From Xylophilus sp. GOD-11R (GTDB taxonomy: Bacteria > Pseudomonadota > Gammaproteobacteria > Burkholderiales > Burkholderiaceae_C), in NCBI RefSeq assembly GCF_033546935.1, contig NZ_CP137854.1, positions 4,588,001 to 4,652,000 of the forward strand: DNA of 64,000 nt, written 5' to 3'. Both the position numbers and the translations under genes were made by a program. Within the stretch, counting starts at the first letter, position 1, and the number at the start of each line of letters is the position of its first letter. The notes under the pieces were generated by a model that was not told the DNA's origin, did no database searches, and saw only the letters and a program-made list of their open reading frames with translations. Positions 1-64,000 of the stretch are shown in pieces.

Positions 1-16
1 CGCGACAATCGCGGCC

Positions 17-493
17 ATGTTCAACATCGTCCTCGTCCACCCGGAAATCCCGCCCAACACCGGCAACGTGATCCGGCTCGCGGCCAACACCGGCTGCCGC
101 CTGCACCTGGTGGAGCCACTCGGTTTCTCCATGGAAGACCGCCTGCTGCGGCGCGCCGGGCTCGACTACCACGAGTTCGCCGAGGTGCAGCGCCATGCAG
201 ACTGGCAGGCCCTGCTCGACCAGGCCAGACCCGAGGCTACCCGCATGTTCGCCCTCACCACCCGGGGCAGCCGACCGGCCCACGAAATCGCCTTCCAGCC
301 TGGCGACTGGCTGGTCTTCGGCTCGGAGACGAGCGGTTTGCCGACAGATTTACGCGATGGATTCTTTCCACCGGAGCAACGGTTGCGCCTGCCGATGCGC
401 GCCGGCCAGCGCAGCCTGAACCTCTCCAACGCGGTGGCGGTGACGGTGTTCGAAGCCTGGCGGCAGAACGGATTCGGCGGGGCTTCGGCCTAG
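17..493 (+). CDS. trmL: tRNA (cytidine(34)-2'-O)-methyltransferase
   Basis: This 158-residue protein is a minimal SPOUT-class methyltransferase that 2'-O-methylates the wobble base C34/U34 of tRNA-Leu using S-adenosylmethionine. The family hallmarks are visible. The N-terminus reads [21 protein letters not shown] cofactor-knot segment GSETSGLP lies at about residues 102-109, and RSLNLSNA at about 132-139 forms the last turn of the trefoil knot. The length matches the usual 150-160 residues, so the gene is complete. Its stop codon overlaps the stop of the convergent LysR gene by a few bases. It is a housekeeping gene and nothing suggests co-regulation with its neighbours. Confidence 0.95.
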
Positions 494-1413
494 ACGGTGA
501 AGCGGCCCGGCGATTCGCGCACCGGCACGAAGGGCTCGCGCAGGAACTCCAGGAACGCATGGCTGCGTGCCGGCACCAGCTGGCGCGACGGCATGGCGCC
601 GTAGAGCGTGTAGCGCCCGCCGACCCAGTCGGGCAGCACATGCACCAGCTCGCCGCTGGCGATCTGGTTGGTGGTGAGCAGGCGCGACAGCAACGCGATG
701 CCGGCACCGTCGAGCGCCGCGCGGTGCAGTACGTCGGAGTGCATGGACTGCAGGGTGACGTTGGCGTCGACGTCGATCGCCTCGCCCGCACCGCTGGCCG
801 GCAGCAGGCGGATGCGCCGGCCGCCGCCGCGCCGCTGCTGGCGCAGGAAATGGTGTTCGCGCAGGTCGTGCGGCACCAGGGGAATGCCGGCGCGAGCCAG
901 GTAGCCGGGCGAGGCGCAGAACAGCCATTCGCCGTGCATCAGCGGGCGCGCCACCAGGTTGGCGTCGAAGTTCTCGTCCTCGATGAGGAAGGTGAGGTCG
1001 AACTCCTCCACCCGGGTCTGCGGAATCGCGTCGACGGTGATGTCGAGCACCACCTTCGGATGCCGCAGCGTCCACGCGGCCACGCGGGGTGCCAGGAAGT
1101 ACGAGGCGAGGACCGGCGTGGCGATCATGTGCAGCACACCGCGCAGCTCGCGGCTGTGGGCCGAGGCGGCGCTTTCGGCTTCGTCGAGCTCGGCGAGGAT
1201 GCCGCGCAGGCGGGTGAGGTAATGGTCGCCCGCCTCGGTGAGCGCGATGCGGCGGGTGGTGCGCTGCAGGAGCCGCGTGCCCAGGTGCTTTTCGAGGTCG
1301 ATCACGAAGCGGGTCACCGCCGCGGGCGACAGGTCGAGTGCGCGCGCCGCCGCCGCGAAGCTGCCCTCGTCGGCCACGCGCTGGAACACCTTCATCGACT
1401 GCAGCCGGTCCAT
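490..1413 (-). CDS. LysR-family transcriptional regulator
   Basis: A 307-residue LysR-type regulator. The winged helix-turn-helix occupies about residues 5-62 ([10 protein letters not shown] start, then [16 protein letters not shown] as the recognition region and [15 protein letters not shown] as the wing). The rest is a substrate-binding-like effector domain. I chose the start at 1413 because family members begin four to six residues before the first helix; an upstream ATG at 1470 would add 19 untypical Arg/Pro-rich residues. The sequence resembles the CrgA/DmlR branch, but the target is not evident: the nearest divergent gene (1654) encodes a DUF4148 protein about 240 bases away. The effector is unknown. 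Confidence 0.88.
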
Positions 1414-1653
1414 CTGGATATGCCTGGGGATGCCAGGGAAACGGCGTCCGGATGTCGGACGCACTCGCATGATTATTCCATTTGCAGCAACGGTGATTTG
1501 CCGGCCAACGGGTTTTCACCAACCCGTCACAGGCCTAAAGTCACTCCATCGATGAGCCGCAACCTAAACGCTACGACGCACCGAGACGCCCTTCCGGCCT
1601 GCAAGCGGGAGAAGCGGAAAACCAAAAGCAAACATCATCTGAAGGAAACCATC

Positions 1654-1983
1654 ATGAACGCACGTAATGTGATCAAGGCAAGTGTCATCGCAGCTCTTTT
1701 CGCCGCCGGCGCCGCCGCCCAGGCTGCTCCCATGGGTGAAGGCGACAGCCAGGCCGGCCAGCCGCTGCAAGTGCAGTCGGCCCGCTCCTTCGGCTCGGCC
1801 CAGGCCGCCAGCCTGGCATCGGCCCGCCGCGGTGGTGCATCCACCGTGGGTGAAGCCTACGGCTACAACGTGATCGCCGCCGCTCCTGGCGACAGCCATG
1901 TCGACCGTGCCGCCGTGCGCAGCGCCGCCGTCCAGGCCGAACGCTCGGGCGAAATCGAACGCGGCGACGCGTTGAGCTTCTAA
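1654..1983 (+). CDS. DUF4148-type small exported protein
   Basis: A 109-residue protein with a clear Sec signal peptide (MNARNVIKASVIAALFAAG, cleavage near AAAQA-AP). A short Ala/Ser/Gly-rich mature part follows. The arrangement of signal peptide, a short spacer and a C-terminal AAVRSAAVQAERSGEI segment is typical of the DUF4148 family, which is abundant in Burkholderiales and has no established function. GAAGGAAAC lies just upstream of the ATG as a plausible ribosome binding site. The gene stands alone and is followed by a strong intrinsic terminator, so it is probably transcribed by itself from the 240-base gap shared with the divergent LysR gene. It is presumably periplasmic. Confidence 0.8.
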   Translation: MNARNVIKASVIAALFAAGAAAQAAPMGEGDSQAGQPLQVQSARSFGSAQAASLASARRGGASTVGEAYGYNVIAAAPGDSHVDRAAVRSAAVQAERSGEIERGDALSF

Positions 1984-2029
1984 GCCTTCCACTACAAAGC
2001 CCGGCGCTTTCTTCTGCTCGCGCCCACTG

Positions 2030-2066
2030 GCGCCTGTCGATCGACAAGATCGGCAGGCGCTTTTTT
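2030..2066 (+). terminator. Rho-independent terminator of the DUF4148 gene
   Basis: The stem GCGCCTG (2030-2036) pairs with CAGGCGC (2054-2060), with an inner GATC/GATC pairing and a run of six T immediately after. It lies 47 bases after the stop codon at 1983. It also falls just past the 3' end of the convergent nitroreductase gene, but the T-run is on the plus side. Confidence 0.85.
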
Positions 2067-2075
2067 ACGTTCGGC

Positions 2076-2660
2076 TCAAAGCACCGTCACCGCCTGCTCG
2101 AACGACAGTCGCGGGTTGCGGTTGAAGGTCTTGGTGGTGTCGATGTAGCCGACGTTGATCAGGAAGTTGGCCTGCAGCCGGCCATCCGGGAAGAACTCGG
2201 CATTGACCTTGGCGATGTCGAAGCCGCTCATCGGGCCCACGTCCAGCCCGACCGCACGCAGCGCCAGGATGAAATAAGCGCCGCCCAGCGTTCCGTTGCG
2301 AATGGCGGTGCCCTGGGCCATCGTCGCGTTGCCCTCGAACATCTCCCTGGCGCCTTCGCCGTGCCAGATCTGCGGCATGTATTCATAGAACTGCGTGTCG
2401 GTGGCGACGATGACCGTCACCGGCGCGCCGCGTGTCTTCTCGACATTGCCCGGCGACAGGGCCGGCAGCAGCCGCGCCTTGGCTTCCGGCGTGGTCAGGA
2501 ACACGTAGCGGGTCGGCTGGGTGTTCATGGACGTGGGCGCGTAGCGGGCCAGGTCGTAGGCCTGCTCCAGCAGTTCCTTGGGCACCGGCTTGTCGGTGAA
2601 GCCGTTGGCGGTGCGGGCGTCGAAAAAAAGCTGGTTGAGTGCCGAGCGTTCGATGGTCAT
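2076..2660 (-). CDS. Nitroreductase-family protein, RutE/HadB-like
   Basis: A 194-residue FMN-dependent nitroreductase-fold enzyme of the malonic semialdehyde reductase (RutE/HadB) branch. Visible hallmarks are APTSMNTQPTRYVF at about residues 40-54 (flavin and substrate region) and GLDVGPMSGFD at about 142-152, which the branch conserves almost exactly. The start at 2660 gives MTIERSALNQLFFDART, the standard N-terminus. It is the last gene of a leftward run that begins at pcaI, but a 127-base gap to the Bug gene leaves operon membership uncertain. A paralogue, the true rutE, sits in the rut operon at 61903, so this copy may reduce another semialdehyde or quinone-like substrate. Confidence 0.82.
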   Translation of the reverse strand: MTIERSALNQLFFDARTANGFTDKPVPKELLEQAYDLARYAPTSMNTQPTRYVFLTTPEAKARLLPALSPGNVEKTRGAPVTVIVATDTQFYEYMPQIWHGEGAREMFEGNATMAQGTAIRNGTLGGAYFILALRAVGLDVGPMSGFDIAKVNAEFFPDGRLQANFLINVGYIDTTKTFNRNPRLSFEQAVTVL

Positions 2661-2787
2661 GGGCTGATTTCCTGGGATGAAGAAAAGCCCGGCCGCCACA
2701 CGAATGCGGCGCCGGGCTGACGGTGTCGGCGGGCCGAACGCCGAGCATAGGCCCGGCGCGGCTTTCCTGCAGCGAGGACGAAGACGA

Positions 2788-3789
2788 TCAGTCCACGGTC
2801 GCGCCGGACTCCTGCACCACCTTGCCCCACTTGGCGGTTTCGGCCTTGATGAAGGCGCTGAACTGCTCGGGCTTTTCCACGACCGGCTCGGCACCCTGGT
2901 CGGCGATCTTCTTGCGCAGTTCGGGGTTGGTGTAGATCTTGATCAGCGCGGCGTCGATCTTGTTGATGATGTCGGCCGGCGTGCCGGCCGGTGCCAGCAG
3001 GCCGAACCACGACGTGGCCTCGTAGCCGGGTACGCCGGCTTCGGCGATGGTGGGCACGTCGGGCAGCTCGGGCGAGCGCTTGGCCGTGGTCACCGCCAGC
3101 GGGCGCAGCTTGCCGGCGCGCACGTGCTGGATGGCCGAGGGCATGTTGTCGAACATGATCGCGATCTGGTTGCCCAGCAGGTCGTTCATGGCCGGGGCGC
3201 TGCCCTTGTACGGCACGTGGATCATGTCCGTCTTGGTCATCATCTTGAACAGCTCACCCGACAGGTGGATGGAGCTGCCGTTGCCCGAGGAGCCGAAGTT
3301 GATCTTGCCCGGATGGGCCTTGGCGTAGGCGATGAGTTCCTGCACGTTCTTGAACGGCTGCTGCGGGTTGGCCACCAGCAGGTTGGGCACGTTGGCCACG
3401 CGCGAGATGGGGGCGAAGTCCTTGATCGGATCGAAAGGCATCTTCTTGTAGAGCGCCTGGTTGATCGCGTGGGTGCCGACCGTGCCCATGAACAGGGTGT
3501 AGCCGTCGGCCGGGGCACGTGCGGCGGTCTGGCCGCCGATGTTGCCGCCCGCGCCCAGGCGGTTGTCGACGATGACCGACTGGCCGAGTTCGGTGCCCAG
3601 GTACTGGCCGACCAGACGCGCCAGGATGTCGGTGGTGCCGCCGGCGGCGAAGGGCACGATGATGGTGATCGGCTTGTTCGGGAAGTTGGCCACGCCTTGG
3701 GCGAGGGCCGGCAGGGAGCAGGCGGCAGCGGCGAAGGCGACGGTGGCGAGCAGCGCGCGGCGTGGCAGGTGGGTGGTGCGGGTGGACAT
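2788..3789 (-). CDS. Bug-family periplasmic solute receptor (TctC-like)
   Basis: A 333-residue Bug (Bordetella uptake gene) receptor of the tripartite tricarboxylate transporter class. A signal peptide covers about residues 1-31 and ends ...LPALAQ. The mature protein starts with [21 protein letters not shown], the canonical first ligand loop. Such proteins bind small carboxylates in the periplasm. The cognate TctA/TctB membrane subunits are not in the window, which is common because Bug receptors are greatly over-represented in Burkholderiales. Its position downstream of pcaIJF and an SDR suggests a ligand related to the aromatic or dicarboxylate catabolism encoded there; that is inference. 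Confidence 0.9.
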
Positions 3790-3913
3790 GTCTTGACTCC
3801 TTGGTGGGGGCTCGCGCTGGTGGCGAGCAGTTTCCGGACGGCCTCGCCTGTCGTGCAGGAGAGGGCCGTCCGCTGGCGCGGCGTTTGCCGCAAAAACTTC
3901 GGGGGTAGCGCTC

Positions 3914-4642
3914 TTAAACCGGCGCCTGACCCAGGGTGGTGCCGCCGCAGACGTAGAGGATCTGGCCGGTCACGAAGCCGTTCTCGGGTGCCAGGAAAAA
4001 CAGCGCGGCGCGTGCCACGTCTTCCGCGGTTCCCATGCGCCCGACGGCGATGCTGTCGAGGATGCGCTGCGTCTGCGGCGCACCTTCGGGGTTGCTCTTG
4101 CGAAACAGTTCGGTGGCGATCGGGCCGGGGCCGATCGCGTTGACGGTGATGCCGTCGCGGCCGAGCTCCATCGCCAGGGTGCGGGTCAGCCCGACCATGC
4201 CGGCCTTGGTGGCCGAATACACGATGCGGTCGACCTTGCCCAGCGCCGCGCGCGAGGACATGTTGACGATGCGGCCCTGCCCGCTGGCGCGCAGCGAAGA
4301 CAGGAAAGCCTGGGTGAGCAGCATCGGCGCGCGCAGGTGGAGCCCGACCACGTCGTCGAGCTGCGCGCTGGTGGCGGTGTCGATGGTGCCGGGCCGCGTG
4401 GCGCCGGCGTTGTTCACCAGCGCGACCACGTCGTAGGCGGCGGCGATCTCGGCGGCGCGCTCGCGCGTGGCGGCTTCGCTGGTCAGGTCGGCCTGAAAGG
4501 AGACCAGGCGTTCATGCGTCCAGTCGGGCAGGTTGTAGTCGAGGTTGACCACCGTGCGGCCGTGCGCCAGCAGCGCCTCGGCGATGGCCCGGCCGATGCC
4601 GGAACTGGCACCGCTGACCACGGTGGCTTGTGTCTTGCTCAT
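3914..4642 (-). CDS. SDR-family NAD(P)-dependent oxidoreductase
   Basis: A 242-residue classical short-chain dehydrogenase. The dinucleotide-binding glycine motif GASSGIG is at residues 9-15. NNAG follows at about 77-80, the catalytic serine lies in [11 protein letters not shown], and the catalytic YSATK (Tyr-x3-Lys) motif at about 148-152. The N-terminal half is short between GASSGIG and NNAG, as in NAD-preferring members. It lies 41 bases downstream of pcaF and is probably cotranscribed with it. The substrate cannot be read from the sequence; a ring-derived alcohol or 3-hydroxyacyl-CoA feeding the 3-oxoadipate route is possible. Confidence 0.85.
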
Positions 4643-4683
4643 GTGTCTTTCGTCCCTGTTCTATTGTTTTGTTCGATGCGTGT

Positions 4684-5889
<1,206 letters not shown>

Positions 5890-5927
5890 GGAGGTCCTGT
5901 CGTCGTCTCTGGAGTTATCGGGTTGGA

Positions 5928-6590
5928 TCATGCCGCCACGGCCTCGGCGGGCGCGGCGATCGGCAGGCCGATCAGCTCGGAGAGTTCCTCGCGGCTCAGG
6001 CCTTCGACCGTGTCGATCAACTGCAGGCCCTCGGGCGTGCAGGCCAGCGTGGCGAGGTCGGAATAGATGCGCTTGACGCAGCCCAGGCCGGTGAGCGGAT
6101 AGCTGCAGCGCTCCACCACCTTGGAGACGCCCTGCTTGGTCAGCAGATCCATCATCACCCAGGTCTGCTTGGCGCCGATGGCCAGATCCATCGCGCCGCC
6201 GACGGCCGGAATCGCACCCGGCTCGCCGGTGCTCCAGTTGGCCAGGTCGCCGCGTGCCGACACCTGGAAAGCGCCCAGCACGCAGATGTCGAGATGGCCG
6301 CCGCGCATCATCGCGAAGCTGTCGGCATGGTGAAAGAACGCGCCGCCAGGCAGCAGCGTCACCGGCTGCTTGCCGGCGTTGATCAGGTCGTAGTCCTCGC
6401 TGCCCTTGGCCGGTGCCGGGCCCATGCCGAGAATGCCGTTCTCGCTCTGCAGGATGACTTCGCGTCCGGCGGGAATGTGGTTGGCCACCAGCGTCGGCTG
6501 GCCGATGCCGAGGTTGACGTAGGCGCCGTCGAAGATGTCCTGCGCGACGCGTTGCGCCAGCTGGTCCTTGCTGCGTTTCTGGTAGGTCAT
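5928..6590 (-). CDS. pcaJ: 3-oxoadipate CoA-transferase subunit B
   Basis: A 220-residue beta subunit of a family I CoA-transferase, which moves CoA from succinyl-CoA to 3-oxoadipate. The catalytic glutamate is in the conserved SENGILG segment at about residues 54-60. The glycine-rich GGAMDLAIGAKQTWVMMDL block at about 131-150 is diagnostic of the B subunit. The length is standard. It is 10 bases from pcaI and 38 bases from pcaF, so the three are almost certainly cotranscribed and pcaI/pcaJ make a heterotetramer. A generic succinyl-CoA:3-ketoacid transferase is the alternative; the adjacent pcaF makes the 3-oxoadipate assignment more likely. Confidence 0.9.
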   Translation of the reverse strand: MTYQKRSKDQLAQRVAQDIFDGAYVNLGIGQPTLVANHIPAGREVILQSENGILGMGPAPAKGSEDYDLINAGKQPVTLLPGGAFFHHADSFAMMRGGHLDICVLGAFQVSARGDLANWSTGEPGAIPAVGGAMDLAIGAKQTWVMMDLLTKQGVSKVVERCSYPLTGLGCVKRIYSDLATLACTPEGLQLIDTVEGLSREELSELIGLPIAAPAEAVAA

Positions 6591-6600
6591 GGCGGTCTCC

Positions 6601-7302
6601 TTATGCGGCCTGCTTGAAGCCGCCGGCTTGCGTGGCGACGCGCGGAATCTGGACGATGCGGTTGACGAAGATGCCCGGCGTGACGATGGCCTCGGGGTCC
6701 ATCTCGCCGAGTTCGTGCAGCGTGTGCACGGTGGCGATGGTGAGCTCGGCGGCCGTGGCCATCACCGGGCCGAAATTGCGCGCGGCCATGCGGTAGGTGA
6801 GGTTGCCCCAGCGGTCGCCGGCCTCGGCCTTGATCAGCGCGACGTCGCCGTGGATCGGGTACTCCAGCACGTACTGCTTGCCGTCGATCTCGCGGGTTTC
6901 CTTGCCCTCGGCCAGCTCGGTGCCGAAACCGGTCGGGCAGAAGAAGGCACCGATGCCGGCGCCGGCGGCACGGATGCGCTCGGCCAGATTGCCCTGCGCC
7001 ACCAGTTCCAGCTCGAGCTTGCCGCTGCGGTAGAGGCCGTCGAAGACATGGCTGTCGGCCTGGCGCGGGAAGCTGCAGATCACCTTGCGCACCCGGCCGG
7101 TCTTGAGCAGCGCGGCCAGGCCGGTGTCGCCGTTGCCAGCGTTGTTGTTGACGACGACGAGGTCCTTGGCACCCTGCTCGATGAGGCCGTCGATGAGTTC
7201 GGCCGGAATGCCGGAAGTGCCGAAGCCGCCGATCAGCACGGTCGAGCCGTCACGCACGTCGGCCAGCGCATCGGCCACGGAGGCCGCAATCTTGTTGATC
7301 AT
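6601..7302 (-). CDS. pcaI: 3-oxoadipate CoA-transferase subunit A
   Basis: A 233-residue alpha subunit of the CoA-transferase. The signature GGFGTSGIPAELIDGL near residues 25-40 and the NNAGNGDTGLAALL block mark the family. I chose the start at 7302 (MINKIAASVADAL), where the protein begins with the usual helix; an ATG seven codons upstream is possible. It is the first gene of the leftward pca operon. The 180-base region upstream holds a perfect palindrome that is the best operator candidate. No pcaR, pcaQ or catR-type regulator is adjacent, so regulation probably comes from elsewhere in the genome. Confidence 0.9.
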   Translation of the reverse strand: MINKIAASVADALADVRDGSTVLIGGFGTSGIPAELIDGLIEQGAKDLVVVNNNAGNGDTGLAALLKTGRVRKVICSFPRQADSHVFDGLYRSGKLELELVAQGNLAERIRAAGAGIGAFFCPTGFGTELAEGKETREIDGKQYVLEYPIHGDVALIKAEAGDRWGNLTYRMAARNFGPVMATAAELTIATVHTLHELGEMDPEAIVTPGIFVNRIVQIPRVATQAGGFKQAA

Positions 7303-7347
7303 GGATTTGTGTCTCTGGCCCACCGTCGGCAGGCTGGTGAAATAGAT

Positions 7348-7373
7348 TTGTTCTTATCTCGAACAATTGTTCG
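7348..7373. promoter_or_regulatory. Candidate operator in front of the pca operon
   Basis: A perfect 14-base palindrome, CGAACAATTGTTCG, occupies 7360-7373. A third TTGTTC half-site in direct orientation lies at 7348-7353. The site is 46-71 bases upstream of the pcaI start codon, in an A/T-rich stretch within otherwise GC-rich DNA, where a repressor or activator would overlap the promoter. IclR-type PcaR/PcaU regulators bind related palindromes, but the exact regulator cannot be assigned. Confidence 0.5.
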
Positions 7374-7481
7374 AAATTTATAGTGCCGGCCGAAGTTTAC
7401 CGGTTTGCGCGTTTTTCGTGAAAAGGACATCAAAGGCCGGCGAGCGTGGGCGGTCTTGGGGTGCGTGCTACGCTTTTGGCC

Positions 7482-7916
7482 ATGTTTCAGCCGTCACAAC
7501 AGGAAGTCCGCCGCTTTTTCTGCAGCGCGCACGCCAAGGCGCGAGACGGTCATGCCATGGAAGCGCTGGAAACGCTGGCCTCGATGTGGACCGCCGAGCA
7601 TCCCGAGTACCACGCGGACCTGTCGGACGCCGACGCGGCCATCGCCCGGGTCTATCCGGCCGGCAGCGACCAGCAGAACCCGTTTCTGCATCTGTCGATG
7701 CATTTGTCGATCAGCGAGCAATGCTCCATCGACCAGCCGCGTGGCATCCGCCAGGCGGTGGAACTGCTGGCGCGCCGCCGTGGCTCGCTGCACGACGCGC
7801 ATCACGAGGCGATGGACTGCCTGGGCAAGATGATCTGGGAGAGCCAGCGCGCCGGGCGGCCGCCGGACGGCGACGCCTACGTTGCCTGCGTGCAGCGGCG
7901 CGCGACGCAGGACTGA
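7482..7916 (+). CDS. DUF1841 family protein
   Basis: A 144-residue soluble protein with no signal peptide or membrane segment. It matches what I recall of the DUF1841 family, common in beta- and gammaproteobacteria: start MFQPSQQEVRRFF, the NPFLHLSMHLSISEQCSID block at about residues 66-84, and a C-terminal AHHEAMDCLGKMIWE helix. No biochemical function is known to me. I chose the start at 7482; a further upstream ATG at 7446 would add 12 residues not expected for the family. It is divergent from pcaI and convergent with the broken lipoprotein gene. Confidence 0.8.
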   Translation: MFQPSQQEVRRFFCSAHAKARDGHAMEALETLASMWTAEHPEYHADLSDADAAIARVYPAGSDQQNPFLHLSMHLSISEQCSIDQPRGIRQAVELLARRRGSLHDAHHEAMDCLGKMIWESQRAGRPPDGDAYVACVQRRATQD

Positions 7917-7940
7917 GCCCGATCCGCGCCGGACACGCGC

Positions 7941-8553
7941 TTATTGAAGCGCCTTCCGGATGTCGGCCTTGCTCAACAGGGCGTCCAGCGCCTTGCGGCA
8001 GGCGATGCGCACCGCCTGGCCGGGCGACTCGGTCGCACGGGCGGGCAGCGTCTCATTTCCCTGGGCCGTCTGCTCGGCGAGCACCGCGCCGTTGCGGTCC
8101 AGCACGGCCAGCCGCAGGTCGTAGGCGAGCGAGGCCTGCTGGTAGGCGTCGGCCTCCCACTCCCTGACGGTGAGCAGCGGTCCGCGCTTTTGTCCGCTCG
8201 ACGCCAGGTTCCGGCGCGCCAGGCGGTCCGGATCGCCCGAGCCGATCACGATCGTCTTGACGTCGGTGCCGTTGCGCCGGAACGCCCGCGTCAAGGCATG
8301 GCGATGTCTTCGGCGAGCGGTCGCTCGGAGCCGGTGGCGATATCGAAGGGCTGGCCCAACCCGCCTCGGGCTACGCCCACGACGCTCGGGTCCCGGGCGC
8401 CACTCACCACCTCCGGCCGCTCGTCATGAACGCCCACCGCGACACTGCCTCGGCTCGACAAGGACAGCACCGACGGATCGATCTCCGGCTGCTGCTCGAC
8501 CAGCGCGCACGCGCCCAACGACAACCCGCCAACGCGATCACGAGACTCTTCAT
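7941..8553 (-). pseudogene. Lipoprotein gene broken by two frameshifts
   Basis: Read leftward from an ATG at 8553 with a good ribosome binding site (GAGGGAG eight bases upstream), the gene starts MKSLVIALAG. The lipobox and following sequence (LSLGACALVEQQPEIDPSVL) are in another frame. A second shift near 8295 separates this part, ending ...PLAEDIAMP, from the C-terminal part, which contains WEADAYQQASLAYDLRLAVLD and ends at 7941. Each junction is explained by one missing base. Joining the three pieces gives a plausible lipoprotein of about 204 residues, a kind I recall only as uncharacterised proteobacterial lipoproteins. The intact parts show no other decay, so two recent deletions or two sequencing errors are both possible. 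Confidence 0.7.
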
Positions 8554-8721
8554 CTGCAAACTCCCTCGACTCGACGTCGCAGAACTTCTTTGGAACCCGC
8601 CGATCGGCAGGCCCGAAAAAATGTGGTGCCGATGTCGGCCTCGCGCGACGAGCGAGCCATGCAGATTTCAGATGGAAGTACGGCCCGGCGCCGCCGGGAC
8701 CGATGACGCGCCCGGCGCCGG

Positions 8722-9411
8722 TCAGCGGGCCTGGTGAAAGCGCGACTCCGGCACGGTCTTCAACTCGCCGTCGAGCGAGCCGATGTAGCTCGCCAGCGCC
8801 TTGAGTTCGGCGTTGGAGAACTGCTTGACCAAGGCGCCCATGACGGCGTTGGAGCGGCCGAACTGGGGATTGTGCTCGGTCTTGTAGGACCGCAGGGCGA
8901 CGTAGAGATAGTCGGCGTTCTGCCCGGCGAGCCTGGGCGTGGAGGCGTCGTTGGGCTTGGAGAAATTCGCGCCGTGGCAGGAGATGCAGATGCCCTTCTT
9001 GAGCAGCGCGTCGACCTGCGCGCTCGGCTTGCGCGAGGGCTCGGCGGCCAGCGCTTGCGCTCCGTCCTCGTGGCCGTGCTGCTGGTAGTAGGCGGCGATG
9101 TCGGCGATGTCCTGGTCGGTCAGGGTGTCGGCGATGCCGCGCATGCTGGGGTGGCGGCGCTCGCCGGCGCGGTAGGCGGTGAGCGCGCTGGTGAGGTAGG
9201 TGGCGGTCTGGCCGGAGATCTTGGGCACCTTGTAGACCTCGGGGAAGCTCGCCTGGTAGCCCACGATGCCGTGGCAGCCGATGCACATGTCGACCTTGCG
9301 GGCGCCGGCCTTGGGATCGCCTTTGGTCTCCTGCGCCTGGAGCGCCGGCGTCGCGCCGAGAGCGCAGGCGACCAGCGCGAGCGCCTTCATCGTGGTGGTC
9401 AGCTTCGTCAT
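8722..9411 (-). CDS. Dihaem cytochrome c (c4-like)
   Basis: A 229-residue exported cytochrome with two covalent haem sites, CIGCH at about residues 42-46 and CISCH near 140, each in a class I cytochrome c fold with its own distal Met region. A signal peptide (MTKLTTTMKALALVACALGA, cleavage after LQAQ) sends it to the periplasm. Two tandem domains in one chain is the cytochrome c4 arrangement, which passes electrons to terminal oxidases. The start at 9411 gives a normal signal peptide; a longer reading frame upstream would place it internally. The gene is divergent from the MoxR gene and appears monocistronic. Confidence 0.88.
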   Translation of the reverse strand: MTKLTTTMKALALVACALGATPALQAQETKGDPKAGARKVDMCIGCHGIVGYQASFPEVYKVPKISGQTATYLTSALTAYRAGERRHPSMRGIADTLTDQDIADIAAYYQQHGHEDGAQALAAEPSRKPSAQVDALLKKGICISCHGANFSKPNDASTPRLAGQNADYLYVALRSYKTEHNPQFGRSNAVMGALVKQFSNAELKALASYIGSLDGELKTVPESRFHQAR

Positions 9412-9556
9412 TTTTGCGCGCACAATTCCAGTGGAAGGTTCACGTTCTTTGTCGATCGAGTATAGACGTGGGGCCTCCTCAAACAGCCTGTCGCCGCCTC
9501 GCGGATTACCCGCAGACCGGCCCGCGCGATACGGCCCTCCACCAGGTGAGAACTGC

Positions 9557-10420
<864 letters not shown>

Positions 10421-10424
10421 CACG

Positions 10425-11051
10425 ATGAGCCGATTCGCGCCCCCTCTGCTGCCCCTCGACCTGCCCCTTTCCCAGGTGACGCTGCGCGGCCCGCACGCGT
10501 CGCTCGAACCGCTGTCGCCCTCCCATGCCGACGAGGCCCGCGAAGCCGTCGCCGAGGGCGAGATCTGGCGGCAATGGACCACCGACATCCCCGCGCCCGA
10601 GGCCATGGCCGCCGAGATCGACCGGCGCCTGGGCCTGCAGGCCAGTGGCCGCATGCTGCCTTTCGCGGTGCGCGACGCCGCCGGCCGCTTTGCCGGCATG
10701 ACCAGCTACATGGACATCGACGCGCCCAACCTGCGCCTGGAGATCGGCAGCACCTGGTACCGCCGCGACGTGCGCCGCACCGCGCTCAACACCCAGGCCA
10801 AGCTGCTGCTGCTCGGCCACGCCTTCGACGCGCTGGGCTGTGTGGCGGTGGAGTTCCGCACCCACTTCTTTAACCACGCGAGCCGCGCCGCCATCGCCCG
10901 CCTGGGTGCGAAGCAGGACGGCGTGCTGCGCAACCACCGGGTGGCGCGCAACGGCACCTTGCGCGACACGGTGGTCTTCAGCATCCTGGCCAACGAATGG
11001 CCCACGGTGCAGGCCCATTTGCAATTCCAGCTCGAACGGCCGCGCGACTAG
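10425..11051 (+). CDS. GNAT N-acetyltransferase, RimJ/RimL type
   Basis: A 208-residue acetyltransferase of the RimJ/RimL/SpeG-like branch. Visible elements are the N-terminal strand VTLRGPHASLEPLSPSHADE, the central IGSTWYRRDVRRTALNTQAK region (about residues 109-126, corresponding to the acetyl-CoA pyrophosphate loop) and the late VEFRTHFFNHASRAAIARLG helix that packs on CoA. It sits between moxR (5-base gap) and the VWA gene (28-base gap) and reads in the same direction. Its substrate is unknown; acetylation of a protein N-terminus or small amine is usual for the family. Confidence 0.85.
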   Translation: MSRFAPPLLPLDLPLSQVTLRGPHASLEPLSPSHADEAREAVAEGEIWRQWTTDIPAPEAMAAEIDRRLGLQASGRMLPFAVRDAAGRFAGMTSYMDIDAPNLRLEIGSTWYRRDVRRTALNTQAKLLLLGHAFDALGCVAVEFRTHFFNHASRAAIARLGAKQDGVLRNHRVARNGTLRDTVVFSILANEWPTVQAHLQFQLERPRD

Positions 11052-11079
11052 ACGCGCCATCCAGGCCCGGAGGTTCTTC

Positions 11080-12276
11080 ATGCTGATCGACTTCTTCTTC
11101 ACCCTGCGTGCCGCCAAGCTGCCGGTGTCGGTCACCGAATACCTGGCGCTGCTCGAGGCGCTGCAGGCGGGCGTGGTGGGACCGGGTGTCGACGGCAGCG
11201 GCGAGGTCGGCACCACCGAAGACTTCTACCACCTTGCCCGCACCGTGCTGGTGAAGGACGAAAAGCACTTCGACCGCTTCGACCGCGCCTTCGCCGCCTA
11301 TTTCCAGGGCGTGGAAATGCTCACCGACAAGCTCGGCCAGATCCCCGAGGACTGGCTGCGCAAGATGCTCGAACGCGAGCTCACACCCGAGCAGAAGGCC
11401 GCCATCCAGAAGATGGGCTGGGACGAGCTGATGAAAACGCTCAAGGAGCGGCTCGACGAACAGAAAGGCCGCCACGAAGGCGGCAGCAAGTGGATCGGCA
11501 CCGGCGGCACCTCGCCCTTCGGCAACGGCGGCCACAATCCGCAGGGCATCCGCATCGGCGGCACCGGCGGCGGCCGCAGCGCGGTCAAGGTGTGGGAGCA
11601 GCGCGCCTACCGCGACTACGACGACACGCAGGAACTCGGCACCCGCAACATCAAGGTCGCGCTGCGCCGGTTGCGGCGCTTCGCCCGCCAGGGCGCGCCC
11701 GACCAGTTCGACCTGGAAGGCACCATCGCCAGCACTGCGGCCAATGCCGGCTGGCTCGACATCCGCATGCGGCCGGAGCGGCGCAACACCGTCAAGCTCC
11801 TGCTGCTGATGGACGTGGGCGGCAGCATGGACGACCACGTCGCGCGGGTCGAAGAACTGTTCTCGGCGGTGCGCACCGAGTTCAAGCACCTCGAATTCTT
11901 CTACTTCCACAACTGCGTCTACGACTTCGTCTGGAAACACAACCGGCGCCGTTTCACCGAGAAGGTCGACACCTGGGACCTGATGCGCCGCTACGGCCGC
12001 GACTACAAGCTGGTTTTCGTGGGCGACGCCACCATGAGCCCCTACGAGATCCTGCAGCCGGGCGGAAGTGTCGAATACCACAACGAGGAAGCCGGCGCCG
12101 AATGGCTGCAGCGTCTCACCCACGCGTTTCCCCACTACGCCTGGATCAACCCCGAGCCGCAGGGCGTGTGGGGCTACCGCCAAAGCATCGGACTCGTGCA
12201 ACAAATCATGTCTGCGCGCATGTACCCTTTGTCACTCAAAGGCCTCGAGGACGCCATGCGACTGCTGTCAAAATGA
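11080..12276 (+). CDS. VWA-domain protein (CoxE/MoxR-partner type)
   Basis: A 398-residue cytoplasmic protein with an N-terminal helical region and a C-terminal von Willebrand A domain. The metal-ion site is MDVGGSMDDH at about residues 244-253, a variant DxGxS form seen in CoxE-like proteins that work with MoxR ATPases. A Gly-rich linker (GGTSPFGNGGHNPQGIRIGG, about 144-165) separates the halves. The start at 11080 is preceded by a GGAGG ribosome binding site. It is probably the partner of the MoxR ATPase at 9557. It ends five bases before the tamA start. Confidence 0.88.
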   Translation: MLIDFFFTLRAAKLPVSVTEYLALLEALQAGVVGPGVDGSGEVGTTEDFYHLARTVLVKDEKHFDRFDRAFAAYFQGVEMLTDKLGQIPEDWLRKMLERELTPEQKAAIQKMGWDELMKTLKERLDEQKGRHEGGSKWIGTGGTSPFGNGGHNPQGIRIGGTGGGRSAVKVWEQRAYRDYDDTQELGTRNIKVALRRLRRFARQGAPDQFDLEGTIASTAANAGWLDIRMRPERRNTVKLLLLMDVGGSMDDHVARVEELFSAVRTEFKHLEFFYFHNCVYDFVWKHNRRRFTEKVDTWDLMRRYGRDYKLVFVGDATMSPYEILQPGGSVEYHNEEAGAEWLQRLTHAFPHYAWINPEPQGVWGYRQSIGLVQQIMSARMYPLSLKGLEDAMRLLSK

Positions 12277-12280
12277 GTCG

Positions 12281-14287
12281 ATGACCGGGCGCCAGCACCA
12301 ACTTATCCGACGACCTTCCACCTCTGCATCCGCTCGTACGCCGGCACCGTCGCCGGCGTTTTTACGACCAGCGCGCCTCACCCTTTGCGGGGTCGCCATC
12401 GCGCTGCTCGGCGGCTGCAGCCTGATGCCAGGCAAGAAGACCGCCGCCGAGACCGACGAGCCGCCGCCCGGCGACCGCGTGCTCTCCGCCGGCGAAGCCG
12501 CACAGGCCGCCGAGGCCAATGCGCGCAAGCCCGAAGGCCAACGCAAGCGCGAAGCCTTCACCCTCGACGTGCGCGCGCCCGACAAGATCCGCGACTACCT
12601 CAACCTCCACCTCGAGCTGCAGCGCTACCGGCAGCTCGACGACCTCAACGGCCAGGAGCTTTCCCGGCTGCTGGGCGCGGCCGAAGGCAACGCGCGCGAC
12701 CTGCTCGGCACGCTCGGTTACTTCGCGCCGCGCATCAGCGTGGAGCTGCGCGAAACCCCCGAGGGCAAGCGCGCGCCGCGCGAGGTCATCGTGGCGGTCG
12801 ACCCCGGTGCGCAGACCCACATCGACGGCGTCGACATCAACTTCGCCGGCGACATCACGCAGAACCCCGCCGCCGCACGCCAGCGCCGCGAAGTCACCGA
12901 AAGCTGGGGCCTGCGCGAGGGCCAGCCCTTCACCCAGGACGCCTGGGACGGCTCCAAGACCGCCGGCCTGCGCCGCATCACCGCCCAGCGCTATCCCACC
13001 GCCAGCGTGTCGGCCAGCCGCGCCGACGTGAATGCCGATACCGACAAGGCCAAGCTCGCCGTCACCTACGACTCCGGCCCCGCCTACCGCTTCGGTCCGA
13101 TCCAGGTGCGCGGCGCCGAACGCTATCCACCCGAGATCGCCCAGCGCATGGCCCTGCTGCCCATTGGTGGCGAATACGACCAGGCCAAGCTGCTGGCCGC
13201 GCAACAGCGGCTGGCGGCCACTGGCTACTACGACTCGGTGTTCCTCACGCTCGACACCGACGCCGGCACGCCCGAGGCCGCGCCGGTCGTCGCCCAGGTG
13301 CGTGACGCGCGTTTTCAGAAGGTGGTCTTCGGCGTGGGCGTCAGCACCGACAGCGGCCCGCGGCTTTCCATCGACCACATCCACAACCAGCTGCCGCTGA
13401 TCGGCTGGCGGGCGGTGTCGCGCCTCTCCATCGACCAGAAGACCAAGCTGCTCAGCAGCGAGCAGAGTTCGCTGCCCGACGAGGACCTGTGGCGCTGGGT
13501 CACCTCCGAGCGGCTGCAGCGCGAAATCACCGGCGACTACCAGGTCAACAGCGGCCGGCTGCGTGGCGGCCGGGCCAAGAGCACCGACCACATCGACCGC
13601 GGCTATTTCCTGCAGTACGACTACGCCACGACCACCACTTCCGGCGTCGACGCACCGCCTTCGGCCGCCGCCTTCAGCCTGCCCTGGAACTGGACCGGCC
13701 GCTATTTCGACAACCCCACCGCGCCCACGCGCGGCTGGGGCGTGTCGGTGGAAGCCGGCCCCGGCATGACCCTGCTCGGCGACCGGGCGCCCTTCTTCCG
13801 CACCTATGCGCGCAGCCTGGGCTTCGTGCCCTTCGGCACGGTGCAGGCCGACGGCGGCGGCGAAGCCCGGCGCGGCCGCCTGCAGTTGCGGGCCGAGGCC
13901 GGCGCGGTCAATGTGCGCGACAGCGCGCAGGTGCCCGCGACGCTGCTGTTCCTCACCGGTGGCGACGCCACGGTGCGCGGCTACAGCTATCGCCAGATCG
14001 GTGCGCGCACCGTCGGCGACCAGATCTTCGCTGGCAACTACATGGCGGTCGGCAGCGTCGAATGGCAACGGCCCATCGTCTGGAACGGCGAGATGACCGA
14101 ATTCGAGAGCGCGCTCTTCGTCGATGCCGGCGCGGTGGCCGACGAGGTCCGCGACATGCGCGCCAAGGTCGGCGTGGGTGCCGGCGTGCGCTGGCGCAGC
14201 CCGGTCGGGCCGCTGCAGGCCGACGTGGCCTACGGGGTCGACCCCGGCAAGATCCGGCTGCATCTGCGGCTGGGATTCACCTTCTGA
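12281..14287 (+). CDS. tamA: Outer-membrane assembly protein TamA (BamA/Omp85 family)
   Basis: A 668-residue Omp85-family protein. N-terminal POTRA domains cover about residues 90-340, and a 16-strand barrel domain follows, ending in LHLRLGFTF with the usual terminal Phe. TamA in the outer membrane works with inner-membrane TamB in autotransporter insertion and lipid transport. The N-terminus is atypical: a roughly 30-residue Arg/Pro/Ser-rich stretch precedes the hydrophobic segment, which ends in a lipobox-like LLGGCS, suggesting a lipidated or unusually long signal. I chose the start at 12281, five bases after the VWA stop; no other start gives a better signal. Its stop overlaps the tamB start (ATGA). 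Confidence 0.9.
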   Translation: MTGRQHQLIRRPSTSASARTPAPSPAFLRPARLTLCGVAIALLGGCSLMPGKKTAAETDEPPPGDRVLSAGEAAQAAEANARKPEGQRKREAFTLDVRAPDKIRDYLNLHLELQRYRQLDDLNGQELSRLLGAAEGNARDLLGTLGYFAPRISVELRETPEGKRAPREVIVAVDPGAQTHIDGVDINFAGDITQNPAAARQRREVTESWGLREGQPFTQDAWDGSKTAGLRRITAQRYPTASVSASRADVNADTDKAKLAVTYDSGPAYRFGPIQVRGAERYPPEIAQRMALLPIGGEYDQAKLLAAQQRLAATGYYDSVFLTLDTDAGTPEAAPVVAQVRDARFQKVVFGVGVSTDSGPRLSIDHIHNQLPLIGWRAVSRLSIDQKTKLLSSEQSSLPDEDLWRWVTSERLQREITGDYQVNSGRLRGGRAKSTDHIDRGYFLQYDYATTTTSGVDAPPSAAAFSLPWNWTGRYFDNPTAPTRGWGVSVEAGPGMTLLGDRAPFFRTYARSLGFVPFGTVQADGGGEARRGRLQLRAEAGAVNVRDSAQVPATLLFLTGGDATVRGYSYRQIGARTVGDQIFAGNYMAVGSVEWQRPIVWNGEMTEFESALFVDAGAVADEVRDMRAKVGVGAGVRWRSPVGPLQADVAYGVDPGKIRLHLRLGFTF

Positions 14288-17200
14288 TGGCGCCCATGGC
14301 CGATTCCCAAGACACCTCCGCCACGCCGAACGAACCGGGCCCGTCGAGCCCGCCCATCCGGCCGCGCCGTCGACCGCTGCGCTGGATCACCGGCATTCTT
14401 CTGGCTCTGGTGCTGGTCGTGGTGGCGCTGGTCGCTGCCGGCTGGATCTGGGCCGGCGGCGACCGCTCGCTCGCCACCGCCCTCACCCGCGCCGCCGCCT
14501 ACATGCCCGAGGGCCAGACGCTCGAGAGCCGCGACGTCACCGGCTCGCTGCGCACCGGCGGCCACATCGGCTTTCTGCGCTGGAACAGCCCCACGCTGAC
14601 GGTGGAGGTGCAGGACGCCACCATCGCCTGGCAGCTCGCGCCGCTGCTGCGGCGGCAGGTGTCGCTCGGCGAAGTGCATGTGAAGAGCGTCGCGGTGGAG
14701 CGCCACGGCGAGCCCGACAAGACGCCCACCGAACCGCTGCAGGAACTCACCCTGCCGGTCGACATCGACCTGCCCTTTCGCGTCGACACCATCCGCTGGG
14801 CCGGCCCGCCCGAGGTGCTGGTGCAGAACCTCGCCGGCCGCTTCCGTTACCAGGACGGCCGACACCAGCTCGCCATCGACGGCGTCGACGTGATGGACGG
14901 GCACTACAGCCTCGAAGCCAGCCTGCAGGGCGCCGCGCCCATGGCGCTGGAAGCGTTGCTGCAAGGCCGGGTACAGGCACCCATGCCCGAAGGCATCGAA
15001 CCGCTCACGGTGGGCACCGGCGTGCATGCCGGCGGCACGCTGTCGGGCACCGACGCGCGGCTGCAGGTGGCCGCCGCGGTGCGTCCGGCCGACGGCTCGG
15101 CCCTGCGCGCCGACGTGCTCGCCCAGGTCGCGCCCTGGCTGCCGCAACCCCTGCTCAGCGCCCACGCCGACCTGAACCAGCTCGACCTCGCCCGGCTCTC
15201 GCCCAAGGCGCCGGCCACGCTGCTCGGCGGCAGCGTCGACGCCGGACCGGTCGGCGCCGGCTGGCAGGTCAAGGGCTCGCTGCGCAACGACGCGCCGGGC
15301 CCCTGGGACCAGGGCAAGCTGCCGGTGCAGCAGGCCGACGTGGCTGCCACCCAGGGTGCCAACGGCGTCTGGACCATCGAGCAGGCAGTCGTCCGCGCGG
15401 GCGGCGGAGAAATCACCGCCCAAGGCCGCTACGGCCCGCCACCCGCGACGGTCGCCGAAGGCACGACCGCAACGCCGGCGCCGTGGGAAGTGGTCGCCAC
15501 GCTCGCCGGCATCCAGCCCGGCGCGCTGCACACCGCGCTCGTCGGCCCCACGCTGTCGGGCAAGGCGCAGGCCAGCCAGCAGGGCGAAGCGCTCGACTTC
15601 GACGTCGCCATCACCGGTGCCGGCACCGGCCCCTCGCGCAAGGGCTCGGCCAGCGCGCTGCAGGCGCTGGGCCTGCAATCCGTGGCCGCCGTCGGCCGCT
15701 GGTCCGGCGGCGTGCTCGACCTGCGCCAGTTCAAGCTGCGCGCCAACGACGCCAGCGCCGACGGCGTGGCCCAGGTGCGGCCGGCCGACCGTGCCGGCAA
15801 GGGCAAGATCACCGCGTCGGTGCCCGGCGCGCAGCTCTCGCTCGACGGCGACATGGCACCCACCAGCGGCGCAGGAAAACTGCAGCTCGCGCTGGCCAAT
15901 GCCGGCACGCTGCAACGCTGGATCGAGAACATTCCCGGCCTGCGCAGCGCCCTCGGCGGCATCACGCTCGACGGCTCGGCCCGCCTCGACGCCCAATGGC
16001 GCGGCGGCTGGGAAAGCGCGCTCAAGCGCTGGCAGCAGGGCGGCACTTCCGGCGCCGACCTCAATCTGCAGGCCACGCTGGCATCGCCCCGGCTCGACAT
16101 CGGCCTGCCGGCGTCCAGCACCGCACCGGCGGCCACGCCGACATCCGCTCCGGCATCCAGGACAGGCGCCAGGTCGTCGACTGCCGCCGTCCCGGCCGCC
16201 ATCTCGTCGCCGGCCGAAGCCCCCCGCAGCGCGCCGTCGAGCCGCCGCGCCACCACCGTCGCCCTGCGCGACTTCCGAGCCGAGCTCACCGGCTCGCTGG
16301 CACAGGCCAACCTGTCGCTGCAGGGTTCGGCCAGCACCGGCGCCCAGACCGCGAAGCTGAACACCCGCGCCAGCGGCGGCGTCGACGGCCCCGGCCGCTG
16401 GCGCGCGGCCATCGCCCAATTACAGCTGGAAGCCGCCGACCGCAGCCTGCCCGGCCCCTGGAAGATCGACCTCGACGCGCCGCTGTCCGTGCAGATCCGC
16501 CAGACCGCCACCAGCCTGTCGGTCGAAACTTCCGGCAGCAGCGCCAGCCTCTCCGGCCCGGCGCCGGGCAAGGTCGGCATCGTCTGGCAGCCGATCAACC
16601 TGCAGACCAGCGGATCGGGCGCCGCCGCCCAGATGCGGCTGCGTTCGCAGGGCCAGCTCAAGGGCCTGCCGATGGCCTGGGCGCAGGCGCTCTCGGCCGC
16701 CGCCAAGGACGCGATTGCGCAGTCCGGTTTCGCCGGTGATCTCGTGTTCGACGGCACCTGGGACATCGACGCCGGCGACACTCTGCGCGCCCGCGCCAGC
16801 CTGTCGCGCGTCTCCGGCGACATCCGCGTGCAGGAACCTGGCAGCACCGCCACGCCGGCGGTCATCGCCACCAGCGGCACCGGCGCCGGTGTCGACGGCG
16901 CCAAGGCTTCTGCCGGCGCGGCCGGCAACGTGCCGACCATCTCCGCCGGCGTCATCGCCGCACGCGTCGAAGTGGCGGCGGACGGCAACGACGTGCGCGC
17001 CGACGTGCTCTGGGACAGCGCCCGTGCCGGCGTCGTCAAGGCCAGCGCCACCACCCGCCTCACCCGGGGCGCCGAGGGCTGGAGCTGGGCCGAAGACGCG
17101 CCCATCGGCGGCAGCGTCGACGCCAGCCTGCCGCAGGTCGGCGCCTGGTCGGTGCTCGCGCCGCCGGGCTGGCGGGTGCAGGGCAGCTTCGAAGCCAAGG

Positions 17201-18483
17201 CGCAGCTGTCGGGCACCCGCACCGCACCGCGCTGGTCGGGCACGCTCGACGCCAACGGCCTGGCGGTGCGCTCGGTGGTCGACGGCATCGACCTGCACGA
17301 CGGACGTCTGCGCACCCGGCTCGAGGGCGATCACCTCGACATCACCGAATTCAGCCTGCGCGGCGGCACCGGCCCCGGCACCCGCATCGCCGGCCTCGCC
17401 GGCAGCCGCGCCACCGCCGGCGCGGTCGCCAACGCCGACGGCGGCACGCTGCGGGGCAGCGGCAGCCTGTCGTGGGCCGACGGTATCCGCATGAACGTCG
17501 AGACCCGGCTCGAGGCGCTGCGGGTATCGGTACGCACCGACCGGCAGGTGACGCTGTCCGGCACGCTGCAGGCCAAACTCGGCCAGGACGGCCAACTGGT
17601 GCTGCGCGGCAACCTGCGCACCGACCGCGCCGTCATCCTGCTGCCCGACGACAGCGCGCCCACCCTGGGCGCCGACGTCTTCGTGCATTCGGCCGCCCTC
17701 GACCGCGAAGCCGCCGCCAAGGCCGAAAAGGCCGGCGCGGCGCCGACCAGCGTCGGCACCGCCAAACCGCCTGACATCGTCGTGGTGTTCAACCTCGGCA
17801 ACGACTTCGCGGTGCAGGGCAAGGGCATCACCACCCGGCTGACCGGCGAGCTGGAGATCCGCAGCACCGCCGGCCTGAACGTGCCGCCGCGGGTCACCGG
17901 CGAGATCCGCACGGTTTCCGGCCAGTACCGCGCCTACAGCCAGCAGCTCGACATCGAGTCCGGCGTAGCGAGCTTCAGCGGCGCCTACGACAACCCCGCG
18001 CTCAACATCCTGGCGATCCGGCCCAACATCACGGTGCGCGCCGGCGTGCAGGTCACCGGCACCGCGCAGGCGCCCCGCGTGCGGCTGTACTCCGAGTCCG
18101 GCCTGACCGACGCCGAGATCCTGTCGTGGGTGGTGCTCGGCCGCAGCACCGCCAACGGCGGCGCCGAGGCCGCGCTGCTGCAGCAGGCCGCGCTGGCGCT
18201 GCTGTCGGGCGACAAGGGCAGCTCGGGCGGCGTCGCCAAGAAGCTCGGCCTCGACGAGATCGGCTTCAAGGGACCGGGCTCCGGCAACAACGCCAGCGCC
18301 GCCGCGCTCACCTTCGGCAAGCGGCTGTCGCAGAACCTCTACGTCACCTACGAGGCCGGCCTGTCGGGCGCCGTCGGATCGCTCTACATCTTCTACGACC
18401 TGACCCGCCGGCTCACGCTGCGCGGCCAGGCCGGCAGCACCAAGAACGGGCTCGACCTGATCTACACGCTGATGTTCAACTGA
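14287..18483 (+). CDS. tamB: Inner-membrane translocation/assembly protein TamB
   Basis: A 1,398-residue protein with one N-terminal membrane helix (about residues 35-57, ILLALVLVVVALVAAGWIWA) and a very long beta-rich periplasmic part. It ends in the conserved TamB/DUF490 domain (DLIYTLMFN terminus), matching the AsmA-like family that bridges the envelope and partners TamA. Its ATG overlaps the tamA stop, so translation is coupled; a second ATG three codons later is an alternative start. A low-complexity Ala/Pro/Ser insertion lies near residues 605-655. The last 22 bases overlap the convergent SRAP gene. Confidence 0.92.
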   Translation: MAPMADSQDTSATPNEPGPSSPPIRPRRRPLRWITGILLALVLVVVALVAAGWIWAGGDRSLATALTRAAAYMPEGQTLESRDVTGSLRTGGHIGFLRWNSPTLTVEVQDATIAWQLAPLLRRQVSLGEVHVKSVAVERHGEPDKTPTEPLQELTLPVDIDLPFRVDTIRWAGPPEVLVQNLAGRFRYQDGRHQLAIDGVDVMDGHYSLEASLQGAAPMALEALLQGRVQAPMPEGIEPLTVGTGVHAGGTLSGTDARLQVAAAVRPADGSALRADVLAQVAPWLPQPLLSAHADLNQLDLARLSPKAPATLLGGSVDAGPVGAGWQVKGSLRNDAPGPWDQGKLPVQQADVAATQGANGVWTIEQAVVRAGGGEITAQGRYGPPPATVAEGTTATPAPWEVVATLAGIQPGALHTALVGPTLSGKAQASQQGEALDFDVAITGAGTGPSRKGSASALQALGLQSVAAVGRWSGGVLDLRQFKLRANDASADGVAQVRPADRAGKGKITASVPGAQLSLDGDMAPTSGAGKLQLALANAGTLQRWIENIPGLRSALGGITLDGSARLDAQWRGGWESALKRWQQGGTSGADLNLQATLASPRLDIGLPASSTAPAATPTSAPASRTGARSSTAAVPAAISSPAEAPRSAPSSRRATTVALRDFRAELTGSLAQANLSLQGSASTGAQTAKLNTRASGGVDGPGRWRAAIAQLQLEAADRSLPGPWKIDLDAPLSVQIRQTATSLSVETSGSSASLSGPAPGKVGIVWQPINLQTSGSGAAAQMRLRSQGQLKGLPMAWAQALSAAAKDAIAQSGFAGDLVFDGTWDIDAGDTLRARASLSRVSGDIRVQEPGSTATPAVIATSGTGAGVDGAKASAGAAGNVPTISAGVIAARVEVAADGNDVRADVLWDSARAGVVKASATTRLTRGAEGWSWAEDAPIGGSVDASLPQVGAWSVLAPPGWRVQGSFEAKAQLSGTRTAPRWSGTLDANGLAVRSVVDGIDLHDGRLRTRLEGDHLDITEFSLRGGTGPGTRIAGLAGSRATAGAVANADGGTLRGSGSLSWADGIRMNVETRLEALRVSVRTDRQVTLSGTLQAKLGQDGQLVLRGNLRTDRAVILLPDDSAPTLGADVFVHSAALDREAAAKAEKAGAAPTSVGTAKPPDIVVVFNLGNDFAVQGKGITTRLTGELEIRSTAGLNVPPRVTGEIRTVSGQYRAYSQQLDIESGVASFSGAYDNPALNILAIRPNITVRAGVQVTGTAQAPRVRLYSESGLTDAEILSWVVLGRSTANGGAEAALLQQAALALLSGDKGSSGGVAKKLGLDEIGFKGPGSGNNASAAALTFGKRLSQNLYVTYEAGLSGAVGSLYIFYDLTRRLTLRGQAGSTKNGLDLIYTLMFN

Positions 18484-19166
18484 GCCGCCGGTCCGGCCGG
18501 CCGGGCCTCGGCCACCAGCCGGTCGGCCGGGAACATGCGCATGAAGTCCATCGACTTTTCCACCGGCGCGTCCAGCCAGGCGTCGTAGAGGCCGCGCGGC
18601 AGGATCGCCACCATGCGCTTGTCCTGCGCGTCCGGCCCCAGTCTCGGATCGGGCCGGTGCAGTTCGCGGAAGATCGGATGGGCGTCGGCGTTGAGGGTCA
18701 GCATGGTGAAGCTGAAGGCCGTGCGACCATCGGCCGTGCGCCGCTGCTCGTAGAGCCCGGCGATGCCCATCGGCTCGCCGTCGGCCCGGCCGATGCGCGT
18801 GGGCACCGACCTGCCGCTGCGCCAGTCGGGCTCGTAGATGGCCACCGCCGGCACGATGCAGTGTTGCGCCCGCCTCCAGGCGTCACGAAAGGCCGGCTTC
18901 TGCGCGACGGTTTCGGAGCGTGCGTTGTAGGTGCGGCGCGAAAGCGTTTCGTCCTTCGCCCAGGCCGGCACGAGGCCGAAATTACCCAGGTCCACCTGCA
19001 GCGCGGGCACCGCCTCGTCGCCCGCGTCGTGACCGGGCGGCCGCCGCAGGAAAGGGCCGATGTAGCCGGGCCACATGTCCGGCGCGTCCCAGGCGTCGGG
19101 AATGGCGGCGGAGGGATAGGCCGACTGCAACAGCTTGCGCAGCGGCGCTTCGTAGTGACTGCACAT
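18462..19166 (-). CDS. SOS response-associated peptidase (SRAP/YedK)
   Basis: A 234-residue SRAP-domain protein. The catalytic Cys2 (MCSHYEAP), exposed after Met removal, is present. So are the NARSE motif at about residues 81-85 and the later FRELHRPDPRLG segment carrying the conserved His. Proteins of this family (YedK, human HMCES) form a covalent thiazolidine link with abasic sites in single-stranded DNA and protect them. The gene is complete and monocistronic. Its 3' end overlaps the 3' end of tamB by 22 bases on the opposite strand, so the C-terminal codons of both proteins are constrained. Confidence 0.9.
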   Translation of the reverse strand: MCSHYEAPLRKLLQSAYPSAAIPDAWDAPDMWPGYIGPFLRRPPGHDAGDEAVPALQVDLGNFGLVPAWAKDETLSRRTYNARSETVAQKPAFRDAWRRAQHCIVPAVAIYEPDWRSGRSVPTRIGRADGEPMGIAGLYEQRRTADGRTAFSFTMLTLNADAHPIFRELHRPDPRLGPDAQDKRMVAILPRGLYDAWLDAPVEKSMDFMRMFPADRLVAEARPAGPAAQLNISV

Positions 19167-19270
19167 GGGCGAGATTCTTGCCCATGCGGCATCGCGCGCA
19201 CATCGGGCGCTTCGCCACCATGCCGTCGTGCGACGACGGATCGATACGGACGCCGAGCGCTACACCGCTC

Positions 19271-19564
19271 TCAAACGGCCGGTGCGACGGCCGCAGCGGC
19301 GACCGGCTGGCGCGTGGCGATGTGGAGTCCGCCCAGCACCACCGCCGCGCCGACGACCGCTGCCAGGAAGGCGCCGATCTCCTCGCGGCCCCACAGGCTG
19401 AGCGCCTGGCCCGCGAAGCTCGCGGCCAGCGCACCGGCCACGCCCACGGCACACAGCGCGATCAACCCCTTCATGCCGGGCAGGCGCTTCACCGGCGAAA
19501 AGCCGTTCATCAGGATGCCCGCGATCACGCCGGCAAAAATGGTCCAGAACAGTCCGATGGTCAT
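19271..19564 (-). CDS. Small membrane protein, GlsB/YeaQ-like
   Basis: A 97-residue, very hydrophobic protein with three predicted membrane helices (about residues 3-20, 32-50 and 62-83) and a short Ala/Pro-rich tail. The pattern of three glycine-rich helices recalls the GlsB/YeaQ/YmgE (transglycosylase-associated) family, but the family motif is not convincing. I call it a small membrane protein with that resemblance. A GAGGAGAT ribosome binding site lies before the ATG. The 196 bases between its start and the tRNA gene hold no further gene that I can see. Confidence 0.6.
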   Translation of the reverse strand: MTIGLFWTIFAGVIAGILMNGFSPVKRLPGMKGLIALCAVGVAGALAASFAGQALSLWGREEIGAFLAAVVGAAVVLGGLHIATRQPVAAAAVAPAV

Positions 19565-19760
19565 GAAAATCTCCTCGAAGCCTCAACGCGGCCGGCGCCG
19601 CGGTGACAGCCACCGTGGAGCTTTCGAGCGTGGCCCTGTTCGGCTGGATAGATATAGAGGTTTACGCGCGGATCCCGGCGTTTCGCCATCGGTGCGACCG
19701 GCGCGTAGGACGACTCGAAAGTGCGTCGCCGCCGCCTCTACAATCGCCGCTCGCTCTTTG

Positions 19761-19835
19761 CTCTTCGTAGTTCAATGGATAGAACGAGTGCCTCCTAAGC
19801 GCTAGATACAGGTTCGATTCCTGTCGAAGGGACCA
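19761..19835 (+). tRNA. tRNA-Arg, anticodon CCU
   Basis: A complete cloverleaf can be folded. The acceptor strands are CTCTTCG (19761-19767) and CGAAGGG (19825-19831). The D arm is GTTC-AATGGATA-GAAC, the anticodon loop CTCCTAA gives anticodon CCT, and the T arm is ACAGG-TTCGATT-CCTGT. The discriminator base A is followed by an encoded CCA. It reads AGG codons. No integrase or attachment-site duplication is visible next to it. Confidence 0.95.
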
Positions 19836-19876
19836 GACTCCCCGCAGCTTTGCCGCCACGGCGGCGCAGGCCACCG

Positions 19877-20803
19877 ATGACGCTTCCCCCCGTGCTCGTA
19901 ATCGGAGCCACCGGCTTCGTCGGCCGCCACCTGGTGGCCGCCCTCGCCGCCGATGGCCGCGAGGTGATCGCCGCCTCGCGCAACGCCCCCCGCGCCCGCC
20001 GCCTGCTCGGGCCTTCGATCCGCGTCGTCGAAGACCTCGCCACCTTGCCCGCCGACACGGTCCTCGACGCGGTCGTCAACCTGGCCGGCGCGCCGGTCAT
20101 CGGCCCGCCCTGGACCGCGTCGCGCCGCCGCACCCTGCTCGACAGCCGCCTCGGCCCGGCCCGCTCGGCGATGCGGCTCATGGAGCGCCTGTCGACCAGA
20201 CCCCGGGTGCTGCTGGCCGCCTCGGCCGTGGGCTTCTATGGCGCGGCGTCCGGCGACTCCTTCGAGGAACACGACGAATCCTCGCCGCCCCGGCCGGGCC
20301 AGTTCCAGTCCGACCTCTGCGCCGCCGTCGAGCAGGAAGCGGTACGCGCCGAAGCGCTCGGCGTGCGGGTGGTTCGCCCGCGTTTCGGCGTGGTGCTGGG
20401 GCGCGACGGCGGTGCCTATCCGATGCAGGTGCCGGCCGCGCGCTTCGGCCTGGGCGCCGTGCTGGGAACCGGTCGGCAGGCCGCGCCGTGGGTGCATATC
20501 GACGACGTCGTGGGGCTGCTGCGTGTGGCGCTGCAGGACGATCGCCTGCACGGCCCGGTCAACGTGGTGGCGCCGGAAGTGCCGACGCAGGCCGCTTTCG
20601 TGCGCACGCTCGCCGCGTCCTTCGACCGCCAGGTGCGGCTGCGCCTGCCGGCCGCGCCGATCCGCCTGCTGGTCGGCGAGATGGCCAGCCTGCTGCTCGA
20701 CGGGCAGAACGTGCTGCCCCGGGCCGCGCTCGCCGCGGGTTATGCGTTTCGCTTTGCCCGGCTGGAGCCCGCCTTGCGCGACCTGGCCCGGCCGACGCGC
20801 TGA
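19877..20803 (+). CDS. TIGR01777-family NAD(P)-binding epimerase-like protein
   Basis: A 308-residue extended-SDR protein. It has an N-terminal dinucleotide fold (VLVIGATGFVGRHLVAAL), then VVNLAGAPV at about residues 71-79. The diagnostic TIGR01777 segment GPARSAMRLMERL is followed by SAVGFYG and VRPRFGVVLGRDGGAYP, and the C-terminus is a DUF1731-like region. E. coli YfcH is the best-known relative; the reaction is not established. I chose the start at 19877, 41 bases after the tRNA; an upstream in-frame ATG at 19850 would add an Arg/Pro-rich stretch. It is convergent with the LysR gene at 20810. Confidence 0.85.
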   Translation: MTLPPVLVIGATGFVGRHLVAALAADGREVIAASRNAPRARRLLGPSIRVVEDLATLPADTVLDAVVNLAGAPVIGPPWTASRRRTLLDSRLGPARSAMRLMERLSTRPRVLLAASAVGFYGAASGDSFEEHDESSPPRPGQFQSDLCAAVEQEAVRAEALGVRVVRPRFGVVLGRDGGAYPMQVPAARFGLGAVLGTGRQAAPWVHIDDVVGLLRVALQDDRLHGPVNVVAPEVPTQAAFVRTLAASFDRQVRLRLPAAPIRLLVGEMASLLLDGQNVLPRAALAAGYAFRFARLEPALRDLARPTR

Positions 20804-20809
20804 GCCGAC

Positions 20810-21769
20810 TCAGTCCGGCGCGACGAACGGCGCCTCGTGCGCAAAGGCCTGCTGCAGGAACTCCACGCACACCCGCACCTTGGCCGAACTGGCCAGCCGC
20901 TGCGGGTAAACCGCCCAGATGCCCGCGTCCTGCCGATATTCCGGCAGCACCTGGCGCAGCCGGCCGTCGTCGATCAGCGGCTGCACGTCCCAGCGTGAGC
21001 GCAGCACGATGCCGCGTCCGTCGAGCGCCCATTGCACCGCGATCTCGCCGTGGTTGCTCGACAGTGGCCCGCTCACCTTCACGTCCTGCGTGCGGCCCGG
21101 CCCCTGCAGCGTCCAGGTGCCAAAGGGATGGTCGCGCTCTTTGATGACGATGCAGTCGTGTGCCGCCAGGTCCTGCAGGCTGCGCGGCGTGCCGCGCCGC
21201 GCCAGGTAGTCGGGCGCGGCGCAGAGCAGCCGGTGGTTGGCGGCCAGCGGGCGCGCGATGAGGTGCGGCGCGATCTCGTCGCCGATGCGGATGTCGAGGT
21301 CCACGCCCTCGGCCGCCACGTCGACCAGCCGGTCGTAGACCTCCAGCCGCACCTGCAGCGCCGGGTAGCGCGCGACCAGGCTCGACAGCATCGGCGCCAC
21401 CACCCGCCGGCCGAAACCGAAACTGCTGCTGATGCGCAAGGTGCCGCGCGGCACGCTGCGGCTGGCATCCATCTCCTGCACCAGTTGCTGCACGTCCTCG
21501 ACGATGCGCTGCGCCCACTGGTAGATGCGCTCGCCGTCCTCGGTCACCGTCACCTGGCGGGTGGTGCGGTGGAGCAGGCGCACGCCGAGCGTCTGCTCCA
21601 GCACCTGCAGCCGCTTGCTCACGTAGGCGCGCGACACGCCGAGCTCGGTCGCCGCGGCGACGAAGCTGGCCTTGCGGGCGAGCACGACGAAGACACGCAG
21701 GTCGTCGGTGGCGGGCAGGGAGGGTTCGGCGTGGGGCGGCTGATTGATCACGATTCGTGGCCAAAGCAT
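20810..21769 (-). CDS. LysR-family regulator, DmlR-like
   Basis: A 319-residue LysR-type regulator with the helix-turn-helix at about residues 23-80 (LRVFVVLARKASFVAAATELGVS, then LLHRTTRQVTVTEDGERIY) and an effector domain. The N-terminus is about 15 residues longer than usual. A GTG at about 21751 would give a more standard length. It is divergent from the D-malate/tartrate dehydrogenase gene at 21846, the layout of E. coli dmlR/dmlA, so activation of that gene is the natural inference. A perfect palindrome overlaps its own start codon, consistent with autoregulation. Confidence 0.88.
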   Translation of the reverse strand: MLWPRIVINQPPHAEPSLPATDDLRVFVVLARKASFVAAATELGVSRAYVSKRLQVLEQTLGVRLLHRTTRQVTVTEDGERIYQWAQRIVEDVQQLVQEMDASRSVPRGTLRISSSFGFGRRVVAPMLSSLVARYPALQVRLEVYDRLVDVAAEGVDLDIRIGDEIAPHLIARPLAANHRLLCAAPDYLARRGTPRSLQDLAAHDCIVIKERDHPFGTWTLQGPGRTQDVKVSGPLSSNHGEIAVQWALDGRGIVLRSRWDVQPLIDDGRLRQVLPEYRQDAGIWAVYPQRLASSAKVRVCVEFLQQAFAHEAPFVAPD

Positions 21770-21778
21770 TCATGAATG
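21767..21778. promoter_or_regulatory. Palindrome in the lysR/dmlA intergenic region
   Basis: CATTCATGAATG is a perfect 12-base palindrome. An ATTGAATG half-site follows a few bases later (from about 21783). It lies between the divergent LysR and dehydrogenase genes and overlaps the first codons of lysR, the usual place for a LysR recognition site. The assignment rests on position and symmetry only. Confidence 0.4.
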
Positions 21779-21845
21779 ACCGCATTGAATGTAATCCACG
21801 CCCAATCGACAATGGCCGCCATCCATCCACCAGGAGATTCCATAC

Positions 21846-22961
21846 ATGAGCAGCCCGGGCACCAGCAGCAACGCCAGCAAGACCAGTTTCAAGATCGCCG
21901 TTCTCGCCGGCGACGGTATCGGCAAGGAAGTCATGCCCGAGGGTCTGCGGGCGCTGCGCGCGGCCTCCGAGCGCTTCGAAATCGGCTTGAGCTTCACGGC
22001 CTTCGAATGGGCCAGCTGCGACTACTACGCCGAGCACGGAAAGATGATGCCGGACGACTGGAAGGCGCAGCTCGAAGGCTTCGACGCCATCTACTTCGGC
22101 GCGGTCGGCTGGCCGGCGACCGTGCCGGATCACGTGTCGCTGTGGGGTTCGCTGCTCAAGTTCCGCCGCGAATTCGACCAGTACATCAACCTGCGCCCGG
22201 TGCGCCTGCTCGAAGGCGTGCCCTGCCCCCTGGCCGGCCGCAAGCCGGGTGATATCGACTTCTTCGTGGTGCGCGAGAACACCGAGGGCGAGTACACCTC
22301 GCTCGGCGGCGTGATGTTCCAGGGTACCGATCGCGAGATGGTGATCCAGGAGTCGGTCTACACGCGGCACGGTGCCGACCGGGTGCTGAAGTACGCCTAC
22401 GAACTGGCGCAGTCGCGCAAGAAGAAGCTCACCGTGGCCACCAAGAGCAACGGCATCGCGATCAGCATGCCGTGGTGGGACGGGCGGGCCGATGCGGTGG
22501 GCGAGGCCTATCCCGAGGTGAAGGTCGACAAGCAGCACATCGACATTCTTTCGGCGCGCTTCGTGCTGCAGCCGGACCGGTTCGACGTGGTGGTGGCGAC
22601 CAATCTGTTCGGCGACATCCTGTCGGACCTCGGGCCGGCGTGTACCGGGACGATCGGGCTGGCGCCTTCTGCCAATCTGAATCCGGAAGGGAACTTTCCG
22701 TCGCTGTTCGAGCCGGTGCATGGGTCGGCGCCGGATATCTATGGGCGCAATATCGCCAATCCGGTGGCGATGATCTGGTCGGGGGCGTTGATGCTCGATT
22801 TTCTGGGCGGGGGGCAAGGGGTTTGCCGGGAGGCGCATGACCTGATCGTGCGGGCGATCGAGACCGTTTTGGTAGAGGGCCCCCGGACGCCGGATATGGG
22901 GGGTGGGGCTTCTACTTCCCAGGTCGGAGAGGCTGTGGCGGGATTGATCGGGACTTTGTGA
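21846..22961 (+). CDS. D-malate / tartrate dehydrogenase (DmlA/TtuC type)
   Basis: A 371-residue decarboxylating dehydrogenase of the isocitrate/isopropylmalate family. It has IAVLAGDGIGKEVMPEG at the N-terminus, the substrate-binding arginine cluster (FDQYINLRPVRLL), and FFVVRENTEGEYTSLGG at about residues 138-154. The metal-binding aspartates lie in VVATNLFGDILSDL (about 245-258). The region FEPVHGSAPDIYGRNIANP contacts NAD. This subfamily oxidises D-malate or tartrate with Mn2+ and NAD+ to pyruvate or a related ketoacid, feeding C4 hydroxyacids into central metabolism. The divergent LysR gene is probably its activator. The last 200 bases have a base composition slightly less biased than the rest. 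Confidence 0.9.
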   Translation: MSSPGTSSNASKTSFKIAVLAGDGIGKEVMPEGLRALRAASERFEIGLSFTAFEWASCDYYAEHGKMMPDDWKAQLEGFDAIYFGAVGWPATVPDHVSLWGSLLKFRREFDQYINLRPVRLLEGVPCPLAGRKPGDIDFFVVRENTEGEYTSLGGVMFQGTDREMVIQESVYTRHGADRVLKYAYELAQSRKKKLTVATKSNGIAISMPWWDGRADAVGEAYPEVKVDKQHIDILSARFVLQPDRFDVVVATNLFGDILSDLGPACTGTIGLAPSANLNPEGNFPSLFEPVHGSAPDIYGRNIANPVAMIWSGALMLDFLGGGQGVCREAHDLIVRAIETVLVEGPRTPDMGGGASTSQVGEAVAGLIGTL

Positions 22962-23059
22962 TGCCCCGTGCCCCCTCTGGCTGGTGGGCTTGGTTGCTCA
23001 TTCTTTTGCTTCGTCGCTTCTCTATGCGGGGGGCGAAATGGCGGCTTGCTCTTGGCTGA

Positions 23060-23170
23060 TCTGGCTTGTCTTTTTTCTTTTCTTCTGCTGAACGCAGGGC
23101 GGCGCTGGGGGCGTGCGGCGCCCCAGCTCCACCTCCGCCAAGAGAAGAAAAGAAAACAAAGCCCACTCAG
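23060..23170. repeat. A/T-tailed palindromic repeat
   Basis: Pyrimidine tails (TTTTTTCTTTTCTTCTG) are followed by a GC-rich palindromic core with GGGGCG/CGCCCC, AGCTCCACC, and then purine tails (AGAAGAAAAGAAAAC). The core and tails match the elements at 42771 and 44628, so this belongs to the same family of dispersed repeats. The rest of the gap between the dehydrogenase and lipocalin genes holds no gene I can support. Confidence 0.65.
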
Positions 23171-23193
23171 CAGAGAGAGAGCAAAACACCTCC

Positions 23194-23754
23194 TCAGCGA
23201 GAAGCGTTCTGCCCCACCCTCTCCACCCTGGATACATCGAACCCCATGGCCCCCACCCGCCCCACCAGCATCTGAAACCGTGCCTCGGACACAGCCGGCG
23301 TCCGCGCCAGCACCCGCACCTCTTGACGGTCTCCGCAGGCCACGATCGCCGCTGAATAATCCGGGCTCACATAGGCGATCCGATAGGCCCACCTCCCAGA
23401 CCAGGGTCCTCGAACCTCCCAGACCGCATCGTCCCCAGCGCTCACCACCGCACGGGAAACAACTTTCCGAAATCCCCCATCACGCTCGGTGCGCGATCGA
23501 AATTCCAGATCGATCCCGCCATCGTCGGCCAAGGAATAAGTTTCGATCGCGTCCCGTATCCCACCATCGGGGCAAGCCGGAATGCGCGCGATCACATGCC
23601 ACGGCCCCATGTAGCGTGGCAGCTCGGCATCGACCGCCAGCGGTACCGGCGCGACCTCGGCCAAGCGTGGTCCACCGCGCAGGGCGTTCAACAGAAAGAC
23701 GGCGGCGAACCCAAACCCGGCGCCAGCGGCCAGGCGGAAATGATGTTTGTTCAT
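23194..23754 (-). CDS. Lipocalin-family protein (Blc-like)
   Basis: A 186-residue lipocalin. The N-terminal hydrophobic segment (about residues 8-25) anchors or exports the protein. The fold then starts with the lipocalin motif LPRYMGPWHVIARIP (the GxW of strand A). The NYSLADDGGIDLEF-like segment (ETYSLADDGG here) and the late YVSPDYSAAIVACGDRQEVRVLART strand pair also fit bacterial Blc. A lipobox is not obvious, so it may stay anchored by the N-terminal helix. Blc-type lipocalins bind fatty acids or lysophospholipids. The gene is divergent from the cdiA-like gene, with 210 bases between them. Confidence 0.8.
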   Translation of the reverse strand: MNKHHFRLAAGAGFGFAAVFLLNALRGGPRLAEVAPVPLAVDAELPRYMGPWHVIARIPACPDGGIRDAIETYSLADDGGIDLEFRSRTERDGGFRKVVSRAVVSAGDDAVWEVRGPWSGRWAYRIAYVSPDYSAAIVACGDRQEVRVLARTPAVSEARFQMLVGRVGAMGFDVSRVERVGQNASR

Positions 23755-23964
23755 GGCGAGAGTCGCGAAAAAACGCGGGCGGGGATGAGAAAGGGAGAAA
23801 AACAAAGCGCGAACCATAGCCCATCCGAATGGAGCCGGACAACACGCAGCCCCCAACCGGACGACCGATATCACGCGGGTCCTGATGACATCTTGAAACC
23901 TGATGAATCCAGAGAGTGAGTGATTGCTTACAATGGCCGGTTTTGCCATGCGCACCGCCCATCC

Positions 23965-26900
23965 GTGAACAAGCAACTTCACCGCATCATCTTCAACGCA
24001 GCGCGTGGCCAGCACATGGCGGTGGCCGAAACCGCACCCTCCCACCAAAGCCCGGGTACACGCTCCTCGACCAGTCGGCCCGCCGTGCTCGCCGTCTGCC
24101 TGCTGGTGTTGCCCGCCCAGGCGCAGATCACCGCCGACCCAGCGGCCCCGGGCGGCCAGCGCCCCACCGTGCTGCTCGCGCCCAACGGTGTGCCGCTGGT
24201 CAACATCCAGACGCCCTCGGCCGCCGGCGTCAGCCGCAACACCTACGGCCGCTTCGATGTCGGCACGCCCGGCGCGATCCTCAACAACAGCCGCACCAAC
24301 ACACAGACCCAGCTCGGCGGCTGGGTGCAGGGCAACCCCTGGCTGGCCGGCGGCGGCGCGCGGGTCATCCTCAACGAGGTCCACTCCGGCGCCCCGAGCC
24401 GACTGCGCGGGCCGATCGAGGTCGCCGGCCAGCGCGCCGAGGTGATCGTGGCCAATCCGGCCGGCATCTCGGTCGACGGCGCGGGCTTCATCAACGCCAG
24501 CCGGGTAACGCTGACGACCGGGGTTCCGGTGTTCTCCGGCGGCGACCTCGAATCGTTTCGCGTGCGGCAGGGCACCGTCACGGTCGAAGGGCTGGGGCTC
24601 GATGCCGGCTCGGCCGACTACGCCGCGATCCTGGCGCGTTCGGTGGCGATCAACGCCGGACTGTGGGCCCGGAACCTGACGGTGGCCGCCGGTGCGCACG
24701 ACGCGTCGCCCGATGCCGCCTCCATCACGTCCGCCGTCGGCACACCGGCCGACAAACCCACCTTCGCCCTCGACGTGGCCGCGCTCGGCGGCATGTACGC
24801 CAACAAGATCTGGCTGATCGGCACCGAGGCCGGATTGGGCGTGCGCAGCGCAGGCGGGCTGTCTGCAGGGGGCGACCTGGTGGTGACGGCCGACGGGCGG
24901 CTGGAGATCGGCGGCACCGTGCAGGCCAAAGGCAGCGCTCGGCTGGCCAGCACCTCGGGCGACGTCGCTACCACGGGCACCGTGTCGGCCGACCTGCTGG
25001 CCATCGACAGCGCCCGTGACATCGTCAACACCGGCACCCTCTCGGCCACACGACTCGCGCTGCATGCCGGGCAGGACATCGACAACCGGGGCGGCACCCT
25101 GCGCCAGACCGGGGCGGCCGAACTGCAGGTCGACGCCGGCGTGCTCGACAACACCGCCGGCACCATCGGACCACGACCGCCCGCCGCCAGCCCGTCCACC
25201 GGGCAGCCGCCTGCTACCGAGCCCGCGCCAGCGCCGGTCTCGCCGAGCGATCCGGCCACACCGCCTGCCACGCCGGTCACGCCTGCCACGCCGGCAAGCG
25301 ACGGCACCACACTACAGCCCGCCGTCGACCGCACCCCCGGCACCATCGCCGCCGCCGGCACCCTGCGCAACAGTCGCGGCACCATCCAGGGCGACGGCGG
25401 CATCGCGCTCGGCACCACCCATCTCGACAACGAAGGAGGCTTCGCCTCGGTCCAGCGCATCGCCCCGCCGCTGCGCTCGCTCGCCAACCGGCATGGCACC
25501 CTGAACGTGGCCGGGGCGCTGGTCGTCGACGCCGCATCGCTCGACAACCGCGAGGGCCGGCTCCAGGCCGGATCGCTCGCCATCGCGACCAGCGGCGACA
25601 TCGACAACACGGCCGGCAGCATCGTGGCCCGCGAAGGCGCGCGGCTCGACGTCGGTCGCGACATCCGCAACGACGCCGGCACGGTGCAGGCCGGCACCAC
25701 CCTGCAACTGACCGCCGGCAGCGCCGTCACCAGCCGCGCCGGCACGCTGCAGGCCGTCGGGGCCGGGTCGTCCCTGCAACTGCAAGCGAAAGCAATCGAC
25801 GCCACCGGCGGGCGCATCGTCAACACGGGCAGCGGTGCGGCCCGCATCGCCGCCGACCGCACGTTGACGCTCGACGACGACGCCGTCGTCGCCGCCGGCG
25901 GCACGCTGGCATTGGCGGCCGACAGCATCCGCATGGGCGCGGGCTCGGCCGTTTCGTCGGCATCGGCGATGACGGTGCAGGCCGACACCGCGCTGCACAA
26001 CGCCGGGATCGTCGGCACCACATCGCACTCCCACGCGGCCCTGACCGTGCAGGCCGGCGCGCTCGACAACCGGGGCGGACGGCTGCAGTCCGACGGCGAC
26101 CTGCGCATCGCCACCACCGGCGCCATCGACAACCGTACCGGTGTGCTGCGCTCCGGTGCGGACCTCGCCCTGCAGGCCGGCGGCGACATCGCCAACCAGG
26201 GCGGCGCGATCGAGGTGATCGCCGAGCGCGCGGCGCTGACGGTGCGCAGCGGCGCGCGCCTCGACAACGACGGCGGCCACCTCACCCACAACGGCAGCGG
26301 CGCCAGCGAAGTGCAGGCCCGCGCCATCGACAACGGCAGCGGCGCCATCGTGGTCGCCGGTGCGCTGACCCTGGCCGCCGACCGTATCGACAACGCGGTC
26401 GGCGGCACGCTCGTCGCCGGCGCCGCGCTGGACCTGCAGGCCCGCGAGCGCCTCGTCAACCGAGGCCTGGTCAGCAGCGGCGGCCGGCTGGGCATCGACG
26501 CCGCAGGTGCCGCGCTCGACAACCACGCCGGCCGCATCACCGCCGCTGGCGGCACGCACATTGCCGCCGACCGCATCGACAACACCGGCGGCGTGCTGGC
26601 CACCACCGTCGGCTCGCGCGGCGCGCTGAAACTGCAGACGACCAGGCTGGAAAACGGCGGCGGCACCGTGTCGGCTGACGGCGCACTGCACATCACGCTC
26701 GCGGGCGACGCCCTCACCGAAGGCCTGCTGCACGCCGGCACCGACCTCGACCTGGCGGTCCAGGGCCGTCTCACCAACGCCGGCACGCTGGAAGCCGGGT
26801 CCACGCTGCGCGGCATGGCCACCGCCCTCGAAAACCGCACCGGTGCGCGCATGCGGGCCGACTCGGTCGAACTGCAGGCCGACCGGGCCATCGACAACGC

Positions 26901-29900
26901 CGGCGAGATCCAGGGCGAGGCCGTGGCCCTGCAGGCCGACGCCATCACCAACACCGGCGCCATCACCGGCGGCGATGTGCGCCTGCAGGCGCGCACCATC
27001 GCCAACGTCGGCGACCCCGCCCTCGTCGGCGCCACCCGCACCGTGTCGCTGTGGGCCGGCGAGCGGGTCGACAACCTCGACGGCGCCACCGTCTACAGCG
27101 CGGGCGACGTGCGCATCGGCGCCGCCCCACCCGACGACGACGCCCCGGCCGGCCAGACCGGCGTCTTCCTGAACCGGGGCGCCACGGTGGAAGCCGGCCG
27201 CCACGTCGACATCGCCGCCGACACGCTGCAGAACCGGCGCAGCGTCGCCATCGACACGGTGCAGGTCCTGGCCGAGGACCACACCCTCACCATGCCCGAC
27301 TGGTGGCACAACGGCTCGGCCAACCCGGGCAGCTACGCCGGCGCGGTGAACGGCACCAATTTCTCGGCCTACGAGGTCTTCTACCTCGACCCGGCCGACA
27401 TCGTGGAGAACAGCAGCTTCATCACGCCCGACGGCCAGCGCGTCGGCCGCGCGGTGGTGCGCACCCATGCCGACGACACCCTTTACTTCAGCGCCCATGC
27501 GGGGCGCAACGGCGCCTATGGCCACCGCGAGCGCCTCACCGCCAGCGACGGCACCCGCGTCGTCTACTACCAGGAGCGCAGCGACGGCGTCGCCAACCCC
27601 GACCAGGTGGCAGGCGCCGCCGACACCGCCATCTGGCCGGCCCAGCGGGTCATCACCGACTGGGACACCGCCGTGCCGGTCGATGCCGCCTACGGCCGTT
27701 GCAGCACCGCCTGCGTGATGCTGGTCGCGCCCTTTCAGTACACCGACCCTACCACCACCATCCTGCGCGACAGCCAGCGGGTCATCGCGCCCGACCACCA
27801 TCTGTCCGAACTGCGGCGCGACGTCACCACCACGGTGACCGAAGACCGCGCCAGCCTCGGCACCCCGGCGCGCATCCTCGCCGGCGGCGACATGCGGCTC
27901 GACCTCGGCAGCCGCCTCGAAAACCACCACGGCGACATCCTGGCCGCCGGCCGGCTCGACATCCTCGAGGCGACACCCGGCGCCGTGCAGGTCGACAACG
28001 TCTCCACCACGCTCTACCGCCGCTACGGGTTCGACGGCACTTCCACGCTCGCCAACGGCAACAGCATCGCCTACCACGCGCCCGAGATCGCCGAGGTGAT
28101 CGGCAGCACCGGCGGCGCGATGTCCGGCGCGCAGGGCGTGTCGATCACCGCGCGCACGGTGCGCAACACCGACCTGGCGGCCGGCACCGCCGCCAACATC
28201 GTGGACGAGGTGCGACTGGCCTCCGGCAACCAACTCCCCCAGGGCTCCGCCGTGGCCGCCGACGCGCGCCAGGCCTTTCCCGCCACCGAGGCCTCGGCGC
28301 CGGGCGCGCTGTTCCGCGCGCAGCCGGCCAACGGCGTGCCCTATCTGTTCGAAACACGTCCGGAGTTCGCCAGCTACCGACGGTGGCTCGCCAGCGACTA
28401 CCTGCTCGACGCGCTGGGGCTGGACCCGGCACGCATGCAAAAACGCATCGGCGACGGCTTCTACGAACAACGCCTCATCAACGAACAGGTCGCCCGGCTC
28501 ACCGGTCGCCGCCGCCTCGACGGCTACGCCAGCGACGAGGCGCAGTTCCTGGCGCTGATGGACGCCGGCGCCACCTACGCCCGGCAGTTCGGCCTGGCGC
28601 CCGGCGTGGCGCTATCGGCCGATCAGATGGCGCGACTCACCAGCGACATCGTCTGGCTGCAGACCGAAACCGTCACCCTGGCCGACGGCAACACCCAGCA
28701 GGTGCTGGTGCCGCGCGTGTACCTGGCCCACGTCGGCCCGGACAGGCTGCGCCCCGAAGGCGCGCTCATCACCGGGCGGGAGATCGACATCGAGGCCGAC
28801 GACATCGTCAACCGCGGCGGCACCATCGGCGGCGCCGACACCCGCCGCGCCACCCTGGTCGCCAGTGCCGACATCGTGAACCAGGGCGGCGCGGTGCAGG
28901 CGGCCCTGCTCGGCCTGAAGGCCGCCGGCGACATCCGCAACGAGAGCCTGACCTCCACCCAGCAGTGGCAGCAGGCGTCCGGCCCGGCCGGTACGAGCCA
29001 GAGCGCCACCAGCGCGTCGAACACCGGCCGACTCCTGGCCGGACAGGCGCTGGTGGTCGACGCCGGGCGCGACTTCGTCGACACCGGCGGGCAGATCCGC
29101 TCCGGCGGCAGCGCCGCCATCCGCGCCGGACGCGACGTCGTGCTCGACGCCCAGGTCACCGGAGCCGAACAAAGCGACCGTGTCGGCAACGCCACCCACG
29201 ACCGCGCCACCGCCGACGTGCGAGGCAGCCGAATCGACGTGGCCGGCGACCTCGTCGTTGTCGCCGAGCGCGATATCCGGGGCGAAGCCGCAGCCATCCG
29301 CTCCGGAGGCGACACGCTGCTGCATGCCGGCAACGACATCCAGCTCGGCAGCGCCACCGAAACGCGCGAATCCGCCATGGAGACCGATGCCGACAACCAT
29401 CTCCTTGAACGCACCACGCACCAGGTCGCCAGCAGCGTGAAGGCCGGCGGCCACCTCGCCCTGCAGGCGCTCAACGACATCCACGCCCCCGGCGTGCAGC
29501 TCGACGCCGGCCAGAACCTGACCGTGATCGCCGCGCACGACGTGGTGCTGGAGGCCGCCCGCGACAGCACCGAGCTCGACCAGGCCAGCCGCACCAGCGG
29601 CGGCATCGTCAATCGCACCGAAACCGATACCCGCCAGCAGGCGTCCAGCACCGCCCGGGTGGCCGGGCTCAGCGGCGACCAGGTCACCGTGCGTGGCGGG
29701 CGCGACGTGCTGCTGGAAGGCGCGCAGATCGATGGCGAGCACGGCGCGCTGGTCTTCGCCGACCGCGCCCTCGTCGCCGGCGCCGCCTACAGCACCGAAA
29801 ACCTCGCCGAGTCGCGCAGCCGCACCACCAACGTGCTCGGCCGGCGCGGTGTCGCCACCGAAAGCACCCACGACCGTGTCACTGCGCAGGGCAGCAGCAT

Positions 29901-32049
29901 CACCAGCGCGCACGGCGACGCCACGGCGTACGGCGCGGTCAGCGCGGTCGGCGAAGGCGTGCGTGTCGCCGCACCCGAAGGCCAGGCCACCTTCGGCGGC
30001 GGCACGGTCGACCTGCACGCCGCCGTCACCAGCGACAGCACCAGCAGCTCGCGCAAGGAATACGGCATCGACATCGGCGCCCACATGCTCGGCAACATCG
30101 TGCCCAGCCAGGGCGCGGGCCACAAGCTGACCGACACCGCAGCCGTCAGCGCCACCACCCTGCTGCGCAACCGGATCAGCGGCGCCGACGTGTACGTGGG
30201 CGCCACCCAGGGCGATGTCCACATCGCCGGCACCGACATCGCCACGCCCGGCGACCTGACCTTCTCCGCACCCCACGGTCGCGTCTTCCTCGACGGCCAG
30301 CAAACCGCCGCCGAGACCGCCGCCCACCATTTGGAAAGCGATGTCTTCTACCAACGCGCCAAGGGCGCAGGCGGCGTCGAGCAGACCACCCAGTACAACC
30401 GCCTCGACGCCGGTCGCATCGTCTACGACACCCCCGGCGTCGCCGCCCAGGTCGGCAGCAAGGACAGCGTCGAGGAATTGGCGAAGCAGCCCGGCATGGC
30501 CTGGATCGGCGCCCTCGCCAACGACCCGGCCCTGGCCGGGCGCGTCGACTGGACCCGCCTGCAGGACACCAGCCAGCACTGGGACTACCGCCAGCAAGGC
30601 CTGACCCAGGCCGGCGCCGCGGTGCTGACCGCCGTGGTCATGTACGTCACCTACGGTGCGGCCAGCGGACTCGGCGCTGCGGCCGGCAACGCGGCGGCCG
30701 TCGGTGCCGGCGAGGGCGTGGCGCTGGCGGGCGGCGGTGCGTTTCTCACCGGCACGGGCGCCGCCATGGCGGGCGTCGTGGCCGGTGCGACCACCGCCGC
30801 CTTCTCCGCCCTGGCCGCCCAGGCCGCGATCGCCGTCGCCAACAACCCTACCGATCCCGGCAAGGCATTGGAGCAACTGGGCAGCAGCGCCAACGTGCGC
30901 GGCCTGGTCGCCGCCATGCTCACCGGCGGCGCCCTGGCCGGTTTGAACCTCGTACCCACCGGTGCACCAACGCCCGGCGCCGGGTCACAGGCCTTCGTCA
31001 ACCAGCTCGGCCAGAACCTGCAGGCCGGGCTGGCGCGGGCGGTGGTGAACACGGCGGTGTTCGGTGGGAGTCTGGAGGACCACCTCAAGGCTAGCCTGCA
31101 ATCGGCCTTGCTCGATACGGTCGCCGCCCAGACCGCGTTCGCCATCGGCGACATGAACCTCGATGGTTTCAGCGGTTCCGTCGCCCATGCCATGGCCGGA
31201 TGCGCCGTTGGCGCAGCGCGCTCGGGTGGCAGTTGCGAGGCCGGCGCGCTCGGCGCGGTCGTCGGCGAGATCAGCGGCGAACAGTTCGGCTTCGACGACA
31301 ACGGCAACCTCCGACCGGGCGCCATCGAGATGGCCTCGATGCTCGGCGCCGTGGCTGCCGCGATGGCGGGCATGGACGGGGACCAAATCAACCTGGCGTC
31401 GGGCGCTGCCGGCAATGCTGCAGCCAACAACGCGCTGTCCCACTTCGTCGACAAGGCGCTGGGCAAGCTACGGTCGACGCTCCAGGCACTCGAACTCCGG
31501 CCGCTGGCGGATTCGCAGAAGGCGATTTCCGACTACCTCGACAGTGCGGCTGCTCGCGGCGGATTGAACGACAAGGAGATCGCAGCGCTTGGGGCGCTGT
31601 ATGCGCTGAATGAGGCGCTGTTTCCGACGAGCATGCTGGATGTGGCCGGGCCGATCGGGCGGGCTGTCCGTCGGGCGGGTGGGTTGATCAAGGCGGGGGC
31701 GAAGGCGGAGGATGCGGCTGCCGTTGCGATCAAGGAAGTTAAGTCGGGAACTTACGTTCCCACTGTCAATGCGGTCGGAAATATGAAGGAGTTCCTGAAA
31801 TCACCGGGGTTTGGTAGCGAACTGGCCGAAAATTCCACACGTACGAATAGGATATACGACGGGCAGACGATTTTTAGGGCAACTGAGGACATTAGGAATA
31901 TTCCCAAAGGCAGTTACTTCTATCTTGACGGATTGCATAAAGATCACTTGGAAGTATTTGACTCAAACGGAAAATTTGACCTTGCCGTAAACTTAGATGG
32001 ATCCATTAATGTACCCAAAACATCGGCCGGAAATGGAAGGAGGATATGA
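23965..32049 (+). CDS. CdiA/FhaB-type two-partner-secretion exoprotein
   Basis: With the GTG start at 23965 the protein has 2,694 residues and begins VNKQLHRIIFNAARGQHM, the extended signal peptide region of TPS exoproteins; an ATG at 23920 is less likely. The TPS domain is at about residues 56-295 with the NPAGI motif near 165. Filamentous haemagglutinin repeats (LDNRGGRL-type) follow, broken by a Pro-rich insertion at about 401-460 and a non-repeat domain at about 1100-1600 with a close Cys pair (GRCSTACV, near 1245). A second repeat block leads to a DUF637-like region at about 2150-2500. The VENN position reads AANN. From about residue 2592 codon use turns A/T-rich, and about 100 residues form the toxin candidate (D2655, H2658, H2661, E2663). 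No cdiB is nearby. Confidence 0.88.
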   Translation: MNKQLHRIIFNAARGQHMAVAETAPSHQSPGTRSSTSRPAVLAVCLLVLPAQAQITADPAAPGGQRPTVLLAPNGVPLVNIQTPSAAGVSRNTYGRFDVGTPGAILNNSRTNTQTQLGGWVQGNPWLAGGGARVILNEVHSGAPSRLRGPIEVAGQRAEVIVANPAGISVDGAGFINASRVTLTTGVPVFSGGDLESFRVRQGTVTVEGLGLDAGSADYAAILARSVAINAGLWARNLTVAAGAHDASPDAASITSAVGTPADKPTFALDVAALGGMYANKIWLIGTEAGLGVRSAGGLSAGGDLVVTADGRLEIGGTVQAKGSARLASTSGDVATTGTVSADLLAIDSARDIVNTGTLSATRLALHAGQDIDNRGGTLRQTGAAELQVDAGVLDNTAGTIGPRPPAASPSTGQPPATEPAPAPVSPSDPATPPATPVTPATPASDGTTLQPAVDRTPGTIAAAGTLRNSRGTIQGDGGIALGTTHLDNEGGFASVQRIAPPLRSLANRHGTLNVAGALVVDAASLDNREGRLQAGSLAIATSGDIDNTAGSIVAREGARLDVGRDIRNDAGTVQAGTTLQLTAGSAVTSRAGTLQAVGAGSSLQLQAKAIDATGGRIVNTGSGAARIAADRTLTLDDDAVVAAGGTLALAADSIRMGAGSAVSSASAMTVQADTALHNAGIVGTTSHSHAALTVQAGALDNRGGRLQSDGDLRIATTGAIDNRTGVLRSGADLALQAGGDIANQGGAIEVIAERAALTVRSGARLDNDGGHLTHNGSGASEVQARAIDNGSGAIVVAGALTLAADRIDNAVGGTLVAGAALDLQARERLVNRGLVSSGGRLGIDAAGAALDNHAGRITAAGGTHIAADRIDNTGGVLATTVGSRGALKLQTTRLENGGGTVSADGALHITLAGDALTEGLLHAGTDLDLAVQGRLTNAGTLEAGSTLRGMATALENRTGARMRADSVELQADRAIDNAGEIQGEAVALQADAITNTGAITGGDVRLQARTIANVGDPALVGATRTVSLWAGERVDNLDGATVYSAGDVRIGAAPPDDDAPAGQTGVFLNRGATVEAGRHVDIAADTLQNRRSVAIDTVQVLAEDHTLTMPDWWHNGSANPGSYAGAVNGTNFSAYEVFYLDPADIVENSSFITPDGQRVGRAVVRTHADDTLYFSAHAGRNGAYGHRERLTASDGTRVVYYQERSDGVANPDQVAGAADTAIWPAQRVITDWDTAVPVDAAYGRCSTACVMLVAPFQYTDPTTTILRDSQRVIAPDHHLSELRRDVTTTVTEDRASLGTPARILAGGDMRLDLGSRLENHHGDILAAGRLDILEATPGAVQVDNVSTTLYRRYGFDGTSTLANGNSIAYHAPEIAEVIGSTGGAMSGAQGVSITARTVRNTDLAAGTAANIVDEVRLASGNQLPQGSAVAADARQAFPATEASAPGALFRAQPANGVPYLFETRPEFASYRRWLASDYLLDALGLDPARMQKRIGDGFYEQRLINEQVARLTGRRRLDGYASDEAQFLALMDAGATYARQFGLAPGVALSADQMARLTSDIVWLQTETVTLADGNTQQVLVPRVYLAHVGPDRLRPEGALITGREIDIEADDIVNRGGTIGGADTRRATLVASADIVNQGGAVQAALLGLKAAGDIRNESLTSTQQWQQASGPAGTSQSATSASNTGRLLAGQALVVDAGRDFVDTGGQIRSGGSAAIRAGRDVVLDAQVTGAEQSDRVGNATHDRATADVRGSRIDVAGDLVVVAERDIRGEAAAIRSGGDTLLHAGNDIQLGSATETRESAMETDADNHLLERTTHQVASSVKAGGHLALQALNDIHAPGVQLDAGQNLTVIAAHDVVLEAARDSTELDQASRTSGGIVNRTETDTRQQASSTARVAGLSGDQVTVRGGRDVLLEGAQIDGEHGALVFADRALVAGAAYSTENLAESRSRTTNVLGRRGVATESTHDRVTAQGSSITSAHGDATAYGAVSAVGEGVRVAAPEGQATFGGGTVDLHAAVTSDSTSSSRKEYGIDIGAHMLGNIVPSQGAGHKLTDTAAVSATTLLRNRISGADVYVGATQGDVHIAGTDIATPGDLTFSAPHGRVFLDGQQTAAETAAHHLESDVFYQRAKGAGGVEQTTQYNRLDAGRIVYDTPGVAAQVGSKDSVEELAKQPGMAWIGALANDPALAGRVDWTRLQDTSQHWDYRQQGLTQAGAAVLTAVVMYVTYGAASGLGAAAGNAAAVGAGEGVALAGGGAFLTGTGAAMAGVVAGATTAAFSALAAQAAIAVANNPTDPGKALEQLGSSANVRGLVAAMLTGGALAGLNLVPTGAPTPGAGSQAFVNQLGQNLQAGLARAVVNTAVFGGSLEDHLKASLQSALLDTVAAQTAFAIGDMNLDGFSGSVAHAMAGCAVGAARSGGSCEAGALGAVVGEISGEQFGFDDNGNLRPGAIEMASMLGAVAAAMAGMDGDQINLASGAAGNAAANNALSHFVDKALGKLRSTLQALELRPLADSQKAISDYLDSAAARGGLNDKEIAALGALYALNEALFPTSMLDVAGPIGRAVRRAGGLIKAGAKAEDAAAVAIKEVKSGTYVPTVNAVGNMKEFLKSPGFGSELAENSTRTNRIYDGQTIFRATEDIRNIPKGSYFYLDGLHKDHLEVFDSNGKFDLAVNLDGSINVPKTSAGNGRRI

Positions 32050-32447
32050 TGATTGACCTCGATTTATGCTCAGAGACGCTTGCAATCATTGCAAATTTAA
32101 ATGGCATTTCTCGAGATCAACTCGATCGGGAAGAAAGCGTTGAAGGAGAAAATTTTCTCTGGAAAAACAATTACAAAATATCATTACAAAAAAACGTTAC
32201 AACCAACATTTCATACTTAATTAGCGCCTTTAAGCTCGCGAATGATGCCATTGATAATGGCGACAAATTGACGGCAATGATGGGGCTTGCTTTGGCTCAC
32301 TCGGAAGCAAAACGTCTCGAAAACATATTTGCAGGCATTCAGGAGGATTCGCTAAGAATGCTTAAAATTGATGGGCGATTTAATTGGCCTCCAATCCCGG
32401 AGAAATATGAAATACCCGAAAAGTATAATTTTCAAGGTCGACGATGA
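32046..32447 (+). CDS. Probable CDI immunity protein of the resident toxin
   Basis: A 133-residue, soluble, mainly helical protein whose ATG overlaps the cdiA stop codon. The strong site AGGAGG at 32038-32043 precedes two adjacent possible ATGs (32046 and 32049). Position, coupling and low GC content are those of a cdiI gene. I do not recognise the family by name. The C-terminus reads WPPIPEKYEIPEKY, and the same signature (WPEIPEDYELPKKY) ends the broken gene at 33686-34422, so a family of related immunity proteins is present. It should bind and neutralise the C-terminal domain of the upstream exoprotein. Confidence 0.75.
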   Translation: MMIDLDLCSETLAIIANLNGISRDQLDREESVEGENFLWKNNYKISLQKNVTTNISYLISAFKLANDAIDNGDKLTAMMGLALAHSEAKRLENIFAGIQEDSLRMLKIDGRFNWPPIPEKYEIPEKYNFQGRR

Positions 32448-32804
32448 AATTAATTGCGTTATTTTTAGTAATTTTTTTTGGCGAGCACAATGAGTGCGGC
32501 GCCATATGACGGCATCATGATTATGATCGAGAGAGGCAAGTTTAACCCGATGCGCCAACAATCAAGGAAATCATTAAAGTCGCAAGCGCTTTAGAAATTA
32601 AATATCCAAGCATTAGCACGGACTGATTCGACCGAAGACGAGAGATCGAAATCGCCGAGGCAACGCAAAACCTCACCGATCACTGATGAGTTGCGGCAGA
32701 TCATTAATAATCACGAACTTAAAATCGATCTGAACGCTATTGAATCAGCCAAGTTTTATATGGAGCATAACGAGTGCGGGCTCGCTTATAACGAATTGCC
32801 CTAA
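32444..32804 (+). pseudogene. Degenerate small immunity-like genes
   Basis: An ATG overlapping the stop of the previous gene opens a 21-residue frame (MKLIALFLVIFFGEHNECGAI) that stops at 32507. Another frame, interrupted near 32530, gives APTIKEIIKVASALEIKYPS. From about 32610 to 32804 a third frame without a start codon ends ELKIDLNAIESAKFYMEHNE followed by CGLAYNELP. The repeated EHNECG suggests two decayed copies of one small gene family, and the last frame resembles MafI-like immunity proteins as I recall them. All are A/T-rich and none looks functional. The 140 bases after 32804 hold no supported gene. Confidence 0.5.
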
Positions 32805-32945
32805 TTTTCTTCAAACTAAGGCAGTGCGCCCCGATCTTGAAAACTTGGTTAAAGGCTCGCAGCATTAGACATAATTTATTCAGCGACAAGCACGGGTTAT
32901 TTTTGCGCCGAAAACCCCGTCTTATCCTGTCAGCAAGTCGCAAAA

Positions 32946-33056
32946 TTAGCCGTAAATCTTTTCCAAATGCTCCACCAGCAACTCGCTCACCCGCCGCTGC
33001 GCCCGCATCGGCGTGGACGTGTGGTCCGCCCCGTCGACCAGATGGAAATGGAATTA
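32946..33056 (-). pseudogene. Copy of the 3' end of the downstream hydrolase gene
   Basis: Reading leftward, this stretch encodes FHFHLVDGADHTSTPMRAQR followed by RVSELLVEHLEKIYG and a stop. The intact hydrolase at 34447-36285 ends FHFHLVDGADHTFTPLWAQR, then RVSELLVRHVEQAYG and a stop. About 36 codons and the stop position are conserved, with many silent differences, so the fragment is a diverged paralogous 3' end rather than a recent tandem copy. It lies 1.4 kb upstream of the gene it resembles and is joined at its 5' side to unrelated DNA. Confidence 0.85.
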
Positions 33057-33156
33057 GCTCACGAGGCGTGCATCAGCAATAAGTGGGCTTGATTGATTTT
33101 CGCCCATTGAGCGACACCGACAAATCCGGAAATCATAATTTAATCGTCAAGTAAAT

Positions 33157-33522
33157 ATGGCTAGAAAAAAACAACCGACAATAGTCCATGATAAAGCTTG
33201 GGTCACCCTCATGGCGGCAGCTGAGCCGTATATTTCCCGTGGTGCCGTTTTTAGATGCCATGACGCCAAGTGGCCTTACGAATCAATTGTCGATTTTATG
33301 CTTATTCTTGATACAGGTTCGCCGAGCGGCTTTGCATTGATAGTTGCGACTGGCTACAAATCCGGGCATGTTGTCCGTTGCTTACCGAGCGAAGCTCGCA
33401 CCAAAGAAGCTGCTTACGCCATTTCGAGAGAATGGCTACAAAAAAACTGGAATGAATGGATTTACGAAGAGTGTGACTTAAATAAAGTTTTGATCACCAA
33501 TCACTACTCCATCGGCATGTGA
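33157..33522 (+). CDS. Imm45-family immunity protein (orphan)
   Basis: A 121-residue protein with the block GAVFRCHDAKWPYESIVDFM at about residues 29-48, then ALIVATGYKSGHVVRCLPSEAR and EWLQKNWNEWIYEECDLN. That run of motifs matches my recollection of the Imm45 immunity family found behind polymorphic toxins. It is intact but has no toxin gene in front of it. A weak A/T inverted repeat follows. It probably protects against a toxin formerly encoded here or carried by competing strains. Confidence 0.6.
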   Translation: MARKKQPTIVHDKAWVTLMAAAEPYISRGAVFRCHDAKWPYESIVDFMLILDTGSPSGFALIVATGYKSGHVVRCLPSEARTKEAAYAISREWLQKNWNEWIYEECDLNKVLITNHYSIGM

Positions 33523-33542
33523 TTTTGTTTTCTCCTTAATTT

Positions 33543-33576
33543 AGTGAATTAAAATTTAAATAATATTAAATTCACT
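33543..33576 (+). terminator. Possible A/T-rich hairpin after the Imm45 gene
   Basis: AGTGAATT (33543-33550) can pair with AATTCACT (33569-33576) across an A/T-rich loop, about 20 bases after the stop codon. There is no clean T-run, so it is a weak terminator candidate. Confidence 0.3.
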
Positions 33577-33609
33577 GACCGGCAATTGCAATTATCTGAA
33601 AAATCTAAA

Positions 33610-33702
33610 TACGAGACACCCGGCATCGTCGCCCAGGTCGGCAGCAAGGACAGCGCCGAGCAACTGGCGAAGCAGCCCGAATCAAATGAAGAGATTTATT
33701 GA
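33610..33702 (+). pseudogene. Displaced fragment of cdiA (pretoxin region)
   Basis: Bases 33610-33678 repeat bases 30424-30492 of the exoprotein gene with about 62 of 69 identical and the same reading frame. The fragment encodes YETPGIVAQVGSKDSAEQLA then KQP; the resident protein has YDTPGVAAQVGSKDSVEELA then KQP at about residues 2154-2176. The frame then runs seven codons (ESNEEIY) to a TGA, so the toxin that once followed has been lost. The GC content of this stretch contrasts with its A/T-rich surroundings. Confidence 0.85.
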
Positions 33703-34422
33703 CTCTCTCCAGCAAACGCTCAACGCCTTGAGCATGGGGGCTTCAATTCGGAGCCTAAGTTTCCCATATGCTGCAATGTCAACCCTGCCACGTGACCTAG
33801 AAGCCGAGTTCAATAATCTTGACTCCTCCATAAAGTCACTTGGCACCGCGATGGAAGATCGGGATTGGTTGGCAATTCAAATCCTGCTTTCGCTGGTCCG
33901 GACGGCAGCCCACATGCTTGGAAATTCATTTGAGAATCTTGGATCACGACTTACAGAAATTTTTTATCTTTTGCGCCGTTTTATGTCGCTGACCCAGCGC
34001 CCGACCGGCTGTATGAGAATAATGAAAAAACCAGCAAGGATCTCATCGAAGAAATCATATTCAGCACGATTGACATACTCACAACATTGCAGCGAGAAGT
34101 TATAAGCCCGAACTTCTCCCAAAATGATTCTTCTGAACAGCAAATTCTGCCGTCGGCCTTGAGCATAAGCTGCGAGCTGTCTTGCCTGGAAGATTCGATG
34201 GATGAAATAACGCGGCTTTCAAAAGCAGGCTCGCTGCACGACGCAGCACGCCACATTCAGCTGGCAGTGAAAAGTGCCAAGTCGCTCAATGCAAACTTTG
34301 AAGACATATATTATTTTTGCATGGCGAACAGATGCAAAATGACCAACCCTCGCTGGCCTGAAATCCCCGAAGATTATGAGTTGCCGAAAAAATATAAAGT
34401 TAATTATATATTTCCCAGATAA
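33686..34422 (+). pseudogene. Frameshifted or duplicated immunity gene
   Basis: An ATG at 33686 overlaps the truncated cdiA fragment and opens a frame ending at 34105. Its first 90 codons look real, with an LSLVRTAAHMLGNSFENLGS segment, and then the coding character fades. From about 33960 another frame continues with PDRLYENNEKTSKDLIEEII and runs to 34422, ending WPEIPEDYELPKKYKVNY. The two parts resemble each other (LEAEFNNLDSSIKSL... against CELSCLEDSMDEITRL...). It is therefore either one two-repeat gene with a frameshift near 33950 or two truncated paralogues. The C-terminus is clearly related to the immunity gene at 32046. Confidence 0.6.
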
Positions 34423-34446
34423 ACCAACCTACACGCGCCCCACTCG

Positions 34447-36285
34447 CTACCCGTAAGCCTGCTCCACATGCCTCACCAGCAGCTCACTCACCCGCCGCTG
34501 CGCCCACAGCGGCGTGAATGTATGGTCCGCCCCGTCGACCAAGTGAAAATGAAACTTCGGCTCCCGCTGCAACTTGGCCGCGCCCTCACCGAGGTGGATC
34601 TCCACCTCGTCCAACCCGCCGTCGTTGGCGCTGAACAGCATCACCACGTTCACCCCGCGATGCAGCAGCCCCTTGAACAAGGCCAGCACGTCGGTCGACT
34701 CCTGCAGCTGGCTCAAGGGAACCGTCTGTCCGCCCCGGGCGATGGAGCCGATGCGGCTGGCGACGCGTTTGCGCATCACGTTGGCCACACCGAAGGCGAT
34801 GCGCTTCACGTCGACCTTGCCGCGCACCATACGGCTCCAGGTCTTGCGATCGAACGCACGCTCCCGGTAGAAGCGCAGCGAGCGGATGCCCTTGCGGCGG
34901 CGCGCTTCCAGTGAATCGCCCTCGCGCCAGTTGTAGCTCTGCGGGTTGATCATCACGATGCTGGTGACCGCCGGCTCGGCGATGGCGCCGCGGAACGACA
35001 GGTAGGCGCCCGAGCACATGCCCACCAGCACCACGTGTTCCACGCCCAGCGCTTTCAGGAAGGCGATGGCGTCGTGCACCTCGTCGATGGAATGGCGCGC
35101 GAACAGGTGGTTGTCGCGCTGGCCAGGCGAGGCCGGACTGTCACCGACGCCGCCGATGTCCATGCGCAGCGCGAGGAACCCCCGCGCCGCCAGCGTCCGG
35201 CCCTCGTGCACGTTCATGCGGTTGGGGCCGATGTGGTGGTTGGAGCCGGTGGTGACGAAGAGCACCGCGGTCTTGCCGCGCGTGGCGTGCGGCTCGACGG
35301 GCGCGGACAGGATGCCGAACAGGTTGCCGTGCGCACCGAAGCGCACCGGGGTGTCTCGCACCGGCACGCGGCCGTCGTCGACCGGCACCACGCCGTCGGT
35401 GTCGACGCTGGCGTGCGCGCGCTCGCCCTGCATCGGGTAGCGCGCCTCCAGCCAGTCGCGGACCTGGGTCAGCGCCTCGTCCGGAACGATGGCGTCGAAG
35501 GTGTCGCGCATCATGGCCGCGTAGCCGCCGACGGCGCTCTGCGTGACCTGGCAGCCGATGCCGTCGAGGTGACGCGAGAGCTTGTCGTTCTGCGGAATGT
35601 CGTCGCGCGCCAGCAGCAGCACATGGCGCCCGGCCAGGTTGTCGGCGGTGGCGAGGGCGGTGAGATCGAGCTCGGTCAGGGCTTCGATGGATTCGGGCGT
35701 GAGCAGGTAGCCGCCGGCTTCTTCGCCGGGTGAGTCTTCGCCAAAGGCAGCGTGCCGCTCGGCGCTGCCGTCGGCGTTGCGCATGCGGCGCATGGCGAGC
35801 ATTTCGCGCAGGTAGAGCCGGCCCGAGGTGAAGGGCGCCCAGGCGACGATGCTGTCGGCGCGCGAGGCGGCCGCACCGGCAGTCGCGGCGGCGGCCAGCG
35901 CCAGGGTGCCGCCCATGCGCACACCGAACAGCGCGACCCGGCTCGCGCCGCTGGCCTGCTGGCCGAATTCGGTCGCGGCGGAAACGCCGTGCAGCCAGGC
36001 CGGCACGCGCGCCGGGTATTCGTCGGTGCCGGCGGAGTCGCCGGTGCCGTGGTGGTCGTAGCGCAGCACCGCGAAGCCGTCGAAGGCCAGGCGCATGGCC
36101 AGTTCGCGGTAGTGGCGATGGGTGCAGATGGCGTCGTAGCCGATCGGGTTGCAGAGCACGACCAGGCAGTCGCGGCTGCCGCCGTCGGGCGCGGCGGGCG
36201 GGTGGTACCAGCCGAACAGGCTGCCGTGCGCATGGTCGAAGGCGACCGGACGGGCGTCCAGGGATACGGGGAGCGTGCTGGTCAT
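34447..36285 (-). CDS. Two-domain alpha/beta hydrolase without serine nucleophiles
   Basis: A 612-residue protein made of two alpha/beta hydrolase domains, at about residues 1-285 and 310-612. In the first, the nucleophile elbow GxSxG reads G121-V-R-M-G125, with arginine in place of serine. In the second it reads G422-M-C-S-G426, with cysteine in that place. The second keeps an Asp-containing SANDGG loop and a late DGADH histidine. The domains recall the two exosortase A system-associated hydrolases, here in one chain, but no exosortase is in the window. It is the last gene of the carrier-protein cluster, overlapping the GH2 gene by four bases. The second domain may be a thiol acyltransferase or thioesterase. 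Confidence 0.75.
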   Translation of the reverse strand: MTSTLPVSLDARPVAFDHAHGSLFGWYHPPAAPDGGSRDCLVVLCNPIGYDAICTHRHYRELAMRLAFDGFAVLRYDHHGTGDSAGTDEYPARVPAWLHGVSAATEFGQQASGASRVALFGVRMGGTLALAAAATAGAAASRADSIVAWAPFTSGRLYLREMLAMRRMRNADGSAERHAAFGEDSPGEEAGGYLLTPESIEALTELDLTALATADNLAGRHVLLLARDDIPQNDKLSRHLDGIGCQVTQSAVGGYAAMMRDTFDAIVPDEALTQVRDWLEARYPMQGERAHASVDTDGVVPVDDGRVPVRDTPVRFGAHGNLFGILSAPVEPHATRGKTAVLFVTTGSNHHIGPNRMNVHEGRTLAARGFLALRMDIGGVGDSPASPGQRDNHLFARHSIDEVHDAIAFLKALGVEHVVLVGMCSGAYLSFRGAIAEPAVTSIVMINPQSYNWREGDSLEARRRKGIRSLRFYRERAFDRKTWSRMVRGKVDVKRIAFGVANVMRKRVASRIGSIARGGQTVPLSQLQESTDVLALFKGLLHRGVNVVMLFSANDGGLDEVEIHLGEGAAKLQREPKFHFHLVDGADHTFTPLWAQRRVSELLVRHVEQAYG

Positions 36286-38810
36286 GGGATCGTTTCAGTC
36301 GCGGCCATCGTGGGCACGCAGCGTTCCACGCCGTTGGCCGCCTGCAGGCTGGCGCGCAGGCGTGCACCGGGTTGGCGGGCGAGCAGGACGACGGTCTGCT
36401 CACCGCCCGGCGCCAGGTGAAAGTAGTTGTGGCTGATGCGAAAACCCGGCGCGTCGATGGCAACGGCCTGGGCGAAGCGCGGGCAGCGCACCGTCATGCG
36501 CCAGCGGTCGGGGCCGTCCGGTACGAGGGTGGCGGTCAGGCCCAGGCCGGGCTGCACGGCGAAGCCATGGCCGAGGGGAAAGTAGAAGTCCGACCCAAGC
36601 ACCTGGCCGGTGGCGGTGTCGCTCAGCACGGCATGCGCCACGTCGTGGCCGGCGGGACCGAACCGGTAGGTCCAGGTGCTGTCGGTGAAGTGGCCGAACA
36701 AGGCGTCGCCACGAATCTGCGCGCTGCCGTGCGCCGGCACCTGCAGGGTGGCGCTGCCGTGGGCGACCGGTTTCTCGCCATGGCGGTAGAGCGTGAGCTC
36801 GACCTGGGCGGCAATGGGCCGCGGGCTGTCATTGACGGCGTGCAGCGCCAGGCCGTTCACGCCTTCGTCGGTCATGAACAGGCCCACCGGCGCCATGCCG
36901 CGCTGCAGGTAGAACCAGGCGGCCTTCGGGCAGCCATAGGCGTCGATCACGCCCCAGCCGGCGCCGGGCCAGAGGTCACGCAGAAACCACACGATGGCGC
37001 CGGCGCAGCTCGATCCCTGGCGGCGCCATTCGCGCAGCGCGCCGAGCATGGCCTCGCCGCTGGCCAGGCGGCCGAGGGCCAGGTAGCGCTGCATGTCGGC
37101 GTAGCGCAGCCGCATCGGGTCGACGCCGAACAGCTGCGCCAGGTAATGGTCGCGCACGTCGTCGAAGTCCCAGCCGGCGCTGCTGTCGCGCGGCACGCGG
37201 GCTTTCCAGCGCGGATGGTGCAGGGGCGACTGGCCGTCGGACAGAAAGCGGTCCAGCGTCTCGGGCTCGGGAATGTTGGCGAAGGCCAGGCATTCGGAGG
37301 TGAAGCGCACGCCGCTGCGGCGCGCGTCGGTGATCGGCTGCAGGTAGGCGCCGACGCCGAAGTAATGCGCCGCGCCGGCATCGACCTGGAAGGGCAGCAC
37401 GCCGCCGGCCGGGCTGGAGGGCCAATACGGCACGTCGGGCCGCAGTTGGGCGCCGATGGCGGGCAGTACCTCGCCGAAGAGCCGGTTGCGCCACAGCGGC
37501 TGCTCCAGGCCGAGCATGGCGGCCTGCTGTTCGATCTCGCTGTTGCCGCAGAGCAGGCCGATGCTGGGCGACAGCCGGGTGCGCTGCAGGAACTGCCGCG
37601 CTTCCAGCTCCACCCCGGCGACGAAGCCGGCGTCGTCGGCCGGGTAGTCCATGTTGGCGAACATCCAGTCGTGCCAGAGCAGGATGCCGAACTCGTCGCA
37701 CAGGGCGTAGAAATGGTCGGCCTCGTAGAACATGGTGCCGCCCACCCGCAGCATGTTCATGCCGGCGTCGCGCGCCAGCCGCAGGGTATCGCGCGCGGCG
37801 GCCGGGTCGCCGATCAGGGTGAGGATGTCGGTCGTGGTCCAGCAGGCTCCGCGGCAGAACACACGCACGCCGTTGATGTCGAGCGCGAAGTCGTCGCTCT
37901 GGCTGTGCAGGGTGACGCTGCGAAAACCGGTACGGCCCAGGTCGCGGTGAATCACGGTGCCGGCGGCCCACACGCGCACGTCGACCTGGTAGAGCGCCGG
38001 CTCGCCGTGGGTGTGCGGCCACCAGCGCTGCGCCGATGCCACCGTGACGCCGCCGCTCGCGGCCCAGTGCCGGGCGTCGAGGCGGCGCAGCGTCAGCGGC
38101 GCCCGCGCGTCGCCCACGGCCAGTTCGGCAGCGAGGTCGGCCGCCGTGTCGTCGCCGGTGACGTGCAGCACGCCGTCGAAGGCGACCACGCCGGCATCGC
38201 CTTGCAGCGAGGCGACGGCGTCGCAGCGCAGCCATTCGACGGTGCCGCGTTGCAACAGCCGCACCGGCTTCCAGGGCCCGATGGCGGGCGCGGCCGGCGA
38301 CCAGCCGGGAATGCGGCCGAGCAGGCTGGCGCGGATCCAGCGCAGCTGCTGCTGTTCGACCAGCCGGGTGCGCCAGCGCGGGCGCGGCCGGCGCGCGGCG
38401 AGCGCCTGCTGCACCGAGGCGAAGCGGATCAGCAAGGTATGGCTGCCGGCGGCCAGGCGCCCGGTGACGTCGACTTCGTGGGCCAGGAACATATTGTCCG
38501 AGCGCAGGATGGATTCGCCGTCGAGCCAGCATTCGGCGAGCGTGGCCAGGCCTTCGAAGACCAGCACCGTGCCGGCTTGCGACGGCGTGGTCACGTCGAA
38601 GCGGGCCCGAAACCAGACGTCCTGCGTGTCCAGCGGCGGCAGCCGGTCGAAATCGGCCTGGCCGCCGGCGAAGAGCGCGGCCATGGCCGTGCCCGGCACG
38701 ACGGCGGGCGTCCAGGCGGATTCGAGCTCGGACAGCGCGGCCGGGTCGGCCGCGACGCCGGCCGGCAGCACGGCCATGGTCCACTCGGCGACCAGGGCGG
38801 TGGGCGTCAT
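36282..38810 (-). CDS. Glycoside hydrolase family 2 protein, beta-mannosidase-like
   Basis: An 842-residue GH2-type protein with N-terminal jelly-roll, Ig-like and TIM-barrel regions. The likely acid/base glutamate is in LLCGNSEIEQQ at about residue 421, and the likely nucleophile in RFTSECLAFANIPEPETL near 503. Both fit the beta-mannosidase branch, though the surrounding residues are divergent. There is no signal peptide, so it should be cytoplasmic. It sits between the DUF1839 gene (13-base gap) and the two-domain hydrolase (4-base overlap), so it belongs to the carrier-protein operon. It may trim or transfer a sugar on the pathway product rather than degrade polysaccharide. Confidence 0.8.
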   Translation of the reverse strand: MTPTALVAEWTMAVLPAGVAADPAALSELESAWTPAVVPGTAMAALFAGGQADFDRLPPLDTQDVWFRARFDVTTPSQAGTVLVFEGLATLAECWLDGESILRSDNMFLAHEVDVTGRLAAGSHTLLIRFASVQQALAARRPRPRWRTRLVEQQQLRWIRASLLGRIPGWSPAAPAIGPWKPVRLLQRGTVEWLRCDAVASLQGDAGVVAFDGVLHVTGDDTAADLAAELAVGDARAPLTLRRLDARHWAASGGVTVASAQRWWPHTHGEPALYQVDVRVWAAGTVIHRDLGRTGFRSVTLHSQSDDFALDINGVRVFCRGACWTTTDILTLIGDPAAARDTLRLARDAGMNMLRVGGTMFYEADHFYALCDEFGILLWHDWMFANMDYPADDAGFVAGVELEARQFLQRTRLSPSIGLLCGNSEIEQQAAMLGLEQPLWRNRLFGEVLPAIGAQLRPDVPYWPSSPAGGVLPFQVDAGAAHYFGVGAYLQPITDARRSGVRFTSECLAFANIPEPETLDRFLSDGQSPLHHPRWKARVPRDSSAGWDFDDVRDHYLAQLFGVDPMRLRYADMQRYLALGRLASGEAMLGALREWRRQGSSCAGAIVWFLRDLWPGAGWGVIDAYGCPKAAWFYLQRGMAPVGLFMTDEGVNGLALHAVNDSPRPIAAQVELTLYRHGEKPVAHGSATLQVPAHGSAQIRGDALFGHFTDSTWTYRFGPAGHDVAHAVLSDTATGQVLGSDFYFPLGHGFAVQPGLGLTATLVPDGPDRWRMTVRCPRFAQAVAIDAPGFRISHNYFHLAPGGEQTVVLLARQPGARLRASLQAANGVERCVPTMAATETIP

Positions 38811-38823
38811 CGTGCCGCCTCGA

Positions 38824-39852
38824 TCAGCCGTAGAGCCGCCGCAGGCTGTCGGTGCCGGTGGACCATGCGCGGGCCATGCCCTCCAGCAGTTCCTGCGACT
38901 GGATGGCGCGGCCGTTGTTCACCGCGCGGGCGGTCTTGAGCAGCAGCGCCTTGGTGCCGGCCGATATCTCCTGGAACGCCTCGCGGGCCACGCCCAGGCC
39001 CGGCTGGCCAGCGCCCGAGAGCCAGTCCAGGTAGCTGGCCGCCAGCTCGAAGTTGGCGCCGAGCTGGCGCATCGTGGCGAAGGCGTAGCGGTGGTAGAAG
39101 GGCAGGCCCTCGCGCTGCAGCCAGGCGACGTCGTCCGGGAACCGTCGTGCAAAACGCTCGATCGGGTTGTGCGCGGGCAGGCGCTGCAGGTGCGAGCGCA
39201 GCAGGCGCAGCGAGGTGGTCACCAGCTCGTCATGCGGCGGGCGGCGCAGCCGGTCCACCCGCACGAACTCGGCGAAGAAGGGCATGTAGGCCGGATCGTC
39301 CGCGTAGCCGAGCCGGAACAGGTGCGTGAAGTCGTCGCCCGACAGCTCGAAATAGCCGGCGTTGTGGAAGTAGCCGAGCCGGCGCTGCGCGAGGTCGATC
39401 GCGTTGATGACGATGGTGCTCTTGGTGTGCTGCTCGCGGTAGTCGGTACCGGCGGTGTCGGGCATCCAGAAGGCGTCGGCCTCGGTGATGACCAGCTTGC
39501 CTTCGGCCACGTGGTGCAGCGCATGGTCGAGGATGTTGCCGCGCCACACGTTGAGCTCTTCCACCTCGATGCCGTAGACCTCCTGCAGGTCGCGGTGCGG
39601 TGGCTTGAAGAAGGTCCACTGGTCGCCCTCGAAGCCCAGCGCCACGGTAAAGCCCAGCATCGCCTCGGGTTGCAGGCCGAGCGCGTGCAGCGCCTCGATC
39701 CACACGTCGGCATAGCAGTTCTTCTGCACCCAGGCCTGGTCTTCGCGGTGCAGCGGGTGCACGCGGTAGTCGGCAGCCGACAGCGGCACCACCGCGCAGG
39801 CGGCGGGCGAGGCCGCGACCGCCGCTTCTTCCAGGGGCAGGGTGGCGCTCAT
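38824..39852 (-). CDS. DUF1839 family protein
   Basis: A 342-residue soluble protein. The N-terminal part has HREDQAWVQKNCYADVWIEA at about residues 35-54 and ALGFEGDQWTFFKPPHRDLQ at about 71-90. A middle block is FELSGDDFTHLFRLGY. These match DUF1839, which I recall as occurring next to amino acid:carrier-protein ligases and carrier proteins. Its reaction is unknown; a condensing or transferase role acting on the carrier-bound aminoacyl group is a reasonable guess. It is four bases from the ligase gene and 13 from the GH2 gene. Confidence 0.75.
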   Translation of the reverse strand: MSATLPLEEAAVAASPAACAVVPLSAADYRVHPLHREDQAWVQKNCYADVWIEALHALGLQPEAMLGFTVALGFEGDQWTFFKPPHRDLQEVYGIEVEELNVWRGNILDHALHHVAEGKLVITEADAFWMPDTAGTDYREQHTKSTIVINAIDLAQRRLGYFHNAGYFELSGDDFTHLFRLGYADDPAYMPFFAEFVRVDRLRRPPHDELVTTSLRLLRSHLQRLPAHNPIERFARRFPDDVAWLQREGLPFYHRYAFATMRQLGANFELAASYLDWLSGAGQPGLGVAREAFQEISAGTKALLLKTARAVNNGRAIQSQELLEGMARAWSTGTDSLRRLYG

Positions 39853-39856
39853 CGCG

Positions 39857-40762
39857 TCAGGTCCAGAGCTGTGCGCGCACGTCCTCGGGCCAGGCGGCCG
39901 GGTCGAAGCCGTGGTGTTTGAACAGCGCCATGCAGACGCGCTCCAGGCCGAAGCCCAGGCAGGCGGTCTGCGCGAGTTCGCCGGTGGACTGGCGAATCTC
40001 GAAGGTGCTGGAGAAGTAGTCCTGGTGGTAGTTGAAGGAGCAGACCGCGGTTGGCTTCTCTTCGGAGATCACCGGCACCACCACTTCGAACTTGAGCTTC
40101 TGCTCGCGCTGCGCGTTGGCGAGAATCTTGCCGACGCGGCCGAAGAAGGGGTCGGTGGCGACCTCTTCGTTGGCCGGCAGGCCGAGCGAGCGCAGCAGAT
40201 CCAGGCCACGCTGCAGCCACATGTCGCGCCAGGCCAGCACCTCGTCGGGCGAGCCCACGCGCACGAACTCGCGCACACGGAAAGCCTGCATGCGGGTCGG
40301 CTCGTCGGATGGCTCGTGGCGGAACACCCAGTGCGTCATGTCCACCAGCCGCCCGCCTGCCGGCAGCGTGCCGGTGAAGCTGGGGTAGACCGGGTAGCAG
40401 GCGGCCGGAATCAGGACCACGCCGGTCCGCGCCATCAGGTCGTCGTAGGACTCGCCGTCGGCGATGCGCTGCACCAGCTTGGGATGGTCGGACGCGCAGC
40501 CGCAGAAGCTCACCACGCCCATCGCCAGCTGCGGGAACGACTTCATGTAGCCGCTCTTCTCGAACACGCCACGGGCGAGCGTGGGCGGAAAGGTGAACTT
40601 CTCCGCGCCGTCGGCCTCGGCCACGCGGCCGACCAGCGCGTTGAAGCGCTCCAGCACGTCCTCGAAGACGGCGTTGCGGCCGAACACGCCGGGCTCGCCC
40701 GAAGGCACGATCAGGCCGTGGGCGACCAATCCGTCGTAAAGCGATTTGGAGTCGTACTGCAT
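39857..40762 (-). CDS. Amino acid--[acyl-carrier-protein] ligase (class II aaRS-like)
   Basis: A 301-residue homologue of the catalytic core of atypical seryl-tRNA synthetase without the tRNA-binding arm. Such enzymes activate an amino acid with ATP and load it onto the phosphopantetheine of a small carrier protein. Class II motif 2 is FRVREFVRVG (about 161-170) and motif 3 is GFGLERVCMALF (about 270-281). Candidate zinc ligands, by analogy with the Bradyrhizobium enzyme, are Cys122, Glu165 and Cys268. The carrier protein is encoded two genes upstream. The amino acid cannot be deduced; characterised relatives use glycine or alanine. Confidence 0.85.
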   Translation of the reverse strand: MQYDSKSLYDGLVAHGLIVPSGEPGVFGRNAVFEDVLERFNALVGRVAEADGAEKFTFPPTLARGVFEKSGYMKSFPQLAMGVVSFCGCASDHPKLVQRIADGESYDDLMARTGVVLIPAACYPVYPSFTGTLPAGGRLVDMTHWVFRHEPSDEPTRMQAFRVREFVRVGSPDEVLAWRDMWLQRGLDLLRSLGLPANEEVATDPFFGRVGKILANAQREQKLKFEVVVPVISEEKPTAVCSFNYHQDYFSSTFEIRQSTGELAQTACLGFGLERVCMALFKHHGFDPAAWPEDVRAQLWT

Positions 40763-40769
40763 GGAACTC

Positions 40770-41942
40770 TCAGGTGTCCTTGTAGACCAGCAGCATCGAG
40801 GCGCTGCGGGCGTAGATGCGGTCGTTGCCCACCATCAGCTGGGCCGAATGGGCGTCGCGCAGATGGCGGCCCAGGCTGAACTTGCTGTCGTTCTTGTAGC
40901 CCTGGATGCCGCAGATCAGCAGCGCCTCGTGCACCACCTGCACCATCAGCGTGGAGCAGGAGATCTTGAGGTTGTTCATCTTGAGCGCGAAGCCGATCGT
41001 CAGCAGCGACTCGTTGCCCGCGTCGCTGGCCTGCAGCTCCTGGCATTCGCGCGCCACGTCGTGCACGTTGGAGCGCATCGACTGCAGCGTGTTGGAGAGC
41101 TCGGCCAGGCGCAGCGCGGTCGGCGGCATGGTGCCCGGATCGCGCCGTGCCGCCGCCCGCACGAAGGCCGCCGCACGCGACATGGCGTCGGTGGCGATGC
41201 CCAGCCACAGGCCCGACCACAGGATGTGCGAGTACGGCACCATGGTCTGGCTCGACGAATCGGCGTAGTCGCCCGGCAGGATCTGCGCCGCCTGCCCGCG
41301 CGAGCGGAAACGGAAACCCGGGCTGCAGGTGCCGCGCATGCCCAGGGTGTCCCACTGCGAGGTCTGCTCCAGCGTGAACTGGCCCTTGCGCGCCAGCACC
41401 ATCACCTGGTCGCTGCGGGCGGCGCCCGGGTCGCGCCGGCAGGTCACCAGCAGGTCATCGGCGTGCGCACCGTAGGAGACAGTGGTCGCGTCCTTGTTGA
41501 GCACGAATTCGTCGCCGTGGACTTCCACCGCGCAGATGCTGGAACGGGTGTCGCCGCCGATGCCGACCTCCGACGTGATCGAGCCGATCAGCAGTTGCCG
41601 CTCGACGAGTTCACGGCAGTAGTCGCGAAAGTATTCGGAGCCCAGGCCGTGCCGCACCACGCAGGCGACCTGGATCTGGTGCATGGCGAACACCATGGCG
41701 CTGGCCGCGCAGTACTGGCCGAGCGCGGTGCAAACAGCGGTCAGTTCCAGCATGCCCATGCCCATGCCGCCGAGCTCCACCGGCACCAGGGCCGACAGCA
41801 GCCTGGCTTCCTTCAGCGCGGCGATGGATTCGGCGGGAAAGCGCGCGTTGCGGTCCACGTCGGCCGCATGCAGCGCCGAGATCTCGCTGCCGATGCGGTG
41901 GGCGAGCGCGACGGCGGCGCCCTGCTTGGAGTCCTGGCTCAT
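40770..41942 (-). CDS. Acyl-CoA dehydrogenase family protein
   Basis: A 390-residue flavoprotein with the acyl-CoA dehydrogenase fold: helical N-terminus, a beta domain with GSITSEVGIGGDTRSS, and a C-terminal helical domain containing ICGIQGYKNDSKFSLGRHLR. The GRHLRDAHSA-LMVGNDRI ending is what I recall of the subgroup encoded next to aminoacyl carrier proteins. The likely substrate is therefore an aminoacyl thioester on the carrier rather than a fatty acyl-CoA; dehydrogenation there would give an imino or enamide product. It is seven bases upstream of the ligase gene and 31 downstream of the carrier gene. Confidence 0.82.
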   Translation of the reverse strand: MSQDSKQGAAVALAHRIGSEISALHAADVDRNARFPAESIAALKEARLLSALVPVELGGMGMGMLELTAVCTALGQYCAASAMVFAMHQIQVACVVRHGLGSEYFRDYCRELVERQLLIGSITSEVGIGGDTRSSICAVEVHGDEFVLNKDATTVSYGAHADDLLVTCRRDPGAARSDQVMVLARKGQFTLEQTSQWDTLGMRGTCSPGFRFRSRGQAAQILPGDYADSSSQTMVPYSHILWSGLWLGIATDAMSRAAAFVRAAARRDPGTMPPTALRLAELSNTLQSMRSNVHDVARECQELQASDAGNESLLTIGFALKMNNLKISCSTLMVQVVHEALLICGIQGYKNDSKFSLGRHLRDAHSAQLMVGNDRIYARSASMLLVYKDT

Positions 41943-41973
41943 GGCGGTGCGACGGTGGGCGAGCGCGGGGCGC

Positions 41974-42216
41974 TCAGTCCGTCAGTTCCTCGATCGCCTC
42001 GCGGATCGCCGCGATGCTGCCGAACACACCGCGCTTGAGCATGCGGTCCGGGAACTCGATGTCGAACTTGCCTTCGAGCGCCAGCATCACGTTGACGCTG
42101 GCGTGCGAGGTCAGGCCCGCCTGGTAGAGGTCGCTGTCTTCGGCCAGCGTGGCGACGTCGGCGGACAGGCGCCCGTGGTCCTTGAGAATCTGGCGGATGT
42201 CGTCGGTGGTGCTCAA
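41974..42216 (-). CDS. Acyl/aminoacyl carrier protein
   Basis: An 80-residue stand-alone carrier protein. The attachment serine is S37 in DLYQAGLTSHASVNVMLALE, where the usual DSL motif is replaced by LTS, as in carrier proteins paired with aaRS-like ligases. It starts with TTG at 42216 (LSTTDDIRQILKDHG); a GGGATAA ribosome binding site lies just upstream and no ATG is available nearby. The acpS-like gene 97 bases upstream would convert it to the holo form and the ligase two genes downstream would load it. Confidence 0.88.
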   Translation of the reverse strand: MSTTDDIRQILKDHGRLSADVATLAEDSDLYQAGLTSHASVNVMLALEGKFDIEFPDRMLKRGVFGSIAAIREAIEELTD

Positions 42217-42313
42217 TTTCTTATCCCGGTAAATCTCAAGCGCACTTATAACGTTTGCTTACTGCGCGGAGTCTATTCCAGCCAGCAAGCGATTGCACTC
42301 GAAGTCGACCGGA

Positions 42314-42700
42314 TCAGTTCGTCACTGTGGCGGCGACCACCGCGACGGCCGCCGAGCGTTCGTGGCTCAGGCACACGGAAAAATGGGTCAGGCCACCGGC
42401 CTCGGCCAAGCGCCGGGCGGCGTCGTGCAAATGCAACTCGCACCAGCCGCCGGGCATCTTGACCACTTCGATGGAGCGCCAGGGGATGCCGCCGTCCGGG
42501 GGGCGGAGCACTTTCATGCAGGCTTCCTTGGCGGCGAAGCGTGCGGCCAGGCGTTGGGCCATTTCGGTGCCGCCGGCCTCGCAGTAGGCGATCTCGGCGT
42601 CGGTGAAGATGCGCTCGAGGTAGCGGCGGCCGAAGCGGTCGCAGGATTCGGCGATGGAGGCGATTTCCACCAGGTCGGTGCCTACGCGGACTTGGGTCAT
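42314..42700 (-). CDS. Holo-[acyl-carrier-protein] synthase-like phosphopantetheinyl transferase
   Basis: A 128-residue AcpS-type enzyme. GTDLVEI at residues 7-13 carries the magnesium-binding Asp, and RFAAKEACMKVL at about 54-65 carries the catalytic Lys and metal-binding Glu. It transfers 4'-phosphopantetheine from CoA to a carrier serine. Housekeeping acpS is usually next to pdxJ or recO; here it heads the aminoacyl-carrier cluster, so it is probably a dedicated second copy. The 97-base gap to the carrier gene contains A/T-rich sequence that could hold a second promoter. Confidence 0.88.
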   Translation of the reverse strand: MTQVRVGTDLVEIASIAESCDRFGRRYLERIFTDAEIAYCEAGGTEMAQRLAARFAAKEACMKVLRPPDGGIPWRSIEVVKMPGGWCELHLHDAARRLAEAGGLTHFSVCLSHERSAAVAVVAATVTN

Positions 42701-42770
42701 GGCTTGGGGGATTTTGTTTTTCTGCCGAGGCGGCTTGTGGACTTTGCTCTTTTCTGAGCTGGCTGCTTCT

Positions 42771-43033
42771 TTCTTCTTTTCTTCTCTTTGCCGACGGTGG
42801 AGCTGGGGGCTTGCGCGCCCCCAGACCCGCGGTGACTTTCTTTCCTCGGAAAGAAAGTCACCAAAGAAACGCCAAGACGAGCTCGAGGCTCGGTCGGGCC
42901 ATCGCTTCGCTCGGCCTGGGGAATGTGCCTTCGGGACGCTCTAACGGCAACAGTTTGGACAAGGGTCGATCCAGTGCCTCTGCCCCTGCTTCGCAGGGTC
43001 GGGGCTGAGAGGGTAAGGACAGGCGACCGCACT
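42771..43033. repeat. Left arm of a long inverted repeat
   Basis: This arm starts with pyrimidine tails and the core GTGGAGCTGGGGGC...GCGCCCCCAGACCCGCGGTGA. It goes on through a hairpin GACTTTCTTTCC...GGAAAGAAAGTC and GAGCTCGAGGCTCGGTCGGG and ends at CGACCGCACT (43024-43033). The whole arm recurs in inverted orientation from 43201 onward. The pieces are imperfectly identical, so the duplication is old. The stretch from 42701 to 43418 contains this arm, the spacer and most of the right arm, and no gene. Confidence 0.75.
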
Positions 43034-43200
43034 GAGCACGGTGAGGGGGCCGCGCTGATTCGATCGCCGCGCGCGCTGCGCACCGTGGTCCAGGTCACGC
43101 CTTGATGGCCCACCCGCTTGTGCGCTGCTTCGGGTCGATGTTCGAGCGCCACGCCCAGTATTCCGCCAGGGCACTTCGCATGGCGCCTGCGCGCGCCGCC

Positions 43201-43403
43201 AGTGCGGTCGCCTGTTCTTACCCTCTCAGCCTTGACCCGCGAAGCGGGGCCATGGCTCTGGATCGACCCTTGTCCAAACTGTTGCCGCTAGAGCGTTCGA
43301 AGGCACATTCCCTAGGCCGAGCGAAGCAATGGCCCGACCGAGCCTCGAGCTCGTCTTCCAGGCAACTTTCTTTGGTGACTTTCTTTTTTGCCAGAAAAGA
43401 AAG
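43201..43403. repeat. Right arm of the inverted repeat, part 1
   Basis: AGTGCGGTCG (43201-43210) is the exact reverse complement of the left arm end at 43024-43033. The homology continues through GGATCGACCCTTGTCCAAAC, CGAGCCTCGAGCTCGTCTTC and the hairpin GACTTTCTTTTTTGCC...AAAGAAAG. It stops at 43403, where the IS110 element begins. The 167-base spacer between the arms (43034-43200) has no gene I can support. Confidence 0.75.
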
Positions 43404-43418
43404 ACACCGTGTTGATCG

Positions 43419-44399
43419 TCAAGCCCTGGCCGAGCAAGCCAGGCTCGGATCGAACGGTTTTCCCGATCGAAGTACGCCAAAAGCGATCGCCAGCAACTTA
43501 TGCATGCACGCCACCAAAACGACCTTGTTGGGTTTGTTCTGCGCCTTCAGACGTTGGCTGAAGGCCTTGATCACCGGGTTGAAGCGGCTGGCCGTCATGG
43601 CCGGGAAGTACAGCGCCTTCTTCAGTTCTCGATGCCCCTGCGCATGCGTGCCGTGATGCTTGTTGAGCGATGTGCCCGACTGCCTGATCAACGGCGAGAC
43701 ACTCGCATACGCCGCCAGCGCCTTGGCCGACTTGAACCGTTCGGGACGTCCGATGTAGGCCAGCAATTGCGCCACCGTCCGCTCTCCAATGCCCGGAATG
43801 CTCTGCAGCAGGCCGTCACGCCTTTGAAGATCGGGATCGTCGTCGATGGTCCGGCGGATCCTGCGCTGGACTTCCTCGATCGATTTCGTGAGCACTTCGA
43901 TCATCTCCTGCAGCGAAGCCTGCACCGCACCGTGCGCCACGTCCAGGCGATTGAGCTCGCTCTGGCGCATCTGCTGCAGCGTGTCCAGTCGCGCCACGAG
44001 TGCCTGCAACTCCCGCACCGCCTTGCTCGGCGCCTCCCACGCCTCAGGCCGCGTCATCCGGCAGAACCTCGCCAGGCTCCTGGCGTCCGCACTGTCGGTC
44101 TTGTTGCGCGTGCCCTCCACCTCGATGAAGCGCTTGACCTTCATCGGGTTGGCTACCGAGACCAGAACACCCCGGTCATGAAGCGCGAGCGCGAGCAGCT
44201 CGTGGTACGTGCCGGTGGCCTCCATGCAGACATGCACCTGCGAGATGCCGCCCGCAACGTGTGCGGCCAACCAGTCGAGCAAGGCCGCACAACCGCCCGC
44301 CGTGTTGGCAAAAACCTTCGTCCTGTACTTGCCCTGTTCATTGAGCAATGCCGCATCGAGCTTGGCCTTGCTGACATCCACGCCCACTTGAGAGTTCAT
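43419..44399 (-). CDS. IS110-family DEDD recombinase (transposase)
   Basis: A 326-residue IS110 transposase. The RuvC-like N-terminal domain starts MNSQVGVDVSKAKLDAAL with the first catalytic Asp; CMEATGTYH holds the Glu and NKTDSADARSLARF the later Asp pair. The C-terminal Tnp20-like domain has the helix-hairpin-helix region LLQSIPGIGERTVAQLLAYI and the conserved serine in ASVSPLIRQSGTSL. The start at 44399 was chosen for the standard N-terminus. It appears intact. The recombinase acts with a structured RNA encoded upstream of it, at the left end of the element. Confidence 0.92.
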   Translation of the reverse strand: MNSQVGVDVSKAKLDAALLNEQGKYRTKVFANTAGGCAALLDWLAAHVAGGISQVHVCMEATGTYHELLALALHDRGVLVSVANPMKVKRFIEVEGTRNKTDSADARSLARFCRMTRPEAWEAPSKAVRELQALVARLDTLQQMRQSELNRLDVAHGAVQASLQEMIEVLTKSIEEVQRRIRRTIDDDPDLQRRDGLLQSIPGIGERTVAQLLAYIGRPERFKSAKALAAYASVSPLIRQSGTSLNKHHGTHAQGHRELKKALYFPAMTASRFNPVIKAFSQRLKAQNKPNKVVLVACMHKLLAIAFGVLRSGKPFDPSLACSARA

Positions 44400-44429
44400 C
44401 GCCGTGACTCCGCAAAAACGCACGCTATC

Positions 44430-44615
44430 CGACTCTCCCAACCTGATACGCGGGGTCAGCCAGCGGCCCGCGCGGGCCGCTGGCGCCCCAAGACACCGTT
44501 CGAGCTACGACGTCGAATCCGTCACCGTGCACCAGTCTTTCTTGCAGGATCTGATCCCAAGTTACCGCACAGGGTCACCGCAACGGGCCTCCTTCGCGCG
44601 AAGGGAAGCTGGCCC
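44430..44615 (-). ncRNA. Candidate bridge RNA of the IS110 element
   Basis: Reading 5'-3' on the minus strand: a hairpin (14-base palindrome, 44591-44604), then GCGGTAACTT (44568-44559) identical to the target left of the insertion plus the CT core. A small stem (44557-44547) follows, and then AAGAAAG (44543-44537), complementary to core plus right target. Next come ACGGTGTCT (44499-44491), identical to the element's right end plus core, a 22-base perfect palindrome (44482-44461), and GTATCAG (44449-44443), complementary to core plus left end. This is the order LTG, RTG, LDG, RDG of the IS621 bridge RNA. Outer limits are approximate. Confidence 0.75.
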
Positions 44616-44627
44616 ACAAGGTATCAG

Positions 44628-44700
44628 TTACCGCGGGTCTGGGGGCGCGCAAGCCCCCAGCTCCACCCTACGAACCAGTAGAAGAAAAGAAAAAAGAAGA
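44628..44700. repeat. Right arm of the inverted repeat, part 2
   Basis: TTACCGCGGGTCTGGGGGCG and the following CCCCCAGCTCCACC with purine tails are the reverse complement of the start of the left arm (42771-42836). This segment continues the arm interrupted at 43403. Joining 43403 to 44628 restores GAAAG-TTACCGCGGG; the left arm has GAAAG-TCACCGCGGG at the same place. The DNA from 44700 to about 44880 is C/A-rich and shows no gene. Confidence 0.75.
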
Positions 44701-44891
44701 GCCCGCTCAGCAAAAGACCACCCCCCCAAATCGACCCCCCGCAGAGAAAAGAACAAGAGCCAAGAGCGGCAGCCCAACGCCGCACCAAGAGGGTGACCCG
44801 CCCCCACCAGCGCAACAAATCGGTGCGCTCCTCAGCACCGAATCACCAATAAAAACCCCGCTCCCAAGCGAAAAGCCCAACCCGATCACAG

Positions 44892-44903
44892 TTGGTATAC
44901 CAA
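44892..44903. promoter_or_regulatory. Candidate GntR/FadR-type operator
   Basis: TTGGTATACCAA is a perfect 12-base palindrome 87-98 bases upstream of the ABC receptor gene. GntR regulators of the FadR/FCD branch often recognise sites centred on GTATAC or TGGTATACCA. The regulator gene at 48810 is in the same operon, so autoregulation through this site is likely. Confidence 0.55.
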
Positions 44904-44989
44904 TGGCATGCATCCTGCATTCCACCGGTCGACGGCGCTAACCCGAAGCCCAGCGCCGCCCCAAAACCCAACCACTCGCGGAACCGTTC

Positions 44990-46039
44990 ATGAAGAGCAA
45001 ATTGCAAAAGCTGGCCAGCGCCCTGGCCGCCGCCACCGTCCTGATGGCTGCCGCCACCCAGGCCGCCGAACTGAACTTCGCCAGCGGCGGCGGCGCCTAC
45101 CAGGCCGCCATCCGCGACGCCTGGCTCAAGCCCTTCAGCAAGGAAACCGGCATCAAGATCAACGAGGACACCGACCCGCAGGTCGCCAAGATCAAGGCCA
45201 TGATCGACACCAAGTCGGTCGCCTGGGACGTCACCAGCCAGAACAGCGCCCGCCTGGCGCGCGGCGTGAAGCTCGGCGTGTTCGAGAAGATCACCCCCGA
45301 CATGGTCGACCAGAAGAACGTGATTCCCGGCGCCCGCAACGACTACGGCGTGCCCACCGAGATCTTCGCCACCAACATCGGCTTCTCCACCAAGGCCTTC
45401 CCCGCCGGCAAGCCGCAGCCATCGACCTTCGCCGACTTCTGGGACGTGACCAAGTTCCCCGGCAAGCGCACCCTGCAGGACGACCCGTCCACCGTGCTCG
45501 AAGCCGCGCTCATCGCCGACGGCGTGCCGCCGGCAGACGTCTACAAGGTGCTGGCCACCCCCGCCGGCGTGGACCGCGCGATGAAGCAGATCGAGAAGAT
45601 CAAGCCGCACATCGCCATGTGGTGGAAGAACGGCGCCGAGCCGGTCAATGCCCTGGGCAGCGGCGAAGTGGTGATGGCGCTCGGCTGGAACGGCCGCTTC
45701 CAGGCCGGCATGGATTCGGGCCTGCCCATCTCCATGGGCTGGGGCGACTCGGTCGCGCAGGTGGGCTACATGGCGCTGGTCAAGGGCGCGGAACACCGCG
45801 AAGAAGCGATCAAGCTGCTGAACTTCATCACGGTGCCCAAGAACCAGGCCGAGTTCAGCAAGTACATCGCCTACGGTCCGACGACCGAGCTGGCGTTCCC
45901 GATGATCGACGAGGCCCGCAAGCAGCGCCTGCCTTCCACGCCCGAGCGCCTGAAGCGCGCGATCTTCATGGACTCGGAGTTCTGGGAGAAGAACGGCCCG
46001 GCGATCGTCGAGCGCTACAACGCGATCCGCGCCCGCTGA
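44990..46039 (+). CDS. ABC transporter periplasmic receptor, polyamine (PotD) type
   Basis: A 349-residue periplasmic binding protein with a signal peptide of about 25 residues (cleavage after ATQAA-EL). The mature part begins LNFASGGGAYQAAIRDAWLK, typical of the PotD/AfuA-like spermidine/putrescine receptor group, and carries DVTSQNSARL and PTEIFATNIGFSTKAF. The ligand need not be a polyamine, because this group includes receptors for opines and other amino compounds. It is the first gene of the operon with the fused permease, ATPase, GntR regulator and two catabolic enzymes. Confidence 0.88.
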   Translation: MKSKLQKLASALAAATVLMAAATQAAELNFASGGGAYQAAIRDAWLKPFSKETGIKINEDTDPQVAKIKAMIDTKSVAWDVTSQNSARLARGVKLGVFEKITPDMVDQKNVIPGARNDYGVPTEIFATNIGFSTKAFPAGKPQPSTFADFWDVTKFPGKRTLQDDPSTVLEAALIADGVPPADVYKVLATPAGVDRAMKQIEKIKPHIAMWWKNGAEPVNALGSGEVVMALGWNGRFQAGMDSGLPISMGWGDSVAQVGYMALVKGAEHREEAIKLLNFITVPKNQAEFSKYIAYGPTTELAFPMIDEARKQRLPSTPERLKRAIFMDSEFWEKNGPAIVERYNAIRAR

Positions 46040-46061
46040 TCCCCCACGGCGACGACGCTCC

Positions 46062-47765
46062 ATGAACAGCACCGCCCTTCCCCTGGCACCGTCCGCGACG
46101 GCCGGCGCCGCAGCGAGCCGGCCGCGCCGGTGGAACCGCGCGGCGCTGCTCGCCGCTGCGCCGCTGCTGGTATTTCTGCTGCTCTTCTTCGTCGGGCCCA
46201 TCGCGGGCCTGATGAAGGAAGGCTTCTTCCAGGACGGCCAGCCCAGCCTGGCCCATTTCCACCACATGCTCGATGCGCCGATCTACCGCATCGTGCTGGG
46301 CAACACCTTCACCATCGCGATCGCGGTCACGCTGTCGTGCGTGGTGATGAGCTACCCGCTGGCCTACCTCATGGCCAGCGTCAGCCCGCGCATCGCGCGG
46401 CTGCTGTTCTTCGCGGTACTGCTGCCCTTCTGGTCGAGTGCGCTGGTGCGCACCTCGGCGTGGATCGCGCTGCTGGGCAAGAACGGCCCGCTCAACGCGC
46501 TGCTGACCGGCGTCGGCTTCATCGACCAGCCGATCGCCTTTCTCTACAACTTCACCGGCGTGATGATCGGCATGACCCATGTGCTCATGCCCTTCGTGGT
46601 GCTGCCGCTCTACGCCTCCTTCCGCGCACTCGACGGCACGCTGGTGCAGGCCGCGCAGAGCCTGGGCGCGCGCTCGGTGGCCATCTTCTGCAAGGTGGTG
46701 CTGCCGCTGACCAGCCCCGGCGTGGTGGCCGGCGGCATCATCGTCTTCATGAACGCGGTGGGCTACTACATCACGCCCTCGCTCATGGGCGGACCGGGCC
46801 AGCGCATGGTGGCCGAGCTGATCTCGCACAACATCACCGAGGAGCTCGACTGGGGTCTGGCCGGCGCGCTGTCGGGCGTGCTGCTGGTGACGGTGCTGGC
46901 GTCGATGTGGCTGTTCAACCGCCTGTTCGGGCTCGACAAGCTGATCAGCGGCTCCGGCGGCAAGGGCAGCGCCCAGGCCGTGGCCCGCCGCACACCGGGT
47001 GGCCGGGTGAGCGCGGTGGCGGGCATCGCCTGCGCGATCTTCCTGGTGCTGCCGATCCTCATCGTGGTGCCGATGAGCTTCGGCACCTCGGAGTTCCCGA
47101 TGTTTCCGCCCGCCCACTACGGCCTGCGCTGGTATGAAAACTTCTTCGAGGAATCGAAGTGGATGAACGCCTTCTTCTCGAGCATGAAGGTGGGCCTGGC
47201 GGTGACCGCGCTGGCCACGCTGCTGGGCACCAGCGCGGCCATCGGCGTGCACAAGATGAAGTCGTCCTTCGCCGGCTGGCTCGACGCGCTGTTCGTCATT
47301 CCGATGGCGGTGCCGGCCATCGTGACCGCCGTCGCGCTGTTCTACCTGACCGCGCCGCTGGGCTGGCTGGCCAACTCGGTGGCGGTGATCCTGGGCCACA
47401 CGGTGCTGGCCGCGCCTTATGTCTACATCACCGTGCGCGCCGCCTTGCGCAGCTTCGACTCCAGCCTGGAACTGGCCGCGCTCGGCCTGGGCGCGAGCTG
47501 GCCGACGATGTTCCGCCTGGTGATGCTGCCGGCGCTGCTGCCGAGCCTGATTGGCGGCGCGGTCTTCGCGTTCGTCACCTCCTTCGACGACGTGGTGATG
47601 GCGCTGTTCCTCACCACCATCCGCAACCGCACCCTGCCCAAGCTGATGTACGAGGGCGTGCGCAACGACTTCGATCCGACGGTGATCTCGGCCTCGTGCC
47701 TGCTGATCGCCGCCACCGCCCTGATCCTGCTGGCCAATCTGCTGCTGCGCCGCAAGAACCCCTGA
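46062..47765 (+). CDS. Fused ABC permease (PotB-PotC type)
   Basis: A 567-residue membrane protein with two complete permease domains in one chain, at about residues 20-300 and 320-567; they are usually two separate genes (potB and potC). Each half has about six membrane helices and its own EAA loop for the ATPase, QAAQSLGARSVAIFCKVVLP near residue 200 and LAALGLGASWPTMFRLVMLP near residue 480. The ATPase gene follows after seven bases. The fusion fixes a 1:1 ratio of the two halves. Confidence 0.9.
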   Translation: MNSTALPLAPSATAGAAASRPRRWNRAALLAAAPLLVFLLLFFVGPIAGLMKEGFFQDGQPSLAHFHHMLDAPIYRIVLGNTFTIAIAVTLSCVVMSYPLAYLMASVSPRIARLLFFAVLLPFWSSALVRTSAWIALLGKNGPLNALLTGVGFIDQPIAFLYNFTGVMIGMTHVLMPFVVLPLYASFRALDGTLVQAAQSLGARSVAIFCKVVLPLTSPGVVAGGIIVFMNAVGYYITPSLMGGPGQRMVAELISHNITEELDWGLAGALSGVLLVTVLASMWLFNRLFGLDKLISGSGGKGSAQAVARRTPGGRVSAVAGIACAIFLVLPILIVVPMSFGTSEFPMFPPAHYGLRWYENFFEESKWMNAFFSSMKVGLAVTALATLLGTSAAIGVHKMKSSFAGWLDALFVIPMAVPAIVTAVALFYLTAPLGWLANSVAVILGHTVLAAPYVYITVRAALRSFDSSLELAALGLGASWPTMFRLVMLPALLPSLIGGAVFAFVTSFDDVVMALFLTTIRNRTLPKLMYEGVRNDFDPTVISASCLLIAATALILLANLLLRRKNP

Positions 47766-47772
47766 GCCCGAC

Positions 47773-48813
47773 ATGAACGCATCCACCACCCACGCGTCGC
47801 CCCAAGCCCGGAATCCGCGCCCCGAGCGCCAAGGCAAGGACCTGGTGCTGACCGGCATCCGCAAGTCCTATGGCAAGACCCTGGCGCTGCCCGAGGTCGA
47901 CCTGTCGGTCGCCCGCGGCGAGTTCTGCACCCTGCTCGGCGCCTCGGGCTCGGGCAAGACCACGCTGCTGAAGATCATCGCGGGCTTCGAGGCGCCTGAC
48001 ACCGGCGCGGTGCGCATCGCCGGCCGCGACGTGACCCGCACGCCCATCGCCGATCGCAACATCGGCATGGTGTTCCAGAACTACGCGCTGTTCCCGCACA
48101 TGACGGTGTTCGACAACGTGGCCTTCGCGCTGCGCATGCGCAAGCTCAACCACGAGGACGTGCGCCGCAAGGTCGGCGAGGCGCTGGAACTGGTCAGCAT
48201 GAACACGCTGGCCGACCGGCTGCCGGGCGCCCTCTCCGGCGGCCAGCAGCAACGCGCGGCCCTGGCCCGCGCGCTGGTGTTCACGCCCGACATCCTGCTG
48301 ATGGACGAACCGCTCGGCGCGCTCGACAAGAACCTGCGCCAGGCGATCCAACTGCAGCTCAAGAAGCTGCACCACGACCTGGGCCTGACGGTCGTCTTCG
48401 TGACCCACGACCAGGACGAGGCGATGAACCTGTCGGACCGCATCGTCATCATGGAACAGGGCCGCATCGTGGAAGCCGGCGCGCCCGAGGCGCTGTACCG
48501 CCGTCCCGGGTCGGCCTTCGTCGCCGGCTTTTTGGGTGAATGCAACTTCGTCGACCAGGGACCGCGCCGGCTCGCCGTGCGGCCCGAACATGTGCGCCTG
48601 GGCGCCGCGCTGCAACCGGCCGACCTGCGCCACGAAGGCCGGGTACTCGCCGCCACCTTCTGCGGCCTGCATTGGAAGGTGTTCATCGAGTCGCAGGACC
48701 GCACCGTCGTGGCCTACGCGCCCACCGGCCTGGCCGAAGCCGAGCGCCGCCCGGGCCAGGCGCTGGCCTGGGGCTTCCATGCCGACGACGCGATGGAGTT
48801 CGCCGCCGCATGA
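47773..48813 (+). CDS. ABC transporter ATP-binding protein (PotA type)
   Basis: A 346-residue ATPase with Walker A GASGSGKTT at about residues 57-65, signature LSGGQQQRAALARAL at about 155-169, Walker B DILLMDEPLGALD at about 175-187 and a C-terminal TOBE-like domain. It powers the importer formed with the receptor and the fused permease. Its stop codon overlaps the ATG of the GntR gene, so the regulator is translationally coupled. Confidence 0.92.
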   Translation: MNASTTHASPQARNPRPERQGKDLVLTGIRKSYGKTLALPEVDLSVARGEFCTLLGASGSGKTTLLKIIAGFEAPDTGAVRIAGRDVTRTPIADRNIGMVFQNYALFPHMTVFDNVAFALRMRKLNHEDVRRKVGEALELVSMNTLADRLPGALSGGQQQRAALARALVFTPDILLMDEPLGALDKNLRQAIQLQLKKLHHDLGLTVVFVTHDQDEAMNLSDRIVIMEQGRIVEAGAPEALYRRPGSAFVAGFLGECNFVDQGPRRLAVRPEHVRLGAALQPADLRHEGRVLAATFCGLHWKVFIESQDRTVVAYAPTGLAEAERRPGQALAWGFHADDAMEFAAA

Positions 48814-49538
48814 CGACCGCGATCAACGCGACGGCCGCAATCAACGCAAGCCCGGCGACCTCCCGCACCGCGCGCGTCGACGACCTCGCCCCGCCCGCTG
48901 CCAGCGAATCGCCGGACCTCGCCGACGAGGCCTATCACGCGCTGCTGGAGATGATCCAGCTCGGCCGCCTCACCGCCGACCGGCCGCTGCAGGAACGCGC
49001 GCTCGCCGCCACCCTCGGCATCTCGCGCACCCCGCTGCGCGAGGCCATGAGCCGGCTGATCGGCGGCGGCTTCGCGGTGCGCACCGCGCGCGGCCAGCTG
49101 ATGGTGCGCGAGCCCACGCTGCGCCAGTACCTGGAGATCCTGCAGATGCGCACCCTGCTCGAAGGCGAGGCCGCCGCCTCGGCCGCGACACGCATCGACG
49201 CCCAGGTCGCACGGTCGGTCATCGCCCAGCTCGAAGCGCACCGCGCCGCCGGCGACACCGGCAAGGACGAGAATCACCGCATCGACAACCTGGTGCACGA
49301 CACCATCGCCCAGGCCAGCGGCAACCAGCTGATGGCCCGCACCATCCACGACCTGCGCATCAAGGCCCGCACCTTCGACCAGAACGGCGCGCCCGACCGC
49401 TTCGGGCCCGGCATCGAAGAGCACATCGTGCTGTTGCAGGCCCTCATCGCCCGCGACCCCGAAAGCGCCCGCAGTGCCATGCGACGCCACCTCGAAAGCG
49501 CACGCGCCGGCCTGGTCGCGCGCCACACCAGCCTCTGA
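48810..49538 (+). CDS. GntR-family regulator with FCD domain
   Basis: A 242-residue regulator. A variable 35-residue N-terminus precedes the winged helix (DEAYHALLEMIQLGRL, then LQERALAATLGISRTPLREA), and the helical FCD ligand-binding domain follows (HRIDNLVHDTIAQASGN carries likely metal/ligand residues). Its ATG overlaps the ATPase stop codon (ATGA). The likely operator is the palindrome at 44892 in front of the operon. The ligand is presumably a substrate or intermediate of the encoded pathway. Confidence 0.88.
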   Translation: MTTAINATAAINASPATSRTARVDDLAPPAASESPDLADEAYHALLEMIQLGRLTADRPLQERALAATLGISRTPLREAMSRLIGGGFAVRTARGQLMVREPTLRQYLEILQMRTLLEGEAAASAATRIDAQVARSVIAQLEAHRAAGDTGKDENHRIDNLVHDTIAQASGNQLMARTIHDLRIKARTFDQNGAPDRFGPGIEEHIVLLQALIARDPESARSAMRRHLESARAGLVARHTSL

Positions 49539-49560
49539 CCCGATTCACCGCCCCCGCACC

Positions 49561-50532
49561 ATGAACAGCACCGCAAACCGCATCGACGAAAGCGCCTCCG
49601 GCGTCTACATCATCTCGGCCACGCCCTTCACCGACGATGGCGCGCTCGACCTCGACAGCACCGACAGCCTGGTCGACTTCTACCTCGACAAGGGCGTCTC
49701 CGGCATGACCATCCTGGGCATGATGGGCGAGGCGCCCAAGCTCACCGACGAGGAGTCGCGGCTGTTCACCCAGCGCGTGCTGCGCCGGGTCGCCGGCCGG
49801 GTGCCGGTGATCGTCGGCGTGAGCCATGCCGCGCATCAGCAGGTCGAGCGCATGGCGCGCATGTCCATGGACCTGGGCGCCGCCGGCGTCATGCTCGCGC
49901 CCACGCCCGGCCTGCGCACCGACGACCAGGTCTATGGCTACTACGCCAGTGTGATCCGCCTGCTCGGGCCCGACGTGCCGGTCTGCCTGCAGGACTTTCC
50001 GCAGAGCACCGGCACTTGGACCTCGGTGGAGGTGGTCAACCGCCTGGTCGACGAGTTCGCGCAGGTGGTCATGTTCAAGCACGAGGACCTGCCGGGCCTG
50101 AAGAAGCTCTCGCAGATCCGCCGCCAGGGCGAGCCCGCCGGGCGCCGCCGGCTGAGCATTCTGGTAGGCAACGGCGGGCTGTTCCTGCCGCAGGAGATGC
50201 TGCGCGGCGCCGACGGCGCCATGACCGGCTTCGCCTATCCGGAAATGCTGGTGCAGGTCTGCGCGCTGTTCGCCCAGGGCAAGCCCAACGAGGCTGAAGA
50301 CCTGTTCGACCTGTACCTGCCGCTGCTGCGCCACGAGTTCCAGTACGGCATCGGACTGGCGCTGCGCAAGGAAACCCTGCGCCGCCGTGGCGCGATCCGC
50401 AGCGCCTACGTTCGCCGCCCCGGCCCGGTGCTGGACGCCACCGACCTGGCCGAGCTGCAGCGCCTGACCGACCGGCTCGAAGCGCGCCTGGCGCAGCGCG
50501 CCGCTTCGGCCGAACTGGTGAAAGCGGCCTGA
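49561..50532 (+). CDS. Dihydrodipicolinate synthase-family aldolase/lyase
   Basis: A 323-residue DapA-superfamily TIM-barrel protein. MMGEAPKLTDEE at about residues 56-67 is the carboxylate-binding turn, and the Schiff-base lysine is in QVVMFKHEDLPG near residue 166. Members include dihydrodipicolinate synthase, N-acetylneuraminate lyase and ketoacid aldolases or hydratases that work on pyruvate-derived substrates. Its place in an operon with an importer and a D-acylamino-acid deacylase argues for a catabolic lyase rather than lysine biosynthesis. The start at 49561 is 22 bases after the GntR stop. Confidence 0.85.
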   Translation: MNSTANRIDESASGVYIISATPFTDDGALDLDSTDSLVDFYLDKGVSGMTILGMMGEAPKLTDEESRLFTQRVLRRVAGRVPVIVGVSHAAHQQVERMARMSMDLGAAGVMLAPTPGLRTDDQVYGYYASVIRLLGPDVPVCLQDFPQSTGTWTSVEVVNRLVDEFAQVVMFKHEDLPGLKKLSQIRRQGEPAGRRRLSILVGNGGLFLPQEMLRGADGAMTGFAYPEMLVQVCALFAQGKPNEAEDLFDLYLPLLRHEFQYGIGLALRKETLRRRGAIRSAYVRRPGPVLDATDLAELQRLTDRLEARLAQRAASAELVKAA

Positions 50533-50536
50533 CGCC

Positions 50537-51982
50537 ATGGCCACCATCGCCCCACAGGAATTCGATCTCGTCATCGCCGGTGCCACCGTGGTCGACGGCA
50601 GCGGCGCGCCAGGCTTCGTCGCCGATGTCGGCATCGCCGACGGCCGCATCGCCGCCGTCGGCGCCCTGCCCACCGCCGGCCGCGAGCGCCTGAACGCCGC
50701 CGGCCGGGTGCTGGCGCCCGGCTTCATCGACGTGCACACCCACGACGACCGCGCCCTGCTCACGCCGGGCGCCATGGACGCCAAGCTCTCGCAAGGTGTG
50801 ACCACGGTGGTCACCGGCAACTGCGGCCTGAGCCTGGCGCCGGGCGCGGTGCGCGGCGCCATTCCGCCGCCGCTGGACCTGATCGCCACGCCCGAGTGGC
50901 TGCGTTTTCCGCGCTTCGCCGACTACCTGCAGGCGATCGACGCCGAGGGGGCCGCCGTCAACGCCGTCTGCCTGGTCGGCCATCTGAGCCTGCGCGCCAA
51001 CACCATGGACCAGTTGGAGCGCACCGCCACGCCCGCCGAATGCGACGCGATGCAGCGGCTGCTGGCCGACGCGCTGGACGCCGGCGCCTGGGGCCTGTCG
51101 ACCGGCACCTTCTACCCACCGGCCCGGCACGCCAGCACCGACGAGATCGTGGCCGTGGGCGAGCCGCTGCGTGCGCACGGCGCGCTCTACGCCACGCACA
51201 TGCGCAACGAGGCCGAGAAGGTGCTCGATGCGCTCGACGAAACCTTCGAGATCGGCCGCCGCCTGGGCGTGCGGGTGCTCATCTCGCACCACAAGCTCGC
51301 GGGTGTGGCCAACCACGGCCGCTCGGTGGAGACGCTCAAGCGCATCGCCGCGGCCATGGAAAAGCAGCCGGTGTCGATCGACTGCTACCCCTACAACGCC
51401 TCCTCGACCGTGCTGCGGCCGGAGTTCGTGGCGCGTGCCTCGTCGGTGCTGGTGAGCTGGTCGACCACCATGCCGCAGCATGCCGGCCGCGCCCTGGCCG
51501 ACATCGCCCGCGAGATGGGCTGCAGCGACGAGCAGGCCGCCGAGCGGCTGATGCCCGCCGGCGCCATCTATTTCATGATGGACGAGGCCGATGTGCGGCG
51601 GATCCTGGCGTTCCCCAAGACCATGGTCGGCTCCGACGGCATGCCGCACGACGAGCACCCGCATCCCCGGTTGTGGGGCACCTTCCCGCGCGTGCTCGGG
51701 CACTACGCCCGCGAGGAGAAGCTCTTCAGCCTGGAACTCGCGGTGCACAAGATGAGCGGCCTCACCGCGCAGGAACTCGGCCTGCCGGGCCGTGGCCTGA
51801 TCGCGCCGGGCCATGCCGCCGACCTGGTGATGTTCGACCCGGCCACGGTGGGCGACCGCGCCACCTTCGCCGACCCACGCGCGCTCAGTGCCGGCATCGA
51901 CCGGGTGTGGGTCAACGGCCGCACCGCCTTTGCCGACGGCGCGGCGCAGGACGTGCACGCCGGCCGCGTGCTGCGCCGCTGA
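50537..51982 (+). CDS. N-acyl-D-amino-acid deacylase (D-aminoacylase)
   Basis: A 481-residue amidohydrolase-superfamily enzyme. GFIDVHTHDD at about residues 62-71 gives the HxH metal ligands. LSQGVTTVVTGNCGLS holds the metal-bridging cysteine, ISHHKLAG a later His, and GSDGMPHDEHPHPR the catalytic Asp. These are the D-aminoacylase motifs. The enzyme removes the acyl group from N-acyl-D-amino acids. With the importer and DapA-like gene upstream (4-base gap) it forms a route for uptake and breakdown of an acylated amino compound. Confidence 0.9.
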   Translation: MATIAPQEFDLVIAGATVVDGSGAPGFVADVGIADGRIAAVGALPTAGRERLNAAGRVLAPGFIDVHTHDDRALLTPGAMDAKLSQGVTTVVTGNCGLSLAPGAVRGAIPPPLDLIATPEWLRFPRFADYLQAIDAEGAAVNAVCLVGHLSLRANTMDQLERTATPAECDAMQRLLADALDAGAWGLSTGTFYPPARHASTDEIVAVGEPLRAHGALYATHMRNEAEKVLDALDETFEIGRRLGVRVLISHHKLAGVANHGRSVETLKRIAAAMEKQPVSIDCYPYNASSTVLRPEFVARASSVLVSWSTTMPQHAGRALADIAREMGCSDEQAAERLMPAGAIYFMMDEADVRRILAFPKTMVGSDGMPHDEHPHPRLWGTFPRVLGHYAREEKLFSLELAVHKMSGLTAQELGLPGRGLIAPGHAADLVMFDPATVGDRATFADPRALSAGIDRVWVNGRTAFADGAAQDVHAGRVLRR

Positions 51983-52002
51983 AGCACGGCCCGTACAGGG
52001 TC

Positions 52003-53103
52003 TTACTGCGCCACGCGGTAGCGTTCCAGCCAGTGTGCGTACGGCGCCGGCAGCAGCCAGGTGGGCTTGTCCTGCTGCAGCTGCATCGCCGCCTGCGAAG
52101 GCCAGTGCGGATTGGCCAGGTGGGCGCGGCCGATCATGACCAGGTCCATCTTGCCGTCGGCCACCGCCTGGTTGGCGATGGCCGGCGAGTCGATGCCCCA
52201 CGACGACGCCACCGGCAGGCCGGTCTCGCGCGCCACCCGCTCGGCGATCGGCGCCAGGAAGGCCGGTCCCCAGGGAATCGCGGTGCCCGGAAACGAGAAA
52301 CCCACGCTCACGTTGAGCAGGTCCAGCCCTTCACGCCGGAAGCCCTTCACCAGCTCGATCGATTCCTGCAGCGTCTGCTCGTCGCGTCCGTCGTACTCGA
52401 TCACGCCGAAACGCGCGGTCAGCGGCAGGCGCTCGGGCCACACCTCGCGCACCGCCGCCAGCGTTTCGAGCAGGAAGCGCGAGCGGCCTTCCAGGCTGCC
52501 GCCATAGGCGTCGTCGCGCTGGTTGGTCTGCGCCGAGAAGAAGGTCTGCGCCAGGTAGCCGTGCGCGAAATGCAGCTCCAGCCATTCGAAGCCGGCGTCG
52601 CGCGCGCGGCGCGCGGCAGCCACGAAATCGGCCTTCACGCGGGCGATGTCCTCCAGCGTCATCGCCTCGGGCACCTGCGGCAGGTTGGCACCGTAGGCCA
52701 CGGCCGAAGGCGCGATCGTGGTCCAGCCGGCCGGGTCGCCCGGGGCGATGTGGTCGTCGCCCTCCCAAGGCTTGTGGGCGCTGGCCTTGCGGCCGGCGTG
52801 CCCGATCTGGATGCCCGGCACCGCACCGGCGGCCTTGATGCTGGCCGCGACCCGGGCCAGGCCTTCGGCCTGCGCGTCGTTCCAGATGCCCAGGCAACCC
52901 GGCGTGATCCGGCCCTCGGGCGACACGCCGGTCGCCTCGACGATCACCAGCCCGGCGCCGCCGCGCGCCAGGCTGGGGTAGTGCACGAAATGCCAGTCGT
53001 TGACCAGGCCGTCGACGGCGCTGTACTGGCACATCGGCGGCACCACGATGCGGTTGCGCAGGCTGACGTCCTTGAGCTTGAACTCGGAAAAGAGATGGGG
53101 CAC
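52003..53103 (-). CDS. NADH:flavin oxidoreductase, old yellow enzyme (YqjM-like)
   Basis: A 366-residue FMN enzyme of the YqjM-type OYE class. PPMCQYSA at about residues 22-29 carries the redox-tuning Cys, QIGHAGRKAS at about 98-107 the active-site region, and FAHGYLAQTFFSAQTNQRDD then AYGGS the catalytic and FMN-binding block. Such enzymes reduce activated C=C bonds (enals, enones, quinones) with NAD(P)H. The gene is divergent from the LysR gene at 53200 and is its likely target. It converges on the deacylase gene with a 20-base gap. Confidence 0.92.
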   Translation of the reverse strand: MPHLFSEFKLKDVSLRNRIVVPPMCQYSAVDGLVNDWHFVHYPSLARGGAGLVIVEATGVSPEGRITPGCLGIWNDAQAEGLARVAASIKAAGAVPGIQIGHAGRKASAHKPWEGDDHIAPGDPAGWTTIAPSAVAYGANLPQVPEAMTLEDIARVKADFVAAARRARDAGFEWLELHFAHGYLAQTFFSAQTNQRDDAYGGSLEGRSRFLLETLAAVREVWPERLPLTARFGVIEYDGRDEQTLQESIELVKGFRREGLDLLNVSVGFSFPGTAIPWGPAFLAPIAERVARETGLPVASSWGIDSPAIANQAVADGKMDLVMIGRAHLANPHWPSQAAMQLQQDKPTWLLPAPYAHWLERYRVAQ

Positions 53104-53178
53104 GGGTAAACCAGAAGAGTGAAACGAGGCTGGCCAGTCTAGGCAGCCGTAGTCATAATGAAAACCATCAACTCCTTA

Positions 53179-53201
53179 TTACTTCGATAAGACTTCGTAA
53201 T
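53179..53201. promoter_or_regulatory. Possible LysR site between OYE and lysR genes
   Basis: ATTAC (53178-53182) and GTAAT (53197-53201) form an interrupted inverted repeat with a 14-base spacer in the A/T-rich gap between the divergent OYE and LysR genes. It reaches the lysR start codon. The position fits autoregulation; the match to a LysR T-N11-A site is loose. Confidence 0.35.
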
Positions 53202-54087
53202 GCTTCACCCGCATTGGCTCAAGACTTTCGTGGCGCTATCCGACGCCGGCAGCTTCACCCGTGCGGCCGACCGGCTCGGGCTGACGCAGGCCGCCGTCAG
53301 CCAGCACATCCGGCAATTGGAAAAGGCACTCGGCCCCTTGCTGATCCGCCGGCCGCGCGGCGTCGAGCTCACGCCCGCCGGCGACGCGCTGCTGCGCTAC
53401 TGCACCGAGCTGGAACAGGCCGACCAGCGGCTGCAATGCCGCTTGATCGACAACGAAGCCACCACGGGTGAGCTCACGCTGGTCACGCCCGGCAGCATCG
53501 GCCTGGCGATCTACCCGCTGCTGCTGGACCTGCAGGCCGAGCATCCCGGCCTGGTGGTGCGCCATCGTTTCGCGCCCGACCGCGACGTGCTCGACGCGGT
53601 GCTGGGCCGCACCGACGAACTCGGCCTCATGACCTACCGCCCGGAAGACGGCCGCATCGCCACCTCGCCCTTCGTCGAAGAGCCATTGCAACTGGTGCTG
53701 CCGCGCGGCGCCCGCGCCGACTGCTGGGAAGACCTGGTCACGCTCGGCTTCATCGACCACCCGGACGGCCGGGCCATGGCGACCCGGCTGCTGTCGCGCC
53801 ACTTCCCCGGCAACCCCGGCGTGCACACCCTGCCCTGCCACGGTTATGTGAACCAGATCGGCCTGATCCTGGAGCCGGTCGCTCGCGGCCTGGGCTTCAC
53901 CGTGCTGCCCCGCTACGCCGGCCAGGCCTTCGCGGGCGCCACCTCGCTGCGCGTCATCGAATGCGTGCAGCCGGTCGTCGACATGCTGTGGTTCGTGCAC
54001 CGCGCCGAATGGGCGCAGACGGCGCGGGCGGCCCGGGCGATGGGGTATCTGCGGGAGCGGATGCCGGGGGCCGTGGTGGCGGTCTGA
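53200..54087 (+). CDS. LysR-family transcriptional regulator
   Basis: A 295-residue LysR-type regulator with the helix-turn-helix at about residues 4-60 (LKTFVALSDAGSFTRAADRL, then LGLTQAAVSQHIRQLEKAL) and an effector domain. The ATG at 53200 is seven residues before the first helix, as usual. It is divergent from the OYE gene with about 95 bases between them, so that gene is its likely target, with an electrophile or quinone as plausible effector. The gene after it on the same strand (54388) is separated by a structured RNA region. Confidence 0.88.
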   Translation: MLHPHWLKTFVALSDAGSFTRAADRLGLTQAAVSQHIRQLEKALGPLLIRRPRGVELTPAGDALLRYCTELEQADQRLQCRLIDNEATTGELTLVTPGSIGLAIYPLLLDLQAEHPGLVVRHRFAPDRDVLDAVLGRTDELGLMTYRPEDGRIATSPFVEEPLQLVLPRGARADCWEDLVTLGFIDHPDGRAMATRLLSRHFPGNPGVHTLPCHGYVNQIGLILEPVARGLGFTVLPRYAGQAFAGATSLRVIECVQPVVDMLWFVHRAEWAQTARAARAMGYLRERMPGAVVAV

Positions 54088-54130
54088 GGCGGCGGTAGCC
54101 GCAAGGCCGGCGGGATCGCCGACCGGCGGC

Positions 54131-54362
54131 ACCTACAATTCGCGCGCTGCGTGCATCGGGACGCAGCCGGGTTTGGAAGCCCGAACAACTCACAGACGCA
54201 ACGCTGCAGCTCGCCACCGGCGAGTTGCAGCGTTGCCGTTCGTGCCCCTGTTTATGGCGGCTCGGACAGGAGGACGAAAGTCCTGCCGGTTTGCGCGAGT
54301 TGTCCGGTCTTCCAACCTGCTCGAGCCGCCGCCCTCGTTTGGAAGCGGGTGCGGTGGCCTTT
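54131..54362 (+). ncRNA. Multi-stem structured RNA, phage C4-like
   Basis: Several hairpins are visible in 230 bases without a gene. A small stem CGGG-TTTGGAA-GCCCG covers 54168-54183, and a long hairpin with about 16 paired bases covers 54200-54235. An outer stem GGCGGCTCG (54256-54264) pairs with CGAGCCGCC (54321-54329) and encloses AGGAC-GAAA-GTCCT (54270-54283), a GNRA-type tetraloop. TTGGAAGC occurs twice (from 54173 and 54339). The order of elements resembles what I recall of C4-type antisense RNAs of phages and proteobacteria. The RNA ends just before the small gene at 54388. Confidence 0.45.
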
Positions 54363-54387
54363 GCCATCACAACTTCGAAAGGCCATC

Positions 54388-54663
54388 ATGGCTGACCAAA
54401 CGCTTGTCTCCCTCGCCCGCGACGCCGCGACCGAAATCGCCCAGCTCCGCGATTTGCTCGGCGCCTATGTCGGGCTGGAAACGCTCATCGAACCCCATCC
54501 TGACGCGGACGATTTGCTGGTCGACCGCCGCCAGCTCGGCGCCCTGCTGCGCCTGATGAACGGCGGCGTGCACCGCCAGCTGGAGCTGACCGAAAGCCTC
54601 GTCGGCTCGATGCTTGGCCGCACGCAAACCCTGCCGTCGCAAGTTTTGAGGCCCGCTAGTTGA
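54388..54663 (+). CDS. Small protein of unknown function
   Basis: A 91-residue acidic, mostly helical protein starting MADQTLVSLARDAATEIAQL. It has no signal peptide or membrane segment and no motif I can name. The ribosome binding site is GAAAGG about eight bases before the ATG. It follows the structured RNA region by about 25 bases, which may act as its leader. Its stop is 12 bases before the end of the convergent hipA gene. Codon use looks native. It may be a relic of a phage or plasmid module together with the RNA, but nothing proves it. Confidence 0.6.
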   Translation: MADQTLVSLARDAATEIAQLRDLLGAYVGLETLIEPHPDADDLLVDRRQLGALLRLMNGGVHRQLELTESLVGSMLGRTQTLPSQVLRPAS

Positions 54664-54675
54664 GGCAGTGGCATT

Positions 54676-55998
54676 TCATCGGCGCCCGAGCAAAGGGGAT
54701 CGTCCGACCTTTTCCACCTCCGGCTTGACCCTCGGCGCGATGTCCGAGAGCCCGGCCTGCGCGATCGGCGCATCCAGCGAGGGCAAGCTCCACGCCTTCT
54801 GCAGACGCAGGCTGTTCATGCCCTCGTTCCAGGCGTGCAGCATGCGTTTGCCGGTTTCCCGGAATGCCGGATAGCGTTCGATCGTCGTCAACACTTGCGG
54901 CATGACGGCAACGATGGCGTCGCAGATTCGCTCCACCCGTTGCCTGGTCTCACTTGGCAAGACACCGCATCGCAGCTGCAAGAAAAGCTCCAACGATTTA
55001 CCGGGCTTCCAGGTGCTACGCCCCTCCACCGACATGCCGGGTGGGTTCTTGGCGTAATCGTCGTAGACCGAGGTGGTCAGCATGTCGTAGACCGGCGCCA
55101 ACACGATGTCGTCGCGGCCGGAGTAAAGCAAGGCGATGTTCTTGGTGTGGCAATCGGCATTGCGCAATGCGTAGGTCAGCAGCAGCATGTCGGCGAGTTG
55201 CGACAGGGCTGCATTCTTTTGCGCAGGATCTGCCACGATTGCCTTGATCCGGCCGCTCACCTGCTCCCACGTCGCCTGGTATTTTTCTTCCGGTCGCAGC
55301 AGAAGCAGGCTGCAGAGATCCTCCATACCCTTGCGCCGCACGCCGTCGTCTTCGAAATCGAAGCGATGCACGACGAGCGCCTGGCCGTCGTCCGAGACTT
55401 CAGTCATGGCGCAAGCGATGCCGGCTTTGCGCGACACCTCCATGCACAGGTGCTCATTGAGCGCGACACCGGGCAGCCGAGCCGTCGTGCCTTTGACGAT
55501 GTAGCGGTTCATCGCCAACGTGGCCTTGCCGTGTCGGCCCAGGGTATTGGGCGACAGGAACTTGGGCACCACGCCCGAAACGCCGGACGCTGCATATCGC
55601 CGCACCAGATCGACGAAGGCCTCTTCCGAGTTGTCGCCCCGCAGGATGCTGCGAACCTCGAAAGGCACTGGCGGCTGGGTCGGGTTGGCACCCGGCGCTG
55701 CCACTTTGATGCGGCCGATGGCATTGCGGCCGACCACCGCCAGGAGGCTCAGAGGTGAAGCACCGACCTGGGGCGCCAATTGCTCTTGCAGGATCGACAA
55801 CAGAAAGCCTTCGGGCAGGTTCATCCGGAAGATCGGGTGCAGGTCCGGGTAGGCGTACGACTCGGTGCGCACCGGCATCTGCAGGGAGACGAACTCCGCC
55901 TCATCGACCGCATCGTGATAGGTCATCACATGTCGAAAACCGTCGGTCGAATCCAGCGTCGCGACCGGGCGATCGTGCACGAAGACATGAAGGCTCAT
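54676..55998 (-). CDS. hipA: HipA-family serine/threonine kinase toxin
   Basis: A 440-residue HipA protein. The N-terminal subdomain spans about residues 1-105. The glycine-rich loop is SGVSGVVPKF (138-147), the likely ATP lysine is K169 in MNRYIVKGT, the catalytic loop is N280-A-D-C-H-T-K-N287 and the metal Asp is D305 in APVYDML. HipA phosphorylates glutamyl-tRNA synthetase in E. coli and causes growth arrest; related toxins use other synthetases. All key residues are present, so it should be active. Its ATG overlaps the stop of hipB, the usual antitoxin-first order. Confidence 0.88.
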   Translation of the reverse strand: MSLHVFVHDRPVATLDSTDGFRHVMTYHDAVDEAEFVSLQMPVRTESYAYPDLHPIFRMNLPEGFLLSILQEQLAPQVGASPLSLLAVVGRNAIGRIKVAAPGANPTQPPVPFEVRSILRGDNSEEAFVDLVRRYAASGVSGVVPKFLSPNTLGRHGKATLAMNRYIVKGTTARLPGVALNEHLCMEVSRKAGIACAMTEVSDDGQALVVHRFDFEDDGVRRKGMEDLCSLLLLRPEEKYQATWEQVSGRIKAIVADPAQKNAALSQLADMLLLTYALRNADCHTKNIALLYSGRDDIVLAPVYDMLTTSVYDDYAKNPPGMSVEGRSTWKPGKSLELFLQLRCGVLPSETRQRVERICDAIVAVMPQVLTTIERYPAFRETGKRMLHAWNEGMNSLRLQKAWSLPSLDAPIAQAGLSDIAPRVKPEVEKVGRSPLLGRR

Positions 55999-56276
55999 AC
56001 GGCACCCCGGCCCCGCAGGGCCGCAGATCGCTGTTTTTCGGCCAGCGCGTCGTCCAGCGTGAAGACATGGTTGACGGGCACAAAGCTCAACTCCACGCCC
56101 AGTACTTCCATCAGCCTCAGCAGTTTGCGCGAGCCGAACTCCGCCACGCGGCCGGATTCGAAACGAGCAAGCGTGGACTGGCCGAGCCCCGACAACTCGG
56201 CGAGCTGGCGCTGTGTCATACCGCGCTCGCGCCTCAGCCCGGCGACCGCCGCGCCCAATTCAGGAAGCTCTTTCAT
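55995..56276 (-). CDS. hipB: HipB-like helix-turn-helix antitoxin
   Basis: A 93-residue XRE-family DNA-binding protein. The helix-turn-helix is MTQRQLAELSGLGQSTLARF at about residues 20-39, and a C-terminal tail probably contacts HipA. The start at 56276 lies exactly at the edge of a 16-base inverted repeat arm, so the protein can cover its own start site. HipB neutralises HipA and represses the operon. The overlap of its stop with the hipA ATG couples translation of both. Confidence 0.88.
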   Translation of the reverse strand: MKELPELGAAVAGLRRERGMTQRQLAELSGLGQSTLARFESGRVAEFGSRKLLRLMEVLGVELSFVPVNHVFTLDDALAEKQRSAALRGRGAV

Positions 56277-56344
56277 GCCGTATTTGCTATTGAATAATCG
56301 GCCTCCAGAGTAGCACCGACGTTTTTTTATAGCAAATACGGCAT
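56275..56344. promoter_or_regulatory. Inverted-repeat operator of hipBA
   Basis: ATGCCGTATTTGCTAT (56275-56290) and ATAGCAAATACGGCAT (56329-56344) are exact reverse complements separated by 38 bases. The left arm touches the hipB start codon and the interval is A/T-rich, where the promoter must lie. Two HipB dimers could bind the arms and bring them together, as described for other hip operators. Confidence 0.75.
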
Positions 56345-56412
56345 ATTCTTCAGCTGATCCAGGCGCATCATTTCCGCAAAGCGCGTGCGGACGACGACCA
56401 CTTCTGTCAGGC

Positions 56413-57921
56413 CTAGCGTCCCACCGCCCCCAGCTTCTCGAAGTCCGCATCCAGCCGCGCCAGCGAGGCCGAAATCTGCGTACGGCGTCCCTTGATCCAG
56501 GCATCCTGGTCGGCGATGCGCTGTTGGGCGGTCTTGAGCATGCGGGCCATTTCCTCGGGCTGCGGGCCGCCGGCGGTGCGGCGGTTCTTCACGATCGCGA
56601 CCGGGTCGAGCGTGGAGCGGAACTCGGCTTCGGACATCGGCAGTGCGGGCGGGAAATCCGAGCCCTTCACGGTGTCCGCATAGATGCGCTGCGCGTCGGC
56701 ATAGGGGAAGGCCAGCGGCTTGATGTCCTTGGCCTTGGCGTATTCGACGACCTCGGACGCGAAATGGTGGCCTACGCGGAAGGGCAGCTTGTACTTGCGC
56801 ATCAGCACGTCGGCGAGTTCCTGCGAGGCGGTCCAGTCGCTGTTGAGCTCCTCCAGCGCGCGGTCGGGGTCGATCACCATGGCGTTGAGGATGCGGTCCC
56901 AATTGTTGAGCACCAGCACCGCGCTGCGCACCATGGCGGTGTTGTTGCGGACCTCCTTCGGGTCCTGCATGCCCGGCGGGATGTTGTGCGCCTGCAGGGT
57001 CGCGCCCATGCCGAGCGTGAGCGCCTGCGAGGCGTCGCGGCGGGTGGAGTTGAGGAGGCCGGGGTTGCGCTTCTGCGGCATGGCGCTCGACACGTAGGTG
57101 TTGCCGCCGCCTTCCTGCAGCAGGATCCACGGGCGCGCCTGCGCGTACTGCGTCATCACGTCCTCGATGAAGGTGCCGGCATGCAGGGCGATGGCCTGGA
57201 CGATGGCGCCGGCCTCCACCGGCTGGTCGACCGCCGAGATCTGCGCGGCGTCGTAGGCGTTCTCCACCGTGGTCGAAAAACCCAGGTAGCCGGCCATGCG
57301 CTGGCGGTCGAGCGGCCAGCTGGTGCCGTTGAGCACCGTCGTGCCCATGGGCGAGCGGTCGATGCGGGCATAGGCCTCGCGGATGCGCTGCGCGTCGCGG
57401 TCCAGGCCGGCGGCGAAGCCCAGCAGGTAGTGGCCGTAGCTGTTGGGCTGCGCGGCCACGCCATTGGTGTAGTTGGGCACGATCGTGCCCTGGTGCTTGT
57501 CGGCGAGCTTGACCATGGTGGCCGAGGTCTTGTTGAGGGCTTCGGCCAGCGACAGCATCTCGCCGCGCAGGATGGCCGAGCGCACGGTGGCCAGCATGTC
57601 CTGGCTGGAACGGCCGGCGTGCAGCAGGGTGATCTGCGGGCCGGCGGCCTCGATCAGCAGCGGCTCGAAGGTGATGACCAGGTTGGGCCGCTTGCCGCCC
57701 GGCTGGGCGCCATCGGCCAGCACCTTGGAGATGCCCTGGTAGACCAGCGGCGTCATGGACTTGTCGAGCAGGCCCTCGTCGGTGTTGATGACGGCGGAGG
57801 CCTTGTTGATTTCGCCGAGCCAGAAGAAGTCGTCGTGCATGGGTTTGGCGGATGGAGTCTGGGCGCCGGCGGCGGATGCGAATGCCAGGCCGGCGGCCAG
57901 GGCGATGGAAGCGAGTTTCAT
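56413..57921 (-). CDS. Exported argininosuccinate-lyase-like protein
   Basis: A 502-residue protein of the fumarase/argininosuccinate lyase superfamily. LHAGRSSQDMLATV at about residues 106-119, LNGTSWPLDRQRM near 190 and the signature SSAMPQKRNP near 273 are all present. Unusually, the N-terminus is a signal peptide: MKLASIALAAGLAFASAAGA, with cleavage near AQT. I chose the start at 57921; an ATG 12 codons upstream would bury the signal. Enzymes of this superfamily are normally cytoplasmic, so this one probably acts in the periplasm on an imported succinyl-type or related substrate. Start and direction suggest it is transcribed alone, divergent from the allA-like gene. Confidence 0.82.
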   Translation of the reverse strand: MKLASIALAAGLAFASAAGAQTPSAKPMHDDFFWLGEINKASAVINTDEGLLDKSMTPLVYQGISKVLADGAQPGGKRPNLVITFEPLLIEAAGPQITLLHAGRSSQDMLATVRSAILRGEMLSLAEALNKTSATMVKLADKHQGTIVPNYTNGVAAQPNSYGHYLLGFAAGLDRDAQRIREAYARIDRSPMGTTVLNGTSWPLDRQRMAGYLGFSTTVENAYDAAQISAVDQPVEAGAIVQAIALHAGTFIEDVMTQYAQARPWILLQEGGGNTYVSSAMPQKRNPGLLNSTRRDASQALTLGMGATLQAHNIPPGMQDPKEVRNNTAMVRSAVLVLNNWDRILNAMVIDPDRALEELNSDWTASQELADVLMRKYKLPFRVGHHFASEVVEYAKAKDIKPLAFPYADAQRIYADTVKGSDFPPALPMSEAEFRSTLDPVAIVKNRRTAGGPQPEEMARMLKTAQQRIADQDAWIKGRRTQISASLARLDADFEKLGAVGR

Positions 57922-58044
57922 AAGGCTGCTGTTTGTCTCGGTCTTGGAGCCGGCCACGATACAAGCTGGCGCGGTTGGGGGTCAATCGCGCGGACGCGGG
58001 GAACACGTTATGGTCCGCGACAGTCCGCCCGACCACGTCCGCCC

Positions 58045-58554
58045 ATGAATGACCTGACCCTCGTCCCGCAAGCTTTGACCGACGCCGCCTTCGCCCCGTT
58101 CGGCGAGGTGATACAGGCCGACGGCCGGCGCCATTTCCCGATCAACGACGGCCAGGTGCAACGCTTTCACGATCTGGCGACGGTGGATGTGCAGAGCGCC
58201 GGCGGCCGGCCGGGCATCAGCCTGTTCGTGGCCCGGCCCTATGCGCTGCCGCTGGCGCTGCGATGGATGGAACGCCATCCGCTGTCGAGCCAGGCGTTTC
58301 AGCCGCTGGACGAGCGCCCCTTCCTGGTCGTGGTGGCTCCGGCCGGCGAGACCCCGTCGGCCGGCAACATCCGCGCCTTCGTCAGCGACGGCCGGCAGGG
58401 CGTGAACTACCGGCGTGGCGTATGGCACCACCCGCTGATCGCCTTCGGCGTGGAGCAGACATTCGTGGTGATCGACCGCATCGGGGAAGACGCCAACTGC
58501 GACCTGCATGCCTTCGACGATGGCGCCCGGCCCTGGCTGCAGGCACCGGACTGA
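58045..58554 (+). CDS. Ureidoglycolate lyase (AllA family)
   Basis: A 169-residue cupin-fold protein of the AllA type with FAPFGEVIQADG at about residues 16-27, the active-site WHHPL (about 126-130) and DRIGEDANCDLH near the C-terminus. AllA splits ureidoglycolate into glyoxylate and urea at the end of allantoin degradation. No other allantoin genes are near. It is upstream of the rut operon on the same strand with 213 bases between, so a nitrogen-scavenging theme is plausible but cotranscription is not. Confidence 0.85.
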   Translation: MNDLTLVPQALTDAAFAPFGEVIQADGRRHFPINDGQVQRFHDLATVDVQSAGGRPGISLFVARPYALPLALRWMERHPLSSQAFQPLDERPFLVVVAPAGETPSAGNIRAFVSDGRQGVNYRRGVWHHPLIAFGVEQTFVVIDRIGEDANCDLHAFDDGARPWLQAPD

Positions 58555-58625
58555 GCCCGGCGCGCACCAGATCCGCGCCAGCCACGCACCACGGCCGTGA
58601 AAAGACGCGACCGCCCGGTTCGAAT

Positions 58626-58641
58626 TGGACCATTTGGTCAA
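58626..58641. promoter_or_regulatory. RutR-like operator before rutA
   Basis: TGGACCATTTGGTCAA differs at one position from the RutR consensus TTGACCA-NN-TGGTCAA that I recall from E. coli. The inner GACCA-TT-TGGTC is a perfect inverted repeat. It lies 127-142 bases before the rutA start codon. The remaining upstream DNA to 58767 is A/T-rich and holds no gene. Confidence 0.65.
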
Positions 58642-58767
58642 ACACGCTAGCCAAAAAATCTTCAAGTTATTGATATGCAATAGAAAAGTCACTCTGGCAC
58701 GGCGCATGCATTGGCTTGCCGCATCGCCGCGATCGCGGCTCCTGACGGCACCAGAGAGGTCTTTTCC

Positions 58768-59880
<1,113 letters not shown>

Positions 59881-59890
59881 GACCGAACCC

Positions 59891-60643
59891 ATGTCCGCCT
59901 TGCTCGAAAAGAACCAGACCATCACCTCCACCGTTCCGGTCGGCCCGCCGCGGCTGCCCGGCGCGCCCGATCCGCTGGTGCTGCCGGCGCGGCCGGAGCC
60001 TTTCGCCATGCAGGCCACGCAGACCGCGCTGATCGTGGTGGACATGCAGAACGCCTACGCCACCGAAGGCGGCTATGTGGATTCGGCGGGCTTCGACATC
60101 TCGGGCGCCAAAAGCGTCATCGACAACATCGTCAGAGCGATCGAGGCGGCGCGCGCCGCCGGCATGCTGGTGGTGTTTCTGCAGAACGGCTGGGACGCCC
60201 AGTACGTCGAGGCCGGCGGTCCGGGCTCGCCCAATTGGTACAAGTCCAACGCGCTCAAGACCATGCGCAAGAAGCCGGAGTTGGCCGGCAAGTTCCTGGC
60301 CAAGGGCGGCTGGGACTACGAGCTGATTCCCGCCTGCGCACCGCAGCCCGGCGACATCGTCGTGCCCAAGACGCGCTACAGCGGCTTCTTCAACAGCACG
60401 CTCGACAGCACCCTGCGCTCGCGCGGCGTGCGCAGCCTGGTGTTCACCGGCATCGCCACCAACGTCTGCGTGGAATCGACGCTGCGCGACGCCTTCCACC
60501 TCGAATACTTCTCGGTGATGCTCGAGGACGCCACCCACGAGCTCGGCGGCAGCGCCATCCAGAAGGCGGTCGTCTACAACGTGGAGACCTTCTTCGGCTG
60601 GGTCGCCACCGTGGACGATTTCTGCACCACCGTCGCCGCCTGA
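59891..60643 (+). CDS. rutB: Ureidoacrylate amidohydrolase RutB
   Basis: A 250-residue cysteine hydrolase of the isochorismatase-like fold. The catalytic Asp is in IVVDMQNAY (about residues 48-56), the Lys in VPKTRYS and the Cys in ATNVCVES. It hydrolyses the ureidoacrylate product of RutA, releasing carbamate and a 3-aminoacrylate (peracid). The start is 10 bases after rutA. The order and the spacing match the canonical operon. Confidence 0.94.
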
Positions 60644-60694
60644 GCGCGTTTTTTTTCTCTCTCTCGTTCCTCCACTCCAACCGCAACGAAGACC

Positions 60695-61087
60695 ATGCCC
60701 AAAGAAGCCATCATCCCGCCCGGCACCAGCACGCCCATCGCTCCCTTCGTCCCCGGCACCATGGCCGACGGCATCGTCTACGTGTCGGGCACCCTGCCCT
60801 TCGACAAGGACAACAACGTGGTGCACGTGGGCGACGCCGCCGCGCAGACCCGCCACGTGCTGGAGACCATCAAGAGCGTGATCACCACCGCCGGCGGCAC
60901 CATGGACGATGTCACCTTCAACTCGATCTTCATCAAGGACTGGGCCGACTACGGCAAGGTCAACGCGGTGTACGCCGAGTACTTTCCCGGCGTGAAGCCG
61001 GCGCGCTTCTGCATCCAGTGCGGCCTGGTCAAGCCCGACGCGCTGGTGGAGATCGCCTCCATCGCGCACGTGGGCAAGAAGGCCTGA
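60695..61087 (+). CDS. rutC: 3-aminoacrylate deaminase/peracid reductase RutC
   Basis: A 130-residue YjgF/Rid-family trimer-forming protein. [20 protein letters not shown] at the N-terminus and [19 protein letters not shown] at the end (with the usual Arg/Glu pocket region) identify RutC. It removes the reactive aminoacrylate intermediate. The 51-base gap from rutB includes a T-rich stretch but no terminator hairpin. Confidence 0.93.
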
Positions 61088-61091
61088 CGCG

Positions 61092-61919
61092 ATGACCTTG
61101 TTCCATGAAGTGCTGGGCACCGGCAAGCCCGGCGCGCCGAGCGTGCTGCTGTCGTCCGGCCTGGGCGGTTCGGCCAACTACTGGAAGCCGCAGACGCAGG
61201 TGCTGGTCGATGCCGGCTGGCGCGTGGTGGCCTACGACCAGCGCGGCACCGGGCGCAGTCCCGCCACGCTGGAGGCCGGCTACACCATTGCCGACATGGC
61301 GGCCGACATCGTCGAGGTGATGGACGCCAGCGGCACCGCGCAATGCCACTTCGTGGGCCATGCGCTGGGCGGACTGGTCGGCCTGCAGCTGGCGCTGGAC
61401 GCGCCCGAGCGGGTGGCCAGCCTGGTGCTGATCAACGCCTGGTCGGCGCCCAACGTGCATTCGGCACGCTGCTTCGACGCACGCCTGGCGCTGCTCGGCG
61501 CCTGCGGTGTCGATGCCTACGTGCAGGCGCAGCCGCTGTTCCTCTACCCGGCCGACTGGTCGCTCGACAACGCGGCCATCGTCGAGGCCGAGGTGGCGCA
61601 CGCCATCGCGCATTTTCCGGGCGAGGCCAACATGCGCGCCCGCATCGCCGCGCTGCGCGCCTTCGACGTCGACGCCCGGCTGGGCGAGATCGCCGTGCCC
61701 ACGCTGGTCAGCGCCGCACGCGACGACCTGCTGGTGCCGTGGACACGGTCGCGCCGCCTGGCCGAAGGCCTGCCGCGTGCCACGCTGGAGCTGATGCCGC
61801 ACGGCGCGCATGCGCACAACATCGTCGAGGCCGAGGCATTCAACCAGTCGCTGCTCGGCTTTCTGTCGGCGCGCGCAGGCGAACAACGAACCGGAGCCAC
61901 CGATGCCCTCAATGCTTGA
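61092..61919 (+). CDS. rutD: Aminoacrylate hydrolase RutD
   Basis: A 275-residue alpha/beta hydrolase-fold protein. The elbow position reads [12 protein letters not shown] (about residues 84-95), with alanine where a serine nucleophile would be, as in E. coli RutD, which was also noted to lack the classic triad. DDLLVPW and a late GAHAHN carry the remaining positions. It speeds the hydrolysis of 3-aminoacrylate to malonic semialdehyde and ammonia. It overlaps the rutE start by 17 bases. Confidence 0.9.
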
Positions 61920-62493
61920 CGACGCCGCGCTCGCCACGCTGTTTACCGAGGCTCGCAGCCAGAACGCCTGGAAGCCGGAACCCGTGACCGACGACACCCT
62001 TCGCCAGCTGTACGACCTGGTGAAGATGGGACCGACTTCTGCCAACTGCTCGCCCGCGCGCTTCGTGTTCGTTCGCAGCGCCGAGGGCAAGCAGAAGCTG
62101 GCGCCGTCGCTGTCCAAGGGCAACCTCGACAAGACCATGACCGCGCCGGTCACCGTCATCGCCGCGTGGGACAGCGAGTTCTACGAAAAATTGCCCACCC
62201 TCTTCCCGCACGGCGACGCGCGCAGCTGGTTCACCGGCAGCCCGGCCGTCGCCCACGAGACCGCCTTCCGCAACGCCAGCCTGCAGGCCGGCTACCTGAT
62301 CGTGGCGGCACGTTCGCTGGGGCTGGACGCGGGGCCGATGTCGGGTTTCGAGAAGGACAAGGTCGATGCCGCGTTCTTCGAGGGCACGACCTGGAAGACC
62401 AACCTGCTGATCAACCTCGGCCACGGCGATCCGGCCAAGGTTTTCGGCCGGCTGCCGAGGCTGGCCTTCGACGAAGCCTGCCGCCTGGACTGA
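61903..62493 (+). CDS. rutE: Malonic semialdehyde reductase RutE
   Basis: A 196-residue nitroreductase-fold enzyme that reduces malonic semialdehyde to 3-hydroxypropionate. [17 protein letters not shown] (about residues 43-59) and [20 protein letters not shown] (about 139-158) are the RutE hallmarks. The start at 61903 overlaps the end of rutD. A relative with the same hallmarks lies at 2076; this copy is the one in the pathway context. Confidence 0.93.
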
Positions 62494-62500
62494 CGACGCC

Positions 62501-63019
62501 ATGACCACCAGCACCACCGCCCTCGCCGGCCCGGTCGCCAAGGCCGATTTCCGCAACGCCATGGCCCGGCTGGGCGCGGCGGTGAACATCATCACCACCG
62601 ACGGCCCGGCCGGCCGCGCCGGCTTCACCGCCTCGGCGGTCTGCAGCGTGACCGACGAGCCGCCGACGCTGCTGGTCTGCCTCAACCGCAGCGCCTCGGT
62701 GTATGCCGCCGTCAAGCAGAACGCGGTGCTGTGCGTGAATGCGCTGGCTGCCGGGCACCAGGCCATTTCCGACCTGTTCGGCGGCAAGACGCCGATGGCC
62801 GAGCGCTTCGCCGCCGCCGACTGGGAAAACGGCCCGACCGGCTCGCCGATGCTGGCCGATGCCACCGTGTCGTTCGACTGCCGCATCGCCAGCTGCACCG
62901 CCGTCGGCACCCACGACGTGTTGTTCTGCGAGGTGATGGCCACCGCGGTAGGGGGTGCCACGCACGGGCTGGTGTATTTCGACCGGCGCTACCACGAGGT
63001 CGCGGCGTCGATCGTGTGA
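62501..63019 (+). CDS. rutF: FMN reductase RutF
   Basis: A 172-residue flavin reductase-like (split-barrel) protein. [40 protein letters not shown] and a late YHEV near the end identify RutF/HpaC-type reductases. It supplies FMNH2 to RutA. It is the last gene of the operon; the uracil permease rutG and the regulator rutR are not in the window. Confidence 0.93.
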
Positions 63020-63029
63020 GCGGGCCGGC

Positions 63030-63707
63030 TCAGCGCGCGAGCATCGCCGACAGCGAGGCGATGTCGCTGGCCAGCGCGGCGATGTGGCCGCCCATGGCGC
63101 GGCGCGCGGCTTCGGGGTCCATGGCAAAGATCGCCTCGACGATGGCGGTGTGCTCGCGCAGCGATTTCTGGATCGAGCCTTCGTGGTAGGAGATCTGCCG
63201 GCGGAAGGGCTCCAGGCGCACGCGCAGCGCGCGCGCCTGGCGCAGCAGGTAGCCGTTGTGCGCGGCGCTGTAGATGGCATCGTGAAAGCGCACGTTGGCC
63301 GCATAGAAGCCAGCGGGGTCGAGCGGCTCCAGCGTGGCCTCGCAGTCGCCGCGCGCCTGGGCGATGGCGGCGCGGTCGGCGGCGTTGTGGCGGCGGGCCG
63401 CCATCTCGGCGCAGGCCACCTCGATCACCGACATCACCTCGATCATCTCGCCGATGGACTCCAGCGTGAGCGAGGCGACGTAGGCGCCCTGGTGTTGCCG
63501 CACCTCCAGCAGGCCGGTGGACGACAGTGCCTTGATCGCCTCGCGCACCGGCGTGCGCGACATGCCGAAACGCTCGGCGAGTTCCTCCTCGTCGAGCTTC
63601 TGGCCGGGCTTGAGCAGGCCCGAGAGGATGTCCTGCTCCAGTTGCAGCCGCAGGCTTTCGGTGCGGGTGCGCGCCCGGGGCAGACCGGGCAGTGTGGTCA
63701 GGCTCAT
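63030..63707 (-). CDS. GntR-family regulator with FCD domain
   Basis: A 225-residue GntR regulator. The winged helix is at about residues 15-80 (LLKPGQKLDEEELAERFGMS then RTPVREAIKAL), and an FCD domain follows with the VRFHDAIYSAAHN motif carrying likely metal-binding Asp/His. It converges on rutF with ten bases between stops, so it is not part of the rut operon. Its more natural target is the leftward gene ahead of it at the window edge or one beyond. No strong operator is visible near its start. Confidence 0.88.
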   Translation of the reverse strand: MSLTTLPGLPRARTRTESLRLQLEQDILSGLLKPGQKLDEEELAERFGMSRTPVREAIKALSSTGLLEVRQHQGAYVASLTLESIGEMIEVMSVIEVACAEMAARRHNAADRAAIAQARGDCEATLEPLDPAGFYAANVRFHDAIYSAAHNGYLLRQARALRVRLEPFRRQISYHEGSIQKSLREHTAIVEAIFAMDPEAARRAMGGHIAALASDIASLSAMLAR

Positions 63708-63765
63708 GGTGTCGCCGCACTGCGCGGTGGGTGTCGGGCAGGCAGGGCGGATCTCCGGCGTTCGG

Positions 63766-64000
63766 TTAGAGGTTCAGGACCAGCGGCGTGAGCGGGATGC
63801 AGACGCAGGGCAGGCAGTGCTGCTCGTCGACCGGTGCGCTGCCCTCGGGGTGCGCGACCCGGCCTTCGGCGAGCGAAATTATGCAGCTTTCGCACTGCCC
63901 GGCGCGGCATCCGCTGGCGCCGGCGCGACCGGCCGCGGCCAGCTGATCGAGCAGCGATCCCTGGCCGGGCGTCCAGGTCATGCCGCCGCCCGAGATGGCG
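63766..64000 (-). CDS. C-terminal 2Fe-2S domain of an oxidoreductase (partial)
   Basis: The reading frame is open to the window edge, so only the C-terminal 77 residues are present. They form a plant-type ferredoxin domain: LTWTPGQG-like start (MTWTPGQGSLLDQL), then GCRAGQCESC with three cluster cysteines and HCLPCVC with the fourth. This domain ends reductases of the phthalate dioxygenase/vanillate demethylase class and some MOSC-ferredoxin proteins. The ATG at 63981 is probably internal. The regulator at 63030 lies downstream on the same strand. Confidence 0.8.
   Translation of the reverse strand, partial: AISGGGMTWTPGQGSLLDQLAAAGRAGASGCRAGQCESCIISLAEGRVAHPEGSAPVDEQHCLPCVCIPLTPLVLNL

Follow-up and report, generated by a model that had tools for sequence, protein, structure and literature searches.

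A predicted bridge RNA with matching target and donor guides in an IS110-group insertion sequence of Xylophilus sp. GOD-11R

The element, its recombinase and its insertion sites

The stretch of DNA analysed here, referred to as the window, comprises 64,000 nucleotides of Xylophilus sp. GOD-11R (contig NZ_CP137854.1, positions 4,588,001 to 4,652,000) and harbours an insertion sequence that lies within a host repeat (Table 1). By its sequence the element is a member of the IS110 group: the recombinase, termed P0001, combines DEDD RuvC-like and Transposase_20 domains with a conserved serine (PF01548, 96.4 bits; PF02371, 87.1 bits). Among PDB sequences, the closest solved relatives of P0001 are the transposases of ISCro4 from Citrobacter rodentium, the best match (278.2 bits, E 7.5e-82), compared at the protein level, and of IS621 from E. 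coli (277.6 bits, E 1.2e-81), both of which align over residues 5-319. The residues D8, E60, D102, D105 and S241 are invariant across six aligned recombinase sequences, and S241 is the likely catalytic serine. The IS1111 trait, a bridge RNA in the right end, is absent: the stop codon is followed by just 15 bp before the right core begins, and the guides sit at the left. Plasmid records compared with the element by blastn gave no match.

Table 1. Features of the insertion sequence, its target repeat and its predicted bridge RNA (window positions unless a genome and contig are given)
Feature	Position	Strand	Remarks
IS110-group insertion sequence	43402..44627	minus	CT core to CT core, 1224 bp
DEDD recombinase P0001	43419..44399	minus	326 aa; PF01548 and PF02371
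Interrupted host repeat, larger part	42797..43401		long inverted arms; remainder at about 44628-44669
Right target half TTCTT	43397..43401	minus	follows core CT
Left target half GCGGTAA	44628..44634	minus	
-35-like TTGACG	43417..43422	minus	right end; from sequence
-10-like TACCTT	44618..44623	minus	left end; from sequence
Predicted bridge RNA	44428..44612	minus	about 185 nt; limits deduced from the promoter-like pair at the junction and the final helix
5' stem-loop of bridge RNA	44587..44609	minus	helix 1, 100% of cells paired
Left target guide (LTG) GCGGTAACT	44560..44568	minus	10/10 counting the next base, T at 44559
Right target guide (RTG) AAGAAAG	44537..44543	minus	7/7 against core and right target
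Target-loop handshake guide AC	44535..44536	minus	complementary to donor positions 6-7 (GT)
Left donor guide (LDG) ACGGTGTCT	44491..44499	minus	9/9 against right end and core
Inner stem-loop of donor-binding loop	44459..44484	minus	26-nt perfect palindrome; from sequence
Right donor guide (RDG) GTATCAG	44443..44449	minus	contiguous 7/7 against core and left end
L002/L165 locus	G000:C1:3163000-3167000		IS110 copy with IS30-like insertion
Bridge RNA remnant L159	G001:C12:100531-100741		ends inside LDG

The genome contains six copies of the element (L001-L006), all within one repeat family. The left junction reads GCGGTAA/CT/GATACC in all six, the right junction ACGGTGT/CT/TTCTTT in the five intact copies. 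These five interrupt GCGGTAA/CT/TTCTTT, and their left flanks diverge beyond the repeat; the CT core is common to target and donor, and further target duplication is lacking, in 5/5 copies tested (of six). A preliminary description of the window had fixed the element ends by the interrupted repeat, and the identical junction bases in five of the six copies uphold this, with the cores corrected to 43402-43403 and 44626-44627 (AG on the plus strand at both). In L002, which has two base differences in its left end, an IS30-like element with ends GGCGGTTTCAAAGACC has taken the place of the right core and the hairpin next to it; beyond this insertion the host repeat continues.

The repeat family measures approximately 600-700 bp and has long inverted arms that end in hairpins, as judged from the sequences of five copies, the arms being read in the window copy, whose outer limits were set by eye. 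The ends of the repeat are the target sites, and both target halves with the core read GCGGTAACTTTCTT. Intact sites of the exact 15-mer GCGGTAACTTTCTTT number 44 in the genome, all still free of the element, and the reversed pattern is found at none. They fall into 15 facing pairs (30 sites), 0.57-0.76 kb apart, and 14 single sites. The repeat family serves as the landing pad of the element and may be MITE-like or terminator-like. As the preliminary description had claimed, the guide addresses a multi-copy family, with 44 exact intact sites plus six occupied ones, and all other insertions of the element likewise sit in the repeat matched by the target guides.

Comparison of the joined flanks of the copies with empty sites of this genome leads to identical element ends. 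With 20-30 nt per side, the joined flanks of four copies each have exact matches at 10 of 30 retrieved site loci and those of the fifth at 19, and with 40 nt per side 8, 8, 8, 0 and 15 loci match, the zero belonging to L005; the retrieved loci represent 30 of the 44 sites but are not 30 independent ones, since neighbouring loci partly overlap and one site may count twice. In the window copy of the repeat the occupied end matches the LTG perfectly, and the other end, GCGGTGACT, has one mismatch to it. A wider pattern, GTNACTTTCTTT, yields 119 intact sites, 51 of them of the GTGAC type, and all six element copies have a GTAAC-type left half. Provided that all 119 intact and six used sites were hit with equal likelihood, the chance of six out of six GTAAC would be about 0.004 with a GTAAC class of 44 + 6 sites and about 0.04 with all 68 non-GTGAC sites assigned to that class, both class sizes being assumptions. 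In six other genomes of the genus, GGTAACTTTCTTT sites number 32 (G002), two (G005), one (G004) and none (three genomes); the reversed control gives 22 in G002, and its 32 sites are therefore less specific.

The six copies might owe their number to duplication, or to gene conversion, of repeat and element together, in which case their agreement in site would say little on targeting. Three copies, the window copy among them, are indeed identical and therefore not fully independent. Moreover, between the two lineages of the element in this genome just 4-5 of the first 201 bases differ, although the 981-bp ORF differs by 14% (two copies deviate from the window lineage at 141 and 143 positions), and L002 joins the ORF of one lineage to two RNA differences typical of the other. 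This near-identity beside a diverged ORF hints at conversion or strong selection, either of which would explain it. Nevertheless, the six left flanks diverge outside the repeat, one and the same site is used by two sequence lineages, and the co-change of guides and partners in other species (see below) is independent of any duplication here; we regard this account of the site agreement as quite unlikely.

Guide matches and the predicted bridge RNA

The untranslated left end of the element contains, on the minus strand, four short sequences that match the target and donor junctions in the order LTG-RTG-LDG-RDG. All four had been claimed before, and each proved exact and in place. Scored as a chain of 9+7+9+7 positions the guides reach 32/32, compared to a mean of 20.2 and a maximum of 25 after dinucleotide shuffling of the left end (2000 rounds), and to a maximum of 27 with 5000 random target/donor pairs taken from the window. 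The chain scoring also bore out their order and strand, and at 32/32 the guides follow the loop order of bottom then top strand of the target, then of the donor.

Guides, fold and model match all place the predicted bridge RNA in the part of the left end that precedes the recombinase gene. A fold computed by RNAalifold from eight left ends, with the guides held unpaired, consists of a 5' stem-loop, a target loop and a donor loop and is similar to that of IS621; the guide loops are obtained only under this constraint, and unconstrained folding of the window RNA is uninformative. In the helices 95.4% of 371 cells are paired, compared to 35.9-44.3% in slid versions of the structure, over which it is favoured as it was derived from the same alignment. 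Double-sided changes occur at 11 of 47 pairs, a number reached by 2/500 shuffles; further pair types, one of five covariation measures, are no better than in shuffles (303/500). Folded alone, the window RNA is not unusually stable (z -1.24). Between LDG and RDG lies the palindrome noted earlier, yet its length is 26 nt rather than 22.

A covariance model was built from the same eight left ends, a copy of the window element among them, and its match at 44421-44625 is thus by construction. The model matches 38 of 89 sources, once each, and 51 have no match at E 0.1. Clade members and copies from this genome, i.e., training sequences or near copies of these, account for 12 matches, again by construction. 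The other 26 are weaker (E 1.2e-6 to 0.06), and each lies immediately upstream of the recombinase of a more distant relative. Within seven genomes of the genus, including that of the window, the model finds the six own copies, the Leaf220 element and one remnant in G001 (L159), a genome in which no recombinase match was obtained; the LTG of this remnant, GCTCCTCCT, agrees by eye with its own left flank at 9/9 positions. Rfam contains no family that matches the element, and four weak matches stay far below the cut-offs.

Over the whole window Rfam yields two matches, a tRNA and a C4 antisense RNA (RF01695, 62.6 bits) at 54250-54336. C4 antisense RNAs belong to phage immunity, and a prophage or satellite may therefore lie near these positions.

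The -35-like TTGACG of the right end and the -10-like TACCTT of the left end come to lie 17 bp apart only when the ends are joined in a circle. Among 14 junctions compared, TTGAC(A/G) and TANNNT occur at the same spacing in all six of the clade to which the window element belongs; of the eight non-clade junctions four have TTGAC at this spacing, two have TTGCAG, and L142 and L071 are without a clear box. The stop codon TGA of the recombinase (43419-43421) lies within TTGACG.

Instead of encoding guides, the internal copies of end and target could be subterminal repeats, bound as DNA by the recombinase with no RNA involved. Sequence matches cannot separate the use of DNA from that of RNA, and to this extent they suit DNA binding sites equally well. 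However, such sites leave unexplained the compensatory changes in the helices, the weak detection of left ends of IS621-like relatives by a model of sequence and structure, the fit of order and strand sense to the IS621 loops and the promoter-like pair arising at the circle junction. We consider DNA binding sites very unlikely and retain the guide RNA as the explanation of the matches.

Related elements and the variation of their guides

A scan of named genomes with the single protein found no relative; with an alignment as query, the best 80 of 297 loci were kept. The ends were assigned by a solver, in which CT pairs close to the recombinase gene are tested by the score of the resulting guide chain. 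Five of the six own copies come out at 32/32, and the copy without a right core (L047) at 26, a score within that copy's own shuffles. Altogether, a solution was found in 34 of 36 loci, and 102 shuffles (three per locus) reached at most 26. Among 24 loci with a solution at 30-37% identity, 16 scored 27 or less, and a score of at least 28 is by itself no proof, since L073 reaches 30 with an implausible solution in which right target and right donor are the same.

Four relatives with solved ends share 63-71% protein identity with the window recombinase: L077 (Comamonadaceae SURF_20; guide chain 31), L078 (beta proteobacterium; 30), L080 (Xylophilus sp. Leaf220; 30) and L083 (Polaromonas; 32). 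Together with the window element they form five of the eight rows of an RNA alignment (A2), from which the guide positions were taken, so that no position was picked by its match. The other three rows were left out of the permutation test, L049 having the same guides as the window and L079 and L084 incomplete right ends. In the five distinct elements guides and partners agree at 42/45 positions for the left target, 34/35 for the right target, 44/45 for the left donor and 35/35 for the right donor. Of the 120 permutations of partners, 8, 1, 120 and 2, respectively, do as well; the left donor is constant in the five elements and thus uninformative. Taken together, the other three partners (both targets and the right donor) reach 111/115 in none of the 120 pairings but the true one.

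The mismatches reside in the LTG of L080 (7/9), the LTG and LDG of L078 (8/9 each) and the RTG of L077 (6/7). In the rows set aside, L084, whose RNA is nearly that of L078, has an LTG match of 7/9 by eye, and L079 one of 9/9, with an extra T that breaks the match of right donor and RDG. Close relatives inserted at sites unmatched by their guides had been named as grounds for refutation; instead, four relatives at other targets carry guides that, by sequence comparison, largely follow the differing targets and right donor ends.

An exact search of the Leaf220 genome for one form of the uninterrupted target found no copy, so that the target of the Leaf220 element is read from its flanks; the contig carries Ns and a duplicated stretch next to the element. 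This contig is also listed, as G003, in the genus of the window genome, and its host is probably a Xylophilus. A further clade member, L081 (a Rubrivivax MAG, 59% identity), retains a recognisable right end ACGGTGTCT; the bridge RNA model gave no match on it, and just an RDG-like 3' part is discernible by eye.

In a tree of 79 proteins (90 minus identical ones), the window element falls into a clade of 11 rows with a support of 100/100, in which every named row belongs to the Burkholderiales apart from L078, classified no further than beta proteobacterium. The RDG of IS621 is discontiguous (A157-U158/C162-G165), with two bases flipped out, and its RTG has four bases, as given in the text of PMC11208158. 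In contrast, the window RDG pairs at 7/7 in the contiguous register and at 6/7 in the best gapped one, and pairing of the IS621 type is not seen. Among 77 classifiable loci 64 have a gapped RDG with the 2-nt interruption of IS621, 11 a contiguous one and two are unclear; these counts are not independent, since several of the loci come from a single genome as near copies of each other. This classification was made after dropping the duplicates L037, L038, L041 and L047, and 35 of 112 loci were without usable ends. Contiguous pairing at 7/7 is found in eight loci: L097 and seven from the clade of the window element, three of which are copies in its own genome. Three contiguous calls at 6/7 (L058, L063, L066) are probably spurious, and some of the 64 gapped loci also reach only 6/7, e.g., L149, whose ends look wrong. 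By eye, L086, L050 and L051/L132 (one locus) appear contiguous as well. On the tree, where L086, L050 and L132 were labelled by eye, contiguous RDGs need two changes; a single origin is also conceivable. Relatives with an IS621-like gapped RDG share approximately 34-47% protein identity with the window recombinase. At least seven copies of one IS621-like relative occur on seven contigs of Klebsiella michiganensis DSM 25444 (L103-L109).

A target-loop handshake guide has been described for IS621 (PMC11208158). In the window element the corresponding AC faces GT of the donor, a combination present in 7/7 clade loci (three are own copies), as opposed to AT/AT in 36 others. Complementarity holds overall in 49 of 57 loci (solver score >=28, RTG >=5, three duplicates dropped). 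The handshake and RDG tallies include some distant loci of doubtful score, of which the claims on the window clade are independent. The donor-loop handshake (GT) pairs with target positions 6-7 (AA) at just one of two bases.

The targets of the relatives with solved ends read (T/G)(C/T)TCC(C/T)CCT or TTTCCCCCT and that of the window element GCGGTAACT, while the left donor is unchanged. The window lineage thus seems, from these sequences, to have switched its target. We lean, by a narrow margin of confidence, towards a clade that combines a contiguous 7-base RDG, a 7-base RTG and a co-evolved handshake of AC for GT with a natural rewrite of the target loop, from the (T/G)(C/T)TCC(T/C)CCT-type to GCGGTAACT under a near-constant LDG, where the direction of the rewrite is inferred.

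That the hairpin repeats are recognised by their shape, with the guide match a coincidence or captured from the repeat, is suggested by the hairpin-rich target, which resembles those of REP-using IS110 elements (PMC11208160), but appears extremely improbable: capture would imply that the piece was split and inverted in part (the LTG has the same sense, the RTG is a reverse complement), the left halves are GCGGTAA in 6/6 copies, as the LTG reads, despite 51 GTGAC sites among the 119 of GTNACTTTCTTT, none of the six copies resides in a GTGAC- or GTTAC-type stem, and the guides of the relatives match other targets, hairpins or otherwise.

Proposed transposition cycle and its implications

Recombination of an excised circle, guided by a bridge RNA and carried out by the DEDD/serine recombinase, is almost certainly the process that explains the element, as far as sequence can tell. 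The ends, the guide matches, the site use of the copies, the co-change of guides and partners in relatives and the conserved fold constitute its basis in sequence, and excision, transcription, RNP formation and catalysis are adopted by analogy with IS621. The cycle would proceed as follows. The element would excise as a circle, as IS621 does, and the joined right and left ends would create a sigma70-like promoter (TTGACG-17-TACCTT) that drives transcription of the bridge RNA. The target loop, with LTG and RTG, would pair with GCGGTAA-CT-TTCTT in the ends of the host repeat, and the donor loop, with LDG and RDG, with the circle junction ACGGTGT-CT-GATAC. Strand exchange would then occur at the common CT, aided by the target-loop handshake guide.

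The bridge RNA mechanism of IS110 elements has been known since 2024, and the window element is a well-supported new example of this RNA-guided mechanism in the group. A bridge RNA is proven for IS621, and other IS110 elements use REP sequences as targets (PMC11208160). By its sequence, the window element shares with IS621 the recombinase domains, the CT core, a left-end RNA with a 5' stem-loop and two guide loops in the same order, the junction promoter, the target-loop handshake guide and a repetitive target. The IS621 architecture ascribed to it in the preliminary description thus stands for the left-end RNA, the order and the loops, but not for the RTG, with seven paired bases compared to four in IS621, nor for the RDG, contiguous rather than split by two flipped-out bases; its donor ACGGTGT-CT-GATAC and its target also differ from those of IS621. 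The seekRNA of ISEc21, an element of IS110 type (PMC11187229), similarly is an upstream noncoding RNA with a bottom-strand before a top-strand match and a junction promoter, and the natural redirection of the ISEc21 relative ISMch6 is comparable to the target-loop change considered here. That account differs in stressing an RNA of 74 nt, and in the target of ISEc21, a conserved stretch of coding sequence in certain IS3 elements.

Among the matches listed for IS110, bridge RNA, seekRNA and Xylophilus, at the level of titles and abstract openings, none describes the window element. The contiguous RDG and the target switch may be new points, and contiguous RDGs may already be on record in figures or supplements of IS110 bridge RNA papers.

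For this element the bridge RNA code was readable from the raw genome, with target, donor and free sites named in advance, and this reading withstood comparison with six insertions and with four elements related to it. The contiguous RDG represents a natural alternative geometry, which structural studies of IS621 and ISCro4 and their use in genome engineering could put to the test, and a clade with one donor and different targets amounts to a natural reprogramming series. If this holds true, the loop-wise reprogramming of bridge RNAs would already have been accomplished by nature.
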